DNA of 52,822 bases, taken from contig DJLT01000122.1 of the NCBI GenBank assembly GCA_002435145.1, positions 34,829 through 87,650 on the forward strand, in the 5' to 3' direction. The position numbers and the translations under genes are program-made. The notes beneath the pieces were generated by a model that was given only the letters and a program-made list of their open reading frames with translations, ran no database searches and was not told where the DNA came from. Source of the stretch: Neptuniibacter sp. UBA6509 (GTDB taxonomy: Bacteria > Pseudomonadota > Gammaproteobacteria > Pseudomonadales > Balneatricaceae). Below are positions 1-52,822 of this stretch, in pieces (within the stretch, counting starts at the first letter, position 1; every line of letters begins with the position of its first letter).

Positions 1-44
1 ACACGGAGTTGCAGTCCGCTGCATGACCACTCTGCCACCGCGCC
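1..44 (-). tRNA. cysT: tRNA-Cys (GCA), 3' part beyond the window edge
   Basis: The reverse strand starts with GGCGCGGTGGCAGAGTGG and continues through a D-arm to an anticodon stem-loop whose loop reads CTGCAAC, giving anticodon GCA. Only the acceptor 5' strand, D-arm and anticodon arm are in the window; the variable loop, T-arm and 3' acceptor strand lie to the left. The neighbouring tRNA-Gly and pgsA reproduce the pgsA-glyW-cysT order known from E. coli, which supports the call. Confidence 0.9.
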
Positions 45-64
45 TCATATACCTGTTTGCAGTT

Positions 65-139
65 TGGAGCGGGAAACGAGGTTCGAACTCGCGACCCCAA
101 CCTTGGCAAGGTTGTGCTCTACCACTGAGCTATTCCCGC
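65..139 (-). tRNA. glyW: tRNA-Gly (GCC)
   Basis: The reverse strand folds as a complete tRNA. The acceptor GCGGGAA pairs with TTCCCGC, the D-arm is AGCTCAGTGGTAGAGC, the anticodon loop CTTGCCAAG holds GCC, the T-loop is GTTCGAACC, and an encoded CCA end sits at 65-67. It lies upstream of tRNA-Cys on the same strand, as in the glyW-cysT operon of enterobacteria, and about 90 bp downstream of pgsA, so co-transcription with pgsA is possible. Confidence 0.97.
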
Positions 140-229
140 TCTGCTGTAACAAGTGGTGCGTATTATAGAGACCCTCTCTTATAAGTCAACACTGTAATGA
201 TAAAAAAATTCTGCTTAATTATTAACCAC

Positions 230-778
230 TTACATCTCTTCAGATAAGGATGGCCATGCAGCTCTAAGGTACTGATACATAGACCATAATGTAAGAATTG
301 CCGCGGCATATAAAACAGCAATTCCCACATAGGATATATCTGTATAAGGTTCTACAACGATCATAAGCATAATCGCAAGCATCTGAAGTGCGGTTTTTAG
401 CTTGCCGATATTAGATACTGCGACGTTTGCACGCTTGCCAATCTCTGCCATCCACTCTCTCAAGGCAGAAATTACAATCTCTCTTCCGATAATAACAACC
501 GCAGGAATGGTAACCCATAAGCTTGCGTAGCCCTCCACCAACAAAGCCAGCGAGATAACGACCATTAACTTATCGGCTACTGGATCCAAAAATGCACCAA
601 AGGGTGACGTTTGATCAAGCTTGCGCGCTAGATATCCATCCAGCCAGTCAGTGAAGCCTGCCACAGCAAAAATAATGCCTGTCGCAAGCGGCGCCCATTC
701 ATACGGGAGGTAATATACCAATACGAAGATGGGGATAAAGAGTATGCGTAAACTTGTCAGTATATTGGGTATTTTCAT
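230..778 (-). CDS. pgsA: CDP-diacylglycerol--glycerol-3-phosphate 3-phosphatidyltransferase
   Basis: Inner-membrane enzyme that makes phosphatidylglycerol phosphate from CDP-diacylglycerol and glycerol 3-phosphate, the committed step to phosphatidylglycerol and cardiolipin. The 182-residue product has the CDP-alcohol phosphotransferase signature around residues 44-70 (D..DG..AR, then G...D...D), several hydrophobic helices, and exactly the length of the E. coli protein. The start ATG lies 6 bp after the uvrC stop, so the two genes are one transcription unit, as in other gammaproteobacteria. The tRNA-Gly gene follows on the same strand. Confidence 0.97.
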   Translation of the reverse strand: MKIPNILTSLRILFIPIFVLVYYLPYEWAPLATGIIFAVAGFTDWLDGYLARKLDQTSPFGAFLDPVADKLMVVISLALLVEGYASLWVTIPAVVIIGREIVISALREWMAEIGKRANVAVSNIGKLKTALQMLAIMLMIVVEPYTDISYVGIAVLYAAAILTLWSMYQYLRAAWPSLSEEM

Positions 779-784
779 CTAATC

Positions 785-2623
785 TTATACATCTGGATGA
801 AGTGCTGAGTAAATCTCCTCAGCTATTGTCTGGCTTATGGTAGAGACTTTTGCGATTTCTTCAATACTCGCACGCTCAACTTCCTGTATTCCGCCAAAAT
901 GACGTAGTATTTCCCGCCTTCTTTTCGGTCCTACTCCAGGGATATCCTCTAAAACCGATTTCTTCCGTGCTTTTCCTCTTCTTGCTCTATGCCCTGTGAT
1001 TGCAAATCGGTGAGCTTCATCCCGTATATGCTGCATTAAGTGCAGTGCTGAGGAGTCGCTCTCTAAAACAGTTTCTTCGTTAGTATCTCCTGACACTAAC
1101 ACTTCGAATCCAGCCTTGCGTGTGGGCCCTTTTGCTATACCTATCACTAATACTTCATTAATAGAGAGTTCATCAAGAACTTCCATCGCTTGTGTAACCT
1201 GACCTTTACCGCCATCAATCACTAATACATCAGGAAGTTTACCCTCTCCCTTTTTAAGTCGCGTATAGCGCCTATGCAAAGCCTGATGCATAGCTGCATA
1301 ATCGTCACCGGGCGTGATATTTTCAATATTAAAGTGCCGATAATCACTTTTAAGGGGGCCGTTAATATCAAACACCACACATGAAGCAACGGTCGCCTCC
1401 CCTGAGCTATGACTGATATCAAAGCACTCAAGTCGTTTCGGAAGCTCTTCCAGTCCCAATAACTCTTGCAACTCAAGGTAGCGGTTATACGTGTTCTTCT
1501 TATTAGCGAGGAAGCTGTTTAATTGCTGTTCTGCATTGGTGTAAGCGAGCTTCTGCCACCCTGCTCGCTCACCGCGTACTTGATGAGTGAGAGTGACTTT
1601 TTTATTTCTTTCAGTTTCCAGTGCGGCTTCTATGCACTCTCTGTCTGAAATTTCTTGGCTTGATATAACATAGGCAGGAATGTCCCTTACGCCTGTTAAA
1701 TACCATTGCGGGATAAACGAAGAGAGGATCTCAGATTCGCTTTGCTCAACAGATACCTTCGGATGGTAGGATTTACTGCCTATTACACGGCCACCACGTA
1801 CAAAGAGCATATAGATACAAACCCCACCAGGCTTGATGGCGCAAGCAACAACATCGGCATCACCCTGCAAGCCAGTAACGCACTGCTGCTCCTGTACCTT
1901 TTGCAGGCTAATTAATTGATCACGGTACTCGGCTGCTTGTTCAAAATTTAATTCAGTAGACGCCTGCTCCATACGGCCTGCTACTTCATCCATAACAGCG
2001 CTGTTTTTACCTTCCAGAAACATAGCGGCATGACGAATATCATCCTGATAATTCTCTACGGAGATATTCTCAACACACGGAGCGGTACATCGTTTAATCT
2101 GATATTGAAGGCAAGGCCTAGATCTATTCTTAAAGAAACTTTCATCACACTGGCGAATACGAAAGATCTTCTGAAGGAGGTTTAAGCTGTCACGTACAGC
2201 ACCACCGCTTGGGAATGGCCCAAAATAACGTCCTTTCTTACGTTTAGCTCCACGACTAAAGCGTACAGCAGGATAGTCATCCTTATCTGATATAAAAATG
2301 AATGGGTAAGATTTATCGTCACGTAATAAAATATTATAAGGAGGACGATATTGCTTGATCAAATTCTGCTCTAAAAGCAGCGCTTCTGTTTCGCTATTAG
2401 TAACAGTGACTTGGATGTCTGCAATTTTGGCCACAAGAGCCGCTGTCTTTATATGCAGCCCCGTTGTACGAAAATAGCTACTGACCCGATTTTTAAGGCT
2501 TTTAGCCTTACCAATGTAGAGCAGCTTTTCATCTTGATCATACATCTGATATACGCCAGGGCGCGTTGTCAGCTGCTTTAAAAAAGCCTTTGAATCAAAG
2601 ACTTCTGATATTTCTGTCGTCAC
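785..2623 (-). CDS. uvrC: excinuclease ABC subunit C
   Basis: Nuclease subunit of UvrABC nucleotide-excision repair; it makes the two incisions flanking a DNA lesion. The 612-residue protein (E. coli about 610) has the GIY-YIG endonuclease domain near residues 20-100 (RPGVYQMYD...LLYIGKA), a UVR motif near 205-240, the RNase H-like C-terminal nuclease with ECFDISHSSG and VLVIDGGKGQ, and a terminal helix-hairpin-helix pair (IPGVGPKRRREILRHFGG). It starts 2 bp after the stop of the small upstream gene and precedes pgsA, so all three are probably co-transcribed. Confidence 0.98.
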   Translation of the reverse strand: MTTEISEVFDSKAFLKQLTTRPGVYQMYDQDEKLLYIGKAKSLKNRVSSYFRTTGLHIKTAALVAKIADIQVTVTNSETEALLLEQNLIKQYRPPYNILLRDDKSYPFIFISDKDDYPAVRFSRGAKRKKGRYFGPFPSGGAVRDSLNLLQKIFRIRQCDESFFKNRSRPCLQYQIKRCTAPCVENISVENYQDDIRHAAMFLEGKNSAVMDEVAGRMEQASTELNFEQAAEYRDQLISLQKVQEQQCVTGLQGDADVVACAIKPGGVCIYMLFVRGGRVIGSKSYHPKVSVEQSESEILSSFIPQWYLTGVRDIPAYVISSQEISDRECIEAALETERNKKVTLTHQVRGERAGWQKLAYTNAEQQLNSFLANKKNTYNRYLELQELLGLEELPKRLECFDISHSSGEATVASCVVFDINGPLKSDYRHFNIENITPGDDYAAMHQALHRRYTRLKKGEGKLPDVLVIDGGKGQVTQAMEVLDELSINEVLVIGIAKGPTRKAGFEVLVSGDTNEETVLESDSSALHLMQHIRDEAHRFAITGHRARRGKARKKSVLEDIPGVGPKRRREILRHFGGIQEVERASIEEIAKVSTISQTIAEEIYSALHPDV

Positions 2624-2625
2624 GT

Positions 2626-2931
2626 CTACTTGTCAGCCACGGTTTCTAGTTTACGTGTTTCCATATATTCATGGGTTGCTACACGATGTATCTCTTCCAA
2701 AGCCTCAAGCGTGCCTTCAGTGATGCCTGCGCCTCGGGAGAGTGAAACCTCCAAATAAACACCAATTTCAGCGTAGTAACATAGCTGTGCATCGGTGCTT
2801 TTTGCGCGCCTAAGCTTAGTTAATGATATCTGGGCGCCATTTACTAAAATTGTATTAATATCAGATTCGGATAGCATTACCTCACGGTTCTGCTCACTTA
2901 GTGGTCTATTGTTGTTATCTGTACGCGTCAT
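2626..2931 (-). CDS. conserved hypothetical small protein upstream of uvrC
   Basis: A 101-residue soluble protein with no family I recognise and no signal peptide or membrane segment. The N-terminal 20 residues are polar and probably disordered; the rest mixes short strands and a C-terminal helix (EALEEIHRVATHEYMETRK). ATG at 2931 is chosen over the GTG one codon upstream because GAGAG sits at a suitable distance. Its stop is 2 bp from the uvrC start, so it is translationally linked to uvrC. In E. coli the response regulator uvrY occupies this place; this product is not a response regulator. Confidence 0.75.
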   Translation of the reverse strand: MTRTDNNNRPLSEQNREVMLSESDINTILVNGAQISLTKLRRAKSTDAQLCYYAEIGVYLEVSLSRGAGITEGTLEALEEIHRVATHEYMETRKLETVADK

Positions 2932-3008
2932 CACTACTCTCTTAAATCATTATCCGATTTTAACTCTACTTTAAGCATTTAATGGCTGCCTGTAACTAGA
3001 TATTTAAT

Positions 3009-3836
3009 ATGAATGACGACCTTTTTTGGATTTTAAACGCCCAGCCCCTAATGAATGATAAATCCCCTTGCACAGACTCAGCTACTGAATGGCTTAATAA
3101 GCTGTATGAAGAGATTGACCCTGACATTCTACAGAACACTTATAAACCCCTTCGCTTAAATCCAAGACTAGGTATTTATTATGAAGATATGGTTAATACG
3201 ATTATTAATAGTTCACCCTATCTACATAATTTAAAAAGAAATATACAGGTAAATACTAACGGCGTTACCCTAGGCGAGTTTGATTTTCTTGGAACCGCCA
3301 ACGGCCATAATGGCGAATATGATTTCCATTTAGAATGTGCAGTTAAATTCTATATTTGTACAGGTGAAGGGACGAAACTTTCAGATTTTGTTGGCCCCAA
3401 TAAGCGTGACAGGCTTGATATAAAATATCAAAAAATGCTCACGAAGCAACTCACTCTTTCACAAGAACCCGCAGGACAAAGCCTATGTGCTGAGTTAGGG
3501 CTTTGCCCCACTCGTTTCATGATGCTACTGCAAGGTTATCTATTTTATCATTTTAAAAAAGAACGCCCCGTAATAGGTATGCATGCAGACATTAACCCTA
3601 ATCATAATCAGGGCTGGTGGCTTTATGAAAATGAAATGATGGCATTAGGTGGGCAATATGCTTATCAAGTACTCTCAAAACCAAGCTGGCTGGCCATTAA
3701 AAAAGGCAAAATATTTAGCTTAAGTGAATTACAGCTGCATATTACTTCAATGTCGCACCCTGCTTTAATCGCTCGACTGAACGGAGAAACATTGCACGAA
3801 ATAGATAGGGGGTTTGTGATGCCGATCGGCTGGTAG
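3009..3836 (+). CDS. DUF1853 family protein
   Basis: A 275-residue protein that I assign to the DUF1853 family, whose function is unknown. Family-like features are an early aromatic-rich segment (LFWILNAQPL), a core beginning RLGIYYEDMVNTII, then LGEFDFLG and DFHLECAVKFYI, which has the spacing of a PD-(D/E)XK-like fold (E, D, then E.K), followed by GPNKRDRLDIKYQKM. The nuclease resemblance is my inference only. It is divergent from the uvrC operon with a 74-bp gap and stands alone on this strand. No strong ribosome site is visible. Confidence 0.7.
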   Translation: MNDDLFWILNAQPLMNDKSPCTDSATEWLNKLYEEIDPDILQNTYKPLRLNPRLGIYYEDMVNTIINSSPYLHNLKRNIQVNTNGVTLGEFDFLGTANGHNGEYDFHLECAVKFYICTGEGTKLSDFVGPNKRDRLDIKYQKMLTKQLTLSQEPAGQSLCAELGLCPTRFMMLLQGYLFYHFKKERPVIGMHADINPNHNQGWWLYENEMMALGGQYAYQVLSKPSWLAIKKGKIFSLSELQLHITSMSHPALIARLNGETLHEIDRGFVMPIGW

Positions 3837-3920
3837 ATTGCTAGATTGGTTCGAAGGAGCATGAAGGGAATTCACCGGGCATCTTGCACTTAAATACAGA
3901 ATGCCCGATTAAATAATTGC

Positions 3921-4052
3921 TTATTGGTTCGCTGCAGCAGCGTCCTTAGCAATTACTTTTTTAAGAACAACAATGCCCACTACTGTGCCAACAATCATTG
4001 CAGCAACGATAGCTAGGCTTGGTGCAACTGAGATTAAGCTATATTTATCCAT
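3921..4052 (-). CDS. 43-residue single-pass membrane protein
   Basis: A short gene with a convincing ribosome site (GAGGAC, 6 bp before ATG). The product has a short polar start (MDKYS), one hydrophobic stretch of about 25 residues rich in Val, Ile, Ala and Gly (residues 6-30), a positively charged boundary (KK) and an Ala-rich tail ending AANQ. The charge pattern suggests the C-terminus stays in the cytoplasm. It sits alone between the DUF1853 gene and a minus-strand reductase gene. I do not recognise a family. Start codon, SD site and composition argue against chance, but translation is unproven. Confidence 0.6.
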   Translation of the reverse strand: MDKYSLISVAPSLAIVAAMIVGTVVGIVVLKKVIAKDAAAANQ

Positions 4053-4168
4053 AGAACTGTCCTCGATATTCTGTAGTAATAGTATTTTGAATATTTCGCG
4101 ACATTATATAGCCTGTTTCATTGATGTCTATCAGCATATGGCACATAAAAACCCCTTAAAATAAGTGG

Positions 4169-5044
4169 CTATTTGTCATTCTCTAGACGTTTCAATAAAC
4201 TTGAAGTGTCCATACGGCCTCCCCCCATGGCTTGTACGTCGGCATAAAACTGATCAACCATGGCCGTTACTGGTAAACGAGCTCCATTTTTTCTTGCCTC
4301 ATCAAGCACAATACTAAAATCTTTGCGCATCCAATCAACTGCAAAACCAAAATCATACTGGCCTTCGATCATGGTTTGGTGACGATTAACCATCTGCCAT
4401 GAACCTGCAGCGCCATGCTGAATCACATCAAAGACCTGCTCAGCATCTAGGCCTGAGCATTTTGCAAAATGAACAGCTTCAGAAAGGGACTGCAGTAAAC
4501 CACCAATACATATCTGATTAACCATTTTAGCTAGCTGACCCGAGCCCACTGGCCCAAGCAGAGAAATTGACTTTGAATAACAGTCCATCACCGGGGATAC
4601 TTTGCTAAATGAGGCATCGTCTCCGCCGACCATGACACTAAGAACACCATTTTCCGCACCCGCTTGTCCACCAGATACCGGCGCATCAAGAAATCCAATC
4701 TCTAGTTCGGCTGCTTTAGCTGCGATATGACGCGCTATATCTGCTGAAGCGGTTGTGTGATCGACAAGCACTGAACCCGCAACCATCCCCTCAAGAACCC
4801 CATTAGCCTCACAGACCACTTGATTCAAGTCTTGGTCGTTACCGACACAAACGAAAACAATATCAGCGCCTTTAGCTGCTTCTGCAGGGGTTAAGCTGAA
4901 TTGGCCTTCATATTCATCTACCCAGCTTTCCGCCTTGGCTGTTGTTCGATTGTAAACATTGACCTGATGACCCCCCTTAGATAGATGTCCTGCCATTGCA
5001 TAACCCATGACACCTAAACCAATAAATGCAACGTTCATATTCAC
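4169..5044 (-). CDS. NAD(P)-dependent beta-hydroxyacid dehydrogenase (GarR/GlxR/MmsB family)
   Basis: Cytosolic oxidoreductase of the 3-hydroxyisobutyrate / tartronate-semialdehyde reductase family. The 291-residue protein opens with a Rossmann motif (FIGLGVMGYAMAGHL), has the substrate-binding signature DAPVSGGQAGAENG near residue 120, and carries the catalytic lysine in GSGQLAKMVNQ near residue 170, all at canonical spacing. The exact substrate cannot be read from sequence. A glyoxylate aminotransferase lies 0.8 kb away, which would suit 2-hydroxy-3-oxopropionate reductase, but the two genes are separated by an opposite-strand gene. Monocistronic as far as can be seen. Confidence 0.85.
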   Translation of the reverse strand: MNMNVAFIGLGVMGYAMAGHLSKGGHQVNVYNRTTAKAESWVDEYEGQFSLTPAEAAKGADIVFVCVGNDQDLNQVVCEANGVLEGMVAGSVLVDHTTASADIARHIAAKAAELEIGFLDAPVSGGQAGAENGVLSVMVGGDDASFSKVSPVMDCYSKSISLLGPVGSGQLAKMVNQICIGGLLQSLSEAVHFAKCSGLDAEQVFDVIQHGAAGSWQMVNRHQTMIEGQYDFGFAVDWMRKDFSIVLDEARKNGARLPVTAMVDQFYADVQAMGGGRMDTSSLLKRLENDK

Positions 5045-5216
5045 TCCATCTCTTGTGAAATTGATTCAACAACACGTTATTTGAGCCTTCAATTGAATTC
5101 TGCCCCATTCCAATTGAACTGATGATGACATCTATGCTCATATACAATTATGAAAACAATCTACACTACGCGGTAAGATCTTGGCTATGAGTTTGCTATG
5201 ATTAACGCCCAATCAA

Positions 5217-5726
5217 ATGAGCCTTGTAATGAATTTCTTTAAAAAACTTAGCCTGTCTTTCTTATTCTTTATCGCTTTTTCCGCTCACGCAGGGCTGGAT
5301 AATGATCTGTATAAGATAAAGCTCCCCAACCCTGATAACGAGCAAGTTAGCTTGGCTCAATATAAAGACAAGGTGATTCTTCTTAATTTTTGGGCTACTT
5401 GGTGTCCACCATGCATTAAGGAGATGCCGTCAATGCAAAGATTAAGGGATCATTTTGAGGGTCAGCCTTTTGAAATTATTGCTATCAATACGGGTGATGA
5501 CCCGACTTCAGTTTCAAGTTTTCTTTTTGAGCTTGAGACTGAACTTACCTTCCCTATTCTTTTAGATGAACAAGGCCAGTCTTATCAGCAATTTGGTATA
5601 CGCGGTTTACCGATGACGCTTATTTTTGATAGAAATGGAGAGATGGTAGAAAAGGTTTTAGGCGGGCGTGAGTGGGATAGTGCAGAATCGATCAAAGCCA
5701 TCCAAACGGTAATAGAATATAATTAA
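5217..5726 (+). CDS. periplasmic TlpA/ResA-like thioredoxin
   Basis: A 169-residue thiol-disulfide oxidoreductase. It begins with a Sec signal peptide (hydrophobic core about residues 12-22, probable cleavage after SAHA), followed by an AhpC/TSA-type thioredoxin fold with the active site WATWCPPC near residues 61-68 and the cis-proline region GIRGLPMT. Proteins of this type act in the periplasm, often in cytochrome c or other cofactor-linked thiol reduction; no such genes are adjacent. ATG at 5229 is an alternative start that only shortens the signal peptide. Divergent from the dehydrogenase gene and convergent with the aminotransferase gene. Confidence 0.88.
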   Translation: MSLVMNFFKKLSLSFLFFIAFSAHAGLDNDLYKIKLPNPDNEQVSLAQYKDKVILLNFWATWCPPCIKEMPSMQRLRDHFEGQPFEIIAINTGDDPTSVSSFLFELETELTFPILLDEQGQSYQQFGIRGLPMTLIFDRNGEMVEKVLGGREWDSAESIKAIQTVIEYN

Positions 5727-5764
5727 TTTTTTTATATCATAACGTTAAAGACCTATCTTAAACC

Positions 5765-5823
5765 AAAAAAAGCCCTCTAAATACAGGATCAAAAATATAA
5801 CCCATACAGTATTTAGAGAGCCT
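5765..5823 (-). terminator. terminator between convergent genes
   Basis: Perfect 10-bp inverted repeat (CTCTAAATAC at 5775-5784 and GTATTTAGAG at 5809-5818), extended by a GGC/GCC-like pair, with a T7 tract on the minus strand. It best serves the minus-strand aminotransferase transcript. The 24-nt loop is long for an intrinsic terminator. Confidence 0.65.
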
Positions 5824-5874
5824 TTCCTCAATGTTAGCGCATCTCTGCGCTAACAGATCTCATACGCTGTACAC

Positions 5875-7053
5875 TTATTTAGCAAAGACAGCCGCTGCTG
5901 CTTGTGCTGCCACACCGACCTTAATCGGCGCATCCATTCCTGCAAGCGTGTTTTCAAGTGCGTCTAAGCAAAGCATTACATTGCGCTGTGTTGATGCAGT
6001 ACCCATTAGACCGATGCGCCATACTTTGCCCGCCAAAGCCCCAAGGCCAGCACCAATCTCAAGATTGTAGTTTTGCAGTAATGCAGTACGTACAGCTGCA
6101 TCATCTACGCCCTCTGGGATTAGCACTGAGTTTAGCTGTGGCAGGCGGCTATCTTCATCTACTAAGAAACCAATACCCATCGCTTCAAGTCCAGCACGTA
6201 GTGCTAGGTGATGCTTCTGATGGCGCGTATATGCGTTATCAAGTCCCTCTTCCTCTAGCATCACTAATGCTTCATGCAGCGCATACAGTGAGTTAACCGG
6301 AGCTGTGTGATGATATGCGCGCTTACCGCCGCCACCCCAGTAACCCATAACTAGGTTAGTGTCTAAAAACCAGCTTGGTACCGGTGTTGTACGGTTCTGA
6401 ACCGCTTCAACCGCCTTAGCACTGAAGCTAACAGGGGAGATACCTGGAGGACAAGACAAGCATTTCTGTGTGCCAGAATAGATAGCATCAATGCCCCAGC
6501 CGTCAACATCAACATTAACACCACCTAAAGATGTAACAGCATCAACAATGGTGAGTGCGCCATTAGCCTGAGCAAGTTCACATAAAACTTTAGCATCGGA
6601 ACAAACGCCAGTCGATGTTTCAGCATGAACAAAAGCCAATGCTTTAACATCAGCGTTTGCAGCAAACGCAGCTTTTACTTTTTCGATACTAACCGCTGTG
6701 CCCCACTCATCTTCAACAAGAATGCATTCGCCACCAAAACGTACCACGTTTTCCTTCATGCGGCCGCCAAAAACACCGTTCTGGCATACAATGACTTTGT
6801 CACCGGGCTCAATAAGGTTTACAAAACAAGCTTCCATACCTGCAGATCCAGGTGCAGAGATCGGCATGGTTAGCTCATTCTTTGTTTTGAAAAGGTTTTT
6901 TAGCATCTCCTTCACTTCATCCATCATTCGGATAAATTCAGGATCAAGGTGCCCGATGGTTGGGCGAGCCATAGCGGCTAAAACTCGAGGGCTAACATCA
7001 GATGGGCCAGGTCCCATTAATGTACGTACAGGAGGGTGAAAAGAGGTAGTCAT
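5875..7053 (-). CDS. serine/alanine--glyoxylate aminotransferase family, class V PLP enzyme
   Basis: PLP-dependent aminotransferase of the AGXT / serine-glyoxylate aminotransferase group, which converts glyoxylate to glycine using serine or alanine as donor. The family start (LMGPGPSDVSPRVLAAM), the DAVTSLGG aspartate that contacts PLP, and the Schiff-base lysine in SGTQKCLS (about residue 195) are all present. ATG at 7053 is preferred over 7071 because AAGGG stands upstream of it, giving 392 residues. Substrate preference cannot be read. A terminator follows; mtnN lies 92 bp upstream on the same strand. Confidence 0.88.
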   Translation of the reverse strand: MTTSFHPPVRTLMGPGPSDVSPRVLAAMARPTIGHLDPEFIRMMDEVKEMLKNLFKTKNELTMPISAPGSAGMEACFVNLIEPGDKVIVCQNGVFGGRMKENVVRFGGECILVEDEWGTAVSIEKVKAAFAANADVKALAFVHAETSTGVCSDAKVLCELAQANGALTIVDAVTSLGGVNVDVDGWGIDAIYSGTQKCLSCPPGISPVSFSAKAVEAVQNRTTPVPSWFLDTNLVMGYWGGGGKRAYHHTAPVNSLYALHEALVMLEEEGLDNAYTRHQKHHLALRAGLEAMGIGFLVDEDSRLPQLNSVLIPEGVDDAAVRTALLQNYNLEIGAGLGALAGKVWRIGLMGTASTQRNVMLCLDALENTLAGMDAPIKVGVAAQAAAAVFAK

Positions 7054-7144
7054 TGTAAGGCCCTTATTCATGCTTATTAAAGCGTAAAGTTATAAAGGCC
7101 CTATTTGTATCAGCTGTTAGCTAACTCATCAATAATCTTTTGGA

Positions 7145-7897
7145 TCAGTTAACAGATAACTCATCGATCATTGCGATAATCATCTCGGCAGAATGCTTAG
7201 CTGCAGTGACTAAAAATTGATCAAAACTAACGCCAGACTCTTTGCCTGCGATGTCTGAAAGTGCGCGAATGATGATAAACGGCGTAGAGAACTGATAGCA
7301 GGTTTGCGCAATGGCTGCCGCTTCCATCTCAACAGCTTTCATCTGTGGGAAAAGTTCACGCTTACGCTCAACACGTACGGGATCATTCATAAATTGATCG
7401 CCCGTAGCGATTAAGCCGCGTACTGTTTTCATTCCTTCCATGCGAGCGATACAGCGCTCAGCAATTGCTGCTAGCGTTTCATCTGGCTTGAAAGCTGCTG
7501 GCTGCTGAGGGACCTGACCATATTCGTAACCAAAAACTGTCAGGTCAACATCATGGTGGCGAACTTCAGAAGAGATCACAATATCACCGACCTCAAGGTC
7601 TGGATCAAAGCCGCCAGCAGAGCCAGTGTTTATAATAAAATCGGGCTTAAACATTTGCAGCAAAATGGTTGTCCCAATTGCTGCATTCACTTTACCAATA
7701 CCTGATTTCAGAAGAACAATATCTTTACCGTGGAGTTTTCCGGTATATAGATGATATCCAGAGACCTGATGATCTTCTCTATTATCAAGGGATGCTTTTA
7801 GTAGCTCTACTTCTTCGTCCATTGCACCAATAATACCGATGCGTACGTTACCACTTTTCTGCTTAAGCAGTTCCGCCATGTTTTGCTCTGTGCTCAT
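7145..7897 (-). CDS. mtnN: 5'-methylthioadenosine/S-adenosylhomocysteine nucleosidase
   Basis: Hydrolyses MTA and SAH to adenine and the thioribose sugar, in methionine salvage and the activated methyl cycle. Recognisable blocks are IGIIGAMDEEVELLK, the glycine-rich GKVNAAIGTTILL, GSAGGFDPDLEVGDIV, the substrate residues in VEMEAAAIAQ, and the catalytic aspartate in RALSDIAG. The 250 residues exceed the usual 232 by an N-terminal tail of about 17; a later start is possible but no ribosome site is clearly better. The lone position next to an aminotransferase gene suggests no operon function. Confidence 0.93.
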   Translation of the reverse strand: MSTEQNMAELLKQKSGNVRIGIIGAMDEEVELLKASLDNREDHQVSGYHLYTGKLHGKDIVLLKSGIGKVNAAIGTTILLQMFKPDFIINTGSAGGFDPDLEVGDIVISSEVRHHDVDLTVFGYEYGQVPQQPAAFKPDETLAAIAERCIARMEGMKTVRGLIATGDQFMNDPVRVERKRELFPQMKAVEMEAAAIAQTCYQFSTPFIIIRALSDIAGKESGVSFDQFLVTAAKHSAEMIIAMIDELSVN

Positions 7898-7992
7898 CTA
7901 AGGGGGCTACCGTTTTATCCAGTTATAATAGGTGTATTACTTATAAGGATTAGAGCACAGCTCCACTTAAAAAAATAGCTTTCAAGGCACCG

Positions 7993-9000
7993 TTATTCGG
8001 TGATTTTAACATTTTTTCCCGCTTGCCTGAGTCTATCCGCTCGTTCATTGATATAGCGCTGAAACTCGGGTAATCGTTGATAAATTTTATCGCTGACATA
8101 TTCAAGTGATGCGTGAAAATGGAAACGTTGAACATAGCCGTCGATTCTAAACCTCTCTTTGAGGTTTTCGTCATATAGAATCACACTAGGAAAATACGTT
8201 AAACCAAGTTTGTCTGCCCACTGCTGCGCGGTTAATTGAGTATCATTATCTACAGTTATTAGATGTTCACTGGAAAGATCAGCCCTCAGGGTTTGATACG
8301 CTGAAAGTAATTGATGTGTATCCTTACGTGACAGAACCTGTTTATGTAACTGTTCGCAGTCTAAGCATCCAGGGTATTCAAATAATACAGCTACAGGCTT
8401 TTGCTGATCATCACTGGCTAAAATATCTATCTGCTTAAAATCGTTAGACGGATAAAGTTTATCTTTGGCGCTATTATTTATGAGAGACTGTGCTAGCGAA
8501 TGTTTCTGAGAGCCTGTGATTACATAATCGAAGATCTTTGCTAAATCCTCTTTACTGCGATATCCATTAATGCGCAGTGGCTTTTCATCTCCACTTCTAT
8601 AAAAAAATAGCGTCGGCGTAAACTGAACATTCCATTGTATAGCTAACTGCTTCTCCGAGATTAGTTCACCGTTTAGCAGAGTAACTTCTCTATCACCCCA
8701 TAAATTGAGTGCCACTACATCAAAGTGCTTTTGTATAAATTCACTGAATTGAGGATCAAGAAAACTTTGCTGTACGAGATTATAACAGTAGGGACAGCCC
8801 GCTTGATGGAAATAGATTAAGAGGTGTTTGCCCTCCTCTTTTGCTTCATTGATATCTTCAGCAATATCCAGAAAGCGATCTTTGAACCAATAAGGTTCTT
8901 CTATAGTGGCTCCTGAATACTCAATCAGTTGAGTACTATTATTATCTGCATAGATAGAGGCTGAGATAGCAATTAATAAAAAAAACAGAACCTGCTTCAT
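7993..9000 (-). CDS. exported protein with two thioredoxin-like domains
   Basis: 335 residues when started at ATG 9000, which has AGGAG 9 bp upstream; the longer start at 9021 does not. A signal peptide (LFFLLIAISASIYA) is followed by two thioredoxin-fold domains. The first has the redox motif CPYC in YFHQAGCPYC (SoxW/DUF255-like) and the cis-proline in VQFTPTLFFY. The second has a CLDC motif (FEYPGCLDCEQL) and LTYFPSVILY. A periplasmic disulfide reductase or isomerase is likely. Two active domains in tandem are less common than one. Partner and substrate are unknown. Confidence 0.8.
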   Translation of the reverse strand: MKQVLFFLLIAISASIYADNNSTQLIEYSGATIEEPYWFKDRFLDIAEDINEAKEEGKHLLIYFHQAGCPYCYNLVQQSFLDPQFSEFIQKHFDVVALNLWGDREVTLLNGELISEKQLAIQWNVQFTPTLFFYRSGDEKPLRINGYRSKEDLAKIFDYVITGSQKHSLAQSLINNSAKDKLYPSNDFKQIDILASDDQQKPVAVLFEYPGCLDCEQLHKQVLSRKDTHQLLSAYQTLRADLSSEHLITVDNDTQLTAQQWADKLGLTYFPSVILYDENLKERFRIDGYVQRFHFHASLEYVSDKIYQRLPEFQRYINERADRLRQAGKNVKITE

Positions 9001-9111
9001 ACATATATCTCCTTTATGCATCTATTTTAGATGATAAAACCCAACTAATTTTGAAAGCTATAACTTTAGCTAACGACTCAACAAAATAAGCATTAGTGAA
9101 TCATTGAGTCA

Positions 9112-9858
9112 TCAAAGGGTTTCTGAGGGGTAGAGCCCATGCCAGCCAAATTCTTGGAATAACTTTTCCGTATAAGGGTCTACAGGTGCAGTGATATCCA
9201 TCTTCTCCTGGGTCATTGGATGTTCGAACTGGATATTAGTTGCCATTAGCATAAGCCGCTCAAGCTCAAAATTCTGTCTGAATGATTTGTTATGCTTGTT
9301 ATCGCCATGGTTCGTATCTCCAACAATTGGATGGAAAATATGTTTCATATGGCGCCGTATCTGATGCTTTCTACCGGTTTTAGGCTTAACTTCAACCAGT
9401 GAATATCGAGACTTTTCATATCTGCCGACGGGGATATCAAGCTCTACAGTTCCAAGTCGACGATAGCTAGAAACCGCTTCTTGAGGCTCTTTGTCTTTGC
9501 TCGCATGCTTGTCTGCAATTTTATCTAACTCCTCCTTCAGAGCATAATCAATCACATCCGCTTCAGGCGTGTAACCTCTAACCAAGCATTGGTAGGTCTT
9601 CTCTACCTGGCGCTCTGCAAAAATAAGATTCATCTTTTGCGCCACTTCTTTATTTTTACCAAATAAGATAACGCCGGATGTTGGACGATCCAAACGATGA
9701 ATCGTATATGGGCTACCGCCATTAAAGTACTCTTTAAGCATAGAGGCTAGATTTGGAGTGCCTCGCGGAGCAATCCAACTAGGATGAACAAGAATCCCAG
9801 ATGGCTTATTAAGCGCAATAATGTCGTCATCTTCAAAAAGTATATTTAAGTCACACAT
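9112..9858 (-). CDS. truC: tRNA pseudouridine(65) synthase
   Basis: RluA-family pseudouridine synthase that modifies U65 in certain tRNAs. The 248-residue protein has the catalytic motif HRLDRPTSGV near residue 54 (Asp nucleophile), the TruC-type block EELDKIADKHA, and EVKPKTGRKHQIRRHMKHI with IVGDTNHGD. These align by eye with E. coli TruC almost without gaps, so TruC is preferred over RluC, RluA or RluD. There is no S4 domain, which also fits. Divergent from yccA. Confidence 0.92.
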   Translation of the reverse strand: MCDLNILFEDDDIIALNKPSGILVHPSWIAPRGTPNLASMLKEYFNGGSPYTIHRLDRPTSGVILFGKNKEVAQKMNLIFAERQVEKTYQCLVRGYTPEADVIDYALKEELDKIADKHASKDKEPQEAVSSYRRLGTVELDIPVGRYEKSRYSLVEVKPKTGRKHQIRRHMKHIFHPIVGDTNHGDNKHNKSFRQNFELERLMLMATNIQFEHPMTQEKMDITAPVDPYTEKLFQEFGWHGLYPSETL

Positions 9859-9987
9859 GATATTTTCATCTATTTAAGAGGGCGCAGATTCTACTTGAGA
9901 GTAAAACTATGTAAAGATACCTTGAAAAACCAACTAAAATGCTTATATATAGAGATATATAAAACAGGGAATCTCCTCGAGGATAAC

Positions 9988-10668
9988 ATGCGTAACGTAA
10001 ATACTTATGATGTTCGTTCGGAACAATCAGTATTAGAAACGAACAAAGTGATTCGAAACACTTATATGCTGTTAGCAATGACAATGGTGGTTAGTGCTAT
10101 CACTGCTGGTATTTCAGTCATGCTAAACCTACCAATGATTGTCGCTTTCGGCAGTATGATTGTTGGTTTTATAATGATCTTCATTCTTAACAAGAAGCAA
10201 AACAGTGCTGCTGCCCTGCCCTTAGTATTTTTGTTTACGGGCCTTATGGGGCTTGGATTAGGTCCTATTATTAATCAGTACCTAGGCATGACGAATGGCG
10301 GTGAAATTGTCATGACCGCGCTTGGCATGACTGCTTTCACTTTCTTCGGTCTATCTGCTTATGTATTAACAAGTAAGAAAGACTTTAGCTTTATGGGCGG
10401 TTTTCTAGCAGCTGGCATGATCGTAGGCCTTATCGCTATGGTTGCTCTGTTAGTTTTGCCTATGTTCGGCATTCAGCTTGGCGCCCTTCATTTGGCCTTC
10501 TCTGCATTTATTGTTTTACTTATGTGTGGTTTTATTCTTTACGATACAAGCAATATCGTAAACGGCACATACACAAACTACATCATGGCGACTGTTAGTT
10601 TGTACTTGAATATCTACAACCTATTTATTCATCTATTGAGCCTTGTTGGCTTCTTAAACGATGACTAA
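9988..10668 (+). CDS. yccA: Bax inhibitor-1 / YccA family membrane protein
   Basis: 226-residue inner-membrane protein with seven hydrophobic segments, beginning RNTYMLLAMTMVVSAITAG and ending NIYNLFIHLLSLVGFLNDD, the acidic C-terminus typical of the family. E. coli YccA is a substrate and modulator of the FtsH protease. The ATG at 9988 has GAGG 6 bp upstream; longer reading-frame extensions lack a ribosome site. It precedes the tus genes, as yccA neighbours tusE in enterobacteria and pseudomonads, but a strong terminator separates them. Confidence 0.92.
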   Translation: MRNVNTYDVRSEQSVLETNKVIRNTYMLLAMTMVVSAITAGISVMLNLPMIVAFGSMIVGFIMIFILNKKQNSAAALPLVFLFTGLMGLGLGPIINQYLGMTNGGEIVMTALGMTAFTFFGLSAYVLTSKKDFSFMGGFLAAGMIVGLIAMVALLVLPMFGIQLGALHLAFSAFIVLLMCGFILYDTSNIVNGTYTNYIMATVSLYLNIYNLFIHLLSLVGFLNDD

Positions 10669-10684
10669 ATAGTTTTGCTTCTAA

Positions 10685-10723
10685 AAAAGCCCCGCTATCT
10701 TTGCTAAGATAGCGGGGCTTTTT
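10685..10723 (+). terminator. intrinsic terminator after yccA
   Basis: Long stem AAGCCCCGCTATCTT / AAGATAGCGGGGCTT with a 4-nt loop followed by a T-run. The A-run on the other side makes it usable in both directions, but the plus-strand yccA transcript ends here. Confidence 0.93.
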
Positions 10724-10790
10724 AGCTTATAGTGCTTTATTGTTATCAATCTGCCCTCTTAATCTGCAGGGCCTGCATTAGATTATTACT

Positions 10791-11183
10791 ATGAAATTTT
10801 CTTTGGTTGTACATGCCTCCCCTTTTAGTGAGCAAGCATCCTCCACCGCATACCGATACGCTAAATGTCTTTTAAGCCAAGGACATGAGATCTACCGTGT
10901 TTTTTATTATGGTGATGGAGTTATGGTTGCAAATAGCCAAATCGCACCACCACAAGATGAGGCTAATCTTCCCAAGCTCTGGACTGAACTCGCCAATGAG
11001 CATTCCCTTGATTTGGTCGTGTGCATCGCTGCCGCTGTTAAGCGGGGCGTACTAGATCAAAACGAAGCTAAACGTTATGAAAAAGATGCTGCCAATCTAG
11101 CGGATGGTTTTGAACTGTCAGGGCTGGGTCAATTAGCTGAAGCGATAGCGATCTCTGATCGCGTTGTTACTTTTGGAGGCTGA
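10791..11183 (+). CDS. tusD: sulfurtransferase complex subunit TusD
   Basis: DsrE-family subunit of the TusBCD hexamer, which carries persulfide sulfur from TusA to TusE for 2-thiolation of tRNA wobble uridine. The 130 residues match the TusD pattern: SLVVHASPFSEQ at the N-terminus, a YGDGV loop, and the conserved catalytic cysteine in LVVCIAAAVKRGVLD near residue 78. First gene of a tight tusDCBE cluster; its 3' end lies just before the TusC start. Confidence 0.95.
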   Translation: MKFSLVVHASPFSEQASSTAYRYAKCLLSQGHEIYRVFYYGDGVMVANSQIAPPQDEANLPKLWTELANEHSLDLVVCIAAAVKRGVLDQNEAKRYEKDAANLADGFELSGLGQLAEAIAISDRVVTFGG

Positions 11184-11199
11184 AGTATCAGCATTAAAG

Positions 11200-11565
11200 A
11201 TGAGCGATAAAAAAAGCATACTAATTATCAATCAATCAGCACCTTACGGAAGCAGTAAAGCGCGTGAGTCACTCGATGTTGCGCTTACCTGCTCAATCTT
11301 TGATATGCCCGTATCACTGCTTTTTATCGGTGATGGTCTCTTTCAATTGATTAAGGGACAATCTCCAGAGCTACTGGATATGAAAAAGCATGAGGCTATG
11401 CTAACCGCACTGCCCATGTACGATATTGAGCAGATTTTTGTAACCGAAGATGATCTAAAAACAAACGGCCTGACTGAACAAGATCTAGCACTTTCAGTTA
11501 ATGTCGTTTCCCGAGACATGATCTCTTCACTTATTCAAAACCACGACTCTGTTATGACGTTCTAA
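11200..11565 (+). CDS. tusC: sulfurtransferase complex subunit TusC
   Basis: 121-residue DsrF-like subunit of TusBCD. The sequence after ATG 11200 (KSILIINQSAPYGSSKARESLDVAL) aligns with E. coli TusC to the end (VMTF versus VILRF), including LFIGDGLFQL and MYDIEQIFV. The upstream extension to TTG 11164 overlaps tusD and does not resemble the family. GGAGG stands 25 nt before the ATG, too far to act directly, so translation is probably coupled to tusD. Confidence 0.93.
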   Translation: MSDKKSILIINQSAPYGSSKARESLDVALTCSIFDMPVSLLFIGDGLFQLIKGQSPELLDMKKHEAMLTALPMYDIEQIFVTEDDLKTNGLTEQDLALSVNVVSRDMISSLIQNHDSVMTF

Positions 11566-11567
11566 TT

Positions 11568-11864
11568 ATGAATTTACACACGATCAACAAAACTTCACAA
11601 CATACTGCACTTTACGAGAATATGTTAAGCGCTGTTTCGGGCAAGGATACGATCTTACTCATTGAAGATGGCGTGTATAGTGCTCTAGAAGCTCATTCAG
11701 GGCTTTTTCAGCACCTTTCGAGTGATATTGAAATCTTAGCACTCGAAGCCGATGTAAGTGCTCGTGGCCTTACAGGTAAGCTTGCTAGCTATGCACAAGT
11801 CATTAATGACAATGCGTTTGTACAACGTAGCTGTGAAAATGACAAAGTTATTAGTTGGTACTAA
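11568..11864 (+). CDS. tusB: sulfurtransferase complex subunit TusB
   Basis: 98-residue DsrH-like subunit. LHTINKTSQHTALYENMLSA and DTILLIEDGVYSAL are typical of TusB, as are the LEADVSARGL block and the final WY. It starts 2 bp after the tusC stop, in the order D-C-B-E that places the whole sulfur relay in one transcript. Confidence 0.93.
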   Translation: MNLHTINKTSQHTALYENMLSAVSGKDTILLIEDGVYSALEAHSGLFQHLSSDIEILALEADVSARGLTGKLASYAQVINDNAFVQRSCENDKVISWY

Positions 11865-11867
11865 ATC

Positions 11868-12179
11868 ATGTCGATAGAGTTTGATGAAGAAGGGTTCTTA
11901 CGAAACCTGTCTGATTGGTCTGAAACTGTAGCAGAGGAAATAGCACAATCAGAAGGCATCTGCCTAAATGACTCTCACTGGGAAGTGATCATGGTGATTC
12001 GCGAGTTTTATCAAACCTTTCAACTATCTCCTGCGATGAGGCCTTTAGTTAAGGCTGTAGCAAATAAGCTAGGAAAAGATAAAGGAAAGAGTATTTATCT
12101 CTTAAAGCTGTTCCCTGGCAGCCCAGCCAAGTTAGTTGCAAAGATTGCTGGTCTACCTAAACCAGACAATTGCCTTTGA
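11868..12179 (+). CDS. tusE: TusE/DsrC sulfur carrier protein
   Basis: 103-residue DsrC-family carrier that takes sulfur from TusBCD and hands it to MnmA. The conserved features are the N-terminal FDEEGFLRNLSDW, the HWEVIMVIREFYQTF helix and the C-terminal AGLPKPDNCL, with the functional cysteine one residue from the end. It starts 3 bp after tusB. Nothing like a dissimilatory sulfite reductase is near, so the tRNA-thiolation role fits better than a DsrAB partner role. Confidence 0.95.
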   Translation: MSIEFDEEGFLRNLSDWSETVAEEIAQSEGICLNDSHWEVIMVIREFYQTFQLSPAMRPLVKAVANKLGKDKGKSIYLLKLFPGSPAKLVAKIAGLPKPDNCL

Positions 12180-12397
12180 TAAATAGAGAAAAGCTAACTC
12201 ATACAGCTGAATTTATTACTCTTTTTTAAATAATTCTGTTTCAACCGCTCCTTTGCTGGTCTATGCTTTAACAAAATGTATTTCGAAGCTTTTCAATAGC
12301 CTCTAAGCTATGGGATACTCGAATTAAACAGAAAGTGGTTTTTTAAGGTTTCAAAAATCCGCTTTAGTCAGTAGTAATTTCGGATGGGTAGAACACC

Positions 12398-12961
12398 ATG
12401 GGTCTAGAAGCAGCAGCGGAACACCTCAAAAGCTTACAAGCTGAACAAGCCTTACATCAGCAAGATTCTTCTGAAGGCAGAAGAAGCAACCAGGAAGAAG
12501 AGGTTTATCATCAATGGGCTACATTCAAAGTTGATAATGAACTTTATGGCGTTGATGTAGTTCAAGTAAAAGAAGTTCTTCGTTACAGTGCTATTACACC
12601 TGTCCCGGGCTCTGATCACTTTATCCTTGGTATTATCAATCTCCGAGGCAATGTAGTTACGGTTATCGATACCCGTCAGATGTTTGGGCTTACTCCTCAT
12701 GCACCTGACGACGATACGCGTATTATTGTTGTTGAGTACAATGAGCAAGAGGTTGTAGGTCTAGTTGTTGATAGCGTTGATGAAGTAATTAACTTACCTC
12801 AAAATGATATTGATCGCGCACCTAATGCCACAGGCGAAGAAACAACTAAGCGTTTTGTAATGGGTGTTTCTTACTACAATACAATTCTGATTATTCTACT
12901 AGATCTGTTGAAAATGTTACAAAGTATTACGCCAATCGACACTGGCGATGATGCATTTTAG
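12398..12961 (+). CDS. CheW-domain chemotaxis coupling protein
   Basis: 187 residues: a polar, charged N-terminal tail of about 35 residues, then a complete CheW domain (WATFKVDNELYGVDVVQVKEVL, ITPVPGSDHFILGIINLRGNVVTVIDTR, GLVVDSVDEVINL). CheW couples chemoreceptors to CheA. No other chemotaxis genes adjoin it, so it is an orphan cheW, as often seen in marine gammaproteobacteria. The 218 bp before it hold no gene; I see no clear flagellar-type promoter. A hairpin terminator follows. Confidence 0.9.
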   Translation: MGLEAAAEHLKSLQAEQALHQQDSSEGRRSNQEEEVYHQWATFKVDNELYGVDVVQVKEVLRYSAITPVPGSDHFILGIINLRGNVVTVIDTRQMFGLTPHAPDDDTRIIVVEYNEQEVVGLVVDSVDEVINLPQNDIDRAPNATGEETTKRFVMGVSYYNTILIILLDLLKMLQSITPIDTGDDAF

Positions 12962-12993
12962 TTATTGCATTCAATAGGTTAGATTCACAATTT

Positions 12994-13019
12994 AAGGCTG
13001 CATTTGCAGCCTTTTTTTT
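12994..13019 (+). terminator. intrinsic terminator after cheW
   Basis: AAGGCTGCA and TGCAGCCTT form a short-looped hairpin followed by a run of T, 35 bp after the cheW stop. Confidence 0.9.
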
Positions 13020-13034
13020 ATTTTCGCTTTCAAC

Positions 13035-13192
13035 TTACCGCCCTATATGTACCGCTATTTTCTCTTACCGCCTGAGTGTCTATGCTCCCAACAAAACACG
13101 CCTTGCCAAGTTCCTAGACAAAGACGTCCCTGAAAAATTGGGATTGAAAGTGACGTCGCCGTTAATGCTGATTTAATATGTGCTGGCATATC
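13035..13192 (-). pseudogene. 3' half of a disrupted yjbQ-family gene
   Basis: On the minus strand, from GATATGCC at 13192 downward, the frame reads [20 protein letters not shown] and on through [24 protein letters not shown], the C-terminal half of the YjbQ (UPF0047) family. The expected last residues are lost to a TAG at 13055. Adding one base in the A4 run (13058-13061) restores KIAVHIGR followed by TAA at 13035, which matches the length and pattern of family C-termini. The matching N-terminal half lies 6.75 kb away at 19946-20194. I read this as the distal part of one gene split by an insertion and then decayed. Confidence 0.75.
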
Positions 13193-13273
13193 CGTTATAC
13201 GGATGAGTTGTTCTTCATGTGGACGCCTGAAAACCTTACCAATTAAGCTTTTTACTTTTTTACGTATGTCCAT
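13055..13273 (-). CDS. chimeric open frame: truncated small gene fused to a yjbQ remnant
   Basis: A 72-codon frame with a strong ribosome site (AAAGGAGAGGG, 2-3 bp before ATG). The first 27 residues ([14 protein letters not shown], then a basic segment ending LIRIT) have no relation to YjbQ. From residue 28 the frame runs straight into the YjbQ C-terminal half. The best reading is a gene that began 45 bp downstream of the intact yjbQ copy and was cut when the block joined the older yjbQ gene. The protein may be made but is unlikely to work as YjbQ, since it lacks the N-terminal half with the conserved histidine. Confidence 0.5.
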
Positions 13274-13318
13274 AACCCTCTCCTTTTTGTGGACCTTTAA
13301 CCTTGTAAAGTGTCCATA

Positions 13319-13738
13319 TCATTCTCCGTTAATCGTAACTACTAGAGTCCTCTTTCCTCCGTGGTTTCTATGTTCGCAAAGGTAAACCCCCTGCCATGTT
13401 CCGAGATTCAATCTTCCGTCGGTGATTGGAATACTTAAGCTGTTTCCAAGCAAACTAGACTTGATGTGGGCGGGTAAATCGTCGCTACCTTCATAAATAT
13501 GCGTGTAGTAAGGCTGATTTTCTGGAACAAGCCTATTAAAAAAGCTATCAAAGTCGTCCCGTACTGATGGGTCCGCATTCTCATTAAGAGTGATAGATGC
13601 AGATGTATGCTTCAGTAAAATATTCAGAATGCCAATTTTGACGGACGATATTTCAGGGACAAGAGATACTAGTTCCTCAGTAACTAAATGAAAGCCCCTC
13701 TCGCGTGCACGCAGACTAACCTCATTTTGCAACCACAT
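13319..13738 (-). CDS. yjbQ: YjbQ (UPF0047) family protein, intact copy
   Basis: A 139-residue complete member of the YjbQ family and the right length. It follows E. coli YjbQ closely by eye: ARERGFHLVTEELV, LLKHTSASITLNENADPSVR with the conserved histidine and serines, YEGSDDLPAHIKSSLLGNSL, and GTWQGVYLCEHRNHGGKR. E. coli YjbQ shows weak thiamine-phosphate synthase activity; the real role is unsettled. It starts 7 bp after the preceding small gene. It resembles E. coli YjbQ more than the disrupted copy flanking this block does, so it may have replaced that copy functionally. Confidence 0.9.
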   Translation of the reverse strand: MWLQNEVSLRARERGFHLVTEELVSLVPEISSVKIGILNILLKHTSASITLNENADPSVRDDFDSFFNRLVPENQPYYTHIYEGSDDLPAHIKSSLLGNSLSIPITDGRLNLGTWQGVYLCEHRNHGGKRTLVVTINGE

Positions 13739-13745
13739 AAATATG

Positions 13746-14003
13746 CTACCTAGCTATCTGGATTACGTTATCAAATCGTCTCAACTCTTTCTCAAGTTGA
13801 GCAATTCGTTCAATCAACATAAGTTCACGATTGAGCGACTCATGGTACAGCTCTCGGTAATGAGCTGTTTTGCTTCTCTCTTTTTGTAACTGAGCAGTCT
13901 TAGATGGAGCTTTTTTACTCAATACCTCACTAACAGTGTCAATTGCCGTAATGAGTTCAGCAAAAGATGAGCGTGATCTCTTGATCGATTCACATACTAT
14001 CAA
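13746..14003 (-). CDS. hypothetical coiled-coil protein, start uncertain
   Basis: The open frame reaches back to a GTG at 14042, but that codon lies in the 3' arm of a strong terminator, so translation probably begins later. TTG at 14003 has AGAAGG about 5 bp upstream; no ATG is available. The product is then about 85 residues: a serine-rich helix, then a charged heptad-like helix (ERSKTAHYRELYHESLNREL, followed by an LIERIAQLEKEL segment). I recognise no family. It could be a remnant of a larger gene. It directly precedes yjbQ. Confidence 0.45.
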   Translation of the reverse strand: MIVCESIKRSRSSFAELITAIDTVSEVLSKKAPSKTAQLQKERSKTAHYRELYHESLNRELMLIERIAQLEKELRRFDNVIQIAR

Positions 14004-14027
14004 AAAGCCTTCTTTTGAAACTAGCTC

Positions 14028-14067
14028 AAAAAAAGGCTGCACCTAAAACAGTCAATTAGGTACAGCC
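14028..14067 (-). terminator. intrinsic terminator after the second maoP-like gene
   Basis: On the minus strand GGCTGTACCTAA pairs with TTAGGTGCAGCC around a short loop and is followed by seven T. It lies about 60 bp after the stop at 14129 and ends transcription before the coiled-coil gene and yjbQ, unless there is read-through. Confidence 0.88.
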
Positions 14068-14128
14068 AATATCAGAAAAACACTTGTTGGTTTCTCTGAT
14101 GAAGCACTTATTACTCCATGAACGAACT

Positions 14129-14476
14129 TTACATTTCCTCCTCCGACAAAACGGACTGACTAAGTCTCTTTTTGTTAAAGCTTACGGTATTAGATGCAGC
14201 TGTAACTTTGCTCTGATACCTCTGCCACAGACGTTCATGTACAGTCTCAGCTTGCTTCTTACCAGAACAAAAAGCGACAAACTCCCTTTCAGCCTCACCT
14301 CTTGGTTTTCTTAAACCAGTAGCAAGTTCTTGGTAAGCATTACCTTTCAAATCAAGCAAACCAGCCTGCTCAATCGTAAACTCTCCACTTTTTAAGAAAC
14401 CATATGGAAAGTGCACTTTGTCTTCAAAACGCTTATCTGTACGAAAGCAATCATGAAACTTAGTTTCGAGTTCCAT
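14129..14476 (-). CDS. MaoP-like DUF413 protein, second copy
   Basis: 115 residues from ATG 14476, which has AAGGGG 7 bp upstream; the upstream TTG has no such site. The core aligns by eye with E. coli MaoP (YifE, 112 residues): HFPYGFLKSGEFTIEQAGLL, then AYQELATGLRKPRGEAEREFVAFCSG and ERLWQRYQSK. MaoP with its site maoS organises the Ori macrodomain in E. coli. This copy is 3.6 kb from the hdfR-linked copy, on the same strand, and shares its 60-bp upstream element. The tail after residue 95 (SFNKKRLSQSVLSEEEM) is unlike the other copy. Confidence 0.85.
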   Translation of the reverse strand: MELETKFHDCFRTDKRFEDKVHFPYGFLKSGEFTIEQAGLLDLKGNAYQELATGLRKPRGEAEREFVAFCSGKKQAETVHERLWQRYQSKVTAASNTVSFNKKRLSQSVLSEEEM

Positions 14477-14505
14477 CACCAACCCCTTAACTATGTCTAT
14501 TTTCT

Positions 14506-14565
14506 GCAAGTATTAATGCAGAATCATTTAAGGTAAAACGATGTTTTTTTATCGTTGTTAATCGA
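14506..14565. repeat. upstream element shared by both maoP-like genes, copy 1
   Basis: A 60-bp stretch that matches 18390-18448 in the same orientation, starting GCAA.TATTAA.GCAG and ending AATCGA. The central 20 bp (14534-14553) are identical between copies. Within it AACGAT-N8-ATCGTT is a perfect dyad of the T-N11-A kind bound by LysR-type regulators. It begins 30 bp upstream of the maoP-like start at 14476, so it is a probable operator/promoter, with HdfR as the obvious candidate regulator; a maoS-like role is also possible. Confidence 0.75.
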
Positions 14566-14590
14566 AAATACTTATTGCTAAATCAACGCC

Positions 14591-14821
14591 TTAGAAGTCG
14601 TAGTTCCCATAACTCCAGTCACTATTTTCACGTAAACTTTTCTTAGCTAATCGCTCTTCGATATCTCTCCAACGAGTCTTCCTTTTATTACGCTTATTCT
14701 CTTCTTGGGCCTGATCCCAATCTTCATCATGCTTTCTATGCCTAAATGTTTTCCTGAATGGGGAGCCGCGTTCATCAGGTTCATAGTCATAATCTTCATC
14801 AAAAAAGTCTTTCTTATTCAT
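14591..14821 (-). CDS. small highly charged protein, perhaps PA3496-like
   Basis: 76 residues from ATG 14821 (an upstream GTG at 14848 is in frame but falls in a terminator arm). The N-terminus is acidic and aromatic (FFDEDYDYEPDER) and the C-terminal half is strongly basic and helical (NKRKTRWRDIEERLAKKSL). The basic-acidic layout with RDIEERL resembles small proteins annotated as the PA3496 family, but I hold that lightly. No signal peptide or membrane segment. It stands between the terminator of the amidohydrolase-QEGLA gene and the second maoP-like gene, so it needs its own promoter or read-through. Confidence 0.6.
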   Translation of the reverse strand: MNKKDFFDEDYDYEPDERGSPFRKTFRHRKHDEDWDQAQEENKRNKRKTRWRDIEERLAKKSLRENSDWSYGNYDF

Positions 14822-14834
14822 GTCATCTTTCTCG

Positions 14835-14869
14835 AAAAAGGGCAGCACCCCTTACCGAAAGGTGCTGCC
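14835..14869 (-). terminator. intrinsic terminator after the amidohydrolase-QEGLA gene
   Basis: A 9-bp perfect stem (GGCAGCACC / GGTGCTGCC) with an 11-nt loop and a CTTTTTC tail on the minus strand, starting 8 bp after the stop codon. Confidence 0.85.
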
Positions 14870-14877
14870 AAAGGATC

Positions 14878-16926
14878 CTATGCAATGCCTCGTAAGTCAC
14901 CGCACAAGTTATCCATTAAGCAAACAGGAGCTGTAGGCTTAATAGAGGAAACAAGGTAATTCAAAATATCTGAGACAAATTCGGGCTTAGCTAGGTATTC
15001 AGGCACAAACTGTGGCTTAGCAATAAGCTCTCTTTCTATCAGTTCGTTAATGATACCGAGGTAAGCAAAACCCGTTTTACCAACATATAAGCTGCTGATA
15101 TCACAATCCTTATAAAGCCTTAGGGCCTCACTAACACCTCGAAGGTACAAATAGTCCTTAGTGAAACCACCGCTACGATGAACGCGGACAGATAACTTAA
15201 ATGCATCATCTGTTGGCATTTTCATCTCTTCGTGTAAGTAGCTATAGGTATGACGAAAATCACCATACTTAAGCATCTCCTTCACAGCGATAACTCTGAG
15301 CGCTAGCCCCTGCAATCGTGTTAAGCACATATTTCCGCTATGGAATTCGTTAAGGATTGCTAACCCTTCTTGAGTCATCGTGTTACCAGGTAGACCCAAT
15401 GAAAAAACTTTTAAAGGCTGAGATGCAGCATTTAAAGTAGTCGCCATATGCACGCCTAATTCATGGTGCGCTAATGCGTTTACTTCTGTTTCTGTTAATA
15501 AAGCGTCTTTATTCACGAACAAGGTACGCTTTGCACCGGAAACCATTGCGGAAGCAACTATTTTTGAGGAAAGCTCAACTTTGCACTTCATACCCCAATC
15601 GGAAGCCTTCAAACGGAAATACTCCACGGCTTCAGCGGCATCTATACGCTTATCAGTTTCCGGATCATATTTAGCCGCGTGTAAAAGGAATTGAGCATTG
15701 GCCTCATCTTCTAAACTTGGTTCGCCGTAATACCGCAATGAGCTATAAACAAACTGGGAACTACCCGCATTTACCAATAAATCGATCTTGCTAGATAAAC
15801 CATCGATCACTTGGCAATACATCTTCTGAATACCAACGTCTCGAATTTTATCTACAGGTAAACGATAGAGTTTTTCTCGAAACTCATAAGGATTAATAGC
15901 CAAAGGTTTGTATCTAAATTCAGGTTGATAATTACCTTTCTTCGCTAAGAACTTACGTTTTTCCTGCGCAATATTGACCGGATTAATATAATTGAGGGTC
16001 TCCATACCCTTAGCTAATTTAGCCAGTTCTTTATCCACTTTGATAATTGCTGGATCCAATTTGGACGACAGCATATCTAAGCGGCGCAACCTCGGTTTTT
16101 TAGAATGCGCTCTTGCGAAATATGCCCCTATATCAGTTAGAACATGTTTAAAGCCGGACTTTAATTCATCCAAAACAATTGGATATTTTTCTCCAGAGAG
16201 TTCATCCATGAAAACTTTTTTGACTTCACAAGGAATGACTAAGGTATTTTCGTATCGACTGTTAATGTGAGAAATAAGATAGCCACGCCCATAGAAAACA
16301 TCATCCAAGTTTGCCGTAACAGTATCATTTGATAACTCAAGCTTACTCATTGAAGAGCGGAACTTATCAAGTACGCGTCCCCAACGATCAATATCAATTT
16401 GCTCAGTCCCAACGTTAAAAGTAGGCGTATCCCTTTCAATTCGTTTGTAATTGTAGGAATGCACGTCAAATACGATACAAGCACCAAAAAGTTCTTCCAC
16501 TTTTGCGACTAACGCATCCAATACGCGGTAAAAAGCTTTGTGTTTCTCTATACTTTTTCGTCTCAAGCTCTTTGGCAGACTCTTCACCCAAACATCTTTT
16601 CCCCAAGCCTTGGTATAGATGCACCTTGCCAACGGCCTATTGAGGTCGTACTCATATCTAGAATCTTTACCAATTAATGTAATGGGCATAGATTCAATCA
16701 ACTCGCCCGTGTAAGGGTCTTCTTCATAAAGCCTGTTTTCGTCAGATAATGAACAAAATGACACCAACTCTTGACTAAAATTGTGGCCGTCATGAACAGC
16801 AGCACAAACCGCTGGGGTATATGCCTCAACTTTCAAAGAAAAGGCTCCATCTTGATGCTCACATTCGAAGAAAGCACCTTCAGAGATTAATTTTAAAATC
16901 TCTTTTTCAGACAGTTTCTGCATCAT
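14878..16926 (-). CDS. N-formylglutamate amidohydrolase / QEGLA (DUF1704) metallopeptidase fusion
   Basis: 682 residues with two domains. Residues 30-290 resemble N-formylglutamate amidohydrolase, with AAVHDGHNF (H45, H48) and FDVHSYN (D154, H156) as likely metal ligands. Residues 290-682 are the 'flavohemoglobin expression-modulating QEGLA motif' family (DUF1704), with zincin motif HELGVH (H488, E489, H493; HExxxH type) and TQEGLA (E520 as third ligand). DUF1704 also covers the animal tubulin carboxypeptidase MATCAP. A hydrolase acting on a Glu- or Tyr-ended peptide or conjugate is plausible but inferred. Its start overlaps the GshB-like gene by 20 bp, so the two are translated together. AAGGTAATAG precedes the start. 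Confidence 0.82.
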   Translation of the reverse strand: MMQKLSEKEILKLISEGAFFECEHQDGAFSLKVEAYTPAVCAAVHDGHNFSQELVSFCSLSDENRLYEEDPYTGELIESMPITLIGKDSRYEYDLNRPLARCIYTKAWGKDVWVKSLPKSLRRKSIEKHKAFYRVLDALVAKVEELFGACIVFDVHSYNYKRIERDTPTFNVGTEQIDIDRWGRVLDKFRSSMSKLELSNDTVTANLDDVFYGRGYLISHINSRYENTLVIPCEVKKVFMDELSGEKYPIVLDELKSGFKHVLTDIGAYFARAHSKKPRLRRLDMLSSKLDPAIIKVDKELAKLAKGMETLNYINPVNIAQEKRKFLAKKGNYQPEFRYKPLAINPYEFREKLYRLPVDKIRDVGIQKMYCQVIDGLSSKIDLLVNAGSSQFVYSSLRYYGEPSLEDEANAQFLLHAAKYDPETDKRIDAAEAVEYFRLKASDWGMKCKVELSSKIVASAMVSGAKRTLFVNKDALLTETEVNALAHHELGVHMATTLNAASQPLKVFSLGLPGNTMTQEGLAILNEFHSGNMCLTRLQGLALRVIAVKEMLKYGDFRHTYSYLHEEMKMPTDDAFKLSVRVHRSGGFTKDYLYLRGVSEALRLYKDCDISSLYVGKTGFAYLGIINELIERELIAKPQFVPEYLAKPEFVSDILNYLVSSIKPTAPVCLMDNLCGDLRGIA

Positions 16927-17944
16927 CTATTACCTTTCTGAAAGCGCTCTTACGCTCCAAAACCATCTCTTTAGCTGAGACAACATTCTCAATAAAGTTG
17001 ATAACTTTGCATTGCAGTTTCACTCTATTAAGACGATTAATACGGGTGATACCACCTGGGCTAAGTACGTTCACCTCGATCAACTTTCCATTAATCACAT
17101 CGAGCCCAACAAAATAGAGCCCATCACGAACCAATTGCGGTCCTATAGCGCGACAAAGCTCTTTCTCTTCCTTAGTAAGATGGTGCTTAACCTCTTTACC
17201 CCCTGCGTGGATATTAGAACGGACATCATCTCCAGCAGGGACGCGACGCATAGCGCCTATAGGCTCACCATTCAACATAAGAATGCGCACATCACCTTGA
17301 TCAGCACCTGTCACATACTCTTGTAAAATGACATAGTTGCTCGCATCACCTGACCCTATATAGAAATCCAATAACGATCTGAAGTTCTGTCTCGCATTTT
17401 TCTCAATGACGATAACGCCCTGACCACCAAACCCATTTAGAGGCTTCATAATCATTTTTTCAGTCGGCGAATCCTTTAACACTTGTTCTAGGTATTCACG
17501 ATTTTTTGATACATGAGTCGCAGGTACAAATCGGCATGCATCACCACTAAATGAAGCTGGATAAAGTTTATTGTTTGCAACGCGCAGACCATCAATATCA
17601 TTCATAATGAACACATCGTTTCGAACCGAATCTAAAAAGTTCAGCGCCACTGTATCCAGAGGTGGATTAGCACGCATAATGATCACGTCAAAACCAGCTA
17701 ACGGCAGTTTGCACCGTTTAAATTCAGCCTTACGATAAAAAGACGGTATATTGCTGCTCAGCTTTGTATCGCGCTTCAAAACATTACAAAAAGCATGCGC
17801 CTCGCTATCCCTGACAGTCAGACTATTTGGTGTAGTCAGAGCGACTGTATGGCCTCTAGAAGCAGCCTCATGGATCATCCTTAAAGTGGTGTCACTTTCA
17901 GGTGAAATTCGTTCCCATGGATACATCAAAAAGCAAATTTTCAT
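16907..17944 (-). CDS. GshB-like ATP-grasp ligase
   Basis: 345-residue ATP-grasp protein aligning by eye along the whole of E. coli glutathione synthetase (315 residues): the N-terminal SDTTLRMIHEAASRGH, DVIIMRANPPLDT, the ATP lysine region MIMKPLNGFGGQGV, QEYVTGADQGDVRILMLNGE, GAMRRVPAGDDVRSN.HAGG and the metal-binding FVGLDVINGKLIEVNVLSP. It joins an amine (glycine in GshB) to a carboxylate using ATP. Tight coupling to the amidohydrolase-QEGLA gene suggests a different substrate from glutathione, for a peptide that the partner trims. A true GshB elsewhere in the genome is expected but unseen. Confidence 0.85.
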   Translation of the reverse strand: MKICFLMYPWERISPESDTTLRMIHEAASRGHTVALTTPNSLTVRDSEAHAFCNVLKRDTKLSSNIPSFYRKAEFKRCKLPLAGFDVIIMRANPPLDTVALNFLDSVRNDVFIMNDIDGLRVANNKLYPASFSGDACRFVPATHVSKNREYLEQVLKDSPTEKMIMKPLNGFGGQGVIVIEKNARQNFRSLLDFYIGSGDASNYVILQEYVTGADQGDVRILMLNGEPIGAMRRVPAGDDVRSNIHAGGKEVKHHLTKEEKELCRAIGPQLVRDGLYFVGLDVINGKLIEVNVLSPGGITRINRLNRVKLQCKVINFIENVVSAKEMVLERKSAFRKVIDDAETV

Positions 17945-17991
17945 TTCTACACCAAATATCGATTTAAAATTTTAATCAGTTAAAAAAGATC

Positions 17992-18041
17992 AAAAAAAAA
18001 GCAGCCTATGTAAAAGAAAACTCTCGTTCATAGGCGGCTTT
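17992..18041 (-). terminator. terminator or attenuator between maoP and the GshB-like gene
   Basis: On the minus strand AAAGC-GCCTATG pairs with CATAGGC-GCTTT around an 18-nt loop and is followed by nine T. It lies 25 bp after the maoP-like stop and 48 bp before the GshB-like start. Either it isolates the two genes or it acts as a partial terminator feeding the downstream pair. Confidence 0.85.
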
Positions 18042-18065
18042 AGTCTTAAGTTATTTAAAATCTAA

Positions 18066-18335
18066 CTACAAACCAGCAGCCTTAGAGACATAATGGAACC
18101 ACGTTCGCTCATGAATATTTGAAGGTAGTTTCCCCCCCTTACAAAAATCCACAAACTGCCTTTCAATAAGCACAATCGGTTCTCTATGCCCTTTAGCGAA
18201 AGCAGAATACGCATGACCATGTTTTTCGAGTAATGCCGCCTCTTCTGCGGAAAAGGCATCACTTTTACAGAACCCATCTGGATAATTTTGATGATCACTG
18301 AAACTACTTTCAGTCAAAAACGCTACTTGAAACAT
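18066..18335 (-). CDS. maoP: MaoP-like DUF413 protein, hdfR-linked copy
   Basis: 89 residues from ATG 18335 (TTG 18347 with AAAGGG upstream is an alternative). The DUF413 core is clear: YPDGFCKSDAFSAEEAALLE, KHGHAYSAFAKGHREP, ERQFVDFCKGG, ERTWFHYV. It lies divergent from hdfR, as yifE/maoP lies next to hdfR in E. coli, which makes this the orthologous pair. It lacks the C-terminal tail of E. coli MaoP and of the second copy. In E. coli MaoP acts with the maoS site upstream of its own gene to organise the Ori macrodomain. A terminator follows. Confidence 0.87.
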   Translation of the reverse strand: MFQVAFLTESSFSDHQNYPDGFCKSDAFSAEEAALLEKHGHAYSAFAKGHREPIVLIERQFVDFCKGGKLPSNIHERTWFHYVSKAAGL

Positions 18336-18389
18336 TGTTAGACCCAAACACCCTTTAAAGGAGCCAAATTGGCTTGTTAACCTTCAGTT

Positions 18390-18448
18390 GCAATTATTAA
18401 CGCAGTGTTATTAACTGTAAAACGATGTTTTTTTATCATTTCAATCGA
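18390..18448. repeat. upstream element shared by both maoP-like genes, copy 2 (hdfR-maoP intergenic)
   Basis: 59 bp nearly identical to 14506-14565, with the same central 20 bp at 18418-18437 and the dyad AACGAT-N8-ATCATT (one mismatch relative to copy 1). It fills most of the space between the divergent maoP-like gene and hdfR, ending 20 bp before the hdfR ATG, where a LysR-type regulator normally binds to control itself and the divergent gene. In E. coli the maoS site also lies in this interval. Confidence 0.75.
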
Positions 18449-18467
18449 TTTTTTTTATGGAAGAATT

Positions 18468-19346
18468 ATGGATATAGGTTTGCTTAGAACGTTCCTAGAG
18501 GTTTCTAAAACAAGGCACTTTGGGAAAACAGCGGAAAACTTATACCTAACGCAGTCAGCGGTCAGCTTTCGGATACGTCAGTTAGAAGAGTTAGTTGGGC
18601 TGCCTTTATTTTCTAGGCAACGAAATAACATTATGCTGACAAGCGCCGGGGAACGGCTAATTCCTCATGCAGAGAACATTCTTGCTTCGTGGCAGATTGC
18701 ACTTCAGGATGTAGGTCTTCCGGAACAGCAAGAGATGCATCTATCTCTAGGCGGTATTTCTAATTTATGGGGAACCTTTCTTCAATCCACTCTCCCCAAA
18801 TTGGCCGAAGCTTTTCCTCAGATATCTATAAGAACGGAAATCAACTCTCATTTAGAGCTAACTAGAGCGTTAATCGCTGGAAGGCTAGATATGGCTGTAG
18901 TGCTGGACCCTCCTAGTTTGGCCGAGCTTAAGACCAATAAAATTGGTCAAATTGAGCTCGCTTTAGTGACCAATAAAATGGGGGCTAAATTCAGCGATAT
19001 TTATGATATTGGTTATGTATTTGTAGATTGGGGCACAGCATTCAATATGAAGCATGCAAAGCTATTTAAAAAACCAGTAGCACCTGTACTGCATACCGAA
19101 CAAAGCCAAATAGCATTAGAATTTTTATTAACAAACGGGGGAGCTGCTTTCTTGCCGATGAGCCAATTAGAAACCTATCTTCAAGAAGGACAATTGCATT
19201 TGATAGAAAGGGTTAAAACCGTGAAACGTTCTGTGTACGCCGTATATAGTAAAAATGCTCCAGAGCACCTCAATATAGAACCAATTATCGAGCTACTCTA
19301 TGAGGTAGAATTGAAGCCCGAAACAACTCTTCAGCCGTTAGAATAA
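18468..19346 (+). CDS. hdfR: LysR-family regulator HdfR
   Basis: 292 residues from ATG 18468, with GGAAG before it. An N-terminal winged helix (LLRTFLEVSKTRHFGKTAEN, LTQSAVSFRIRQLEELVGLPLFSR) precedes a LysR effector domain. The protein resembles HdfR throughout by eye, and the divergent maoP neighbour is the known HdfR context. E. coli HdfR represses flhDC and other targets. Likely targets here are its own promoter, maoP and, through the shared element, the second maoP-like gene. No flagellar genes are in the window. Confidence 0.85.
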   Translation: MDIGLLRTFLEVSKTRHFGKTAENLYLTQSAVSFRIRQLEELVGLPLFSRQRNNIMLTSAGERLIPHAENILASWQIALQDVGLPEQQEMHLSLGGISNLWGTFLQSTLPKLAEAFPQISIRTEINSHLELTRALIAGRLDMAVVLDPPSLAELKTNKIGQIELALVTNKMGAKFSDIYDIGYVFVDWGTAFNMKHAKLFKKPVAPVLHTEQSQIALEFLLTNGGAAFLPMSQLETYLQEGQLHLIERVKTVKRSVYAVYSKNAPEHLNIEPIIELLYEVELKPETTLQPLE

Positions 19347-19364
19347 TGAGTTTGATACAGAATA

Positions 19365-19392
19365 ACTACTATCTTATTAACAAGATAGTAGT
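19365..19392. repeat. perfect 11-bp inverted repeat after hdfR
   Basis: ACTACTATCTT and AAGATAGTAGT separated by ATTAAC, 19 bp after the hdfR stop. No T-run follows on either strand, so it is not a classical terminator; it may protect the 3' end or bind a protein. The remaining sequence to 19626 shows nothing else that I can name. Confidence 0.6.
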
Positions 19393-19626
19393 ATCCGAAT
19401 TACCACTTTGTACTCTGCTAGCTTAGCTCTCTCAATCAGCTAATTAGTTATAGTCGCTTCGCCTTCCCGCTAGTTCGAAATCAGGTAACTGATCTGCTTT
19501 CGAAAGCAATTAATGTATTGGGGATTATTACTAGGCTTGTTCAAATCAACCAGCGATTTTCATATAACGTCTAGCTTCCTGAAGCTTAGGCATTTGATAA
19601 ACCAGCCTCACTTATAGGATAACCAG

Positions 19627-19899
19627 ATGAAAACCATTAAAGCTCTTGCATCTGATGATCAGGCTATTTCACTTCCAAAAGACTTTCTCAACCACTTAGG
19701 TGCGAAAGATGGTGAAAGTATTGCTATCGATTTATCTGCTTCCTCATCAATCACACTTCATCCTCATATACATTGTGAAGCTCAAACTATAGAGGAATTA
19801 TTTTCACAAACAGAAGAGATTGAGGCAGCTGGAGATAACGAAACAGTTCAAATGCTTAATTCGATTCGACAGATCTTAGCTGAGTCAATGTCCATATAA
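19627..19899 (+). CDS. orphan AbrB/MazE-type DNA-binding domain protein
   Basis: 90 residues. The first 50 have the swapped-hairpin AbrB/SpoVT pattern seen in antitoxins of the MazE and VapB kinds (ISLPKDFLNHLGAKDGESIAIDL, ITLHPH). The C-terminal 40 residues are an acidic helix (TIEELFSQTEEIEAAGDNET) that could bind a partner. AGGATAACCAG precedes the ATG. No toxin gene follows: the next sequence is the disrupted yjbQ half on the other strand. It is either a free regulator or an antitoxin whose toxin was lost, perhaps at the block edge 46 bp away. Confidence 0.65.
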   Translation: MKTIKALASDDQAISLPKDFLNHLGAKDGESIAIDLSASSSITLHPHIHCEAQTIEELFSQTEEIEAAGDNETVQMLNSIRQILAESMSI

Positions 19900-19930
19900 A
19901 TCTTATATGCACATACTCGATATTAATAAC

Positions 19931-20194
19931 TTATATAACCCGTACATCCAAGCCTTCATAGACATGGGTATACAAACGATCCCCTTCAGGCACTAATCTG
20001 TTAATCCAGTTTTCTAAATCAGCTTTAGCGCTTGGATCTGCATTCTCCTGTATTACTAAGCTTGCACTCGTATGCTGTATGTGGAGATTACAGATGCCAC
20101 TATCAATTTTAGCTTGTGATACTAAATCTTCTAACAGCGCAGTGAATTCTACAAGCCCTTGTTTATGAGTAGTAACAGTAAGAATTTCAACCAT
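19931..20194 (-). pseudogene. 5' half of a disrupted yjbQ-family gene
   Basis: 87 codons. Residues 1-83 are the YjbQ N-terminal half (HIQHTSASLVIQENADPSAK, WINRLVPEGDRLYTHVYEGLD), then VRVI and a stop. Family members continue with DDMPAHIK after EG.D. That missing half, in the same reading direction, begins at 13192. Joining GGCTTGGAT here to GATATGCC there restores EGLDDMPAHIK in frame. The start codon abuts the mdh terminator, whose 3' arm AAGGGG would have to serve as the ribosome site. Whether a truncated protein is made is unknown. Confidence 0.78.
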
Positions 20195-20225
20195 AAAAAA
20201 TGCCCCTTGTTTGAAGGGGCATTTT
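20195..20225 (-). terminator. mdh terminator that holds the yjbQ ribosome site
   Basis: AAAATGCCCCTT / AAGGGGCATTTT with a 5-nt loop and a T6 run on the minus strand, 28 bp after the mdh stop. The T-run ends directly at the ATG of the yjbQ half-gene, so the AAGGGG of the stem is the only Shine-Dalgarno-like sequence for that start. Confidence 0.9.
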
Positions 20226-20252
20226 AGCAGAGCATGAACAAGAATATCTGTT

Positions 20253-21353
20253 CTACATAACCCTGTTTGTTGTCATAAACTTACTATCAGCATCAGGCCC
20301 AGTATTATCAGCATATAGCGTAATGCCCGAACGCAGGCAGATAGATAGGTTCTGATGAGACTCTTCTGTCTCTTTAGGAAGAAGATGGTCAACAACCGCC
20401 TTCTCATCCAATAGCTCCTGCTCAGTGGCAGTTAAACGCTGTCGGCTGAAATCCCCTACTTCGATATCATGAACAATCTGGTAGCGACCATAGTTACAAC
20501 GCACAGGGAACGAATAGAAGATCCCTTTTGTAATACCGTAGCTACCATCACTAAGAATACCCATGCTGATAATTTCGCCTGGGTCTGTACCCAGTACCCA
20601 ATCGCGCATCTGATCGACGATCGCTTGCGCTGCTGAAGCTGCACTTGAAAGCCCACGTGCATCGATGATTTCACCGCCACGCTTCTGAACTTTAGGTATA
20701 AACTCGTCTCGATACCATGCAGTATCAATTTGAGCCATTGCTGGTTTACCAAGAATTGTCGCTTGATGTAGATCTGGGTACTGAGTTGGAGAATGGTTAC
20801 CCCAAATCATAATACCGCCAATATCACGAGTAGTCGCACCACAGTGATTGGCCAAAATACCCTTAGCACGGTTATGGTCTAAACGTGTTAAGCAGGTAAA
20901 CTGAGACGGGCTTAATTTAGGTGCATTTCGGCTAGCAATCAGTGCGTTTGTATTTGCCGGATTACCCGTAACAAGTACTTTTACATCACTGTTGGCAAAA
21001 TCATTTAGTGCTTTACCCTGACGCGCAAATATTTCCGCATTCTCTTCAAGAAGGTCGCGGCGCTCCATACCAGGACCGCGAGGCTTAGCCCCTACAAGTA
21101 AAGCATAGTGAGCATTACTGAATCCGTCTTCTACATTGTCATGTAAAGTAATGGTGTGTAATAACGGGTAGGCACAATCCATCAACTCCATCGCAACACC
21201 GCGAAGAGAATTCATTGCATGGGGCAATTCAATTAATTGAAGAATAACGGGCTGATCTTTACCCATCATCTCTCCAGCTGCAATTTTAAATAATAAGCTG
21301 TAGCTAATTGCACCAGCGGCGCCAGTAACGGCTATACGAACAGGACGTCTCAT
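20253..21353 (-). CDS. mdh: malate dehydrogenase with a C-terminal extension
   Basis: NAD-dependent malate dehydrogenase of the TCA cycle, of the roughly 327-residue bacterial type. [21 protein letters not shown] is the Rossmann start, [11 protein letters not shown] and [12 protein letters not shown] are conserved, LTRLDHNRA carries the substrate arginine and aspartate, and [12 protein letters not shown] holds the catalytic histidine. The protein is 366 residues: about 39 residues (from [11 protein letters not shown] on) follow the usual end at VVDHLL. The extension is polar and has no motif I know. Own terminator; the upstream region to the radical SAM gene is about 150 bp. Confidence 0.93.
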
Positions 21354-21504
21354 ACCTTATAAACCTCTTGAAATATTCTTAGACGAATTAAGAATAATTG
21401 ATACGAAAGTATAACAACCATGCAAAGGTAAGTAATTATTTCTTTAGCACTATTCTTACCTGCGCTATAGATGCATGCTCACATCTTGAGCAATACTTAT
21501 GAAA

Positions 21505-22404
21505 TCATAGACCCCGTAAGGAGTCTGCGCGAAGAAAAACACTACTATCCTGACTTAGCGCACGTTGAATCATGGAGAGTAGCTTGGGTTTATCCCGACC
21601 AAGCACTCCTTTAAGAACGAGATAATTGGAAGCGTGGTCACTTCTAAAAATTGTTTTCTCTAATTCTAGATGTGAAAGAAAAAGCTCCATCTCTTGTATA
21701 AGCTGCATCTGCGAAGACATAACAAAATCATCGCCAAATTCTTTACGGAAATGCTCTTCACCCTGCCTAAAGAAAAGCACCAATGTGGCTAAATATTCAG
21801 GTTGAGTCTCGTTAACTAAGCGCGCTGAATCAATTGCATGCTGTTCACTAAAGTTAGCGCCACCCATGCCATTAATAATCATGACCGAGGATTTAATTCC
21901 TGCTGCTTTGATCTTATGTAGTGCATCAACAGTCGTGTTATAAGTTTCACCCTTATCTATTTTAGATAAGATATGATCATTACCACTCTCGGCACCAACA
22001 TATAAAAGCTCGAGTCCTAACGCTTGTAGTTCTGCTAGCTCTTCAACGCTCTTCTTTTTAAGGTTTCGGGGTAAACAATAGGAGGATACCCGACTTACCG
22101 ACGGCAGATACTCCTTTATCGCGAGCAGAATAGTCTTCAAACGTGCGAATGACAGAGCCATTGCATCACCGTCCGCTAAAAAGACTCGCCTTACAGCACC
22201 CAGCGAAGCTGCACAGGCCTGGATCTCTTTAAGAATCTCATCCTGCGGCTTTGGCCGAAACTTTTTCTGCGGATCTGTATACATCTCACAGAAGGTACAA
22301 TTATTCCAACTGCAACCATTGGTTACCTGCAATATAAGCGAGTTCGCCTCACTTGGTGGGCGAAAAACAGGCTCAATATAATTAACCGGAGGATAATGAA
22401 GCAT
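21505..22404 (-). CDS. radical SAM protein of unknown substrate
   Basis: 299 residues with the radical SAM cluster motif CSWNNCTFC near residues 31-39, preceded by SLILQVTNG and followed by the glycine and ribose motifs seen in Elp3/MiaB-type proteins (VFLADGDAM, LLYVGAESGND). Such proteins cleave S-adenosylmethionine reductively to start a radical reaction. No C-terminal auxiliary cluster or TRAM domain is evident. It starts 3 bp downstream of the tatD stop, so it is the last gene of the tatD-pilZ-holB run. Substrate unknown. Confidence 0.85.
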   Translation of the reverse strand: MLHYPPVNYIEPVFRPPSEANSLILQVTNGCSWNNCTFCEMYTDPQKKFRPKPQDEILKEIQACAASLGAVRRVFLADGDAMALSFARLKTILLAIKEYLPSVSRVSSYCLPRNLKKKSVEELAELQALGLELLYVGAESGNDHILSKIDKGETYNTTVDALHKIKAAGIKSSVMIINGMGGANFSEQHAIDSARLVNETQPEYLATLVLFFRQGEEHFRKEFGDDFVMSSQMQLIQEMELFLSHLELEKTIFRSDHASNYLVLKGVLGRDKPKLLSMIQRALSQDSSVFLRADSLRGL

Positions 22405-22407
22405 TCT

Positions 22408-23187
22408 TTATTTATGCGCTTTATTGAAAAGTGAATAAAAGTTATTGCTAGTCACTTCTGCGACCTCTTCGACCGAGATTCCTTTAAGGTCGGCAATACA
22501 TTGTGCAACCTCAACGACATACTTAGGTTCGTTCTTCTTCCCGCGATGAGGGACAGGTGCTAAATATGGGGCATCTGTCTCAATCAGGATCTTATCTAGC
22601 GGCACTTCTTTAACGACATCACGCAGATCACTCGCATTTCTGAACGTGATAATGCCAGAAAAAGAGATCATATAATTTAGATCAAGCGCAGCTTTAGCCA
22701 TCTCCAAGCTTTCAGTAAAACAGTGCAAAACGCCTGCAGAGTCTAAATTACCGAACTCTTTTATCATTGATAAGGTATCTTGCTGCGCTTCACGTGTATG
22801 GATAATCGTCGGCAAACCTAACTCACCCGCAGCAATCAGATGGTTTTTAAAGCTGGTTTGTTGAAGTTCTTTTGTATCTGTCTGATAAAAATAATCCAAA
22901 CCCGTTTCACCGATCGCTACAACCTTCTCAAGTGATGCTTTATCGATAAGGTCGATGACTGATACTTGCTCTTCTGCTGCACTTAATGGATGCACCCCTA
23001 CAGAGGCGAATACATTTTCATGCCCCTCAATGAGCGAATACATAGGTTTAAATCCCTTAAGGTCGATAGAAACGCAAAGCATTTTATCAATCTTACGGTC
23101 TGTTGCTGCTTGCAACATTAAAGCGAAATCATCGTTATACGGGGACAGGTCAATCCTGTCCAAGTGACAGTGTGAATCAATAAACAT
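22408..23187 (-). CDS. TatD-family metal-dependent hydrolase
   Basis: 259-residue TIM-barrel hydrolase. Metal ligands are seen in FIDSHCHLDR at the start, AIGETGLDYFY, IIHTREAQ, LHCFTES and ETDAPYLAPVPHRGK, all in the usual order. The family includes 3'-5' nucleases and D-aminoacyl-tRNA deacylase-like proteins; YcfH is the usual name of the copy beside holB and tmk. Downstream of pilZ with a 14-bp gap. Confidence 0.93.
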   Translation of the reverse strand: MFIDSHCHLDRIDLSPYNDDFALMLQAATDRKIDKMLCVSIDLKGFKPMYSLIEGHENVFASVGVHPLSAAEEQVSVIDLIDKASLEKVVAIGETGLDYFYQTDTKELQQTSFKNHLIAAGELGLPTIIHTREAQQDTLSMIKEFGNLDSAGVLHCFTESLEMAKAALDLNYMISFSGIITFRNASDLRDVVKEVPLDKILIETDAPYLAPVPHRGKKNEPKYVVEVAQCIADLKGISVEEVAEVTSNNFYSLFNKAHK

Positions 23188-23201
23188 AAGGTAAGTGATC
23201 G

Positions 23202-23552
23202 TTACAGTGCGTTGGTCTTGCGGTCAGAATTAAGTGCGCCAGCAAGATAATTTTCGATTTTATTCACGAGAGTGGAATCATCAGGAGAAAGCTGTATGCC
23301 AATGCCGGGGGTACGTCCGCCTTGTGCGCCCTTAGGTGTCACCCAAACCACTTTACCGGTAACAGGAATTTTATCACCCTCTTCCATAAGCTCGAGCAAC
23401 ATAAACACTTCTTCACCCAGATGGTATGAACGAAGGGTTGGAATAAAAAGGCCACCATTCATGATGTACGGAAGATAAGCCTGATATAGCTCTTCTTTGT
23501 TATTTATCGTTAACGATAAAATGCCATGGCTTAAACGGGGTACAGCAACCAT
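23202..23552 (-). CDS. pilZ: type IV pilus protein PilZ
   Basis: 116-residue PilZ domain protein. The stretch FIPTLRSYHLGEEVFMLLEL and TGKVVWVTPKGAQGGRTPGIGIQL matches PilZ of Pseudomonas, a type that lacks the RxxxR c-di-GMP motif and is needed for pilus assembly. The position between holB and tatD is the conserved one. AAGGAG lies 11 bp before the start. Confidence 0.92.
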   Translation of the reverse strand: MVAVPRLSHGILSLTINNKEELYQAYLPYIMNGGLFIPTLRSYHLGEEVFMLLELMEEGDKIPVTGKVVWVTPKGAQGGRTPGIGIQLSPDDSTLVNKIENYLAGALNSDRKTNAL

Positions 23553-23567
23553 ATGGTTCTTTTCTCC

Positions 23568-24563
23568 TTAATTGAGCAATGCTGCCCATTCGAGTAGGAT
23601 GCACTCAAGCAATAACTGTTTATTTGGGTTCTGCCTTAACAGTATAGCTTTTCGCTCTTCATGAACTTTGTCTGCTAATTTAAAGATTTTAACGGGGTTA
23701 GTTTTTTTAGCAACCGCATTAAGCATGTTACGTGCGTCATCTTGCCGGATTACATCCCCGGTTTCACAAACAGCTCCGCGTGCAGCATCAATAAGCAAGC
23801 TGTAGAACCACCCTAAGATCAGCTCTAAATCTAGCTTATTCCAGCTTTGCGCAACCTCAAGAGCAGTACGTCGCTGTTTAAGTATATCAGCCAAACCACG
23901 AACGAGTTGTGCACGCTGGTCATTCAGGCCATTTTCTATATAAGCGAGAGCCTCCATAGGTGCACCTAGATTTATGTGCAGTATGCTTTTGGCTCGGTCT
24001 TCATCAAGATCAGAAGCATTCATCAACCACTGTATCGCTTCATGCTCCGCCGGCGGATGACACTCAATATGCTGACAACGACTTTTTATTGTAGGTAACA
24101 GCTGACCTATTTTAGAGGTCAGTAAAAGAATCAGGGTATCAGCTCCGGGCTCTTCTAACATCTTCAATAAAGCGTTCGCCGAAGCAGTATTCATTGAATC
24201 AGCAGGATTCAGAATAACAACTCTATAGCCGCCTTGTTGAGCCGTGCTGTAAATAAACTCGTTTAATGCGCGAACCTGATCAACTTTTAATTGTTTGCCT
24301 GGCTCATCGGGTGCTAGCAGAAAAAGATCCGGATGACTGCCCGCCGCATTAAGTTCACAAGGCTTACAATGACCGCAAGCCTTTCCATCTATAGGTTGCT
24401 GGCAAAGCAACATTTGCGCAAAAGCTTTTGCAAAATCAGCTTTACCTATGCCAGGCATGCCGTGAAGCAATAATGCATGAGGCAAACGTCCATCATTATG
24501 AAGCTTTGCTAAGTGCTGAACGCGGGCTTCAAACCAAGGATGAAGTGTGACGAGATTCGACAT
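23568..24563 (-). CDS. holB: DNA polymerase III delta' subunit
   Basis: Clamp-loader subunit of 331 residues. It has a Walker-A-like LLHGMPGIGKADFAKA near residue 33, a zinc-binding cysteine cluster (CQQPIDGKACGHCKPC) and the SRC motif in TIKSRCQHIECHPP, as in AAA+ clamp-loader proteins. It follows tmk with a 3-bp gap. Confidence 0.95.
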   Translation of the reverse strand: MSNLVTLHPWFEARVQHLAKLHNDGRLPHALLLHGMPGIGKADFAKAFAQMLLCQQPIDGKACGHCKPCELNAAGSHPDLFLLAPDEPGKQLKVDQVRALNEFIYSTAQQGGYRVVILNPADSMNTASANALLKMLEEPGADTLILLLTSKIGQLLPTIKSRCQHIECHPPAEHEAIQWLMNASDLDEDRAKSILHINLGAPMEALAYIENGLNDQRAQLVRGLADILKQRRTALEVAQSWNKLDLELILGWFYSLLIDAARGAVCETGDVIRQDDARNMLNAVAKKTNPVKIFKLADKVHEERKAILLRQNPNKQLLLECILLEWAALLN

Positions 24564-24566
24564 TAT

Positions 24567-25214
<648 letters not shown>

Positions 25215-25222
25215 TTAAAATA

Positions 25223-26248
25223 TTAAGGTGAAGAACGGTAATCTTTACGTCTTGATAGCTGATACTTCCTAACCGCATTATTATGCTCCCTCAAACTGGC
25301 GGAGAAATAATGACTCCCATCCCCTTTAGCCACGAAATAAAGGGCTTTGCCATCCGATGGGTTAAGCGCTGCGATAATAGCCTCAGGTCCCACCATAGCA
25401 ATCGGTGTAGGAGGTAACGCTGGTATTGTATAAGTATTATAAGGTGTCGGCTTACGCAAATCAGAACGTCTAATATTTCCTTTATAAGCGTCACCCATAC
25501 CGTATATCACAGTAGGGTCAGTCTGAAGCCTCATCCTTTTATTCAATCGCCTCACAAAAACTCCAGCAATGATTGGGCGCTCATCGGCCCTTGCTGTCTC
25601 TTTTTCAACGATAGAAGCCATAATTAACGCTTCATAGGCCGATTTGTAAGGTAATTTTGTATTGCGTGCTTGCCACTCCTCATCAAGCTTCTTATTAAGC
25701 ATCTGATGCGCACGCTTAAGTAATTTTATAGCTGAACTGTTTTTCTCAAAGCTATAAGTTTCAGCAAGAAAAAGCCCTTCAGGGTGAGTTTTCTCTGCAC
25801 CTACTTGCTTAAGCAGCTCTTCTAGTGAAAGTCCTTCAGTATCATTTTTAAGATATTCATTAGCCGAAATCGCTGCTAAAAGCTGCTTGTAAGTACTACC
25901 TTCAACGATAGTAAAGTTATAAGTGATTGAGCGCCCAGAAGTTAATATCTCCATCACCTGCACTGCGGTCATTTGTGAATCTATACGATATTCACCCGCT
26001 TTAATCTTCCGCCCTAAGCCAGTATGCCGAGCATACAATTTCAGATACAACTCATTAACAATTAGATCTTTACGTTTAAGTTCAGCAACTAAACTATTGA
26101 AAGGCATGCCTTTCTTTACATGAATAATAGTATTGCCGGGGGCTTCAACTGGAGATTCTAGATACTTGTTGTAATCAAGATACACCCCATAAGCCATGGC
26201 ACCTACCAGAGCTATCAAGACAACGAAAACTGAAAATATTTTCTTCAA
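25223..26248 (-). CDS. mltG: endolytic murein transglycosylase MltG
   Basis: 341-residue inner-membrane protein with one N-terminal membrane helix (IFSVFVVLIALVGAMAYGVY), a LysM-like region, and the YceG domain with the catalytic glutamate in ASIVEKETA near residue 220, then LQTDPTVIYGMG and NTYTIPALPPTPI. MltG cleaves nascent glycan strands and helps set their length. It follows pabC by 4 bp, the standard pabC-mltG-tmk-holB order. Confidence 0.96.
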   Translation of the reverse strand: MKKIFSVFVVLIALVGAMAYGVYLDYNKYLESPVEAPGNTIIHVKKGMPFNSLVAELKRKDLIVNELYLKLYARHTGLGRKIKAGEYRIDSQMTAVQVMEILTSGRSITYNFTIVEGSTYKQLLAAISANEYLKNDTEGLSLEELLKQVGAEKTHPEGLFLAETYSFEKNSSAIKLLKRAHQMLNKKLDEEWQARNTKLPYKSAYEALIMASIVEKETARADERPIIAGVFVRRLNKRMRLQTDPTVIYGMGDAYKGNIRRSDLRKPTPYNTYTIPALPPTPIAMVGPEAIIAALNPSDGKALYFVAKGDGSHYFSASLREHNNAVRKYQLSRRKDYRSSP

Positions 26249-26252
26249 CTAC

Positions 26253-27059
26253 TTACTTCCTGCTTAACAACTGTTGTAATTTTCGGGTCATTGACCCAAT
26301 AACATGTCTTCGATCATCAATTCGAATGACAGGCCATATCCCAATCAAACTGTTACAGATAAAGACCTCATCCGCCTGCAGTAATGCATCTGGAGCTGAT
26401 CGCACTTGCTCAACGGCTATTTTTTCATTTTGCATAATAGACAGAAGATGGTCACGCATAACCCCTTTTACACCGCATCGATCAATTAAAGGCGTATAAA
26501 CTATTCCAGAGGCAACCCAGAATAGATTGCTCATTGTACCTTCAACAACGTAACCTTCCGCATCTAAGACAATACCCTCTGGTATTGATTGATCACCCCA
26601 CTCACTTCGAGCCATAACCTGATCTAAGCGATTTAAATGCTTGATTTGTGCTAAGACCGGATTAATAGGTAAGCGATAGCTACAGAGCCTTACAGCAACG
26701 CCTTTCTCTGAGTTATCGGACAATGGGGGGCGCTTAGAAATAGAAATAATACGAGTAGCTTTGGTTTTGGGGGGTAACGCATAACCTCTAAGCCCAACAC
26801 CGCGAGTCACTGTTATTTTTAATACGGCATCACGAGGAAGACAGATCGTAGATAGATCGCGCTTAATCAAGCCAATAACATCATCAGGAAAGCCTAAGCG
26901 ATCTAGACCTAGCGCGAGCCTCTTAAAGTGCGCATCAAGCAACTCTGGATGACTATCCGATATCGCGATAGTTTCAAATAAACCATCACCATAGCTCAAG
27001 CCCCTATCACTGACCCCCACTTGGTTTGATTTAACTCCATTAATCCAGACGTCTTGCAT
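26253..27059 (-). CDS. pabC: aminodeoxychorismate lyase
   Basis: 268-residue PLP enzyme of fold type IV that releases p-aminobenzoate and pyruvate from 4-amino-4-deoxychorismate in folate synthesis. Family features: VSDRGLSYGDGLFETI, the PLP lysine in LNRLDQVMAR (QIKHLNRLDQ), and EGTMSNLFW. ATG 27059 is preferred to TTG 27065 because AAGG stands 6 bp before it. Start of the pabC-mltG-tmk-holB run, 33 bp after fabF. Confidence 0.93.
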   Translation of the reverse strand: MQDVWINGVKSNQVGVSDRGLSYGDGLFETIAISDSHPELLDAHFKRLALGLDRLGFPDDVIGLIKRDLSTICLPRDAVLKITVTRGVGLRGYALPPKTKATRIISISKRPPLSDNSEKGVAVRLCSYRLPINPVLAQIKHLNRLDQVMARSEWGDQSIPEGIVLDAEGYVVEGTMSNLFWVASGIVYTPLIDRCGVKGVMRDHLLSIMQNEKIAVEQVRSAPDALLQADEVFICNSLIGIWPVIRIDDRRHVIGSMTRKLQQLLSRK

Positions 27060-27091
27060 GCCCAACCTTGCTAATACTCAATCGTTACAAC

Positions 27092-28330
27092 TTATAATTT
27101 TCTAAAGACCAATGAAGCGTTAGTACCACCGAACCCAAATGAGTTGGAAAGTGCTACTTCAATATTACATTCCTGCGGAGTGTGCGGCACATAATTCAGA
27201 TCACAGCCTTCGGAAGGGTTATCTAAATTAATTGTTGGCGGCGCAACCTGCTGCTGAAGTGCTTTGACGCAGAAAATAGCCTCTACCGCACCAGCTGCAC
27301 CAAGGAGGTGGCCTATCATAGATTTGGTTGAGCTCATCCTTACGTTATCTGCGGCTTGCCCTAACACGCGCTTCGCTGCATTGGACTCAGCAATATCGCC
27401 CGCAGGCGTAGATGTACCATGTGCATTGATATAATGGATCTTACCCAGCTCAACTTCAGCATCATTGATAGAGTTCTGCATAGACAAAGCTGCACCTTCG
27501 CCACTTTCAGGCGGCGCAGTCATATGATAAGCATCATCACTCATACCAAAACCAGCTAACTCACAATAGATCTCTGCGCCCCTAGCTTTGGCATGTTCAT
27601 ATTCTTCAAGTACTAAAATCCCAGCCCCATCACCTAAGACAAAGCCGTCACGATCTTCATCCCAAGGCCTGCTTGCCAGTTCTGGATCGTCATTTCGTGT
27701 AGATAGTGCTCTTGCAGCGGAAAATCCGGCAATCCCCAAAGGCGTTGTCGCCATTTCAGAGCCGCCTGCAAGCATAACGTCGGCATCACCATACTGGATC
27801 ATACGCATCGCTTGTCCAATATTGTGCGTGCCTGTAGTACAAGCTGTAGTGATCGCTATATTAGGCCCTTTAAAACCATATTTAATGGCCAAATTCCCTG
27901 CGATCATATTAGTAATACTTCCCGGCACAAAGAACGGTGATACCCGTCTTGGTCCTGAAGTGTTAAGAATGTCGACATTCTTTTCAATCATTGGCAAACC
28001 GCCAATACCTGAGCCAATAGCACAGCCCATACGAGGCGCACTTTCCTCAGTTACAGTAATCCCTGCATCTTCAATCGCCTGAACACCCGCAGCAAATCCA
28101 TACTGAATAAACAGATCCATCTTTCTTGCATCTTTCTGACTCATATACTGAGTCACATCAAAGTTTTTAACTGATGAAGAAAAACGAGTAGCAAAGGGGG
28201 TTGCGTCAAAATGCGTAATTGGCGCTGCACCACTTTTACCTAACAATAGCTGAGACCAAGTTTCAGCAACTGTGTTACCTATAGGCGTCAACATACCCAT
28301 ACCAGTAACGACTACACGTCTACGTGCCAT
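27092..28330 (-). CDS. fabF: beta-ketoacyl-ACP synthase II
   Basis: 412-residue condensing enzyme of fatty-acid elongation. The active-site cysteine is in [13 protein letters not shown] near residue 163, and the two histidines are in [11 protein letters not shown] and [17 protein letters not shown] precedes the ATG at proper spacing. Separated from acpP by a hairpin. Confidence 0.97.
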
Positions 28331-28384
28331 TAAATATCTCCATCAATAATTAAAACCTACTCAAAGGTATAAGAGTTGCAGGCA

Positions 28385-28418
28385 AAAGAAAAGCCGCGCT
28401 ATCTAAGATAGGCGGCTT
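28385..28418 (-). terminator. partial terminator between acpP and fabF
   Basis: AAGCCGCCTATC / GATAGCGCGGCTT hairpin with one internal mismatch and a TTTTCTTTT tail on the minus strand. Placed just after acpP, it would make acpP the most abundant transcript while letting some read-through into fabF. Confidence 0.8.
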
Positions 28419-28442
28419 GTCAGAAATTCTTGCTTTATTCGA

Positions 28443-28676
28443 TTACTGGTGTGCGTTGATGTAATCGATAGCTAGCTGAACTGTAGTAATTTTTTCAGCT
28501 TCTTCATCTGGAATCTCTGTTTCAAATTCTTCTTCTAGAGCCATAACTAGCTCAACAGTGTCCAGAGAGTCTGCGCCTAGATCTTCAACGAAAGAAGCTT
28601 CTTGAGTAACTTCTTCTTCTTTAACGCCTAGCTGCTCTGCGATGATTTTCTTTACGCGCTCTTCAATGCTGCTCAT
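28443..28676 (-). CDS. acpP: acyl carrier protein
   Basis: 77-residue acidic four-helix protein with the phosphopantetheine serine in [13 protein letters not shown] (residue 37). It carries growing acyl chains for the Fab enzymes. Length and sequence match E. coli AcpP closely. Confidence 0.98.
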
Positions 28677-28858
28677 ATCTATTCCTATCTTCTTATTAAC
28701 ACCACATACCTGGTTTGATATGCAGAAAGAAATTTTATTAAAAGCACTCCAGCTAAATCAAGCTTAAAAAAGCAAAATTGAGCTAAAGTGTTAACATTCT
28801 CTACCTGACGGCACATTATCAACAATTCGAAGGAAAAAACAATTCCTTCGGGCTAGTT

Positions 28859-29602
28859 TTAGCCCATATACATGCCACCATTGACCTGAATCGACTCACC
28901 AGTGACATATCCACCGCCTTGACTGGCTAGAAAACCAACAACGGCTGCAATTTCTTCTGGTTGTCCAAGACGATTCATTGGGATCTGAGACTTAAGAGCT
29001 TCTTTATGCTCATCAGCCAATCCACTGGTCATATCCGTATCAATAAATCCGGGTGCGACACAGTTGACCGTAATATTACGCGATCCAACCTCACGTGCAA
29101 GCGCTCGAGTAAAACCTTCCATACCCGATTTGGCCGCGGCATAGTTTGCTTGACCCGCATTACCCATAGAAGCAACAACAGAACTTACACTGATAATACG
29201 ACCCCAGCGAGCTTTAGTCATGCCTCTTAGGCAACCTTTAACAAGTCGAAAGACTGAATTAAGGTTGGTATTCATTACTGAATCCCACTCATCATCTTTC
29301 ATGCGCATGAGTATATTATCACGCGTAATGCCGGCATTATTTACTAGCACTTCGATCGTACCGAAGTCGGCCTGAATAGTTTTTAATACACTTGTTACAG
29401 AATCACTATCAGCAACATCTAAAACCAAGCCAGTACCATTGATACCAGACTCAGATAAATATGCGCTGATTGCTTCTGCACCGTTAGCACTTGTGGCTGT
29501 ACCGATAACAATAGCGCCCTGCTTACCTAACTCTTGCGCAATCGCTTTACCAATACCACGTGTTGCGCCCGTAACGAGCGCTACTTTGCCTTCTATACTC
29601 AT
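28859..29602 (-). CDS. fabG: 3-oxoacyl-ACP reductase
   Basis: 247-residue short-chain dehydrogenase. The NADP motif is TGATRGIGKAIA at residues 12-23, the catalytic Ser/Tyr/Lys lie in SVSSVVASMGNAGQANYAAAK, and the family ending VNGGMYM is present. Reduces 3-oxoacyl-ACP in fatty-acid elongation. A 24-bp gap to fabD; the 182 bp to acpP contain no gene and may hold the acpP promoter. Confidence 0.97.
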   Translation of the reverse strand: MSIEGKVALVTGATRGIGKAIAQELGKQGAIVIGTATSANGAEAISAYLSESGINGTGLVLDVADSDSVTSVLKTIQADFGTIEVLVNNAGITRDNILMRMKDDEWDSVMNTNLNSVFRLVKGCLRGMTKARWGRIISVSSVVASMGNAGQANYAAAKSGMEGFTRALAREVGSRNITVNCVAPGFIDTDMTSGLADEHKEALKSQIPMNRLGQPEEIAAVVGFLASQGGGYVTGESIQVNGGMYMG

Positions 29603-29626
29603 TCTACTATTTCCTTGCTCGTCCGA

Positions 29627-30559
29627 TTATGCGCTAAGGGCTTTTTCAAGACCTGCCACATCATTTATCGCAGCCACAATCAAAGGTCTATGTATTTTTT
29701 TATTTAAACCCGATAAAACCTTACCCGGTCCACATTCAACTGTATTTTCCACGCCTTGCTCTATCATACCTTGAACACTATCTGTCCAAAGAACAGGACT
29801 GTACAACTGAGAGAGTAGATTTTCTTTCAACTCATCAATAGTTGTCGCTGCCGCCGCCGTTGTATTTTGAACAACTTGAATAGCGGGCATTTTAACTTCG
29901 ATGTTAGCTAGCTCTGCTGCCATTTTCTCAGCAGCGGGCTTCATTAGCTCGCAGTGAGAAGGAACACTGACTGGCAGAGGAATTGCGCGTTTCGCGCCAG
30001 CTTCCTTACAAAGCTCCATAGCGCGCTCAACCGCGGCTTTATGACCTGCAATTACAACCTGCCCGGGGCAGTTATAATTTACAGGAGAAACTATTTCTCC
30101 TTGCTCTGCATCTTTGCATGCTTGAGCAATTAAATCATCAGCTAAACCTAAAATCGCAGACATAGCGCCCGTACCCGCAGGCACCGCTTGCTGCATAAAT
30201 TCACCGCGTAACTTAACCAGCTTAACGCCATCTTTGAAGTCAATTGCACCGGCACAAACGAGTGCAGTGTATTCACCCAAGCTATGACCAGCGACAACTG
30301 CTGGCGCTGCTCCGCCCTGCTGCTGCCATAAACGCCAAAGCGCTACACCTGATGTCAGTAGTGCGGGTTGTGTTTTATCTGTCTGATTTAGATCTTCAGC
30401 GGGACCGCTCTGTACCAAATCCCATAGATCATACCCAAGCACTTCTGATGCTTCGGCAAATGTGTCAGTGATAATGGAATGTTGCTCAGCTAGTTCTGCC
30501 AGCATGCCTACTTGTTGGGAGCCTTGTCCCGGAAAAACAAAAGCAAGATTTTGCGACAT
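29627..30559 (-). CDS. fabD: malonyl-CoA:ACP acyltransferase
   Basis: 310-residue transacylase. The catalytic serine is in VAGHSLGEYTALV near residue 92, the N-terminus is FVFPGQGSQQVGML and the histidine lies in VSVPSHCELM. Supplies malonyl-ACP. GAGGAAG precedes the ATG. The gene before it is plsX, so fabH is absent from its usual place. Confidence 0.97.
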   Translation of the reverse strand: MSQNLAFVFPGQGSQQVGMLAELAEQHSIITDTFAEASEVLGYDLWDLVQSGPAEDLNQTDKTQPALLTSGVALWRLWQQQGGAAPAVVAGHSLGEYTALVCAGAIDFKDGVKLVKLRGEFMQQAVPAGTGAMSAILGLADDLIAQACKDAEQGEIVSPVNYNCPGQVVIAGHKAAVERAMELCKEAGAKRAIPLPVSVPSHCELMKPAAEKMAAELANIEVKMPAIQVVQNTTAAAATTIDELKENLLSQLYSPVLWTDSVQGMIEQGVENTVECGPGKVLSGLNKKIHRPLIVAAINDVAGLEKALSA

Positions 30560-30659
30560 GACTTCCTCAAATCGTCAATTAGATAGATACCTGATGAATT
30601 CAGGCGAATGGACGCTAGTTTACAACATTTAGAGGTAATTAAAACTTAAATAGACGGTT

Positions 30660-31676
30660 TCAAGCGAGCTTATGCTCTATTTCGTGACTAATCTTACTAG
30701 GAACATTCTGCGCCATCTCTGCAACAGCCTGATCTAAGGCAAAACCAAAGCATTGCTCATTGGCTGAGCCGTGACTTTTTATGACGATACCCTGAAGCCC
30801 AAGAAGACTTGCACCGTTACGCCTAGAAGGATCAATCTGCTTTTTTAACTCATTAAGAACTGGCTTAGCCAAGATTGCCAAGAGACGCCTATATAGATTC
30901 TTCTTAAAGCAGGATTGAAACTCTTGGCCAATCAAGCGAGCCAAGCCTTCACTACTTTTTAAAGCGATATTGCCAACAAAGCCATCACAAACAATAACAT
31001 CTGCGCCCCCCTTGTAGAGGTCATCACCTTCGACATAACCAATATAATTTAGCCCACCCTTCTCTTCAATTAAGCGAGAAGCGAGTTTAACTTGCTCATT
31101 GCCTTTGACCTCTTCCTCGCCGATATTGAGCAAAGCGACTTTAGGTGCTTGATTGCCGTCTACTGCCTCAGCCATAACCGAGCCCATAATAGCAAACTGC
31201 AATAAATGCTCAGCAGTACAGTCCACGTTGGCGCCTAAATCTAGCAAATAGCAGTGACCAGACGTAGTAGGTACCGAAGAGATAATTGCAGGCCTATCAA
31301 TCCCAGGAAGCGTACGTAAAATATAGCGTCCTAGTACCATGAGCGCGCCAGTATTACCTGCACTGACACAAGCTTGAGCTTCATTCTCTGAAACTAAACT
31401 TAATGCTTTGTACATTGAAGAGTCTTTACCACTTCTCAGTGTACGAGAGGGCTTTTCTGACATGGAGATAGTATCAGGCGCATGCTCTACATCCACACGA
31501 CAAGCAACATCAGAGCTTAAGCCTGTTAGATAAGGCGTTATAGCTTTGCTATGGCCAACAAGTTTTACGGATAGATGAGGATAACGCTTTAAGGCAAGGA
31601 GTGTAGCGGGGATAGTAACGCGGGGACCGAAGTCCCCGCCCATCACATCAACTGCGACAGTGTAGTAACTCGACAA
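30660..31676 (-). CDS. plsX: phosphate acyltransferase PlsX
   Basis: 338 residues. VAVDVMGGDFGPRVT is the family start, followed by AGNTGALMV and LDLGANVDC. PlsX makes acyl-phosphate from acyl-ACP for PlsY, the first step of phospholipid synthesis. The start is TTG at 31676, 2 bp after the rpmF stop, with no good ribosome site, so translation is most likely coupled to rpmF. Confidence 0.96.
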   Translation of the reverse strand: MSSYYTVAVDVMGGDFGPRVTIPATLLALKRYPHLSVKLVGHSKAITPYLTGLSSDVACRVDVEHAPDTISMSEKPSRTLRSGKDSSMYKALSLVSENEAQACVSAGNTGALMVLGRYILRTLPGIDRPAIISSVPTTSGHCYLLDLGANVDCTAEHLLQFAIMGSVMAEAVDGNQAPKVALLNIGEEEVKGNEQVKLASRLIEEKGGLNYIGYVEGDDLYKGGADVIVCDGFVGNIALKSSEGLARLIGQEFQSCFKKNLYRRLLAILAKPVLNELKKQIDPSRRNGASLLGLQGIVIKSHGSANEQCFGFALDQAVAEMAQNVPSKISHEIEHKLA

Positions 31677-31678
31677 AC

Positions 31679-31858
31679 TTATTCGTCGTCTTGCTTAACT
31701 ACTTGCTTACCGCGGTAAAAACCGTCAGCAGAAACGTGATGACGACGGTGAGTTTCACCGGTAGTTGCTTCTACAGATAGAGTCGGGTTACCCAGCGCAT
31801 CGTGTGAACGACGCATATCGCGACGGGAACGAGACTTCTTACTTTTCTGAACTGCCAT
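31679..31858 (-). CDS. rpmF: 50S ribosomal protein L32
   Basis: 59 residues beginning [20 protein letters not shown] and ending KQVVKQDDE. This is the basic N-terminus and YRGK tail of the zinc-less L32 type. It lies between yceD and plsX, the order conserved in many bacteria. SD-like sequence AGGAGC stands 9 bp upstream. Confidence 0.98.
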
Positions 31859-31881
31859 GACTAAATAGCTCCTGGTTCTTT

Positions 31882-32406
31882 CTATTTGTTGCTGGCTTTT
31901 AATTGAGCCAACACACTAAATGGATTCGGTTTATCGTTGTCTTCTGTCACTGCCCCGGCATCGCCGTATGAAGTCTTGATCGAGCAATCGTCATGATAAG
32001 CATCAGTCGGAAGACTCAAAATCAATTCTTCTTCAACCACAGAAAGCAACTCAATCTCTTCATCCCCTATGATTAAGGGGTCAAAAGTTCGAGGTAGCTG
32101 TTTTGCAGCTTCCTCACTGGCCGCTAAGCCAAGATTAAAATCTACCTCTACGGTAACCTCTACTGGATCTAAACAACGTTGACACGTCATGTAAACATGA
32201 CCTGTAGCGCTGCCAGTAATCATACGAATACGTCTACCCTCTTCTGCTACTGCAAATTGAAGATCAACATCGACACTCCCATCTGTTCCAATCAAAGATT
32301 GGCAAAGATTGGGCATACCGATTAAATCGGCTTTGCCTGTAATTCGTACGTTCCGCTCAGCAAGTTTTCGCGGATCTACTTTGTTAGGTAATGGACCGTT
32401 TGACAT
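31882..32406 (-). CDS. yceD: YceD/DUF177 family protein
   Basis: 174-residue protein of the DUF177 family, thought to act in 23S rRNA or ribosome-related processes and nearly always placed before rpmF. It has the paired cysteines [10 protein letters not shown] near residue 86 and the acidic block [20 protein letters not shown]. Start of the yceD-rpmF-plsX-fab transcript; divergent from maf. Confidence 0.93.
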
Positions 32407-32517
32407 AAGCGCGCAATTCTAGGGCCCGAAACCCCATCTGTCAAAGACTTTGGGGTTTAATTATGTAATAAAACCGCTAATATTCGAGCCTTCACATATT
32501 CACGGTTAAAAAATGAC

Positions 32518-33096
32518 ATGAGAAAACTGATTTTAGCATCTAGCTCGCCCTTTCGTCGCCAGATTTTAGACAAACTTCAACTGGAATACAGCTGTATTTC
32601 TCCAGATATAGATGAATCCGCCATTGAGGACGAAAAACCAGAAGACTTAGTTGCCAGATTAGCCGTAGAAAAAGCGCAAAAAATTGCTGAAACAGAGAAT
32701 GACTGTTTAATCATCGGTTCAGATCAAGTTGCTGTACTAAACAATGAGATACTCGGCAAACCCCATACCCATGAAAATGCCGTAGCACAGCTAAAAAAGC
32801 TTTCCGGTCATCGCGTTACGTTTCTTACCGGGTTAGCATTAATTAATGCTAAGACCGGAAACATACAAAGCGAAATAGTGCCCTTCTATGTAGAGTTCCG
32901 CGATCTTAGTGACGAAGTTATAGAAAACTATTTACGGGCAGAAACGCCTTATAATTGTGCGGGCAGCTTTAAATCAGAAGCACTTGGAATCGTACTGTTT
33001 GATAAGTTAGAGGGGGAAGACCCAAATACATTAATGGGCTTACCGCTTATAAGACTGGTTAGATTGCTCGAGAACGAAGGGTTTAATGTTTTATAG
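32518..33096 (+). CDS. Maf-family nucleotide pyrophosphatase (YceF type)
   Basis: 192 residues with KLILASSSPFRRQIL at the start, the Maf signature DESAIEDEKPEDLVARLAVEKA and the metal-site aspartate in IIGSDQVAVLN. The YceF subfamily (m7GTP pyrophosphatase) is favoured by GSDQVA and the FKSEALGIVLFDKLEGEDPNTL ending. It is divergent from yceD, as in E. coli. Followed by a terminator shared with sppA. Confidence 0.93.
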   Translation: MRKLILASSSPFRRQILDKLQLEYSCISPDIDESAIEDEKPEDLVARLAVEKAQKIAETENDCLIIGSDQVAVLNNEILGKPHTHENAVAQLKKLSGHRVTFLTGLALINAKTGNIQSEIVPFYVEFRDLSDEVIENYLRAETPYNCAGSFKSEALGIVLFDKLEGEDPNTLMGLPLIRLVRLLENEGFNVL

Positions 33097-33156
33097 ACAC
33101 CCGATTAATACTGTTGTGAGCCTTAAATGCTCACCGCACCTATTAAATTAGGCAAT

Positions 33157-33184
33157 AAAAAAGGAGGGCATCTGCCCTCCTTTC
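33157..33184. terminator. bidirectional terminator between maf and sppA
   Basis: AAAAGGAGGGCA / TGCCCTCCTTT with a 2-4 nt loop; A- and T-rich on the two flanks, lying between convergent genes. Confidence 0.88.
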
Positions 33185-33208
33185 TCTTATACGATGAAAT
33201 ATAAGTGA

Positions 33209-34288
33209 TTAACGAAGCTGAACGCCTGAAGAAACACCCATTTCACTGCTGATTGCTTTGGTAAAGCTTACGCCTAACTGATCTACAATCTGCTTCCAAG
33301 GCTGCTGCTTAGGTGTGTAATTTTCAACATGTTCAACCTTCACTATCTCTCTGGCAACATAACTGGTACTACCTAAACCATCAATCAAGCCTAGTTCAAC
33401 AGCCTGCTCACCTGTCCAAACCAATCCACTAAACACTCTAGGATCATCTTTGAGTCGATCACCACGACCTAGTTTCACCTGTTCAATGAACTGTTTATGC
33501 GTTGTATTCAGCACTTCCTGCCAAAACTCTTTCTCAGAGCTGTCGCTTGGGGAGTATGGATCTAGGAATGCTTTATGGTCACCCGCAGTATAAAGGCGGC
33601 GCTCAACCCCAACTTTGTCCATCAGATCTACAAACCCAAACCCACCAGCAACAACACCGATAGAGCCAACTAAGCTGGCTTTATCTGCGTAGATAGAATC
33701 TGCCGCCGCAGCGATGTAATAGGCACCCGAAGCTCCGATATCACTTATCACCGCATAAAGTGGCTTTTCAGGATAAAGCGCTCTTAAGCGTTTTATCTCA
33801 TCATAGATATAGCCAGATTGTACAGGGCTACCACCAGGGCTGTTGATTCGCAAGATAACCGCTTTCGCATTAGGTTCTGTGAATGCTTCGCGTAACGCCC
33901 AAACGATAGCATCAGCACTTGCTTCTTCATCCGCACTAATTGGCCCTTTAACTTCAACAACCGCGGTGTGCAGTTCAGGAGTGACTTCAGCTTTAAAGTC
34001 ATTATTCATAACCAGAATACCCATCAAAGCAAAAAGATATCCAAAGGTTAATAGTTTAAAGAAAATTCCCCAGCGGCGGGCGCGACGCTGCTCAACAAAC
34101 ATTCCGCTGAGCATTTTCTCTATAAGCTTCCACTCTTTCTTACTCGCGCTATCTTGTTTAGCATTATCTAACGCATGACCTAATTTACTTTCTGCATCAA
34201 TTGCAGAGGTATTAGTTGAATCTGTTTTACTTTTATCACTGGCCGATGACGCTGGGCCTTCCTCTTCATTCCATGGATTATCTGACAC
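33209..34288 (-). CDS. sppA: signal peptide peptidase SppA, short (S49) type
   Basis: 359-residue membrane-anchored serine protease. A polar cytoplasmic part of about 75 residues is followed by one membrane helix (FFKLLTFGYLFALMGILVM). In the S49 domain the nucleophile serine is in SDIGASGAYYIAAAAD and the lysine region is in YADKASLVGSIGVV. It degrades cleaved signal peptides. The start is GTG at 34288 with AGGAG upstream. It lies 14 bp after the HAD gene. Confidence 0.92.
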   Translation of the reverse strand: MSDNPWNEEEGPASSASDKSKTDSTNTSAIDAESKLGHALDNAKQDSASKKEWKLIEKMLSGMFVEQRRARRWGIFFKLLTFGYLFALMGILVMNNDFKAEVTPELHTAVVEVKGPISADEEASADAIVWALREAFTEPNAKAVILRINSPGGSPVQSGYIYDEIKRLRALYPEKPLYAVISDIGASGAYYIAAAADSIYADKASLVGSIGVVAGGFGFVDLMDKVGVERRLYTAGDHKAFLDPYSPSDSSEKEFWQEVLNTTHKQFIEQVKLGRGDRLKDDPRVFSGLVWTGEQAVELGLIDGLGSTSYVAREIVKVEHVENYTPKQQPWKQIVDQLGVSFTKAISSEMGVSSGVQLR

Positions 34289-34302
34289 ACAAGACTCCTG
34301 TT

Positions 34303-34962
34303 TTAGGCAAATACGCCTTTATTTTCCAACCACTGTTCTAGTTCAGGGAAGTTATGAACCTCCAGAACTGGATCAAAACCTTTTAGCCGATCTAAGTGAT
34401 GCGCACCATAACTAACAGCAACAACATCCATTCCTGCTCGCCTGCCCATATCAAGATCATATTCAGTATCGCCAATCATTAGCGCTTCTGAACGATCTAC
34501 ACCTGTTTCGGCTAATATTTCTTCCAGCATTAGAGGGTCAGGCTTTGAAATAGTTTCATCTGCACAGCGTGAGGTTTCAAAAACATAACCTAAACCCGTT
34601 TGGATAAATGCACGATCTAATCCTCTACGGCTCTTACCTGTCGCAACAGCCATTCTCATGCCTTTTTTATGCATGCTCTCTAGTGAATGTTGGGCACCCG
34701 CGAAAAGTGGCGTAGGTGTCTCATTTACACCTAAGAAATGCTGCCCATACTGAACACGCATACGATCTATTCCATCATCATCAATACCAGGAATCAGGAT
34801 ACGAATAGCTTCAGGCAGACCTAACCCAATAATATTCATGACAGCGCTGTCTGAAGGCACCGGAAGATCACAATCACGCGCAGCAGCTTGCATACTAGAA
34901 ATAATACGGGCAGCTGAATCAATCACGGTTCCATCCCAATCAAAAATCAATAGCTTGTACAT
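34303..34962 (-). CDS. HAD-family phosphatase (phosphoglycolate phosphatase-like)
   Basis: 219 residues. Motif I is FDWDGTVIDS at the N-terminus, motif II is in AVATGKS, and motif III/IV is in SKPDPLM and MIGDTEYDLDMG. Substrate is uncertain. In related genomes this gene sits between rluC and sppA; here no rluC precedes it and nsrR occupies the upstream side. AAAGG stands before the ATG. Confidence 0.9.
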   Translation of the reverse strand: MYKLLIFDWDGTVIDSAARIISSMQAAARDCDLPVPSDSAVMNIIGLGLPEAIRILIPGIDDDGIDRMRVQYGQHFLGVNETPTPLFAGAQHSLESMHKKGMRMAVATGKSRRGLDRAFIQTGLGYVFETSRCADETISKPDPLMLEEILAETGVDRSEALMIGDTEYDLDMGRRAGMDVVAVSYGAHHLDRLKGFDPVLEVHNFPELEQWLENKGVFA

Positions 34963-35086
34963 AAAAACGCCTTTAGGAAAAACCAGTTAATAGGAATACT
35001 CTATATATAGGTATGCACAAAAACTTCAAGCAAAGAGGCTTAACTTATTATTTATTTACACTTTTCTTGCTTTATCGCTCCAGCGT

Positions 35087-35109
35087 AAAGTATATTTTCA
35101 AAACATCTT
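35087..35109. promoter_or_regulatory. probable NsrR box in front of nsrR
   Basis: AAAGTATATTT-T-CAAAACATCTT, an 11-1-11 imperfect dyad. It matches the NsrR consensus (AAGATGYATTT-N-AAATRCATCTT) at about 8 of 11 positions in the left arm and 9 of 11 in the right. It ends 16 bp before the nsrR ATG, as expected for autorepression. Confidence 0.65.
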
Positions 35110-35125
35110 CCAGAAGCCCGGGCCA

Positions 35126-35551
35126 ATGCAATTAAGCCGATTTACAGATTACACTCTACGCGTCCTTTTTTTTGTTGCAACAAATGAGGATCGCTTAGTG
35201 ACCTTAGCAGAGATTGCTGACTACTACGGAATCTCAATAGAGCATCTCCGTAAAGTTGTGCACGCACTCTCTAAATCGGATTATTTGGCAACATACCGTG
35301 GAAAGAATGGCGGTATTAAACTTGCCAGACCCACATCGGATATGAATTTGGCAGATATCGTTGTGCAAGCTGAAGGGGAACAACCTTTGATCAACTGCGG
35401 CCAACAGATGTGCCGCTTAACGGGTTTTTGCTCCCTGCAAGGTGCTTTGGCGGAAGCCCAAAAAGCTTTTACCGATGTTTTGAGGAAGTACACCGTAGAA
35501 GATCTACTTAAAAATCCTAAAATGCGGGCTGAACTACTCAACACCCTTTAA
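35126..35551 (+). CDS. nsrR: Rrf2-family nitric-oxide-responsive repressor NsrR
   Basis: 141 residues. Rrf2 winged helix at the N-terminus (FTDYTLRVLFFVATNEDRLV, EIADYYGISIEHLRKVVHAL, RGKNGGIKLARP). It carries the three cysteines of an NsrR iron-sulfur cluster in NCGQQMCRLTGFC near residues 91-102. NO attack on the cluster releases DNA. The protein aligns with E. coli NsrR to the end. Its regulon here probably includes itself and the hemerythrin and small-gene promoters at 36.26-36.31 kb. Confidence 0.92.
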   Translation: MQLSRFTDYTLRVLFFVATNEDRLVTLAEIADYYGISIEHLRKVVHALSKSDYLATYRGKNGGIKLARPTSDMNLADIVVQAEGEQPLINCGQQMCRLTGFCSLQGALAEAQKAFTDVLRKYTVEDLLKNPKMRAELLNTL

Positions 35552-35592
35552 TACCTCGGCGCTCATCCTATCCATAATTAATGCGCGCTTTT

Positions 35593-35997
35593 TCAATGTA
35601 AAGCAGAGACTGACGCTAAGTCACAATGAGTCTCCAACCACGGAAACAGATCCCGTTCTTCAAACCTTACATGCTTCTTCAGCAGTTCAGCAAACTCACC
35701 CGCAGCGTTCAAGTCATTGCTAGATAACAAATTGCGCATTTTAGTATGATCCGTAATTATGCTGATCGCGAGCATTGACGCTTTTTCAGATACTCCATCA
35801 AGTAAAGGTAACAATTCATTCTCCTCAACCTCAAAATGATCTAATAGATCCTGTTTGTACTGCCCTCTAATCTCCTCCCAGTATTCAAGAGCATCCTTTA
35901 GATCAAACTGATTGAGTGACGATTTAAGTCGATTAGCGACAACCAGCGCAACATGATGGTCATGGCTAAGGGGAATAAGGTGTTCTGAGCGTTTCAT
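35593..35997 (-). CDS. hemerythrin HHE-domain protein
   Basis: 134 residues from ATG 35997, which has AGAGGA at proper spacing; a longer start at 36027 does not. The four-helix di-iron domain is seen from its ligands: HDHH near residue 11, HFEVEE, TDHTKM and HVRFEERDLFPWLE. Such proteins bind or relay iron, O2 or NO. Placement beside nsrR and downstream of a double NsrR box suggests a role in nitrosative stress or iron-sulfur repair, in the manner of RIC/YtfE-like proteins, though it has only the one domain. Confidence 0.85.
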   Translation of the reverse strand: MKRSEHLIPLSHDHHVALVVANRLKSSLNQFDLKDALEYWEEIRGQYKQDLLDHFEVEENELLPLLDGVSEKASMLAISIITDHTKMRNLLSSNDLNAAGEFAELLKKHVRFEERDLFPWLETHCDLASVSALH

Positions 35998-36055
35998 AGT
36001 GTTAATCCTCTGAAAATCTGTAAGCAATCTTTATATTCTTCACACGCCTAAGTAA

Positions 36056-36244
36056 CTATTTATCCAACCTCTCCGCTGCTGACAAGGAGTATTCTTGTAT
36101 TGATGCTACCGCCCTATAATCATCACTGTCACCTTTATAGCCGTCAGTTTTGTGCAGCTCTGACAATGCACTAGACGTAACTTCTATCCATGCTTTGTGC
36201 ATTTCATTAAGTCTGTCCTTACGCTCTTTTGTTGTTTCGTTCAT
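36056..36244 (-). CDS. 62-residue hypothetical protein, first gene before the hemerythrin gene
   Basis: A small, mostly helical, charged protein (TTKERKDRLNEMHKAWIEVT at the N-terminus) with no membrane segment, cysteine or recognised family. It starts 13 bp from the probable NsrR box and precedes the hemerythrin gene by 58 bp on the same strand, so the two are probably co-regulated. The ribosome site is weak. Function unknown. Confidence 0.6.
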   Translation of the reverse strand: MNETTKERKDRLNEMHKAWIEVTSSALSELHKTDGYKGDSDDYRAVASIQEYSLSAAERLDK

Positions 36245-36256
36245 AATTAAAACCGT

Positions 36257-36311
36257 AAAATGTATTTACAAAGCATCTTATATCCTTAATAATGCTTTGT
36301 AAATACATGTT
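36257..36311. promoter_or_regulatory. paired NsrR-like boxes in a divergent promoter
   Basis: Perfect 17-bp inverted repeat: ATGTATTTACAAAGCAT at 36260-36276 and its complement at 36292-36308, with a 15-bp spacer. Each arm is itself an NsrR-like 11-1-11 dyad. The first (36257-36279) is AAAATGTATTT-A-CAAAGCATCTT, 9 of 11 in each arm. The second, read on the minus strand (36289-36311), has one very good arm. They lie between the divergent 62-residue gene and the small membrane protein gene. Confidence 0.7.
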
Positions 36312-36327
36312 AATAGGCGCGATAATC

Positions 36328-36531
36328 ATGGTTATTTGGAGTACGAACGAAAAATTGGTTTTTGTTGCATTGCTATTGATGGTAATACTAAAGCTATGGA
36401 CGGTCTGGCATGTAGCCAATAGATCCAAGGCATCACGCGAAGGCCGGATGATTTTTGTTTGGGGTATAACAGGTATGACTGCTTTTGCTGTTATCGCTAA
36501 AAGCTATGTCAGTTATCAGATGGGAATTTGA
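36328..36531 (+). CDS. 67-residue membrane protein under a probable NsrR site
   Basis: Two hydrophobic helices (VFVALLLMVILKLWTVW and MIFVWGITGMTAFAVIA) joined by a basic loop (NRSKASREGR). ATG 36328 is chosen because the earlier in-frame starts at 36292 and 36307 lie inside the operator repeat; AGGCG stands upstream. No family is recognised. Divergent partner of the 62-residue/hemerythrin unit, so NO-dependent expression is expected from the operator. Confidence 0.6.
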   Translation: MVIWSTNEKLVFVALLLMVILKLWTVWHVANRSKASREGRMIFVWGITGMTAFAVIAKSYVSYQMGI

Positions 36532-36571
36532 ATCTATAGTTAAAATGGCTTTTACACCCACTAACCATAAA

Positions 36572-36961
36572 TTAGCGGGAGCGCCTCCCATCCAAAATTA
36601 AACGATGAGTCTTATGAAGATCTCTGAAAACACGCTTAGATAATTCAATAGAATCAGAAGAAATTGCCTTGCGGCGTTTAAGAATAGTCCCCTGCTCTTT
36701 GAAGTAATAATCAGATTTTTCATCAATACGGGACAAAAAATCAACATTATCCAGTTCACGCCTATCAATTGAACAAGCAATTAAAACGATCTCTTCACCT
36801 TTTTTGCAGTAAAAATGCTTTTCTGCAAATTCGTATAAAAAATCGCCCAAAGATTCAGTAAAGCTAAACGCAGTATTATTATGTCTGATAGGTTTTACGA
36901 TAGAGACCTGCGTTTCCCCTTCAGCTATATGACCAATAAAGTAGCAATCCAACTTATCCAT
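36572..36961 (-). CDS. hypothetical protein
   Basis: 129 residues, soluble, with no signal peptide. It mixes strands at the N-terminus (LDCYFIGHI, QVSIVKPI) with a helical, basic C-terminus (ILKRRKAISSDSIELSKRVF). I recognise no family. It stands alone, convergent with the small membrane protein gene 40 bp away. The 173 bp between it and rraA hold the rraA terminator and no gene that I can support. Confidence 0.6.
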   Translation of the reverse strand: MDKLDCYFIGHIAEGETQVSIVKPIRHNNTAFSFTESLGDFLYEFAEKHFYCKKGEEIVLIACSIDRRELDNVDFLSRIDEKSDYYFKEQGTILKRRKAISSDSIELSKRVFRDLHKTHRLILDGRRSR

Positions 36962-37091
36962 CGACTTACACCCTAATAAGCTTATATATGATAAACCTTA
37001 GCTTATAGAGTGATCATGATAGATTTATTACGCAGCTGCAAAATAAATCGATATCTACCCAGCCGAACGTGATTATAGGCTTCTATATAAC

Positions 37092-37117
37092 AAAAAAGCC
37101 TGCAGATGCAAGCTTTT
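37092..37117 (-). terminator. terminator after rraA
   Basis: AAAAGCTTGCA / TGCAGGCTTTTTT with a 2-nt spacer on the minus strand, 18 bp after the rraA stop. The stem has one mismatch. Confidence 0.75.
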
Positions 37118-37134
37118 CTCACAAAGGAATAGAC

Positions 37135-37626
37135 CTAACCTTCTGACGGCTCAAGCTTTTCTGCTGAAACTAGAACGCCATTATTATCCGCATATACGTA
37201 TTCACCTGAGCGGAAAGTAACACCACCGAAAGTAACATCTAGATTAAGCTCACCAAGGCCTTTCTTCTCGGTTTTCATTGGGTGTGCACCTAATGCTTGT
37301 ACACCGATATTAAGATCAGCGATTGCATTTACATCACGAATACAGCCATAAATAATGATACCTTCCCATCCATTTACAGTCGCCTTCTCTGCAAGCATGT
37401 CGCCAAGCATAGCGCGACGCATAGAAGCGCCACCATCGACAACAAGCACTTTGCCTTTACCAGGCAGTGCAACTTGCTCACGAACGAGTGAATTATCTTC
37501 GAAAGCTTTTAGCGTGACGATCTCACCGCCAAAGCGTTCTTTGCCACCAAAATTACCAAACATTGGTTCGACAACCTGCACTAGGTCAGGAAATTGGTCG
37601 CATAGTTCAGGTAGAAGATCTTCCAC
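37135..37626 (-). CDS. rraA: RraA family protein (RNase E regulator / HMG aldolase fold)
   Basis: 163 residues from GTG 37626, which has AGGAG 6 bp upstream; longer frames begin in sequence unlike the family. It aligns by eye with E. coli RraA (161 residues): [85 protein letters not shown]. In E. coli it inhibits RNase E; relatives are 4-hydroxy-4-methyl-2-oxoglutarate aldolases (the G.....R.D site is present). Confidence 0.9.
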
Positions 37627-37744
37627 GGTTAACTCCTCAATTAGGTTAATGGCACACTTTAGGGTGCTGTCTATCATAAAAGGAGGTATATTCGCTGATT
37701 CATTACGCAATTGCACTACATCTTAGGCAGTAAATTTTAAAGGA

Positions 37745-38458
37745 ATGAATAAAATGTTTTTAAAAGGAGCTAGTTTACCTTTCATTCTACTCATTGGGAG
37801 CACAGTTCTTTTGTCTGCCTGCTCACAAAAAGACCAACTTATTTGCGGACTAAGCAATCCTGATTGTGAAGTACCTTCCCCGCCCAGAGAGCACACAAGA
37901 GTAACAACTCAAAAAGAAACAGCTATAGGTATGGCCTCTTCTAGCACAAAGGCAGATTCCACTCCTTCGATGACATCAACACAAGTGCAGTCGAGCAAAG
38001 CGGTTACAGTTAAGCATGCTGATACAGTTGTTCCCTCACAACCATCTCCTCAGCAACCATCTAATTCGGCTAAACAGCTAACTAAAGTTCAAGTGATAGA
38101 GCATATTAGAAAACCTACAACGGTTGTTCGTACTAAGGTGATTTATAAGCCGCCTGTAGCGCAAACAACGAATAAAGTGCAATCATCCGTTACAGTATCT
38201 AGCCTCACTTCTAATGCGGTTTACACGATTCAGTTAGGTGCTTATAAGAAGATAAGCAGTAGGAAGCATGCGATCAAGCAATTCCCAGATGATTCAGAAC
38301 TACTGTTGTTTACAATGCGTAATGATCTACTTGGCCTATCTTATGGCCAGTATGAAACATTGAGTGAAGCTAAAGCAAAGAGATCATGGTTGTTAGAGCA
38401 AGGTATCACTGATTTTGTTTTTCGGCATTTACCGAGAAATGCGCAGCCACTCAATTAG
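37745..38458 (+). CDS. SPOR-domain lipoprotein
   Basis: 237 residues. A lipoprotein signal with the lipobox LSAC (Cys near residue 26) is followed by a long Ser/Thr/Pro/Gln-rich linker of about 115 residues and a C-terminal SPOR domain (VYTIQLGAYKKISSRKHAI, SYGQYETLSEAKAKRSWL). SPOR domains bind denuded glycans at the division septum. The linker would span the periplasm from an outer- or inner-membrane anchor. Followed by a terminator. The protein is not specifically DamX, DedD or RlpA. Confidence 0.82.
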   Translation: MNKMFLKGASLPFILLIGSTVLLSACSQKDQLICGLSNPDCEVPSPPREHTRVTTQKETAIGMASSSTKADSTPSMTSTQVQSSKAVTVKHADTVVPSQPSPQQPSNSAKQLTKVQVIEHIRKPTTVVRTKVIYKPPVAQTTNKVQSSVTVSSLTSNAVYTIQLGAYKKISSRKHAIKQFPDDSELLLFTMRNDLLGLSYGQYETLSEAKAKRSWLLEQGITDFVFRHLPRNAQPLN

Positions 38459-38486
38459 TTATTAAAAGATTCAGAGTTCTATAAGC

Positions 38487-38516
38487 AAAAAATGCAGCCA
38501 AAGGCTGCATTTTTAT
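38487..38516. terminator. bidirectional terminator between the SPOR gene and ydiJ
   Basis: AAAATGCAGCC-aaa-GGCTGCATTTTT, a perfect stem with A- and T-runs on the two sides, between convergent genes. Confidence 0.92.
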
Positions 38517-38552
38517 TTAAATATTATAATCCAAGGGATTCATACCTAAGCT

Positions 38553-41500
38553 TTAGTTTTTAGCCGACTTTGTTCTCAAGATTCGAAGTAACGTTTGTAC
38601 TGGATGAGGTATTTCCTGTTCATCCATTCTTTTAACCTGACTACGGCATGAGTAACCTGTCGCGACCAACTTATCCTTATTCTCAGGATTATTAATCACC
38701 TCAGACCAACTCAACTGATAGATATTTATTGAGGTTTCAAAGTTCTGTGTTTCATGGCCATAGGTACCAGACATTCCGCAACAGCCAACAGCCTGAATAT
38801 CAAGCGTTTGCCCCATCATCTTATAGATATCCTGCCAAAGGCGGATAGAAGGCGCGGCAGAGGTTTTCTCGGTACAGTGCGCAAGAAGCTTAAACTCACC
38901 GCTCAATGTATTAGCCATTTTATACGCTTCTAATTTAGGCTTCTGAGTGACCAACCACTCTTGCAAAAGCTGCACTTTCGGTAGGTCTTTATCTGGGATC
39001 ACATAGCCGTATTCTTGGCGATAAGTGAGTGTCATTGATGGATCAATACCAATGAGAGGCACACCAGTATTATCTAATGCTTTGAGCATAGCGCCATTGG
39101 ATTCTGCGGCTTTTTGAAAAATTTTCATAAAACCATGAACGTGCAAAGGCTTACCATTAGGTTTAAACGGAGCCATTAGAACATAACAGCCAATACCTGT
39201 TAGGAGATCCACAAGATCTAAAACAAGCTGGGTTTCAAAATAACTCGTAAACGCATCTTGAACGATAATGACCGCGTTTTCTCTGTCTTCCGGGCGTAAG
39301 CTTTCAATAAGTTTCGGAGTCGCGAAAGCAACACCACGTGCCTTCATCCCTGAGATCAAGCTATTAGTGCAGATCGTAGGGCTATCGACCATACCTACAT
39401 GTTTTCGGAAGATCCCTTTAAGTGCACGGTTTTTCATCGCCCAGTTATAAGGCGCAGGGAACTTAGATAACCAAGGGATCATATATTCAAGGCTACCTAC
39501 CATGTAATCTTTAGCTGGACGCAGATAGCGCCCGTAATAGACCTCTAAAAAGCGCGCTCTAAAATCTGGTACATTCACTTTGATTGGGCACTGACCGACA
39601 CAAGATTTACAAGCTAAGCACGCCATCATGGATTCATGCACTTCATCAGAGAAGTCGTAATCCTCACCCTTGCGTTTCGCCAGTGTATTTTTAATACGAC
39701 TCGGCAATGTCATAAGGAAGGAGCTGTTTTTAACCTTACGTGATTCTTCTTTAAGGTTTGTGCCCGTTTTTTCAACCAAACGTAGCCATTCACGAATCAA
39801 TGAAGAGCGGCCTTTAGGAGAGTGAATACGCTGGCGTGTACCTTTCCAAGATGGGCACATCGCATCGTTAGGATCATAGTTAAAGCATGCTCCGTTACCG
39901 TTACAGAACATTGCGGAATCATACTCTTCACGAACCTCACCACTGATCTGGCGATCAAACTGGCCGCGTGTAGGCACTTGGTCGATTTTAAGCAGTTCGG
40001 CTCCATCAATGGCTGGAGTGGCGATCTTGCCCGGATTCATCTGATTACGCGGGTCAAAACCAGCTTTAATCTTTTGTAGTTGCGGATAGAGCTCACCAAA
40101 GAATTCAGGGGAGTATTCTGAACGAACCCCTTTACCGTGTTCGCCCCATAATAAACCATTATATTTAACCGTGAGCGCTACAACCTGATCAGTGACTTCA
40201 CGTATCAATGACTCCTGGACAGTATCTTTCATATCGACTGCAGGTCTAACATGAAGTACACCAGCATCCACATGACCAAACATGCCGTAAGCCAGCCCAC
40301 GATCATCCAGTACCTTACGGAACTCCATAATAAAGTCCGCTAGGTTTTCAGGCGGTACTGCGGTGTCCTCAACAAATGGGATTGGACGCTCTTGCCCCTT
40401 CGCGTTACCTAATAGCCCAACTGCTTTTTTACGCATCGCCCAGACTTTACCGATCTCGGCACTGCCATAGACAACGGAGAAACCAAAGCTTTTACCTGCT
40501 TGCCCTGCTACGGCTTTTAAATGTGCTTCTAGCTTCTCCACATCGGCTTTAAGGGCTTGCTCATCATCAGATGTGTATTCGACAAGGTTAATACCTTGGA
40601 TCTCAGCTTCACCCGCTTCGCTGGGGAAATAAGCGCTGACCGTATCCCAAATAATGTCTCCCATTGCTAAATTAAGTACTTTAGAATCAATGGTTTCTAT
40701 CGATGTTGGGTTCCACTCCATTAAGTCTGTTGCATCACGCAGGGAAGACTCGAAGCTATCGTATTTAATGTTAACTAATGCAGCAAATTTTGGGATAGGG
40801 AGTACATTTAATTTCGCTTCCGTTATAAACGCTAACGAGCCCTCTCCCCCGCATAAAACTGAATTTAGATTGAATTGACCGTTCTCATCCCGGATATGGG
40901 CAAGATCGTAACCGGTTAAACAGCGGTTGAGTTTAGGGAACTTTTGATCAATCAGATCTTTATTTTCAGTAAAAACGTTATCGACTAAACGGTGTACTTC
41001 ACCGATACGGTCTTCACGCTGTTTGATCTCAGCCAGCTCATCATCACTGAGAGGCTTTGAACACCATTGCTCACCGCCAAGAAGAACAGAGTTCAGCTCT
41101 AAAACGTGGTCACGGGTTTTTCCATACATAACAGAGCCCTGACCGCTGGCATCGGTATTGATCATTCCGCCAACAGTCGCTCGGTTACTGGTAGAAAGCT
41201 CTGGTGCAAAGAACAGTCCATACGGCTTTAACGCACGATTAAGCTGATCTTTAACAACGCCGGATTGTACACGCACCCAGCGTTCCTCTTCGTTTATCTC
41301 CAGCACGGTATTCATATGCTTAGATACGTCAACGATCAAACCATCAGTTAAAGATTGACCATTTGTTCCTGTACCGCCTCCGCGCGCGCTGAGCTTCACT
41401 TCAGCAAAACGGCTTTCGTCAGCCAAGGTTGAGATAAGTACAAGATCTTCTGCGCTGCGAGGATATAACACGCCCTGAGGCAACATCTGATAAATACTAT

Positions 41501-41633
41501 TATCTGTAGATAATACAATCCGATTGGCATAGTCGGGGTTTAGATCCCCCATAAAGCCTTTCAGCTTTAATGCGTCGATGAAATCTAGATATAGGGCTTC
41601 AGTTGTTTCGACTTGTGAAAGACGAGGGATCAT
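38553..41633 (-). CDS. ydiJ: FAD/Fe-S D-2-hydroxyglutarate dehydrogenase, YdiJ family
   Basis: 1026 residues, matching YdiJ (about 1018). An FAD-binding oxidase_4 domain occupies about 45-290 (LSARGGGTGTNGQSL; ATVGGMINTDASGQG), followed by its C-terminal oxidase part with GEHGKGVRSE. Cysteine clusters are at 577-593 (CNGNGACF...MCP) and 672-682 (CLACKSCVGQCP), and a CCG-type domain near 950 has GCCGMSGTYG. YdiJ oxidises D-2-hydroxyglutarate and passes electrons to the respiratory chain. It is divergent from a LysR gene 173 bp away, its likely regulator. Confidence 0.93.
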   Translation of the reverse strand: MIPRLSQVETTEALYLDFIDALKLKGFMGDLNPDYANRIVLSTDNSIYQMLPQGVLYPRSAEDLVLISTLADESRFAEVKLSARGGGTGTNGQSLTDGLIVDVSKHMNTVLEINEEERWVRVQSGVVKDQLNRALKPYGLFFAPELSTSNRATVGGMINTDASGQGSVMYGKTRDHVLELNSVLLGGEQWCSKPLSDDELAEIKQREDRIGEVHRLVDNVFTENKDLIDQKFPKLNRCLTGYDLAHIRDENGQFNLNSVLCGGEGSLAFITEAKLNVLPIPKFAALVNIKYDSFESSLRDATDLMEWNPTSIETIDSKVLNLAMGDIIWDTVSAYFPSEAGEAEIQGINLVEYTSDDEQALKADVEKLEAHLKAVAGQAGKSFGFSVVYGSAEIGKVWAMRKKAVGLLGNAKGQERPIPFVEDTAVPPENLADFIMEFRKVLDDRGLAYGMFGHVDAGVLHVRPAVDMKDTVQESLIREVTDQVVALTVKYNGLLWGEHGKGVRSEYSPEFFGELYPQLQKIKAGFDPRNQMNPGKIATPAIDGAELLKIDQVPTRGQFDRQISGEVREEYDSAMFCNGNGACFNYDPNDAMCPSWKGTRQRIHSPKGRSSLIREWLRLVEKTGTNLKEESRKVKNSSFLMTLPSRIKNTLAKRKGEDYDFSDEVHESMMACLACKSCVGQCPIKVNVPDFRARFLEVYYGRYLRPAKDYMVGSLEYMIPWLSKFPAPYNWAMKNRALKGIFRKHVGMVDSPTICTNSLISGMKARGVAFATPKLIESLRPEDRENAVIIVQDAFTSYFETQLVLDLVDLLTGIGCYVLMAPFKPNGKPLHVHGFMKIFQKAAESNGAMLKALDNTGVPLIGIDPSMTLTYRQEYGYVIPDKDLPKVQLLQEWLVTQKPKLEAYKMANTLSGEFKLLAHCTEKTSAAPSIRLWQDIYKMMGQTLDIQAVGCCGMSGTYGHETQNFETSINIYQLSWSEVINNPENKDKLVATGYSCRSQVKRMDEQEIPHPVQTLLRILRTKSAKN

Positions 41634-41687
41634 CAGGGTTACCTCAGTGCTATGATTACTATATCGTGGTGCTGCTATATCGCGGGG

Positions 41688-41707
41688 CTGATTAGCTCAA
41701 CAATCAG
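41688..41707. promoter_or_regulatory. inverted repeat in the ydiJ-lysR intergenic region
   Basis: CTGATT-N8-AATCAG, and just upstream a direct repeat CTATATCG twice (around 41660-41683). These lie between divergent ydiJ and the LysR gene, where a LysR operator is expected. Assignment is by position only. Confidence 0.4.
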
Positions 41708-41806
41708 ACTGATCCGCTAGCATTGCTCAAATTTGTCATCTGTGGCGCTATGATGCAGAATTGTTATTTATCAATCAAACGATAAAATTCAATTAATTAA
41801 TCGAAT

Positions 41807-42769
41807 ATGACGAATAATATATCGATCCGACATCTGCGTGCGTTTACTGAAATAGCAAAGAATGGCAGTTTTACGCGTGCCTCAGAAGCACTTCATGTGA
41901 CGCAATCCACATTAACCGCCACGATTAAGCAACTTGAAGAGCAAGCCGGACTGAGATTATTTGACCGGACAACCCGCCGAGTGCTGCTAACCGGTGAAGG
42001 TGAAAGCTTTCTCCCCGTTGCTGAAAAGCTTATCTCTGATTTTGATACCGCCTTTAATGATCTTAAAGCGACAACTTCGCAACAAAAAGGTCAAGTCGGC
42101 ATCGCTGCTTCGCCATCTATGATTGGGCGCATCCTACCTGAGATCATTAAATCCTATCATCATGATCATCCCCAAATTGGTATTTACCTAAGAGATGACA
42201 ATGCCAACGGTATTGAAAGACGGGTATTAGACAACGATGTGGATTTTGGTATTGGAAGCAACCACTCAAACCTCCCAGAGTTAAACTATCAAGTGGTATT
42301 AGTCGACAGCTATGGCGTAGTTTTGCCTTTATCTCATCCATTATCAGATGAAAAAGAGCTTATTTGGCAAGATATAGCCGCACTGCCACAAGTACACTTA
42401 ACCGAAGATACAGGTACCCGGGCCCAGCTTTATAACTTAGAGAGAAAGTTCAGTCTTGATTTAAGGTTAAGCGGCTCATTAGTAGAAGTTTCAACACCAG
42501 CAGGTTTAGCAGAGATGATTGAAACCGGATTGGGGGTTTCTCTTCTGCCCGCGCTAGCCGCGAGCACCAGCGCCTTTTCTAATCTCAGATTTATACCTCT
42601 TAAAGAACCACGTTTAGAAAGAGAGATATGCATCATTAGCCGCCAAGGTCGATCTTTAAGTCCGGCAGCCGAAAGTTTGCTGACATTAGTGTTAAGTAAG
42701 TTTGAGCATGCCAAAATGCCAAACCATGTTTCACATATAGACGATAAGGGTGTTAATCAGGAAGGATAG
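41807..42769 (+). CDS. LysR-family transcriptional regulator
   Basis: 320 residues. N-terminal winged helix (LRAFTEIAKNGSFTRASEAL, VTQSTLTATIKQLEEQAGLRLFDRT) and a periplasmic-binding-like effector domain. Divergent from ydiJ, so a local regulator of D-2-hydroxyglutarate oxidation is likely; the inducer is unknown. A terminator follows immediately. Confidence 0.9.
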   Translation: MTNNISIRHLRAFTEIAKNGSFTRASEALHVTQSTLTATIKQLEEQAGLRLFDRTTRRVLLTGEGESFLPVAEKLISDFDTAFNDLKATTSQQKGQVGIAASPSMIGRILPEIIKSYHHDHPQIGIYLRDDNANGIERRVLDNDVDFGIGSNHSNLPELNYQVVLVDSYGVVLPLSHPLSDEKELIWQDIAALPQVHLTEDTGTRAQLYNLERKFSLDLRLSGSLVEVSTPAGLAEMIETGLGVSLLPALAASTSAFSNLRFIPLKEPRLEREICIISRQGRSLSPAAESLLTLVLSKFEHAKMPNHVSHIDDKGVNQEG

Positions 42770-42798
42770 AGTTCTACTTAGGCTATAAATAGAACTCT
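42768..42798 (+). terminator. terminator after the LysR gene
   Basis: AGAGTTCTA / TAGAACTCT, a perfect 9-bp stem with a 13-nt loop and a weak GTTTC tail, beginning at the stop codon. Confidence 0.6.
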
Positions 42799-42923
42799 GT
42801 TTCAATGCTAGGATTACTTAAAAGCCGCGATTATTGATAGATCTTATCCAAGAGCGTATCAAAAGCGCTTTTCATGTATTCAAAACAGGAGCTCATAACA
42901 GTAGCGTTTAAAGCAATAAAGCC

Positions 42924-43781
42924 CTACGCTGGCTCTTCCGCATCGCTAATACGTGCAAGGCGTGCTTGCTCTTCAGCAAAGGCTTCTTTAATTTCCAGTA
43001 AAACCGAATCAACATCAGCCGCTTCTGTCGTCTCTTCAAATAACCCTGTGAGTTCTGTATCAGGCTCTAGCTTGCCCTCTTCATACAAAGCCCAGATCTC
43101 TTTGGCATATTGCGTCTGTAACAGTTCAGGTGCATACATACCGTAATAACTACGCATGTTATTGATATCTCGCTCTAGCATCCACTCAGCATGATTATTA
43201 GCCGCTGCATCGACGGCTTGTGGAAGGTCGATAATGACAGGGCCATAGGAGTCCACCAGCACATTGAATTCTGATAAGTCACCATGTACAAGTCCAGCAC
43301 AAAGCATACGAACGATATCACGAATGATAACAGCGTGATCTTCACGGGCTTGCTCGGCCGACATTGCCACATCATTTAAACGCGGCGCAACCTCTCCACT
43401 GTCGTCTGTGACTAGCTCCATAAGAAGTACGCCATCAAAACAACCGTATGGAGTCGGAACCCGAACGCCTGCATCGGCTAATTTGTAGAGCGCATCCACC
43501 TCAGCGTTATGCCATAAGGCTTCTTGCTGGTCTCTACCAAATTTAGAGCCTTTCTCCATCGCGCGCGCGCGACGGCTATTGCGAACTTTACGACCTTCTT
43601 GATATTGAACCGCTTGTTTAAAGCTTCGCTTGGCTGCTTCTTTGTAAACTTTGGCACAGCGGATCTCTGATCCACAACGGACCACGTATACAACTGCCTC
43701 TTTGCCACTCATTAATTGACGAAGGACTTCATCGACGAGCCCATCTTCAACAAGTGGTTTAATTCTTTTAGGGATTTTCAT
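42924..43781 (-). CDS. RIO1-type serine/threonine protein kinase
   Basis: 285 residues from ATG 43781 with AAGGA before it; the frame upstream lacks a ribosome site. RIO kinase features: SGKEAVVYVVRCGSEIRCAK (ATP lysine), LVHGDLSEFNVLVD (catalytic loop) and VIIDLPQAVD (metal aspartate). An acidic C-terminal tail follows. RIO kinases act in ribosome maturation in archaea and eukaryotes; bacterial copies are less studied. Alone on this strand, convergent with the LysR gene. Confidence 0.9.
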   Translation of the reverse strand: MKIPKRIKPLVEDGLVDEVLRQLMSGKEAVVYVVRCGSEIRCAKVYKEAAKRSFKQAVQYQEGRKVRNSRRARAMEKGSKFGRDQQEALWHNAEVDALYKLADAGVRVPTPYGCFDGVLLMELVTDDSGEVAPRLNDVAMSAEQAREDHAVIIRDIVRMLCAGLVHGDLSEFNVLVDSYGPVIIDLPQAVDAAANNHAEWMLERDINNMRSYYGMYAPELLQTQYAKEIWALYEEGKLEPDTELTGLFEETTEAADVDSVLLEIKEAFAEEQARLARISDAEEPA

Positions 43782-44039
43782 GGTGTCCTTATACAGTGAA
43801 TAGGCATCAGATGAAATAGGCGGCCATATAATTAGTGCTTTTATCGCAAATTCCATTATTAATGGAAGTTAATGATTAAAACTCAACACCAGCACTTTAC
43901 GCTTTTTATTCAACTATAGGCTTGCTTAAATAGTTCATCCGTAGCTAACCGAGTCAGTGGATTTTCTATAATATGAGGGTTTGAGTAACAAATTCTGTAT
44001 AAGTAGCACATTACTGTTATCGTTTTTAAGGAAGTTATC

Positions 44040-44771
44040 ATGGCGCAAGCAGGTCCATTGATTGAGACATTAAAGCGTGAACTTAAAGCTCAAGGGAAAA
44101 CTTACGTTGATGTTGCTAACGTTCTAGATCTAAGTGAAGCATCGGTTAAGCGCTTATTTGCTGATAAAAACTTCACCCTGCAACGTATAGAATTGATATG
44201 TGACATGCTGAACTTAGAATTTTCTGAGCTCGTACAGCGCATGAGTAAGAATCAATGCCAGCTTATTCAGTTAAGCCGTGAGCAGGAAAAAGAGATTGCT
44301 AGCGATCTGATCCTTCTACTGATCACTGTGAGTGTCATCAGTGGCATGTCCTATGAAGAGATACTACATAACTACAATATTCCTGAAGCCGACGGCATTC
44401 AGAAACTCGCCAAACTCGACCGTTTAAAGATAATTGATTTATTACCAAACAATCGAGTGAAGCTCTTAGTCGCTCCAAACTTTCACTGGTTGCCTAACGG
44501 TCCTATACAGCAATTTTTCCAAGAGAAAGTAGAACAAGATTTCTTTAGTTCTAGATTTGATAAAGCTAATGAAAAACTGATCGTGTCCAATGCGATATTG
44601 ACCGATAGTTCCAATGCACGATTACAAAAGAAAATGGAGCGTCTAGCCTCTGAATTCAACGATCTTATGCAGGAGGATCAAAATGTGCCTGCGGATAAAA
44701 AAAGTGGAACAACCATGGTTCTAGCTATAAGACAATGGCAATACTCACTCTTTAAAAAAATTACCAAATAA
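44040..44771 (+). CDS. XRE-type helix-turn-helix regulator with a helical C-terminal domain
   Basis: 243 residues. Residues 8-70 form an HTH of the Cro/XRE type (YVDVANVLDLSEASVKRLFA, LQRIELICDMLNLEFSELVQRM). The remaining 170 residues are helical, with a winged-helix-like segment (EILHNYNIPEADGIQKLAKL) but no named domain. AAGGAAG precedes the ATG. No operon partner; target unknown. Confidence 0.8.
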   Translation: MAQAGPLIETLKRELKAQGKTYVDVANVLDLSEASVKRLFADKNFTLQRIELICDMLNLEFSELVQRMSKNQCQLIQLSREQEKEIASDLILLLITVSVISGMSYEEILHNYNIPEADGIQKLAKLDRLKIIDLLPNNRVKLLVAPNFHWLPNGPIQQFFQEKVEQDFFSSRFDKANEKLIVSNAILTDSSNARLQKKMERLASEFNDLMQEDQNVPADKKSGTTMVLAIRQWQYSLFKKITK

Positions 44772-44804
44772 GGCCTCAAAAAATCACTAGAGCCATTAAG
44801 TACT

Positions 44805-44835
44805 CATTTTGCTCTATTATACAGAGAGCAAAATG
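44805..44835. repeat. perfect 11-bp inverted repeat after the XRE-type gene
   Basis: CATTTTGCTCT and AGAGCAAAATG with a 9-nt spacer, 34 bp after the regulator's stop and 118 bp before the next start. No T-run follows. It may be a weak terminator or an operator of the downstream GGDEF-EAL gene. Confidence 0.5.
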
Positions 44836-44952
44836 CAGCAGCGCCATGAAAGCTACACTCCACGTAAAGTGTGCGCATAAATAATGATAATAATAAATGT
44901 ATAGATCGACAAGTTAACGATTAGCAATTCACATGATATGTAAGGATTTTTT

Positions 44953-46887
44953 TTGTATCCAAATGAGAATCTAGAGCTCAATGCTCGGCTAAATCTTTTA
45001 TACCGAAATGCATATTTTGGTATAGTAATTACATTTATCGCCGCGACTGGATTGGCTTTCGGCTTTGATAATACTAATGAAGATCCAACTAAAGTAATTT
45101 GGTGGGTCAGTATATCTCTGTTGATGCTAATCCGCTTGTTAGATAGCCTTACATGGTCTCGACACAAGGATAAAGGCACATTAGATAATATTAGGCATCT
45201 CTATCGCTTCAGATCTGGAGCCTTGCTAACAGCTTTTCTATGGTCCTTTTATTGCCTTTACTTCTATTCCAATTCCAACCTTTATGAATTATCAGTTTCT
45301 TGGATTATTGTATCTGCAATGGCTGGTGGTTCAGCCACTGTGCTTTCTGCAGATAGATTTGTTGTCTTGTCATACACTCAGATATTACTGCTTCCCTATT
45401 CGTTACTGGTCGCAATAGCAGGTAACTCAGAACATCAGATGATTGGTTTTTTAGGCATCGCTTTCTCAATTGTTATGTTTTTTACAGCGCTGAAAGCCGC
45501 CACTTATACAGAAGACTCAATACGTCTGCGCTACAAACACAAGAATCTGCTTAATAATATGAAGCATGAGGTCGAAACCAGAACTCAGGAGATTGTTAAG
45601 CTAAACCAACTTGATTCTTTAACCAATCTACTCAATCGTTCGGCCTTCATTAAGCAGGCTGAAGCTTGTATTAACGAAAAAAGTAAGCAGCCTTTCTCCA
45701 TTTTCTTTATTGATATGAATGGATTCAAACCAGTTAATGACAATTTTGGTCATAACATTGGTGATGAGATATTAAGACAGCTGTCTAGACGACTGCAAAC
45801 AACTTTTGCCCAGACAGCTATCATTTCTCGCTGGGGGGGTGATGAATTTATCCTACTCGCAAAAACCGATAAAGCAGATGAGATTGATACTATAGCAAAG
45901 TCTATTTGCCATCTATTTGCCACCCCTTTCCATATTCATGATTACTCTATTGATATGGACGTATCTATAGGGGTGTCTACGTACCCTACCCATAGTCTGA
46001 CCTTATCAGAGCTTATCAGTTATGCGGATGTGTCAATGTATAGCAATAAACATGATGATAAAGGCGACTATGTCGTATTCAATAATACATTGGCTAAGAA
46101 AGTTCAAAGTGAATTCTATCTTTCAACAGCCATTACAAGTGCCATATCTAATCAACAATTAAGTCTAGTTTTCCAGCCTATCATCGATGCAGAAAACGAT
46201 AGATACCATGCAGTTGAAGCCTTACTCCGCTGGAACTTAGATGGTGAGCAAATTCCTCCAGACATATTTATACCTATAGCAGAACGAAATGGTTCTATAC
46301 GGAGCATTGGGCAGTGGGTATTAGATGAATCGATAAAACAGCAAAAAACTCTAGAACGAGAAGGGTTTGACGTAAAAGTTTGTATCAATGTCTCAGTGAT
46401 CCAGTTCGACGATCCTAAATTTGTTAACTGTATCGCAAAATTGTTGGCTAAATATGATGTTAAGGCTTCAAATATTTGCATTGAGATCACTGAATCCGTC
46501 TTCTCTACTGATAAACCTAAGATCATTGCAGCTCTGAAGCAGCTGCAAGCATTGGGGATATTTATCTCGATCGATGATTTTGGAACCGGCTACTCTTCCT
46601 TGTCTTTGATCCAAGACTTTGGCGTACATGTCGTTAAAATAGATCGCTCTTTCATCAATAGACTAGATTCAAATGGCGGTGCCATCATAAAAGCGGTGAT
46701 GGTAATGGGCGGAGACCTTAACTACTCTGTCGTAGCTGAAGGTATCGAAAGCATCGATCAAGAGATTATTCTCAAAGAGCTTGGGGTACAGTATTTACAG
46801 GGCTACCTTTTTAGTCGCCCTGTCCCTTTTAACGAGTTACTGGTCAAATTAAGAAAAAAGAACTTTTCACTCGATGAACTTAGTTAG
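44953..46887 (+). CDS. membrane GGDEF-EAL cyclic-di-GMP enzyme
   Basis: 644 residues. Five or six membrane helices occupy about residues 15-195, followed by a short coiled coil, a GGDEF domain (SRWGGDEF, canonical) near 205-370 and an EAL domain (AVEALLRW, then DDFGTGYSSL) near 385-635. Both signature motifs are intact, so either synthesis or breakdown of c-di-GMP is possible. The start is TTG at 44953: AAGGA lies upstream, separated by a run of T that reaches into the start codon. No PAS domain is seen. Confidence 0.9.
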   Translation: MYPNENLELNARLNLLYRNAYFGIVITFIAATGLAFGFDNTNEDPTKVIWWVSISLLMLIRLLDSLTWSRHKDKGTLDNIRHLYRFRSGALLTAFLWSFYCLYFYSNSNLYELSVSWIIVSAMAGGSATVLSADRFVVLSYTQILLLPYSLLVAIAGNSEHQMIGFLGIAFSIVMFFTALKAATYTEDSIRLRYKHKNLLNNMKHEVETRTQEIVKLNQLDSLTNLLNRSAFIKQAEACINEKSKQPFSIFFIDMNGFKPVNDNFGHNIGDEILRQLSRRLQTTFAQTAIISRWGGDEFILLAKTDKADEIDTIAKSICHLFATPFHIHDYSIDMDVSIGVSTYPTHSLTLSELISYADVSMYSNKHDDKGDYVVFNNTLAKKVQSEFYLSTAITSAISNQQLSLVFQPIIDAENDRYHAVEALLRWNLDGEQIPPDIFIPIAERNGSIRSIGQWVLDESIKQQKTLEREGFDVKVCINVSVIQFDDPKFVNCIAKLLAKYDVKASNICIEITESVFSTDKPKIIAALKQLQALGIFISIDDFGTGYSSLSLIQDFGVHVVKIDRSFINRLDSNGGAIIKAVMVMGGDLNYSVVAEGIESIDQEIILKELGVQYLQGYLFSRPVPFNELLVKLRKKNFSLDELS

Positions 46888-47085
46888 GACGATTTCCACG
46901 CCGCATAATCAAGATAGCCGCGGTTCATTATCAAATAAATACAGATAGCACTTTATTATTAATTGACTCTAATCAGCCAAGGGGAATGAGTTTGTAACTC
47001 GCCTAATTGAGAATTACAACAATGCCTTTTCCGACAAGCACGAGGGCTTTTGTCATAGATCATTCTAAATTGTACGGGAACGTTG

Positions 47086-47124
47086 AAAAGCGGGTCATAT
47101 AACTTATTTTATAAAACCCACTTT
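47086..47124 (-). terminator. weak terminator after nahK
   Basis: AAAGTGGGT / ACCCGCTTT with one G-T pair, a 20-nt AT-rich loop and a TTTTC tail on the minus strand. The rest of the 291 bp between the GGDEF-EAL gene and nahK shows nothing that I can name. Confidence 0.4.
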
Positions 47125-47178
47125 ATCAGAATCCAACTCAAAAAATTTAATTGCTAGATACTTGATTTATTACCAGAC

Positions 47179-49749
47179 TCACCCGAGCATATGTATCAAC
47201 GTCGTTTTAAGTTTAAGAGGCTTAACAGGCTTATTTACCAACATATAGTCAAGATCCCGTATCTCTTGATTCAGTTCCTTACTATAGTTTGCTGTAATCA
47301 TGAGAACAGGCAGATTGTGCGTAACCTCCTTTGTCACTACTCGAGCAGCATCAATTCCATTTTGACCATTATCTAAATGATAGTCAGCAATCAAGACATC
47401 AACTGGATCCTGTTTAAAATCGACCTTTTCTCTTAAATCATCAACGGAAAGTGCTGTGACCACATTACACCCCCATCCGGTTAACAAAAGGTCCATTGCT
47501 TCACATATCGCAGAATCGTTATCAATCAACCATACATTGGCATTGGTGAGGTATTCAGCCACAATTGGCATATGAGGGCCTGTTACCATCATCGGTGACT
47601 CATCCCCGAGAGGGACTTCAACAGCAAATACAGATCCACGACCTTCAATTGAATCCACACGTATTTGATGGCCCAACACTCTAGATATTTTATCTACGAT
47701 CGCAAGCCCAAGCCCTAAGCCTTTCTCCTCTCCTGGGCGGTCTTCCTGTAAGCGCTTAAACTCATGAAAAACTTCTGACAACTTCTCTTTAGGTATTCCA
47801 CGTCCGGTATCCCAAACCTCAATCCAAAGGCTATCTGCTTTACGACGGCAGCCTAGAAGCAGCTTGCCTTTCTCAGTATAACGAATGGCATTAGTCAGGA
47901 AATTACGCAAAATACGCGCTAATAGTTGTGAATCAGAACGCACAACCGATCGATTATTGACGCATCTAAATTCAAGCCCCTCTGCCCCAGCCAACTGTGA
48001 GAACTCAGCGGATAACGTCTCAAACAACCCTTGCAGATTAAAAGTGACCACATCTGCCTTAACGACACCCGCATCCAATTTAGAAATATCAACCAAGGTA
48101 CGGAGTAAAGATTCAACATCATCAAGTGAATTTGATACTGAGTTAGCAAGGCTGCAATGTTTAGGTTCTTTAATCTCCTCAGACAAAGCGCCGGAAAACA
48201 GACGAGCTGCATTTAAGGGTTGTAGCAGATCATGACTCACTGCGGCTAAGAACTTTGTCTTAGATAAGTTGGCCTGATCAGCCTCTAATTTAGCTTCTCG
48301 CAAACGAGCTTCGACGCCTGCACGCTCGGTAATTTCTGACCTTAGCTGTTTATTTAACGAGGTTAATGCAGAAGTACGCTCTTCAACTCTTTCCTCAAGC
48401 AGCTGATGTGAAAGCTCAAGTGCTTCAGCTGAGCGTCGACGCTCAGTGATATCTCGAATCATGACAAAGAAACCATCAGATTTCTGGTCTTGATCTAAGT
48501 TAGCAACATAAGATTTCAACAGATAACGCTGCTCACCTATGGCATTCGTCTGCCATACTTCAAAGGTTACATTCTCACCTGATAGCGCTCGAGCAATGTA
48601 AGGCTCTAACTCAGCGAACTCCTCATCAGTATATACCTCATGAATACTTTCACCGTTAAGTGAATCGTGCGCTTTACCAAACCATTCATTGTAAACCTTG
48701 TTAGTGAACCGATAATGTAGATCTCTATCAAGGTAAGCGATTAATGCAGGTACGTTATCGGTAATTAGGCGAATCCATTGTTCACTTTGGCGAAGTGATT
48801 CTGCATAGCGGTGCCGCTCAGTAATATCGGTATATGTATTAACAAAGCCACCCTTAGGCATGGGATGAGTTCTAACCTCAATAACCTGACCTAAACGACC
48901 TTTCTGTTCCGAGGCTAGCACTTCTCCTTGCTGAGCAGCGGTTAAAGCATGCTGCAAAATAGCATGATTATCTAGCATTAAAGCAGCGAATGGGGGGTAG
49001 GATTTAACTTGCTCGACATCAACATCCATGAGGTCCAGAAAACGCCCATTCCATAATTCAACACGCCCTTCGGGGGTAACCAATACGACCCCCTGAGATA
49101 AATTATCTACGGTTCGCTGGAGTAGCAATGTCTTCTGTTCTAAGGCAAATTCTTTATCTGCTGTTTCACGCTCTTTAAGTGCAGTTATATCTGTATATAG
49201 TATTACCAAGCCACCATCTTGTGTCGGCCGCTCAGACATTTGTACCCATCGACCATTATTAAGCCGATAAACTTTACTTCCAACATTTGTAGCTGGGTAC
49301 TCTTCATCAATCAGGCCACTAATACGCGCAAGTCGTGAGATATCTTGTATTGTGGTGCCCGTTTTAATATCAATTCCTGTTGTAGCCCACACCCGGCTAA
49401 ATTTGCTATTAAAAAGAACAATCTTTCTCTCTCGATCAAAAAGCACAAAAGCGTCAGATATACTTTCTATAGCATCAACTACACGCTGATTTGCTATCGC
49501 TGCTTGATCATTGGCTTCTTTCAGATCCCGGTGACTAGATTTAAGCTCTGATAACACATGATGCAATGCTTCTGTACGTTCTCGGACCTGTTCGGCCAGC
49601 ACAACCGAATGTTCAAATGCAGAATATGGATTAGCACCTTGACTGCCACCGGCCTCTACACGCTCTATTAAGACGGTGTTGATTTTGCGTAATTTAGCGT
49701 TTTCTTCTTGAAGCTTTTTAACTTGCAGCTCAAGTTCTAAATCAGCCAT
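47179..49749 (-). CDS. nahK: hybrid sensor histidine kinase NahK/ErcS' family
   Basis: 856 residues: N-terminal coiled coil (LELQVKKLQEENAKLRKI), three PAS-type segments (about 90-190, 215-310 and 325-440), a coiled-coil linker, a histidine kinase domain with the phospho-acceptor in AAVSHDLLQPLNAARL, an ATPase domain (NFLTNAIRYT, DTGRGIP, GLGLGLAIV) and a C-terminal receiver with the aspartate in DVLIADYHLDNGQNG. It resembles NahK of Pseudomonas and Shewanella by eye. NahK phosphorylates HptB-type proteins controlling biofilm and c-di-GMP. It overlaps the nosP 3' end by 8 bp. Confidence 0.88.
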   Translation of the reverse strand: MADLELELQVKKLQEENAKLRKINTVLIERVEAGGSQGANPYSAFEHSVVLAEQVRERTEALHHVLSELKSSHRDLKEANDQAAIANQRVVDAIESISDAFVLFDRERKIVLFNSKFSRVWATTGIDIKTGTTIQDISRLARISGLIDEEYPATNVGSKVYRLNNGRWVQMSERPTQDGGLVILYTDITALKERETADKEFALEQKTLLLQRTVDNLSQGVVLVTPEGRVELWNGRFLDLMDVDVEQVKSYPPFAALMLDNHAILQHALTAAQQGEVLASEQKGRLGQVIEVRTHPMPKGGFVNTYTDITERHRYAESLRQSEQWIRLITDNVPALIAYLDRDLHYRFTNKVYNEWFGKAHDSLNGESIHEVYTDEEFAELEPYIARALSGENVTFEVWQTNAIGEQRYLLKSYVANLDQDQKSDGFFVMIRDITERRRSAEALELSHQLLEERVEERTSALTSLNKQLRSEITERAGVEARLREAKLEADQANLSKTKFLAAVSHDLLQPLNAARLFSGALSEEIKEPKHCSLANSVSNSLDDVESLLRTLVDISKLDAGVVKADVVTFNLQGLFETLSAEFSQLAGAEGLEFRCVNNRSVVRSDSQLLARILRNFLTNAIRYTEKGKLLLGCRRKADSLWIEVWDTGRGIPKEKLSEVFHEFKRLQEDRPGEEKGLGLGLAIVDKISRVLGHQIRVDSIEGRGSVFAVEVPLGDESPMMVTGPHMPIVAEYLTNANVWLIDNDSAICEAMDLLLTGWGCNVVTALSVDDLREKVDFKQDPVDVLIADYHLDNGQNGIDAARVVTKEVTHNLPVLMITANYSKELNQEIRDLDYMLVNKPVKPLKLKTTLIHMLG

Positions 49750-50890
49750 GTCGCTTTCTCCCTATAGCGACCGCAGTGAAGGTCTGATTAATATGCAAAC
49801 CCTCTAACTGCTCACCATAAGTATTAAATCCAATGACATTATTATCTTTTAAGAGCTGTGAAACATTTTCTGAATAACCGTCCTGCTCACTTTCTAGGCG
49901 CCTTAAAAAACAATCACAACCGATGATTAGCTGCGGTTCACCTATTTGAGCTTTGATAGAATCAAGAGTGGAATTTAAATTACCGATCAGATCACCGGAC
50001 TCCATAACAGTTAGCACAATTCCATTTTCCACTGCACAGTAAAACTTCAAACTCAGATCATCAGTCACCTGTTGAATAGAGCGAACATAAAATTCTTCGC
50101 CCAGCTTCACCGCTATAGGATTAAGGGCGAAGACATCGGGGCTTAAATCTTCAACAGGCATGCCAATAGCTTCCGCATAAACCAAAGCAGCTGGTTCCGC
50201 GTTAAGTTCATAAACACATCGTTCCTCGGCATCTGCCGAGGTAACAACCAGCTTCATGTCCTTGTGCTGCATATGATGGGTACTGAACACTTCAAAATCG
50301 TAAACAGTATTGAACATCATGACGACCGCAGCACCCGTATGAAATTGCCCATTGAAGAAGACATGGGTTTTAGCCAAGTGAATGTCATCTGCAGCCGACC
50401 CACCAAAATTGGGTATGCTACCTAGCGCGGAATTGAGGGTAACCAGAACGTTCTCTTCTTGAATAGAAAGACCATCAAGAAGTGTCAGCGCAAACGTATT
50501 ACCCTTAATAGGTGCAATTTGGTGCTTTCTACAACCAGAGATCAGTTTATCTACAAGTGTTTGCGCGTCCGTTAACCTGAAATTGTTTAAACACTCAATT
50601 GACTCAGCATGTATAGCAAAATCCACATCACTAAAGCCTATCGCAGTAATGCAGCCCTGACCGTATCCTAATGGGGTTATCTCTCCTGCAGTTGTACAAC
50701 CTGCCACATTAATATCGACGAACTGAGTGTTTAAAGCCTTAGCTAATTCAGGAAGGTCGTATTCAGCCGAGCAGAAAAAGATGACAGTTTTCAAGTCAAG
50801 CTCATTAAATTGATTACGAAGATCTTCAGCCGCAACTTTGGGATCAGTGCTGTAAGATGCAGCAGTGATAAAGGCAGGAGTGGTTATCAA
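49742..50890 (-). CDS. nosP: FIST-domain NO sensor NosP
   Basis: 382 residues with FIST-N (ASYSTDPKVAAEDLRNQFNE, VAGCTTAGEITPLGYGQGCI) and FIST-C domains (VYAEAIGMP; VIGFNTYGEQLEGLHINQTF). In Pseudomonas and Vibrio, NosP is a heme protein that binds NO and inhibits the NahK kinase encoded beside it; the same pair is present here with an 8-bp overlap. The heme ligand cannot be fixed by eye. The start is TTG at 50890 with AGAGGAA upstream. Confidence 0.88.
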   Translation of the reverse strand: MITTPAFITAASYSTDPKVAAEDLRNQFNELDLKTVIFFCSAEYDLPELAKALNTQFVDINVAGCTTAGEITPLGYGQGCITAIGFSDVDFAIHAESIECLNNFRLTDAQTLVDKLISGCRKHQIAPIKGNTFALTLLDGLSIQEENVLVTLNSALGSIPNFGGSAADDIHLAKTHVFFNGQFHTGAAVVMMFNTVYDFEVFSTHHMQHKDMKLVVTSADAEERCVYELNAEPAALVYAEAIGMPVEDLSPDVFALNPIAVKLGEEFYVRSIQQVTDDLSLKFYCAVENGIVLTVMESGDLIGNLNSTLDSIKAQIGEPQLIIGCDCFLRRLESEQDGYSENVSQLLKDNNVIGFNTYGEQLEGLHINQTFTAVAIGRKRHG

Positions 50891-51455
50891 AATACTGTTC
50901 CTCTAGATAATTTTTCTAGGACTAAAATGTAAGGCAAAACTAAATATGACTTATCTAAGCACTGAATACTACACATGTGAAATATGTTCGCATATATGAT
51001 TCAGTGCAAGTATTAAAATTGGAAACAAACTTTTATAAAGGAGATTGGTCGCGGTCTAGTCACCAGATACTTGAGATTGACTTTAATTACGTAAAGTTAC
51101 TGTTTAATCACATCCAAAAGACATACATTCGTATCCAACAGACATAAGTTCTGACTAGAGAAGCCATCTACACCCTTCTATAATCCCGGATAATGCTTTA
51201 TCAAAAACGTGTTCATTAATAGGGCTTTTATCTTTAAAAAATGCCCCACATGCCCCCTAATAATGCACACAAAGCACCTATACATCGCCCCCAAAGCCAA
51301 AGCAGCACCTTAGAAGTAATACTCAAGACCCTGCTAGCACCCTAAACCAAGGTTCTATTAGATCAGCGCTTATGCCGGATACTACTCGCTGGGCGACTTA
51401 TTGATAATCGCTGCAACATTTAACAAAAAATAATTTCGGTATTCCCGGGGGCGAC
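50891..51455. other. 565-bp intergenic region before the porin gene
   Basis: No coding frame that I can support. It holds an inverted repeat GCACTGAAT (50959-50967) / ATTCAGTGC (50999-51007), a dyad ACTTTA-N6-TAAAGT at 51080-51097, and a pair of 14-bp direct repeats (51112-51146). It must contain the divergent promoters of nosP and the porin gene. The A+T-rich stretch near 51420-51440 precedes the porin start; the ribosome site there is GGGGGCG. Confidence 0.6.
51112..51146. promoter_or_regulatory. direct repeats spaced two helical turns, upstream of the porin gene
   Basis: ATCCAAAAGACATA at 51112-51125 and ATCCAACAGACATA at 51133-51146 differ at one position and start 21 bp apart. That spacing suits a response regulator or other protein binding one face of the helix. 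They lie about 310 bp before the porin ATG and 220 bp before nosP, so either could be the target. Confidence 0.45.
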
Positions 51456-52511
51456 ATGAAGAACAATAAAGCTAAACTGTTAGCAGTAGCAGTAGCAATG
51501 GGTATCAGCGCACAAGCAAGCGCTGCAATTGAGCTGTATAATCAGGATGGCACGACTTTCTCTGCAGACGGTCATTTCAACGCTTTCTACGTAAACACAG
51601 ACGATGATACTGCTGGCGATCAGTCTCGTGTACGCATGGGCTTCCTACCAAACTGGATCGGCTTTAACGTATCTAAACAGATCGATGATCTTAAAGTAGG
51701 CGGTCGTTCGTCTTTCTGGGTTACTATCAACGATGGTACTAACAGCGTTACAGACACTGCTATCGACGTTCGTCAGTTCTACGGAACTGTAGATGGCGAT
51801 TTCGGTCAGGTTCTTTTCGGTAAGGATTTCGGCCTTTACGCTCGTACAAACATCTTCTCTGATGAGCTACTACTAGGTACTGGTCTTCCACAGATCAACT
51901 CTGGCGGCGTTACTTTCGGTAACATCTCTGTAGGCTACCCATACGCTACTCCAAATGCACAGATCACTTACCGCTCTCCTGTAAACAACGGTTTCCAGGT
52001 TGCTGTAGGTATCCTAGACCCAGATTCTGGCGAAACTGCTGGTGCTGGTGAAGATGCACGTTTTGAAGCTGAAGCAACTTACACTACTGATTTTGATGGC
52101 GGCATGTTCAAAGCTTGGTTAGGCGGCGCTTCTGGCGAATCTAACACTGATGGCGGTAGCGTTGAAGGTCTTGCATACGGCGCACGTATCGCAATGGCTG
52201 GCTTCCAGTTCACAGCTTCTGGCTTCGATCAGGAAGGCATCAGCTCAGTTCTTGCTGACCGTACTACTGGCAGCAACGTAGACTCTGACGGTTACCTAGT
52301 TCAAGCATCTTACGGTGCTAACGGCCACCGCGTTGTTCTTTCTCATGGCGAAACTGAAGTTAACGGCGCAGACGCACAAGAAATGCAGTCTATCGCTTAC
52401 TTCTATGACGTAAACAGCAGCCTTAAACTGATTGCTGAATACGACCAGTCTGAAACTGGTTCTGGCAACGAAACTGACCAGATCGCTATCGGTGCTGCTC
52501 TAAGCTGGTAA
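51456..52511 (+). CDS. outer-membrane porin
   Basis: 351 residues with a Sec signal peptide (KNNKAKLLAVAVAMGISAQA, cleavage near SAA-IELY) and a beta-barrel of the gram-negative porin type: repeated short amphipathic strands, GRSSFWVTIND, YGTVDGDFGQVLFGKDFGLY and a terminal ALSW with the aromatic last residue expected for outer-membrane insertion. Codon use is strongly restricted (few rare codons), as in abundant proteins. It is likely a general porin; substrate selectivity cannot be read. Strong terminator after it. Confidence 0.92.
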   Translation: MKNNKAKLLAVAVAMGISAQASAAIELYNQDGTTFSADGHFNAFYVNTDDDTAGDQSRVRMGFLPNWIGFNVSKQIDDLKVGGRSSFWVTINDGTNSVTDTAIDVRQFYGTVDGDFGQVLFGKDFGLYARTNIFSDELLLGTGLPQINSGGVTFGNISVGYPYATPNAQITYRSPVNNGFQVAVGILDPDSGETAGAGEDARFEAEATYTTDFDGGMFKAWLGGASGESNTDGGSVEGLAYGARIAMAGFQFTASGFDQEGISSVLADRTTGSNVDSDGYLVQASYGANGHRVVLSHGETEVNGADAQEMQSIAYFYDVNSSLKLIAEYDQSETGSGNETDQIAIGAALSW

Positions 52512-52538
52512 TTACTACCGCTTAAAAGCTAGAACCTA

Positions 52539-52582
52539 GGCCACTACTCTGTCCCCCCTTCTCCAGAGTAGCGGCCTTTTTT
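52539..52582 (+). terminator. terminator after the porin gene
   Basis: GGCC-CTACTCTG / CAGAGTAG-GGCC with a 12-nt pyrimidine loop and a T6 tail. Beyond it, to the window end, there is no gene that I can support. Confidence 0.9.
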
Positions 52583-52800
52583 ATTATCTTCACCCTTCCT
52601 CTTCTCACCGCCCTTATTGATTCTCGCCTCCCCCCCCTTTAATAGCTCTCGACATAACCCTCATTAACCCACACTTGACCTAAATAACCCTGAATACCTC
52701 TAAATAAAGCTTTACACTCAACCAGATATGAAGATCTCGCTATAATCTGGACCAGCCATGCCAGCACAAAGCAAATAGATTCTATACACCCTGAAACTAG

Positions 52801-52822
52801 AAATAAGAAATAAGAAATAAGA
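52801..52822. repeat. tandem heptamer repeat cut by the window edge
   Basis: Three exact units of AAATAAG plus one further A at the last base; the array may continue. It could vary in length by slippage, but its genomic neighbour is not visible. Confidence 0.7.

Follow-up and report, generated by a model that had tools for sequence, protein, structure and literature searches.

A yjbQ gene split at a conserved codon by a putative remnant of a gin-operon (GInt-like) element that carries a complete yjbQ of its own

Results

We analyzed a window of 52,822 nucleotides from Neptuniibacter sp. UBA6509 (contig DJLT01000122.1, assembly GCA_002435145.1), in which the host yjbQ is interrupted between the codons for EGLD and DMPAH by a block of 6,753 bases (13192-19944; Table 1). 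The N half covers positions 3-65 of the PF01894 profile (UPF0047/YjbQ) and its open frame continues to 19931; both halves and a complete inner copy score above the curated cut-off of 27 bits. When the halves were aligned to 51 yjbQ proteins chosen by hand, a set which left out the host halves G211 N, G488 C, and G489 C and included four intact genes of relatives, their best matches were these four genes (65-72% identity for the N half, 75-84% for the C half). In the intact relatives the two halves adjoin at the EGLD|DMPAH codon with no gap. The original prediction of a single yjbQ gene split by a block of about 6.75 kb thus held, and the family alignment it had proposed placed both halves nearest to intact, genus-type genes. 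The one-base loss it had suspected in the C half appears as a one-column gap against eight of eight aligned intact genes, and the old halves are decaying. A comparison of the cheW-mdh interval, suggested as a further test, revealed an uninterrupted yjbQ in seven of ten same-genus genomes (G001, G002, G003, G004, G006, G009, and G010), and a whole yjbQ also lies between cheW and mdh in G017 and G018, two of the six other family genomes read. Among the remaining genus members, the G007 contig is too short to judge, and G008 and G005 have neither cheW nor yjbQ beside mdh. None of the relatives examined retains the halves as separate genes, and no other Pfam family is matched by either half; the opposite outcomes had been named as evidence against a split.

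Table 1. Features of the interrupted yjbQ locus (window coordinates).
Feature	Position	Strand	Evidence
C half of host yjbQ	13055..13191	-	Frame broken near end; PF01894 51.7 bits (ORF)
C-side end, CCGTA + six nt TAACGG	13192..13202	-	Pattern shared by 5/5 C-side junctions compared
TGGACA repeat, C side	13267..13272	-	80 nt from C-side end, 5/5 elements
TGGACA repeat, C side	13311..13316	-	124 nt from C-side end; 124-125 nt in 3/5 elements
Complete element-borne yjbQ	13319..13738	-	PF01894 138 bits; TIGR00149 150 bits
3' remnant of ginD	13746..13991	-	48% to Halomonas ginD (alignment); 50-55% to three ginD genes (tblastn)
Second DUF413 protein, cargo module	14129..14509	-	PF04219 83.2 bits
85-aa ORF, cargo module	14591..14848	-	62-73% to G007, G009 copies, same order
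N-formylglutamate amidohydrolase-like + MATCAP fusion	14878..16926	-	PF05013 50.7, PF08014 314.6 bits; 84% to G009
Glutathione-synthetase-like ATP-grasp ligase	16907..17944	-	PF02955 190.5 bits; 94-95% to G007, G009
DUF413 protein, cargo module	18066..18347	-	PF04219 73.8 bits
LysR-type regulator, cargo module	18405..19346	+	PF00126 67.4 bits; 84-87% to G009, G007 copies
90-aa ORF, weakly MazE/AbrB-like	19627..19899	+	PF04014 16.4 bits, below cut-off 24.7
TGGACA repeat, N side	19889..19894	-	50-51 nt from that end, 5/5 elements
N-side end of element, TACGGGTTATATA	19932..19944	-	Same sequence right after same yjbQ codon, 5/5 N-side junctions compared
N half of host yjbQ	19946..20194	-	83 codons, EGLD at end; PF01894 62.4 bits

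While the insertion itself stood, its original description was incomplete, having missed the ginD remnant, the complete second yjbQ, and the fact that other bacteria are hit at this codon too. A gap of 127 bases separates the inner yjbQ from the C half of the split gene, and the inner yjbQ follows the remnant of ginD; the latter lies in ORF98, which spans 13746-14042 and is homologous to ginD only over 13746-13991. A complete yjbQ directly after ginD was found in six of six genomes, namely the window, where ginD is a remnant, and five others, and in these five every side examined shows a host yjbQ interrupted at this very codon. The inner yjbQ of the window is 63-68% identical to three other element copies. 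Over the N half of the split gene, the element copy shows 46% identity in the window, 51% in G488, 77% in G489, and 57% in G490; it is no duplicate of the split gene. All four genomes scanned for UPF0047 content hold one complete copy (the element's), one N half, one C half, and no more. The six element copies placed in a yjbQ tree, built from hand-picked loci (36 of 80 in one set and 5 of 29 in another), have no stop or frameshift. A single clade of carried copies is rejected (AU p 0.011), a result that weighs against their having simply descended along with the element. A search of 12950-14200 for promoter-like sites found none, vs. 2.8 expected from shuffles. Relatives of yjbQ are present in 57 plasmid records.

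The most complete picture comes from a Halomonas member of 21 kb (Halomonas salinarum G5-11), which has a four-gene gin-type operon (ginABCD) whose genes align in order to those of a four-gene plasmid operon (30%, 23%, 31%, and 35% identity). GinA matches a Pfam integrase above the cut-off and GinC below it only, and GinB has no integrase match in Pfam. In this member, yjbQ stands alone between ginD and the near end, and the other cargo lies upstream of ginA. The window block has no ginABC and no other recombinase-like gene among the ORFs tested, so this copy cannot show mobility. Among 116 family genomes the ginD remnant occurs in its own genome only, with none in viral contigs, and the Halomonas ginD had no match in phages. 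Thirteen weaker ginD matches in 390 order genomes have ginC present and no yjbQ within about 1.5 kb. A relative of ginC is found in 202 plasmid records, two regions of which were viewed.

The ends of the element became visible only by comparison across elements; when the window was searched by itself, end repeats did not exceed those of shuffles. GTACGGGTTATATA directly follows the cut in all five N-side junctions compared, and the five C-side junctions share CCGTA, six nucleotides with a final G, and then A(C/T)(A/T)T(G/A)CC. TACGG is inverted at both ends; the N side retains the host codon, and the six nucleotides are at the C side. The six-nucleotide region is the same on both sides (GTGACG) in G490 only. 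The codons suggest that the six-nucleotide spacer is host-like. Both ends lie on one contig in the Halomonas member and the window only, since the halves of G489 and G490 are on different contigs and G211 and G368 provide the N side and the C side alone, respectively. TGGACA or its reverse complement TGTCCA occurs three times in the window block, always close to the ends. The ATCC/GGAT shared by the junctions, initially taken as a possible short target duplication, is not supported by this comparison, in which four other elements point to a six-nucleotide exchange region. Direct imperfect flanking repeats of 10-17 nt, of the GInt type, do not stand out in the window. Among 369 class genomes the terminus pattern occurs in its own genome only, and viral contigs have none (a reversed control matched two genomes of the 369, once each), so that the clade is rare. 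Two short frames at the ends (ATG at 13273 and 19907) were rejected as truncated genes, as the first ATG lies within the conserved TGGACA repeat and the second falls in a variable stretch behind the terminus. A C-side palindrome considered as an integron attC was also dropped, as judged by eye.

Over most of its length (14008-19321), the block shares 75% identity with DNA at a different place in G009. Its LysR/DUF413/GshB/MATCAP module is typical of the genus, and the GshB/MATCAP module was found at another locus in two sister genomes. The 85-aa ORF of the module has no Pfam match. The MazE-like ORF was found in its own genome only, both among 116 family and among 390 order genomes, and has no match in plasmids or viral contigs.

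Discussion

We interpret the block as the immobilised remnant of a site-specific gin-operon (GInt-like) element that targets one conserved codon of yjbQ and brings a full replacement for the gene it breaks, a reading to which we assign a probability of roughly 80%. An element of this clade would insert at one conserved codon position in the core of yjbQ, its fullest member presumably bringing ginABCD, in which ginABC are of recombinase type and ginD is small, with a complete yjbQ right after ginD. Because a complete yjbQ is carried there, we propose that insertion breaks and replaces the host gene in one step. Exchange probably takes place via six nucleotides between the short inverted end repeats. 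The window copy would subsequently have lost ginABC and the start of ginD, with the LysR/DUF413/GshB/MATCAP module now filling that side. With like elements at the same spot of yjbQ in other bacteria, the arrangement looks less accidental than strategic.

It is also conceivable that a genuine element with yjbQ as its target carries the inner yjbQ as a passenger that plays no part in sparing the host. The element copies differ in origin and YjbQ function is known here as an NCBIfam label only, both of which would suit a passenger. However, the gene keeps its place after ginD in all six genomes, is the sole complete yjbQ wherever content was scanned, and is free of stops and frameshifts in all copies of the tree, and we consider a mere passenger unlikely. 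Far less credible is the idea that plain genus DNA entered yjbQ by illegitimate recombination and that the second yjbQ is there by chance. The similarity to G009, the lack of any remaining recombinase gene, and the unremarkable end repeats of the window taken alone fit this idea, but both ends equal those of other bacteria's elements to the base and at the same codon, and the ginD remnant adjoins yjbQ like its counterparts in five other genomes; unless these matches are chance, the shared ends contradict it. Recombination between two yjbQ paralogues, for which a complete paralogue so close to the C half might speak, is hardly tenable given that the paralogue in question is whole and shares just 46% identity over the N half, that each half is of the genus type with no chimeric sequence seen in either, and that other bacteria are cut at the same codon. 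An assembly chimera, conceivable in a draft genome of 134 contigs and 91.5% completeness, is just as improbable, with both junctions inside one 90-kb contig, a yjbQ loss limited to one base, and ends equal to those in other assemblies.

Returning to the site-specific element, we would give even odds to a broader proposal, namely that this gin-type clade practices gene-for-gene replacement, always carrying a foreign yjbQ, repeatedly exchanging it with hosts, and in this way spreading variants of a core gene from genus to genus. Under this proposal the host would never be without the function, as a complete foreign yjbQ is always carried; repeated exchange between elements and hosts would account for carried copies that do not form one clade; and loss of the recombinases, as in the window copy, would make the swap permanent. 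The finding suggests a second way to enter a coding sequence without cost, in which a whole substitute is brought and the end of the gene is neither spared nor rebuilt. It defines the ends and the target codon exactly, and it provides a signature by which other core genes could be searched, namely a complete copy of a gene accompanied by two halves of the same gene. It also offers a specific path for the replacement of core genes by foreign versions.

Literature searches of titles and abstracts, including those of 25 of the 27 papers that name yjbQ or UPF0047, returned no report of yjbQ as an integration target, and yjbQ is named in the available main text of neither the GInt (PMC5385486) nor the SE (PMC10214605) paper. 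Several known systems are nevertheless comparable. Islander tRNA/tmRNA islands likewise split a gene, restore it, and leave a displaced fragment (PMC4383910); the yjbQ element differs from them in that its cargo includes a complete but diverged protein gene, while the two old halves stay in place. Tn554, compared by description, is likewise site-specific, with several recombinases, a small TnpC-like protein, and a six-base footprint, and the available text mentions no whole-target gene for it (PMC10214605). Strand-biased circularizing elements (SEs) carry the gene set intA-tfp-intB-srap, as described in the available text (Idola et al., 2023; PMC10214605). Like the yjbQ element, they are described there with imperfect inverted end repeats and with six nucleotides next to the ends that resemble the host at only one of the two ends. 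The yjbQ element resembles them by its ends, with a split attB at both ends, imperfect inverted repeats, and a 6-nt spacer.

GInts are genomic islands with ginABCD (Bardaji et al., 2017; PMC5385486). According to the available text, their families share low identity (24-40%), cargo begins at ginD, and the target usually retains a working product or sits at a gene end (PMC5385486). Likened by description, the Halomonas member is comparable to GInts in its four-gene operon, in which three genes are candidate integrases and the fourth is small, and the Halomonas gene order and sizes fit the GInt layout as described. High site specificity, low identity between families, and cargo that includes restriction systems as well as genes from related bacteria are also shared, as far as the available text describes them (PMC5385486). 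In contrast to the GInts described there, the yjbQ element has its bulk cargo upstream of ginA, with ginD and yjbQ towards the near end, and it cuts its target mid-gene and brings a whole substitute (PMC5385486). In the Halomonas member only yjbQ follows ginD, where GInt cargo would begin, and of ginABCD the window copy keeps only the 3' part of ginD. Since the yjbQ-element clade has features of both groups, the finding bears on the relationship between GInts and SEs. The block is best read as a decayed relative of GInts with the core of yjbQ as its target.

The Split yjbQ Gene and Its Counterparts in Relatives

A host yjbQ gene in the window is split by a 6,753-base block. Both pieces match the UPF0047/YjbQ family, and in an alignment with eight intact genes the break falls between the codons of the two adjacent D residues in EGxDDMPAH, bearing out the original prediction of one gene in two halves. 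The one-base loss proposed for the distal half also stands, as a one-column gap relative to all eight intact genes. The source genome holds these two fragments, one complete copy and no other UPF0047 match. The complete copy lies inside the block and was absent from the original prediction.

The mdh-cheW interval, which had been suggested for comparison, contains the empty site in relatives. A search of 38 related genomes with the mdh protein gave 29 matches, and the region beyond mdh was inspected in 16 of these. An unbroken yjbQ stands between cheW and mdh in seven of ten same-genus genomes and in two of the six others (G017 and G018). Among the three remaining genus members, the contig of G007 is too short for the interval, and neither cheW nor yjbQ was found beside mdh in G008 and G005. 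Elsewhere, mdh is adjoined by cheW without yjbQ in G022 and G014, stands alone in the inspected region of G020, and lies 2.6 kb from a yjbQ of the other type in G012. Naming of mdh, tus, tatD, mgtE and katG rests on a reading of their proteins; that of cheW was tested.

Features of the split yjbQ locus, in order from the N side of the block
Feature	Position	Strand	Remark
yjbQ N half	19946-20194	-	UPF0047/YjbQ family match
Weakly MazE-like ORF			
Palindrome	19365-19392		28 bases, near-perfect, between LysR and MazE-like genes
LysR regulator			
DUF413 protein	18066-18347		
GSH-synthetase-like ligase			
FGase-MATCAP fusion			
85-aa ORF			
Second DUF413 protein	14129-14509		
98-aa ORF	13746-13991 (ginD remnant)		Holds the 3′ part of ginD, all that remains of it
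Complete (inner) yjbQ	13319-13738		
yjbQ C half	13055-13191	-	UPF0047/YjbQ family match

Origin of the Block Contents

Positions 14008-19321 are collinear with G009 at 75% DNA identity and are matched piecewise on two contigs of G007. Since the counterpart adjoins an mgtE-like gene in both of these genomes, the core of the block amounts to genus DNA at a new location; the boundary of this genus module near 14008 is close to a terminator-like hairpin. Among 116 family genomes, the 98-aa and MazE-like ORFs were found in the source genome only, and the closest match of the inner yjbQ (70%) is in a genome of another genus.

The genus locus between LysR and the mgtE-like gene holds differing gene sets (L140, source-genome contig C56 7405-11272; L080, 4752-11484; L131): GshB/FGase-MATCAP in G009 and G007, a DUF413 gene only in G001, and in the source genome a paralogous LysR gene with a RimK, AstE/AspA-type and zinc-protease set instead. 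It appears to be a place where ATP-grasp ligase modules are exchanged. In the window and in L080 (6243-6593 and 10191-10478), the GshB/MATCAP set is bracketed by two DUF413 genes that have diverged, and a similar one lies beside the LysR paralogue at the mgtE-like locus of the source genome.

Related Elements in Other Bacteria

Searching with the inner yjbQ identified 518 relatives; the 80 best-matching loci were combined with 29 earlier ones. Three of these 109 loci additionally contain a C-half yjbQ as a second copy, along with a relative of the 98-aa ORF: those of the Pseudomonadales MAG SP163 (L157), Cellvibrio sp. OA-2007 (L182) and Halomonas salinarum G5-11 (L184). Their order of small gene, complete yjbQ and C half matches the window. 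Each genome has exactly three UPF0047 matches by family search: a complete copy, an N half whose match stops at profile position 67, and a C half. In Halomonas they share one contig and one strand across 21 kb, and the N half of Cellvibrio and that of SP163 lie on a separate contig. The small gene, ginD, was made into a profile that matched 17 of 390 order genomes, namely the source genome, three strong matches (G211, G283 and G368), each adjoined by a complete yjbQ, and 13 weaker ones that have a ginC relative and lack a yjbQ nearby. G283, of the same genus as G211, is apparently SP163 a second time, given the 100% identity of its yjbQ. The element was seen in six genomes: those of the window, Halomonas, Cellvibrio, SP163, G211 and G368.

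These elements share their ends and their target codon. GTACGGGTTATATA directly follows the same yjbQ codon at 5/5 N-side junctions (the G368 contig stops short), and the C-side junctions (5/5, without G211) read CCGTA, six nucleotides ending in G, then A(C/T)(A/T)T(G/A)CC. Inverted TACGG starts both ends. TGGACA recurs at fixed distances, 50-51 nt from the N-side end in five of five elements and 80 nt from the C-side end, again in five of five, and all three occurrences of TGGACA/TGTCCA in the window block are near its ends. The six nucleotides are GTGACG at both sides in SP163; in the three other elements with both sides known, the N-side six agree with the host codons, and those at the C side are different. 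This pattern suggests an exchange region of 6 nt rather than the short target duplication originally proposed.

Four of the elements carry type I restriction genes as cargo (HsdM and HsdS in Halomonas; HsdR and HsdM in G211 and Cellvibrio; HsdR in SP163; loci L245, L246, L270, L247 and L248), and the Halomonas element also has a YgjP-like metallopeptidase gene. In SP163, a 335-aa ORF with no Pfam match lies between the element yjbQ and the element end (L157 822-1829). G211 (C17 1-900) has the beginning of a comparable frame, followed by apparent insertion-sequence DNA.

Discussion

The carried yjbQ, labeled by NCBIfam as a secondary thiamine-phosphate synthase (a predicted function), is the sole complete copy in all four genomes scanned for UPF0047. 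Nor does it duplicate the split gene: the two share 46% (window), 51% (Halomonas), 77% (Cellvibrio) and 57% (SP163) identity over the N half. In a tree of 51 hand-picked rows with thin support (stars on 14 of 48 inner branches), the six element copies did not group, and a single-clade constraint was rejected (AU p 0.011). The SP163 and G211 copies paired with full support, that of Halomonas grouped, with no starred branch, among Halomonadaceae and a Marinobacterium, and the branching did not settle the placement of the window copy. Judging from these sequences, the carried gene may have been repeatedly exchanged with hosts.

The element was probably mobile in the past, and its yjbQ would functionally replace the gene split by the insertion; we likewise infer the order of loss. 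Counting against or limiting these readings are the element's rarity (its end pattern occurs in the source genome only among 369 class genomes), the lack of any recombinase in the window block, a simple scan of 12950-14200 in which the inner yjbQ showed no promoter-like site, the presence of both ends on a single contig in the window and Halomonas only, and the failure of the carried genes to form a clade.

In the Halomonas element, four consecutive genes (474, 651 or 637, 658 and 122 aa) are followed by yjbQ. Its GinA matches the Pfam phage integrase above cut-off and GinC below it, and GinB has no such match. The four align, in order, to an operon on a Pseudomonas amygdali plasmid at 30, 23, 31 and 35% identity; families of GInts (ginABCD genomic islands) share 24-40% (PMC5385486). 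As far as the published description extends, the operon resembles GInts in gene order, sizes and low identity, but unlike them the bulk of the Halomonas cargo lies upstream of ginA (PMC5385486). The source genome, 91.5% complete, has one ginD match, the remnant itself, and we class the window block not as a GInt but as a gin-less, GInt-related remnant.
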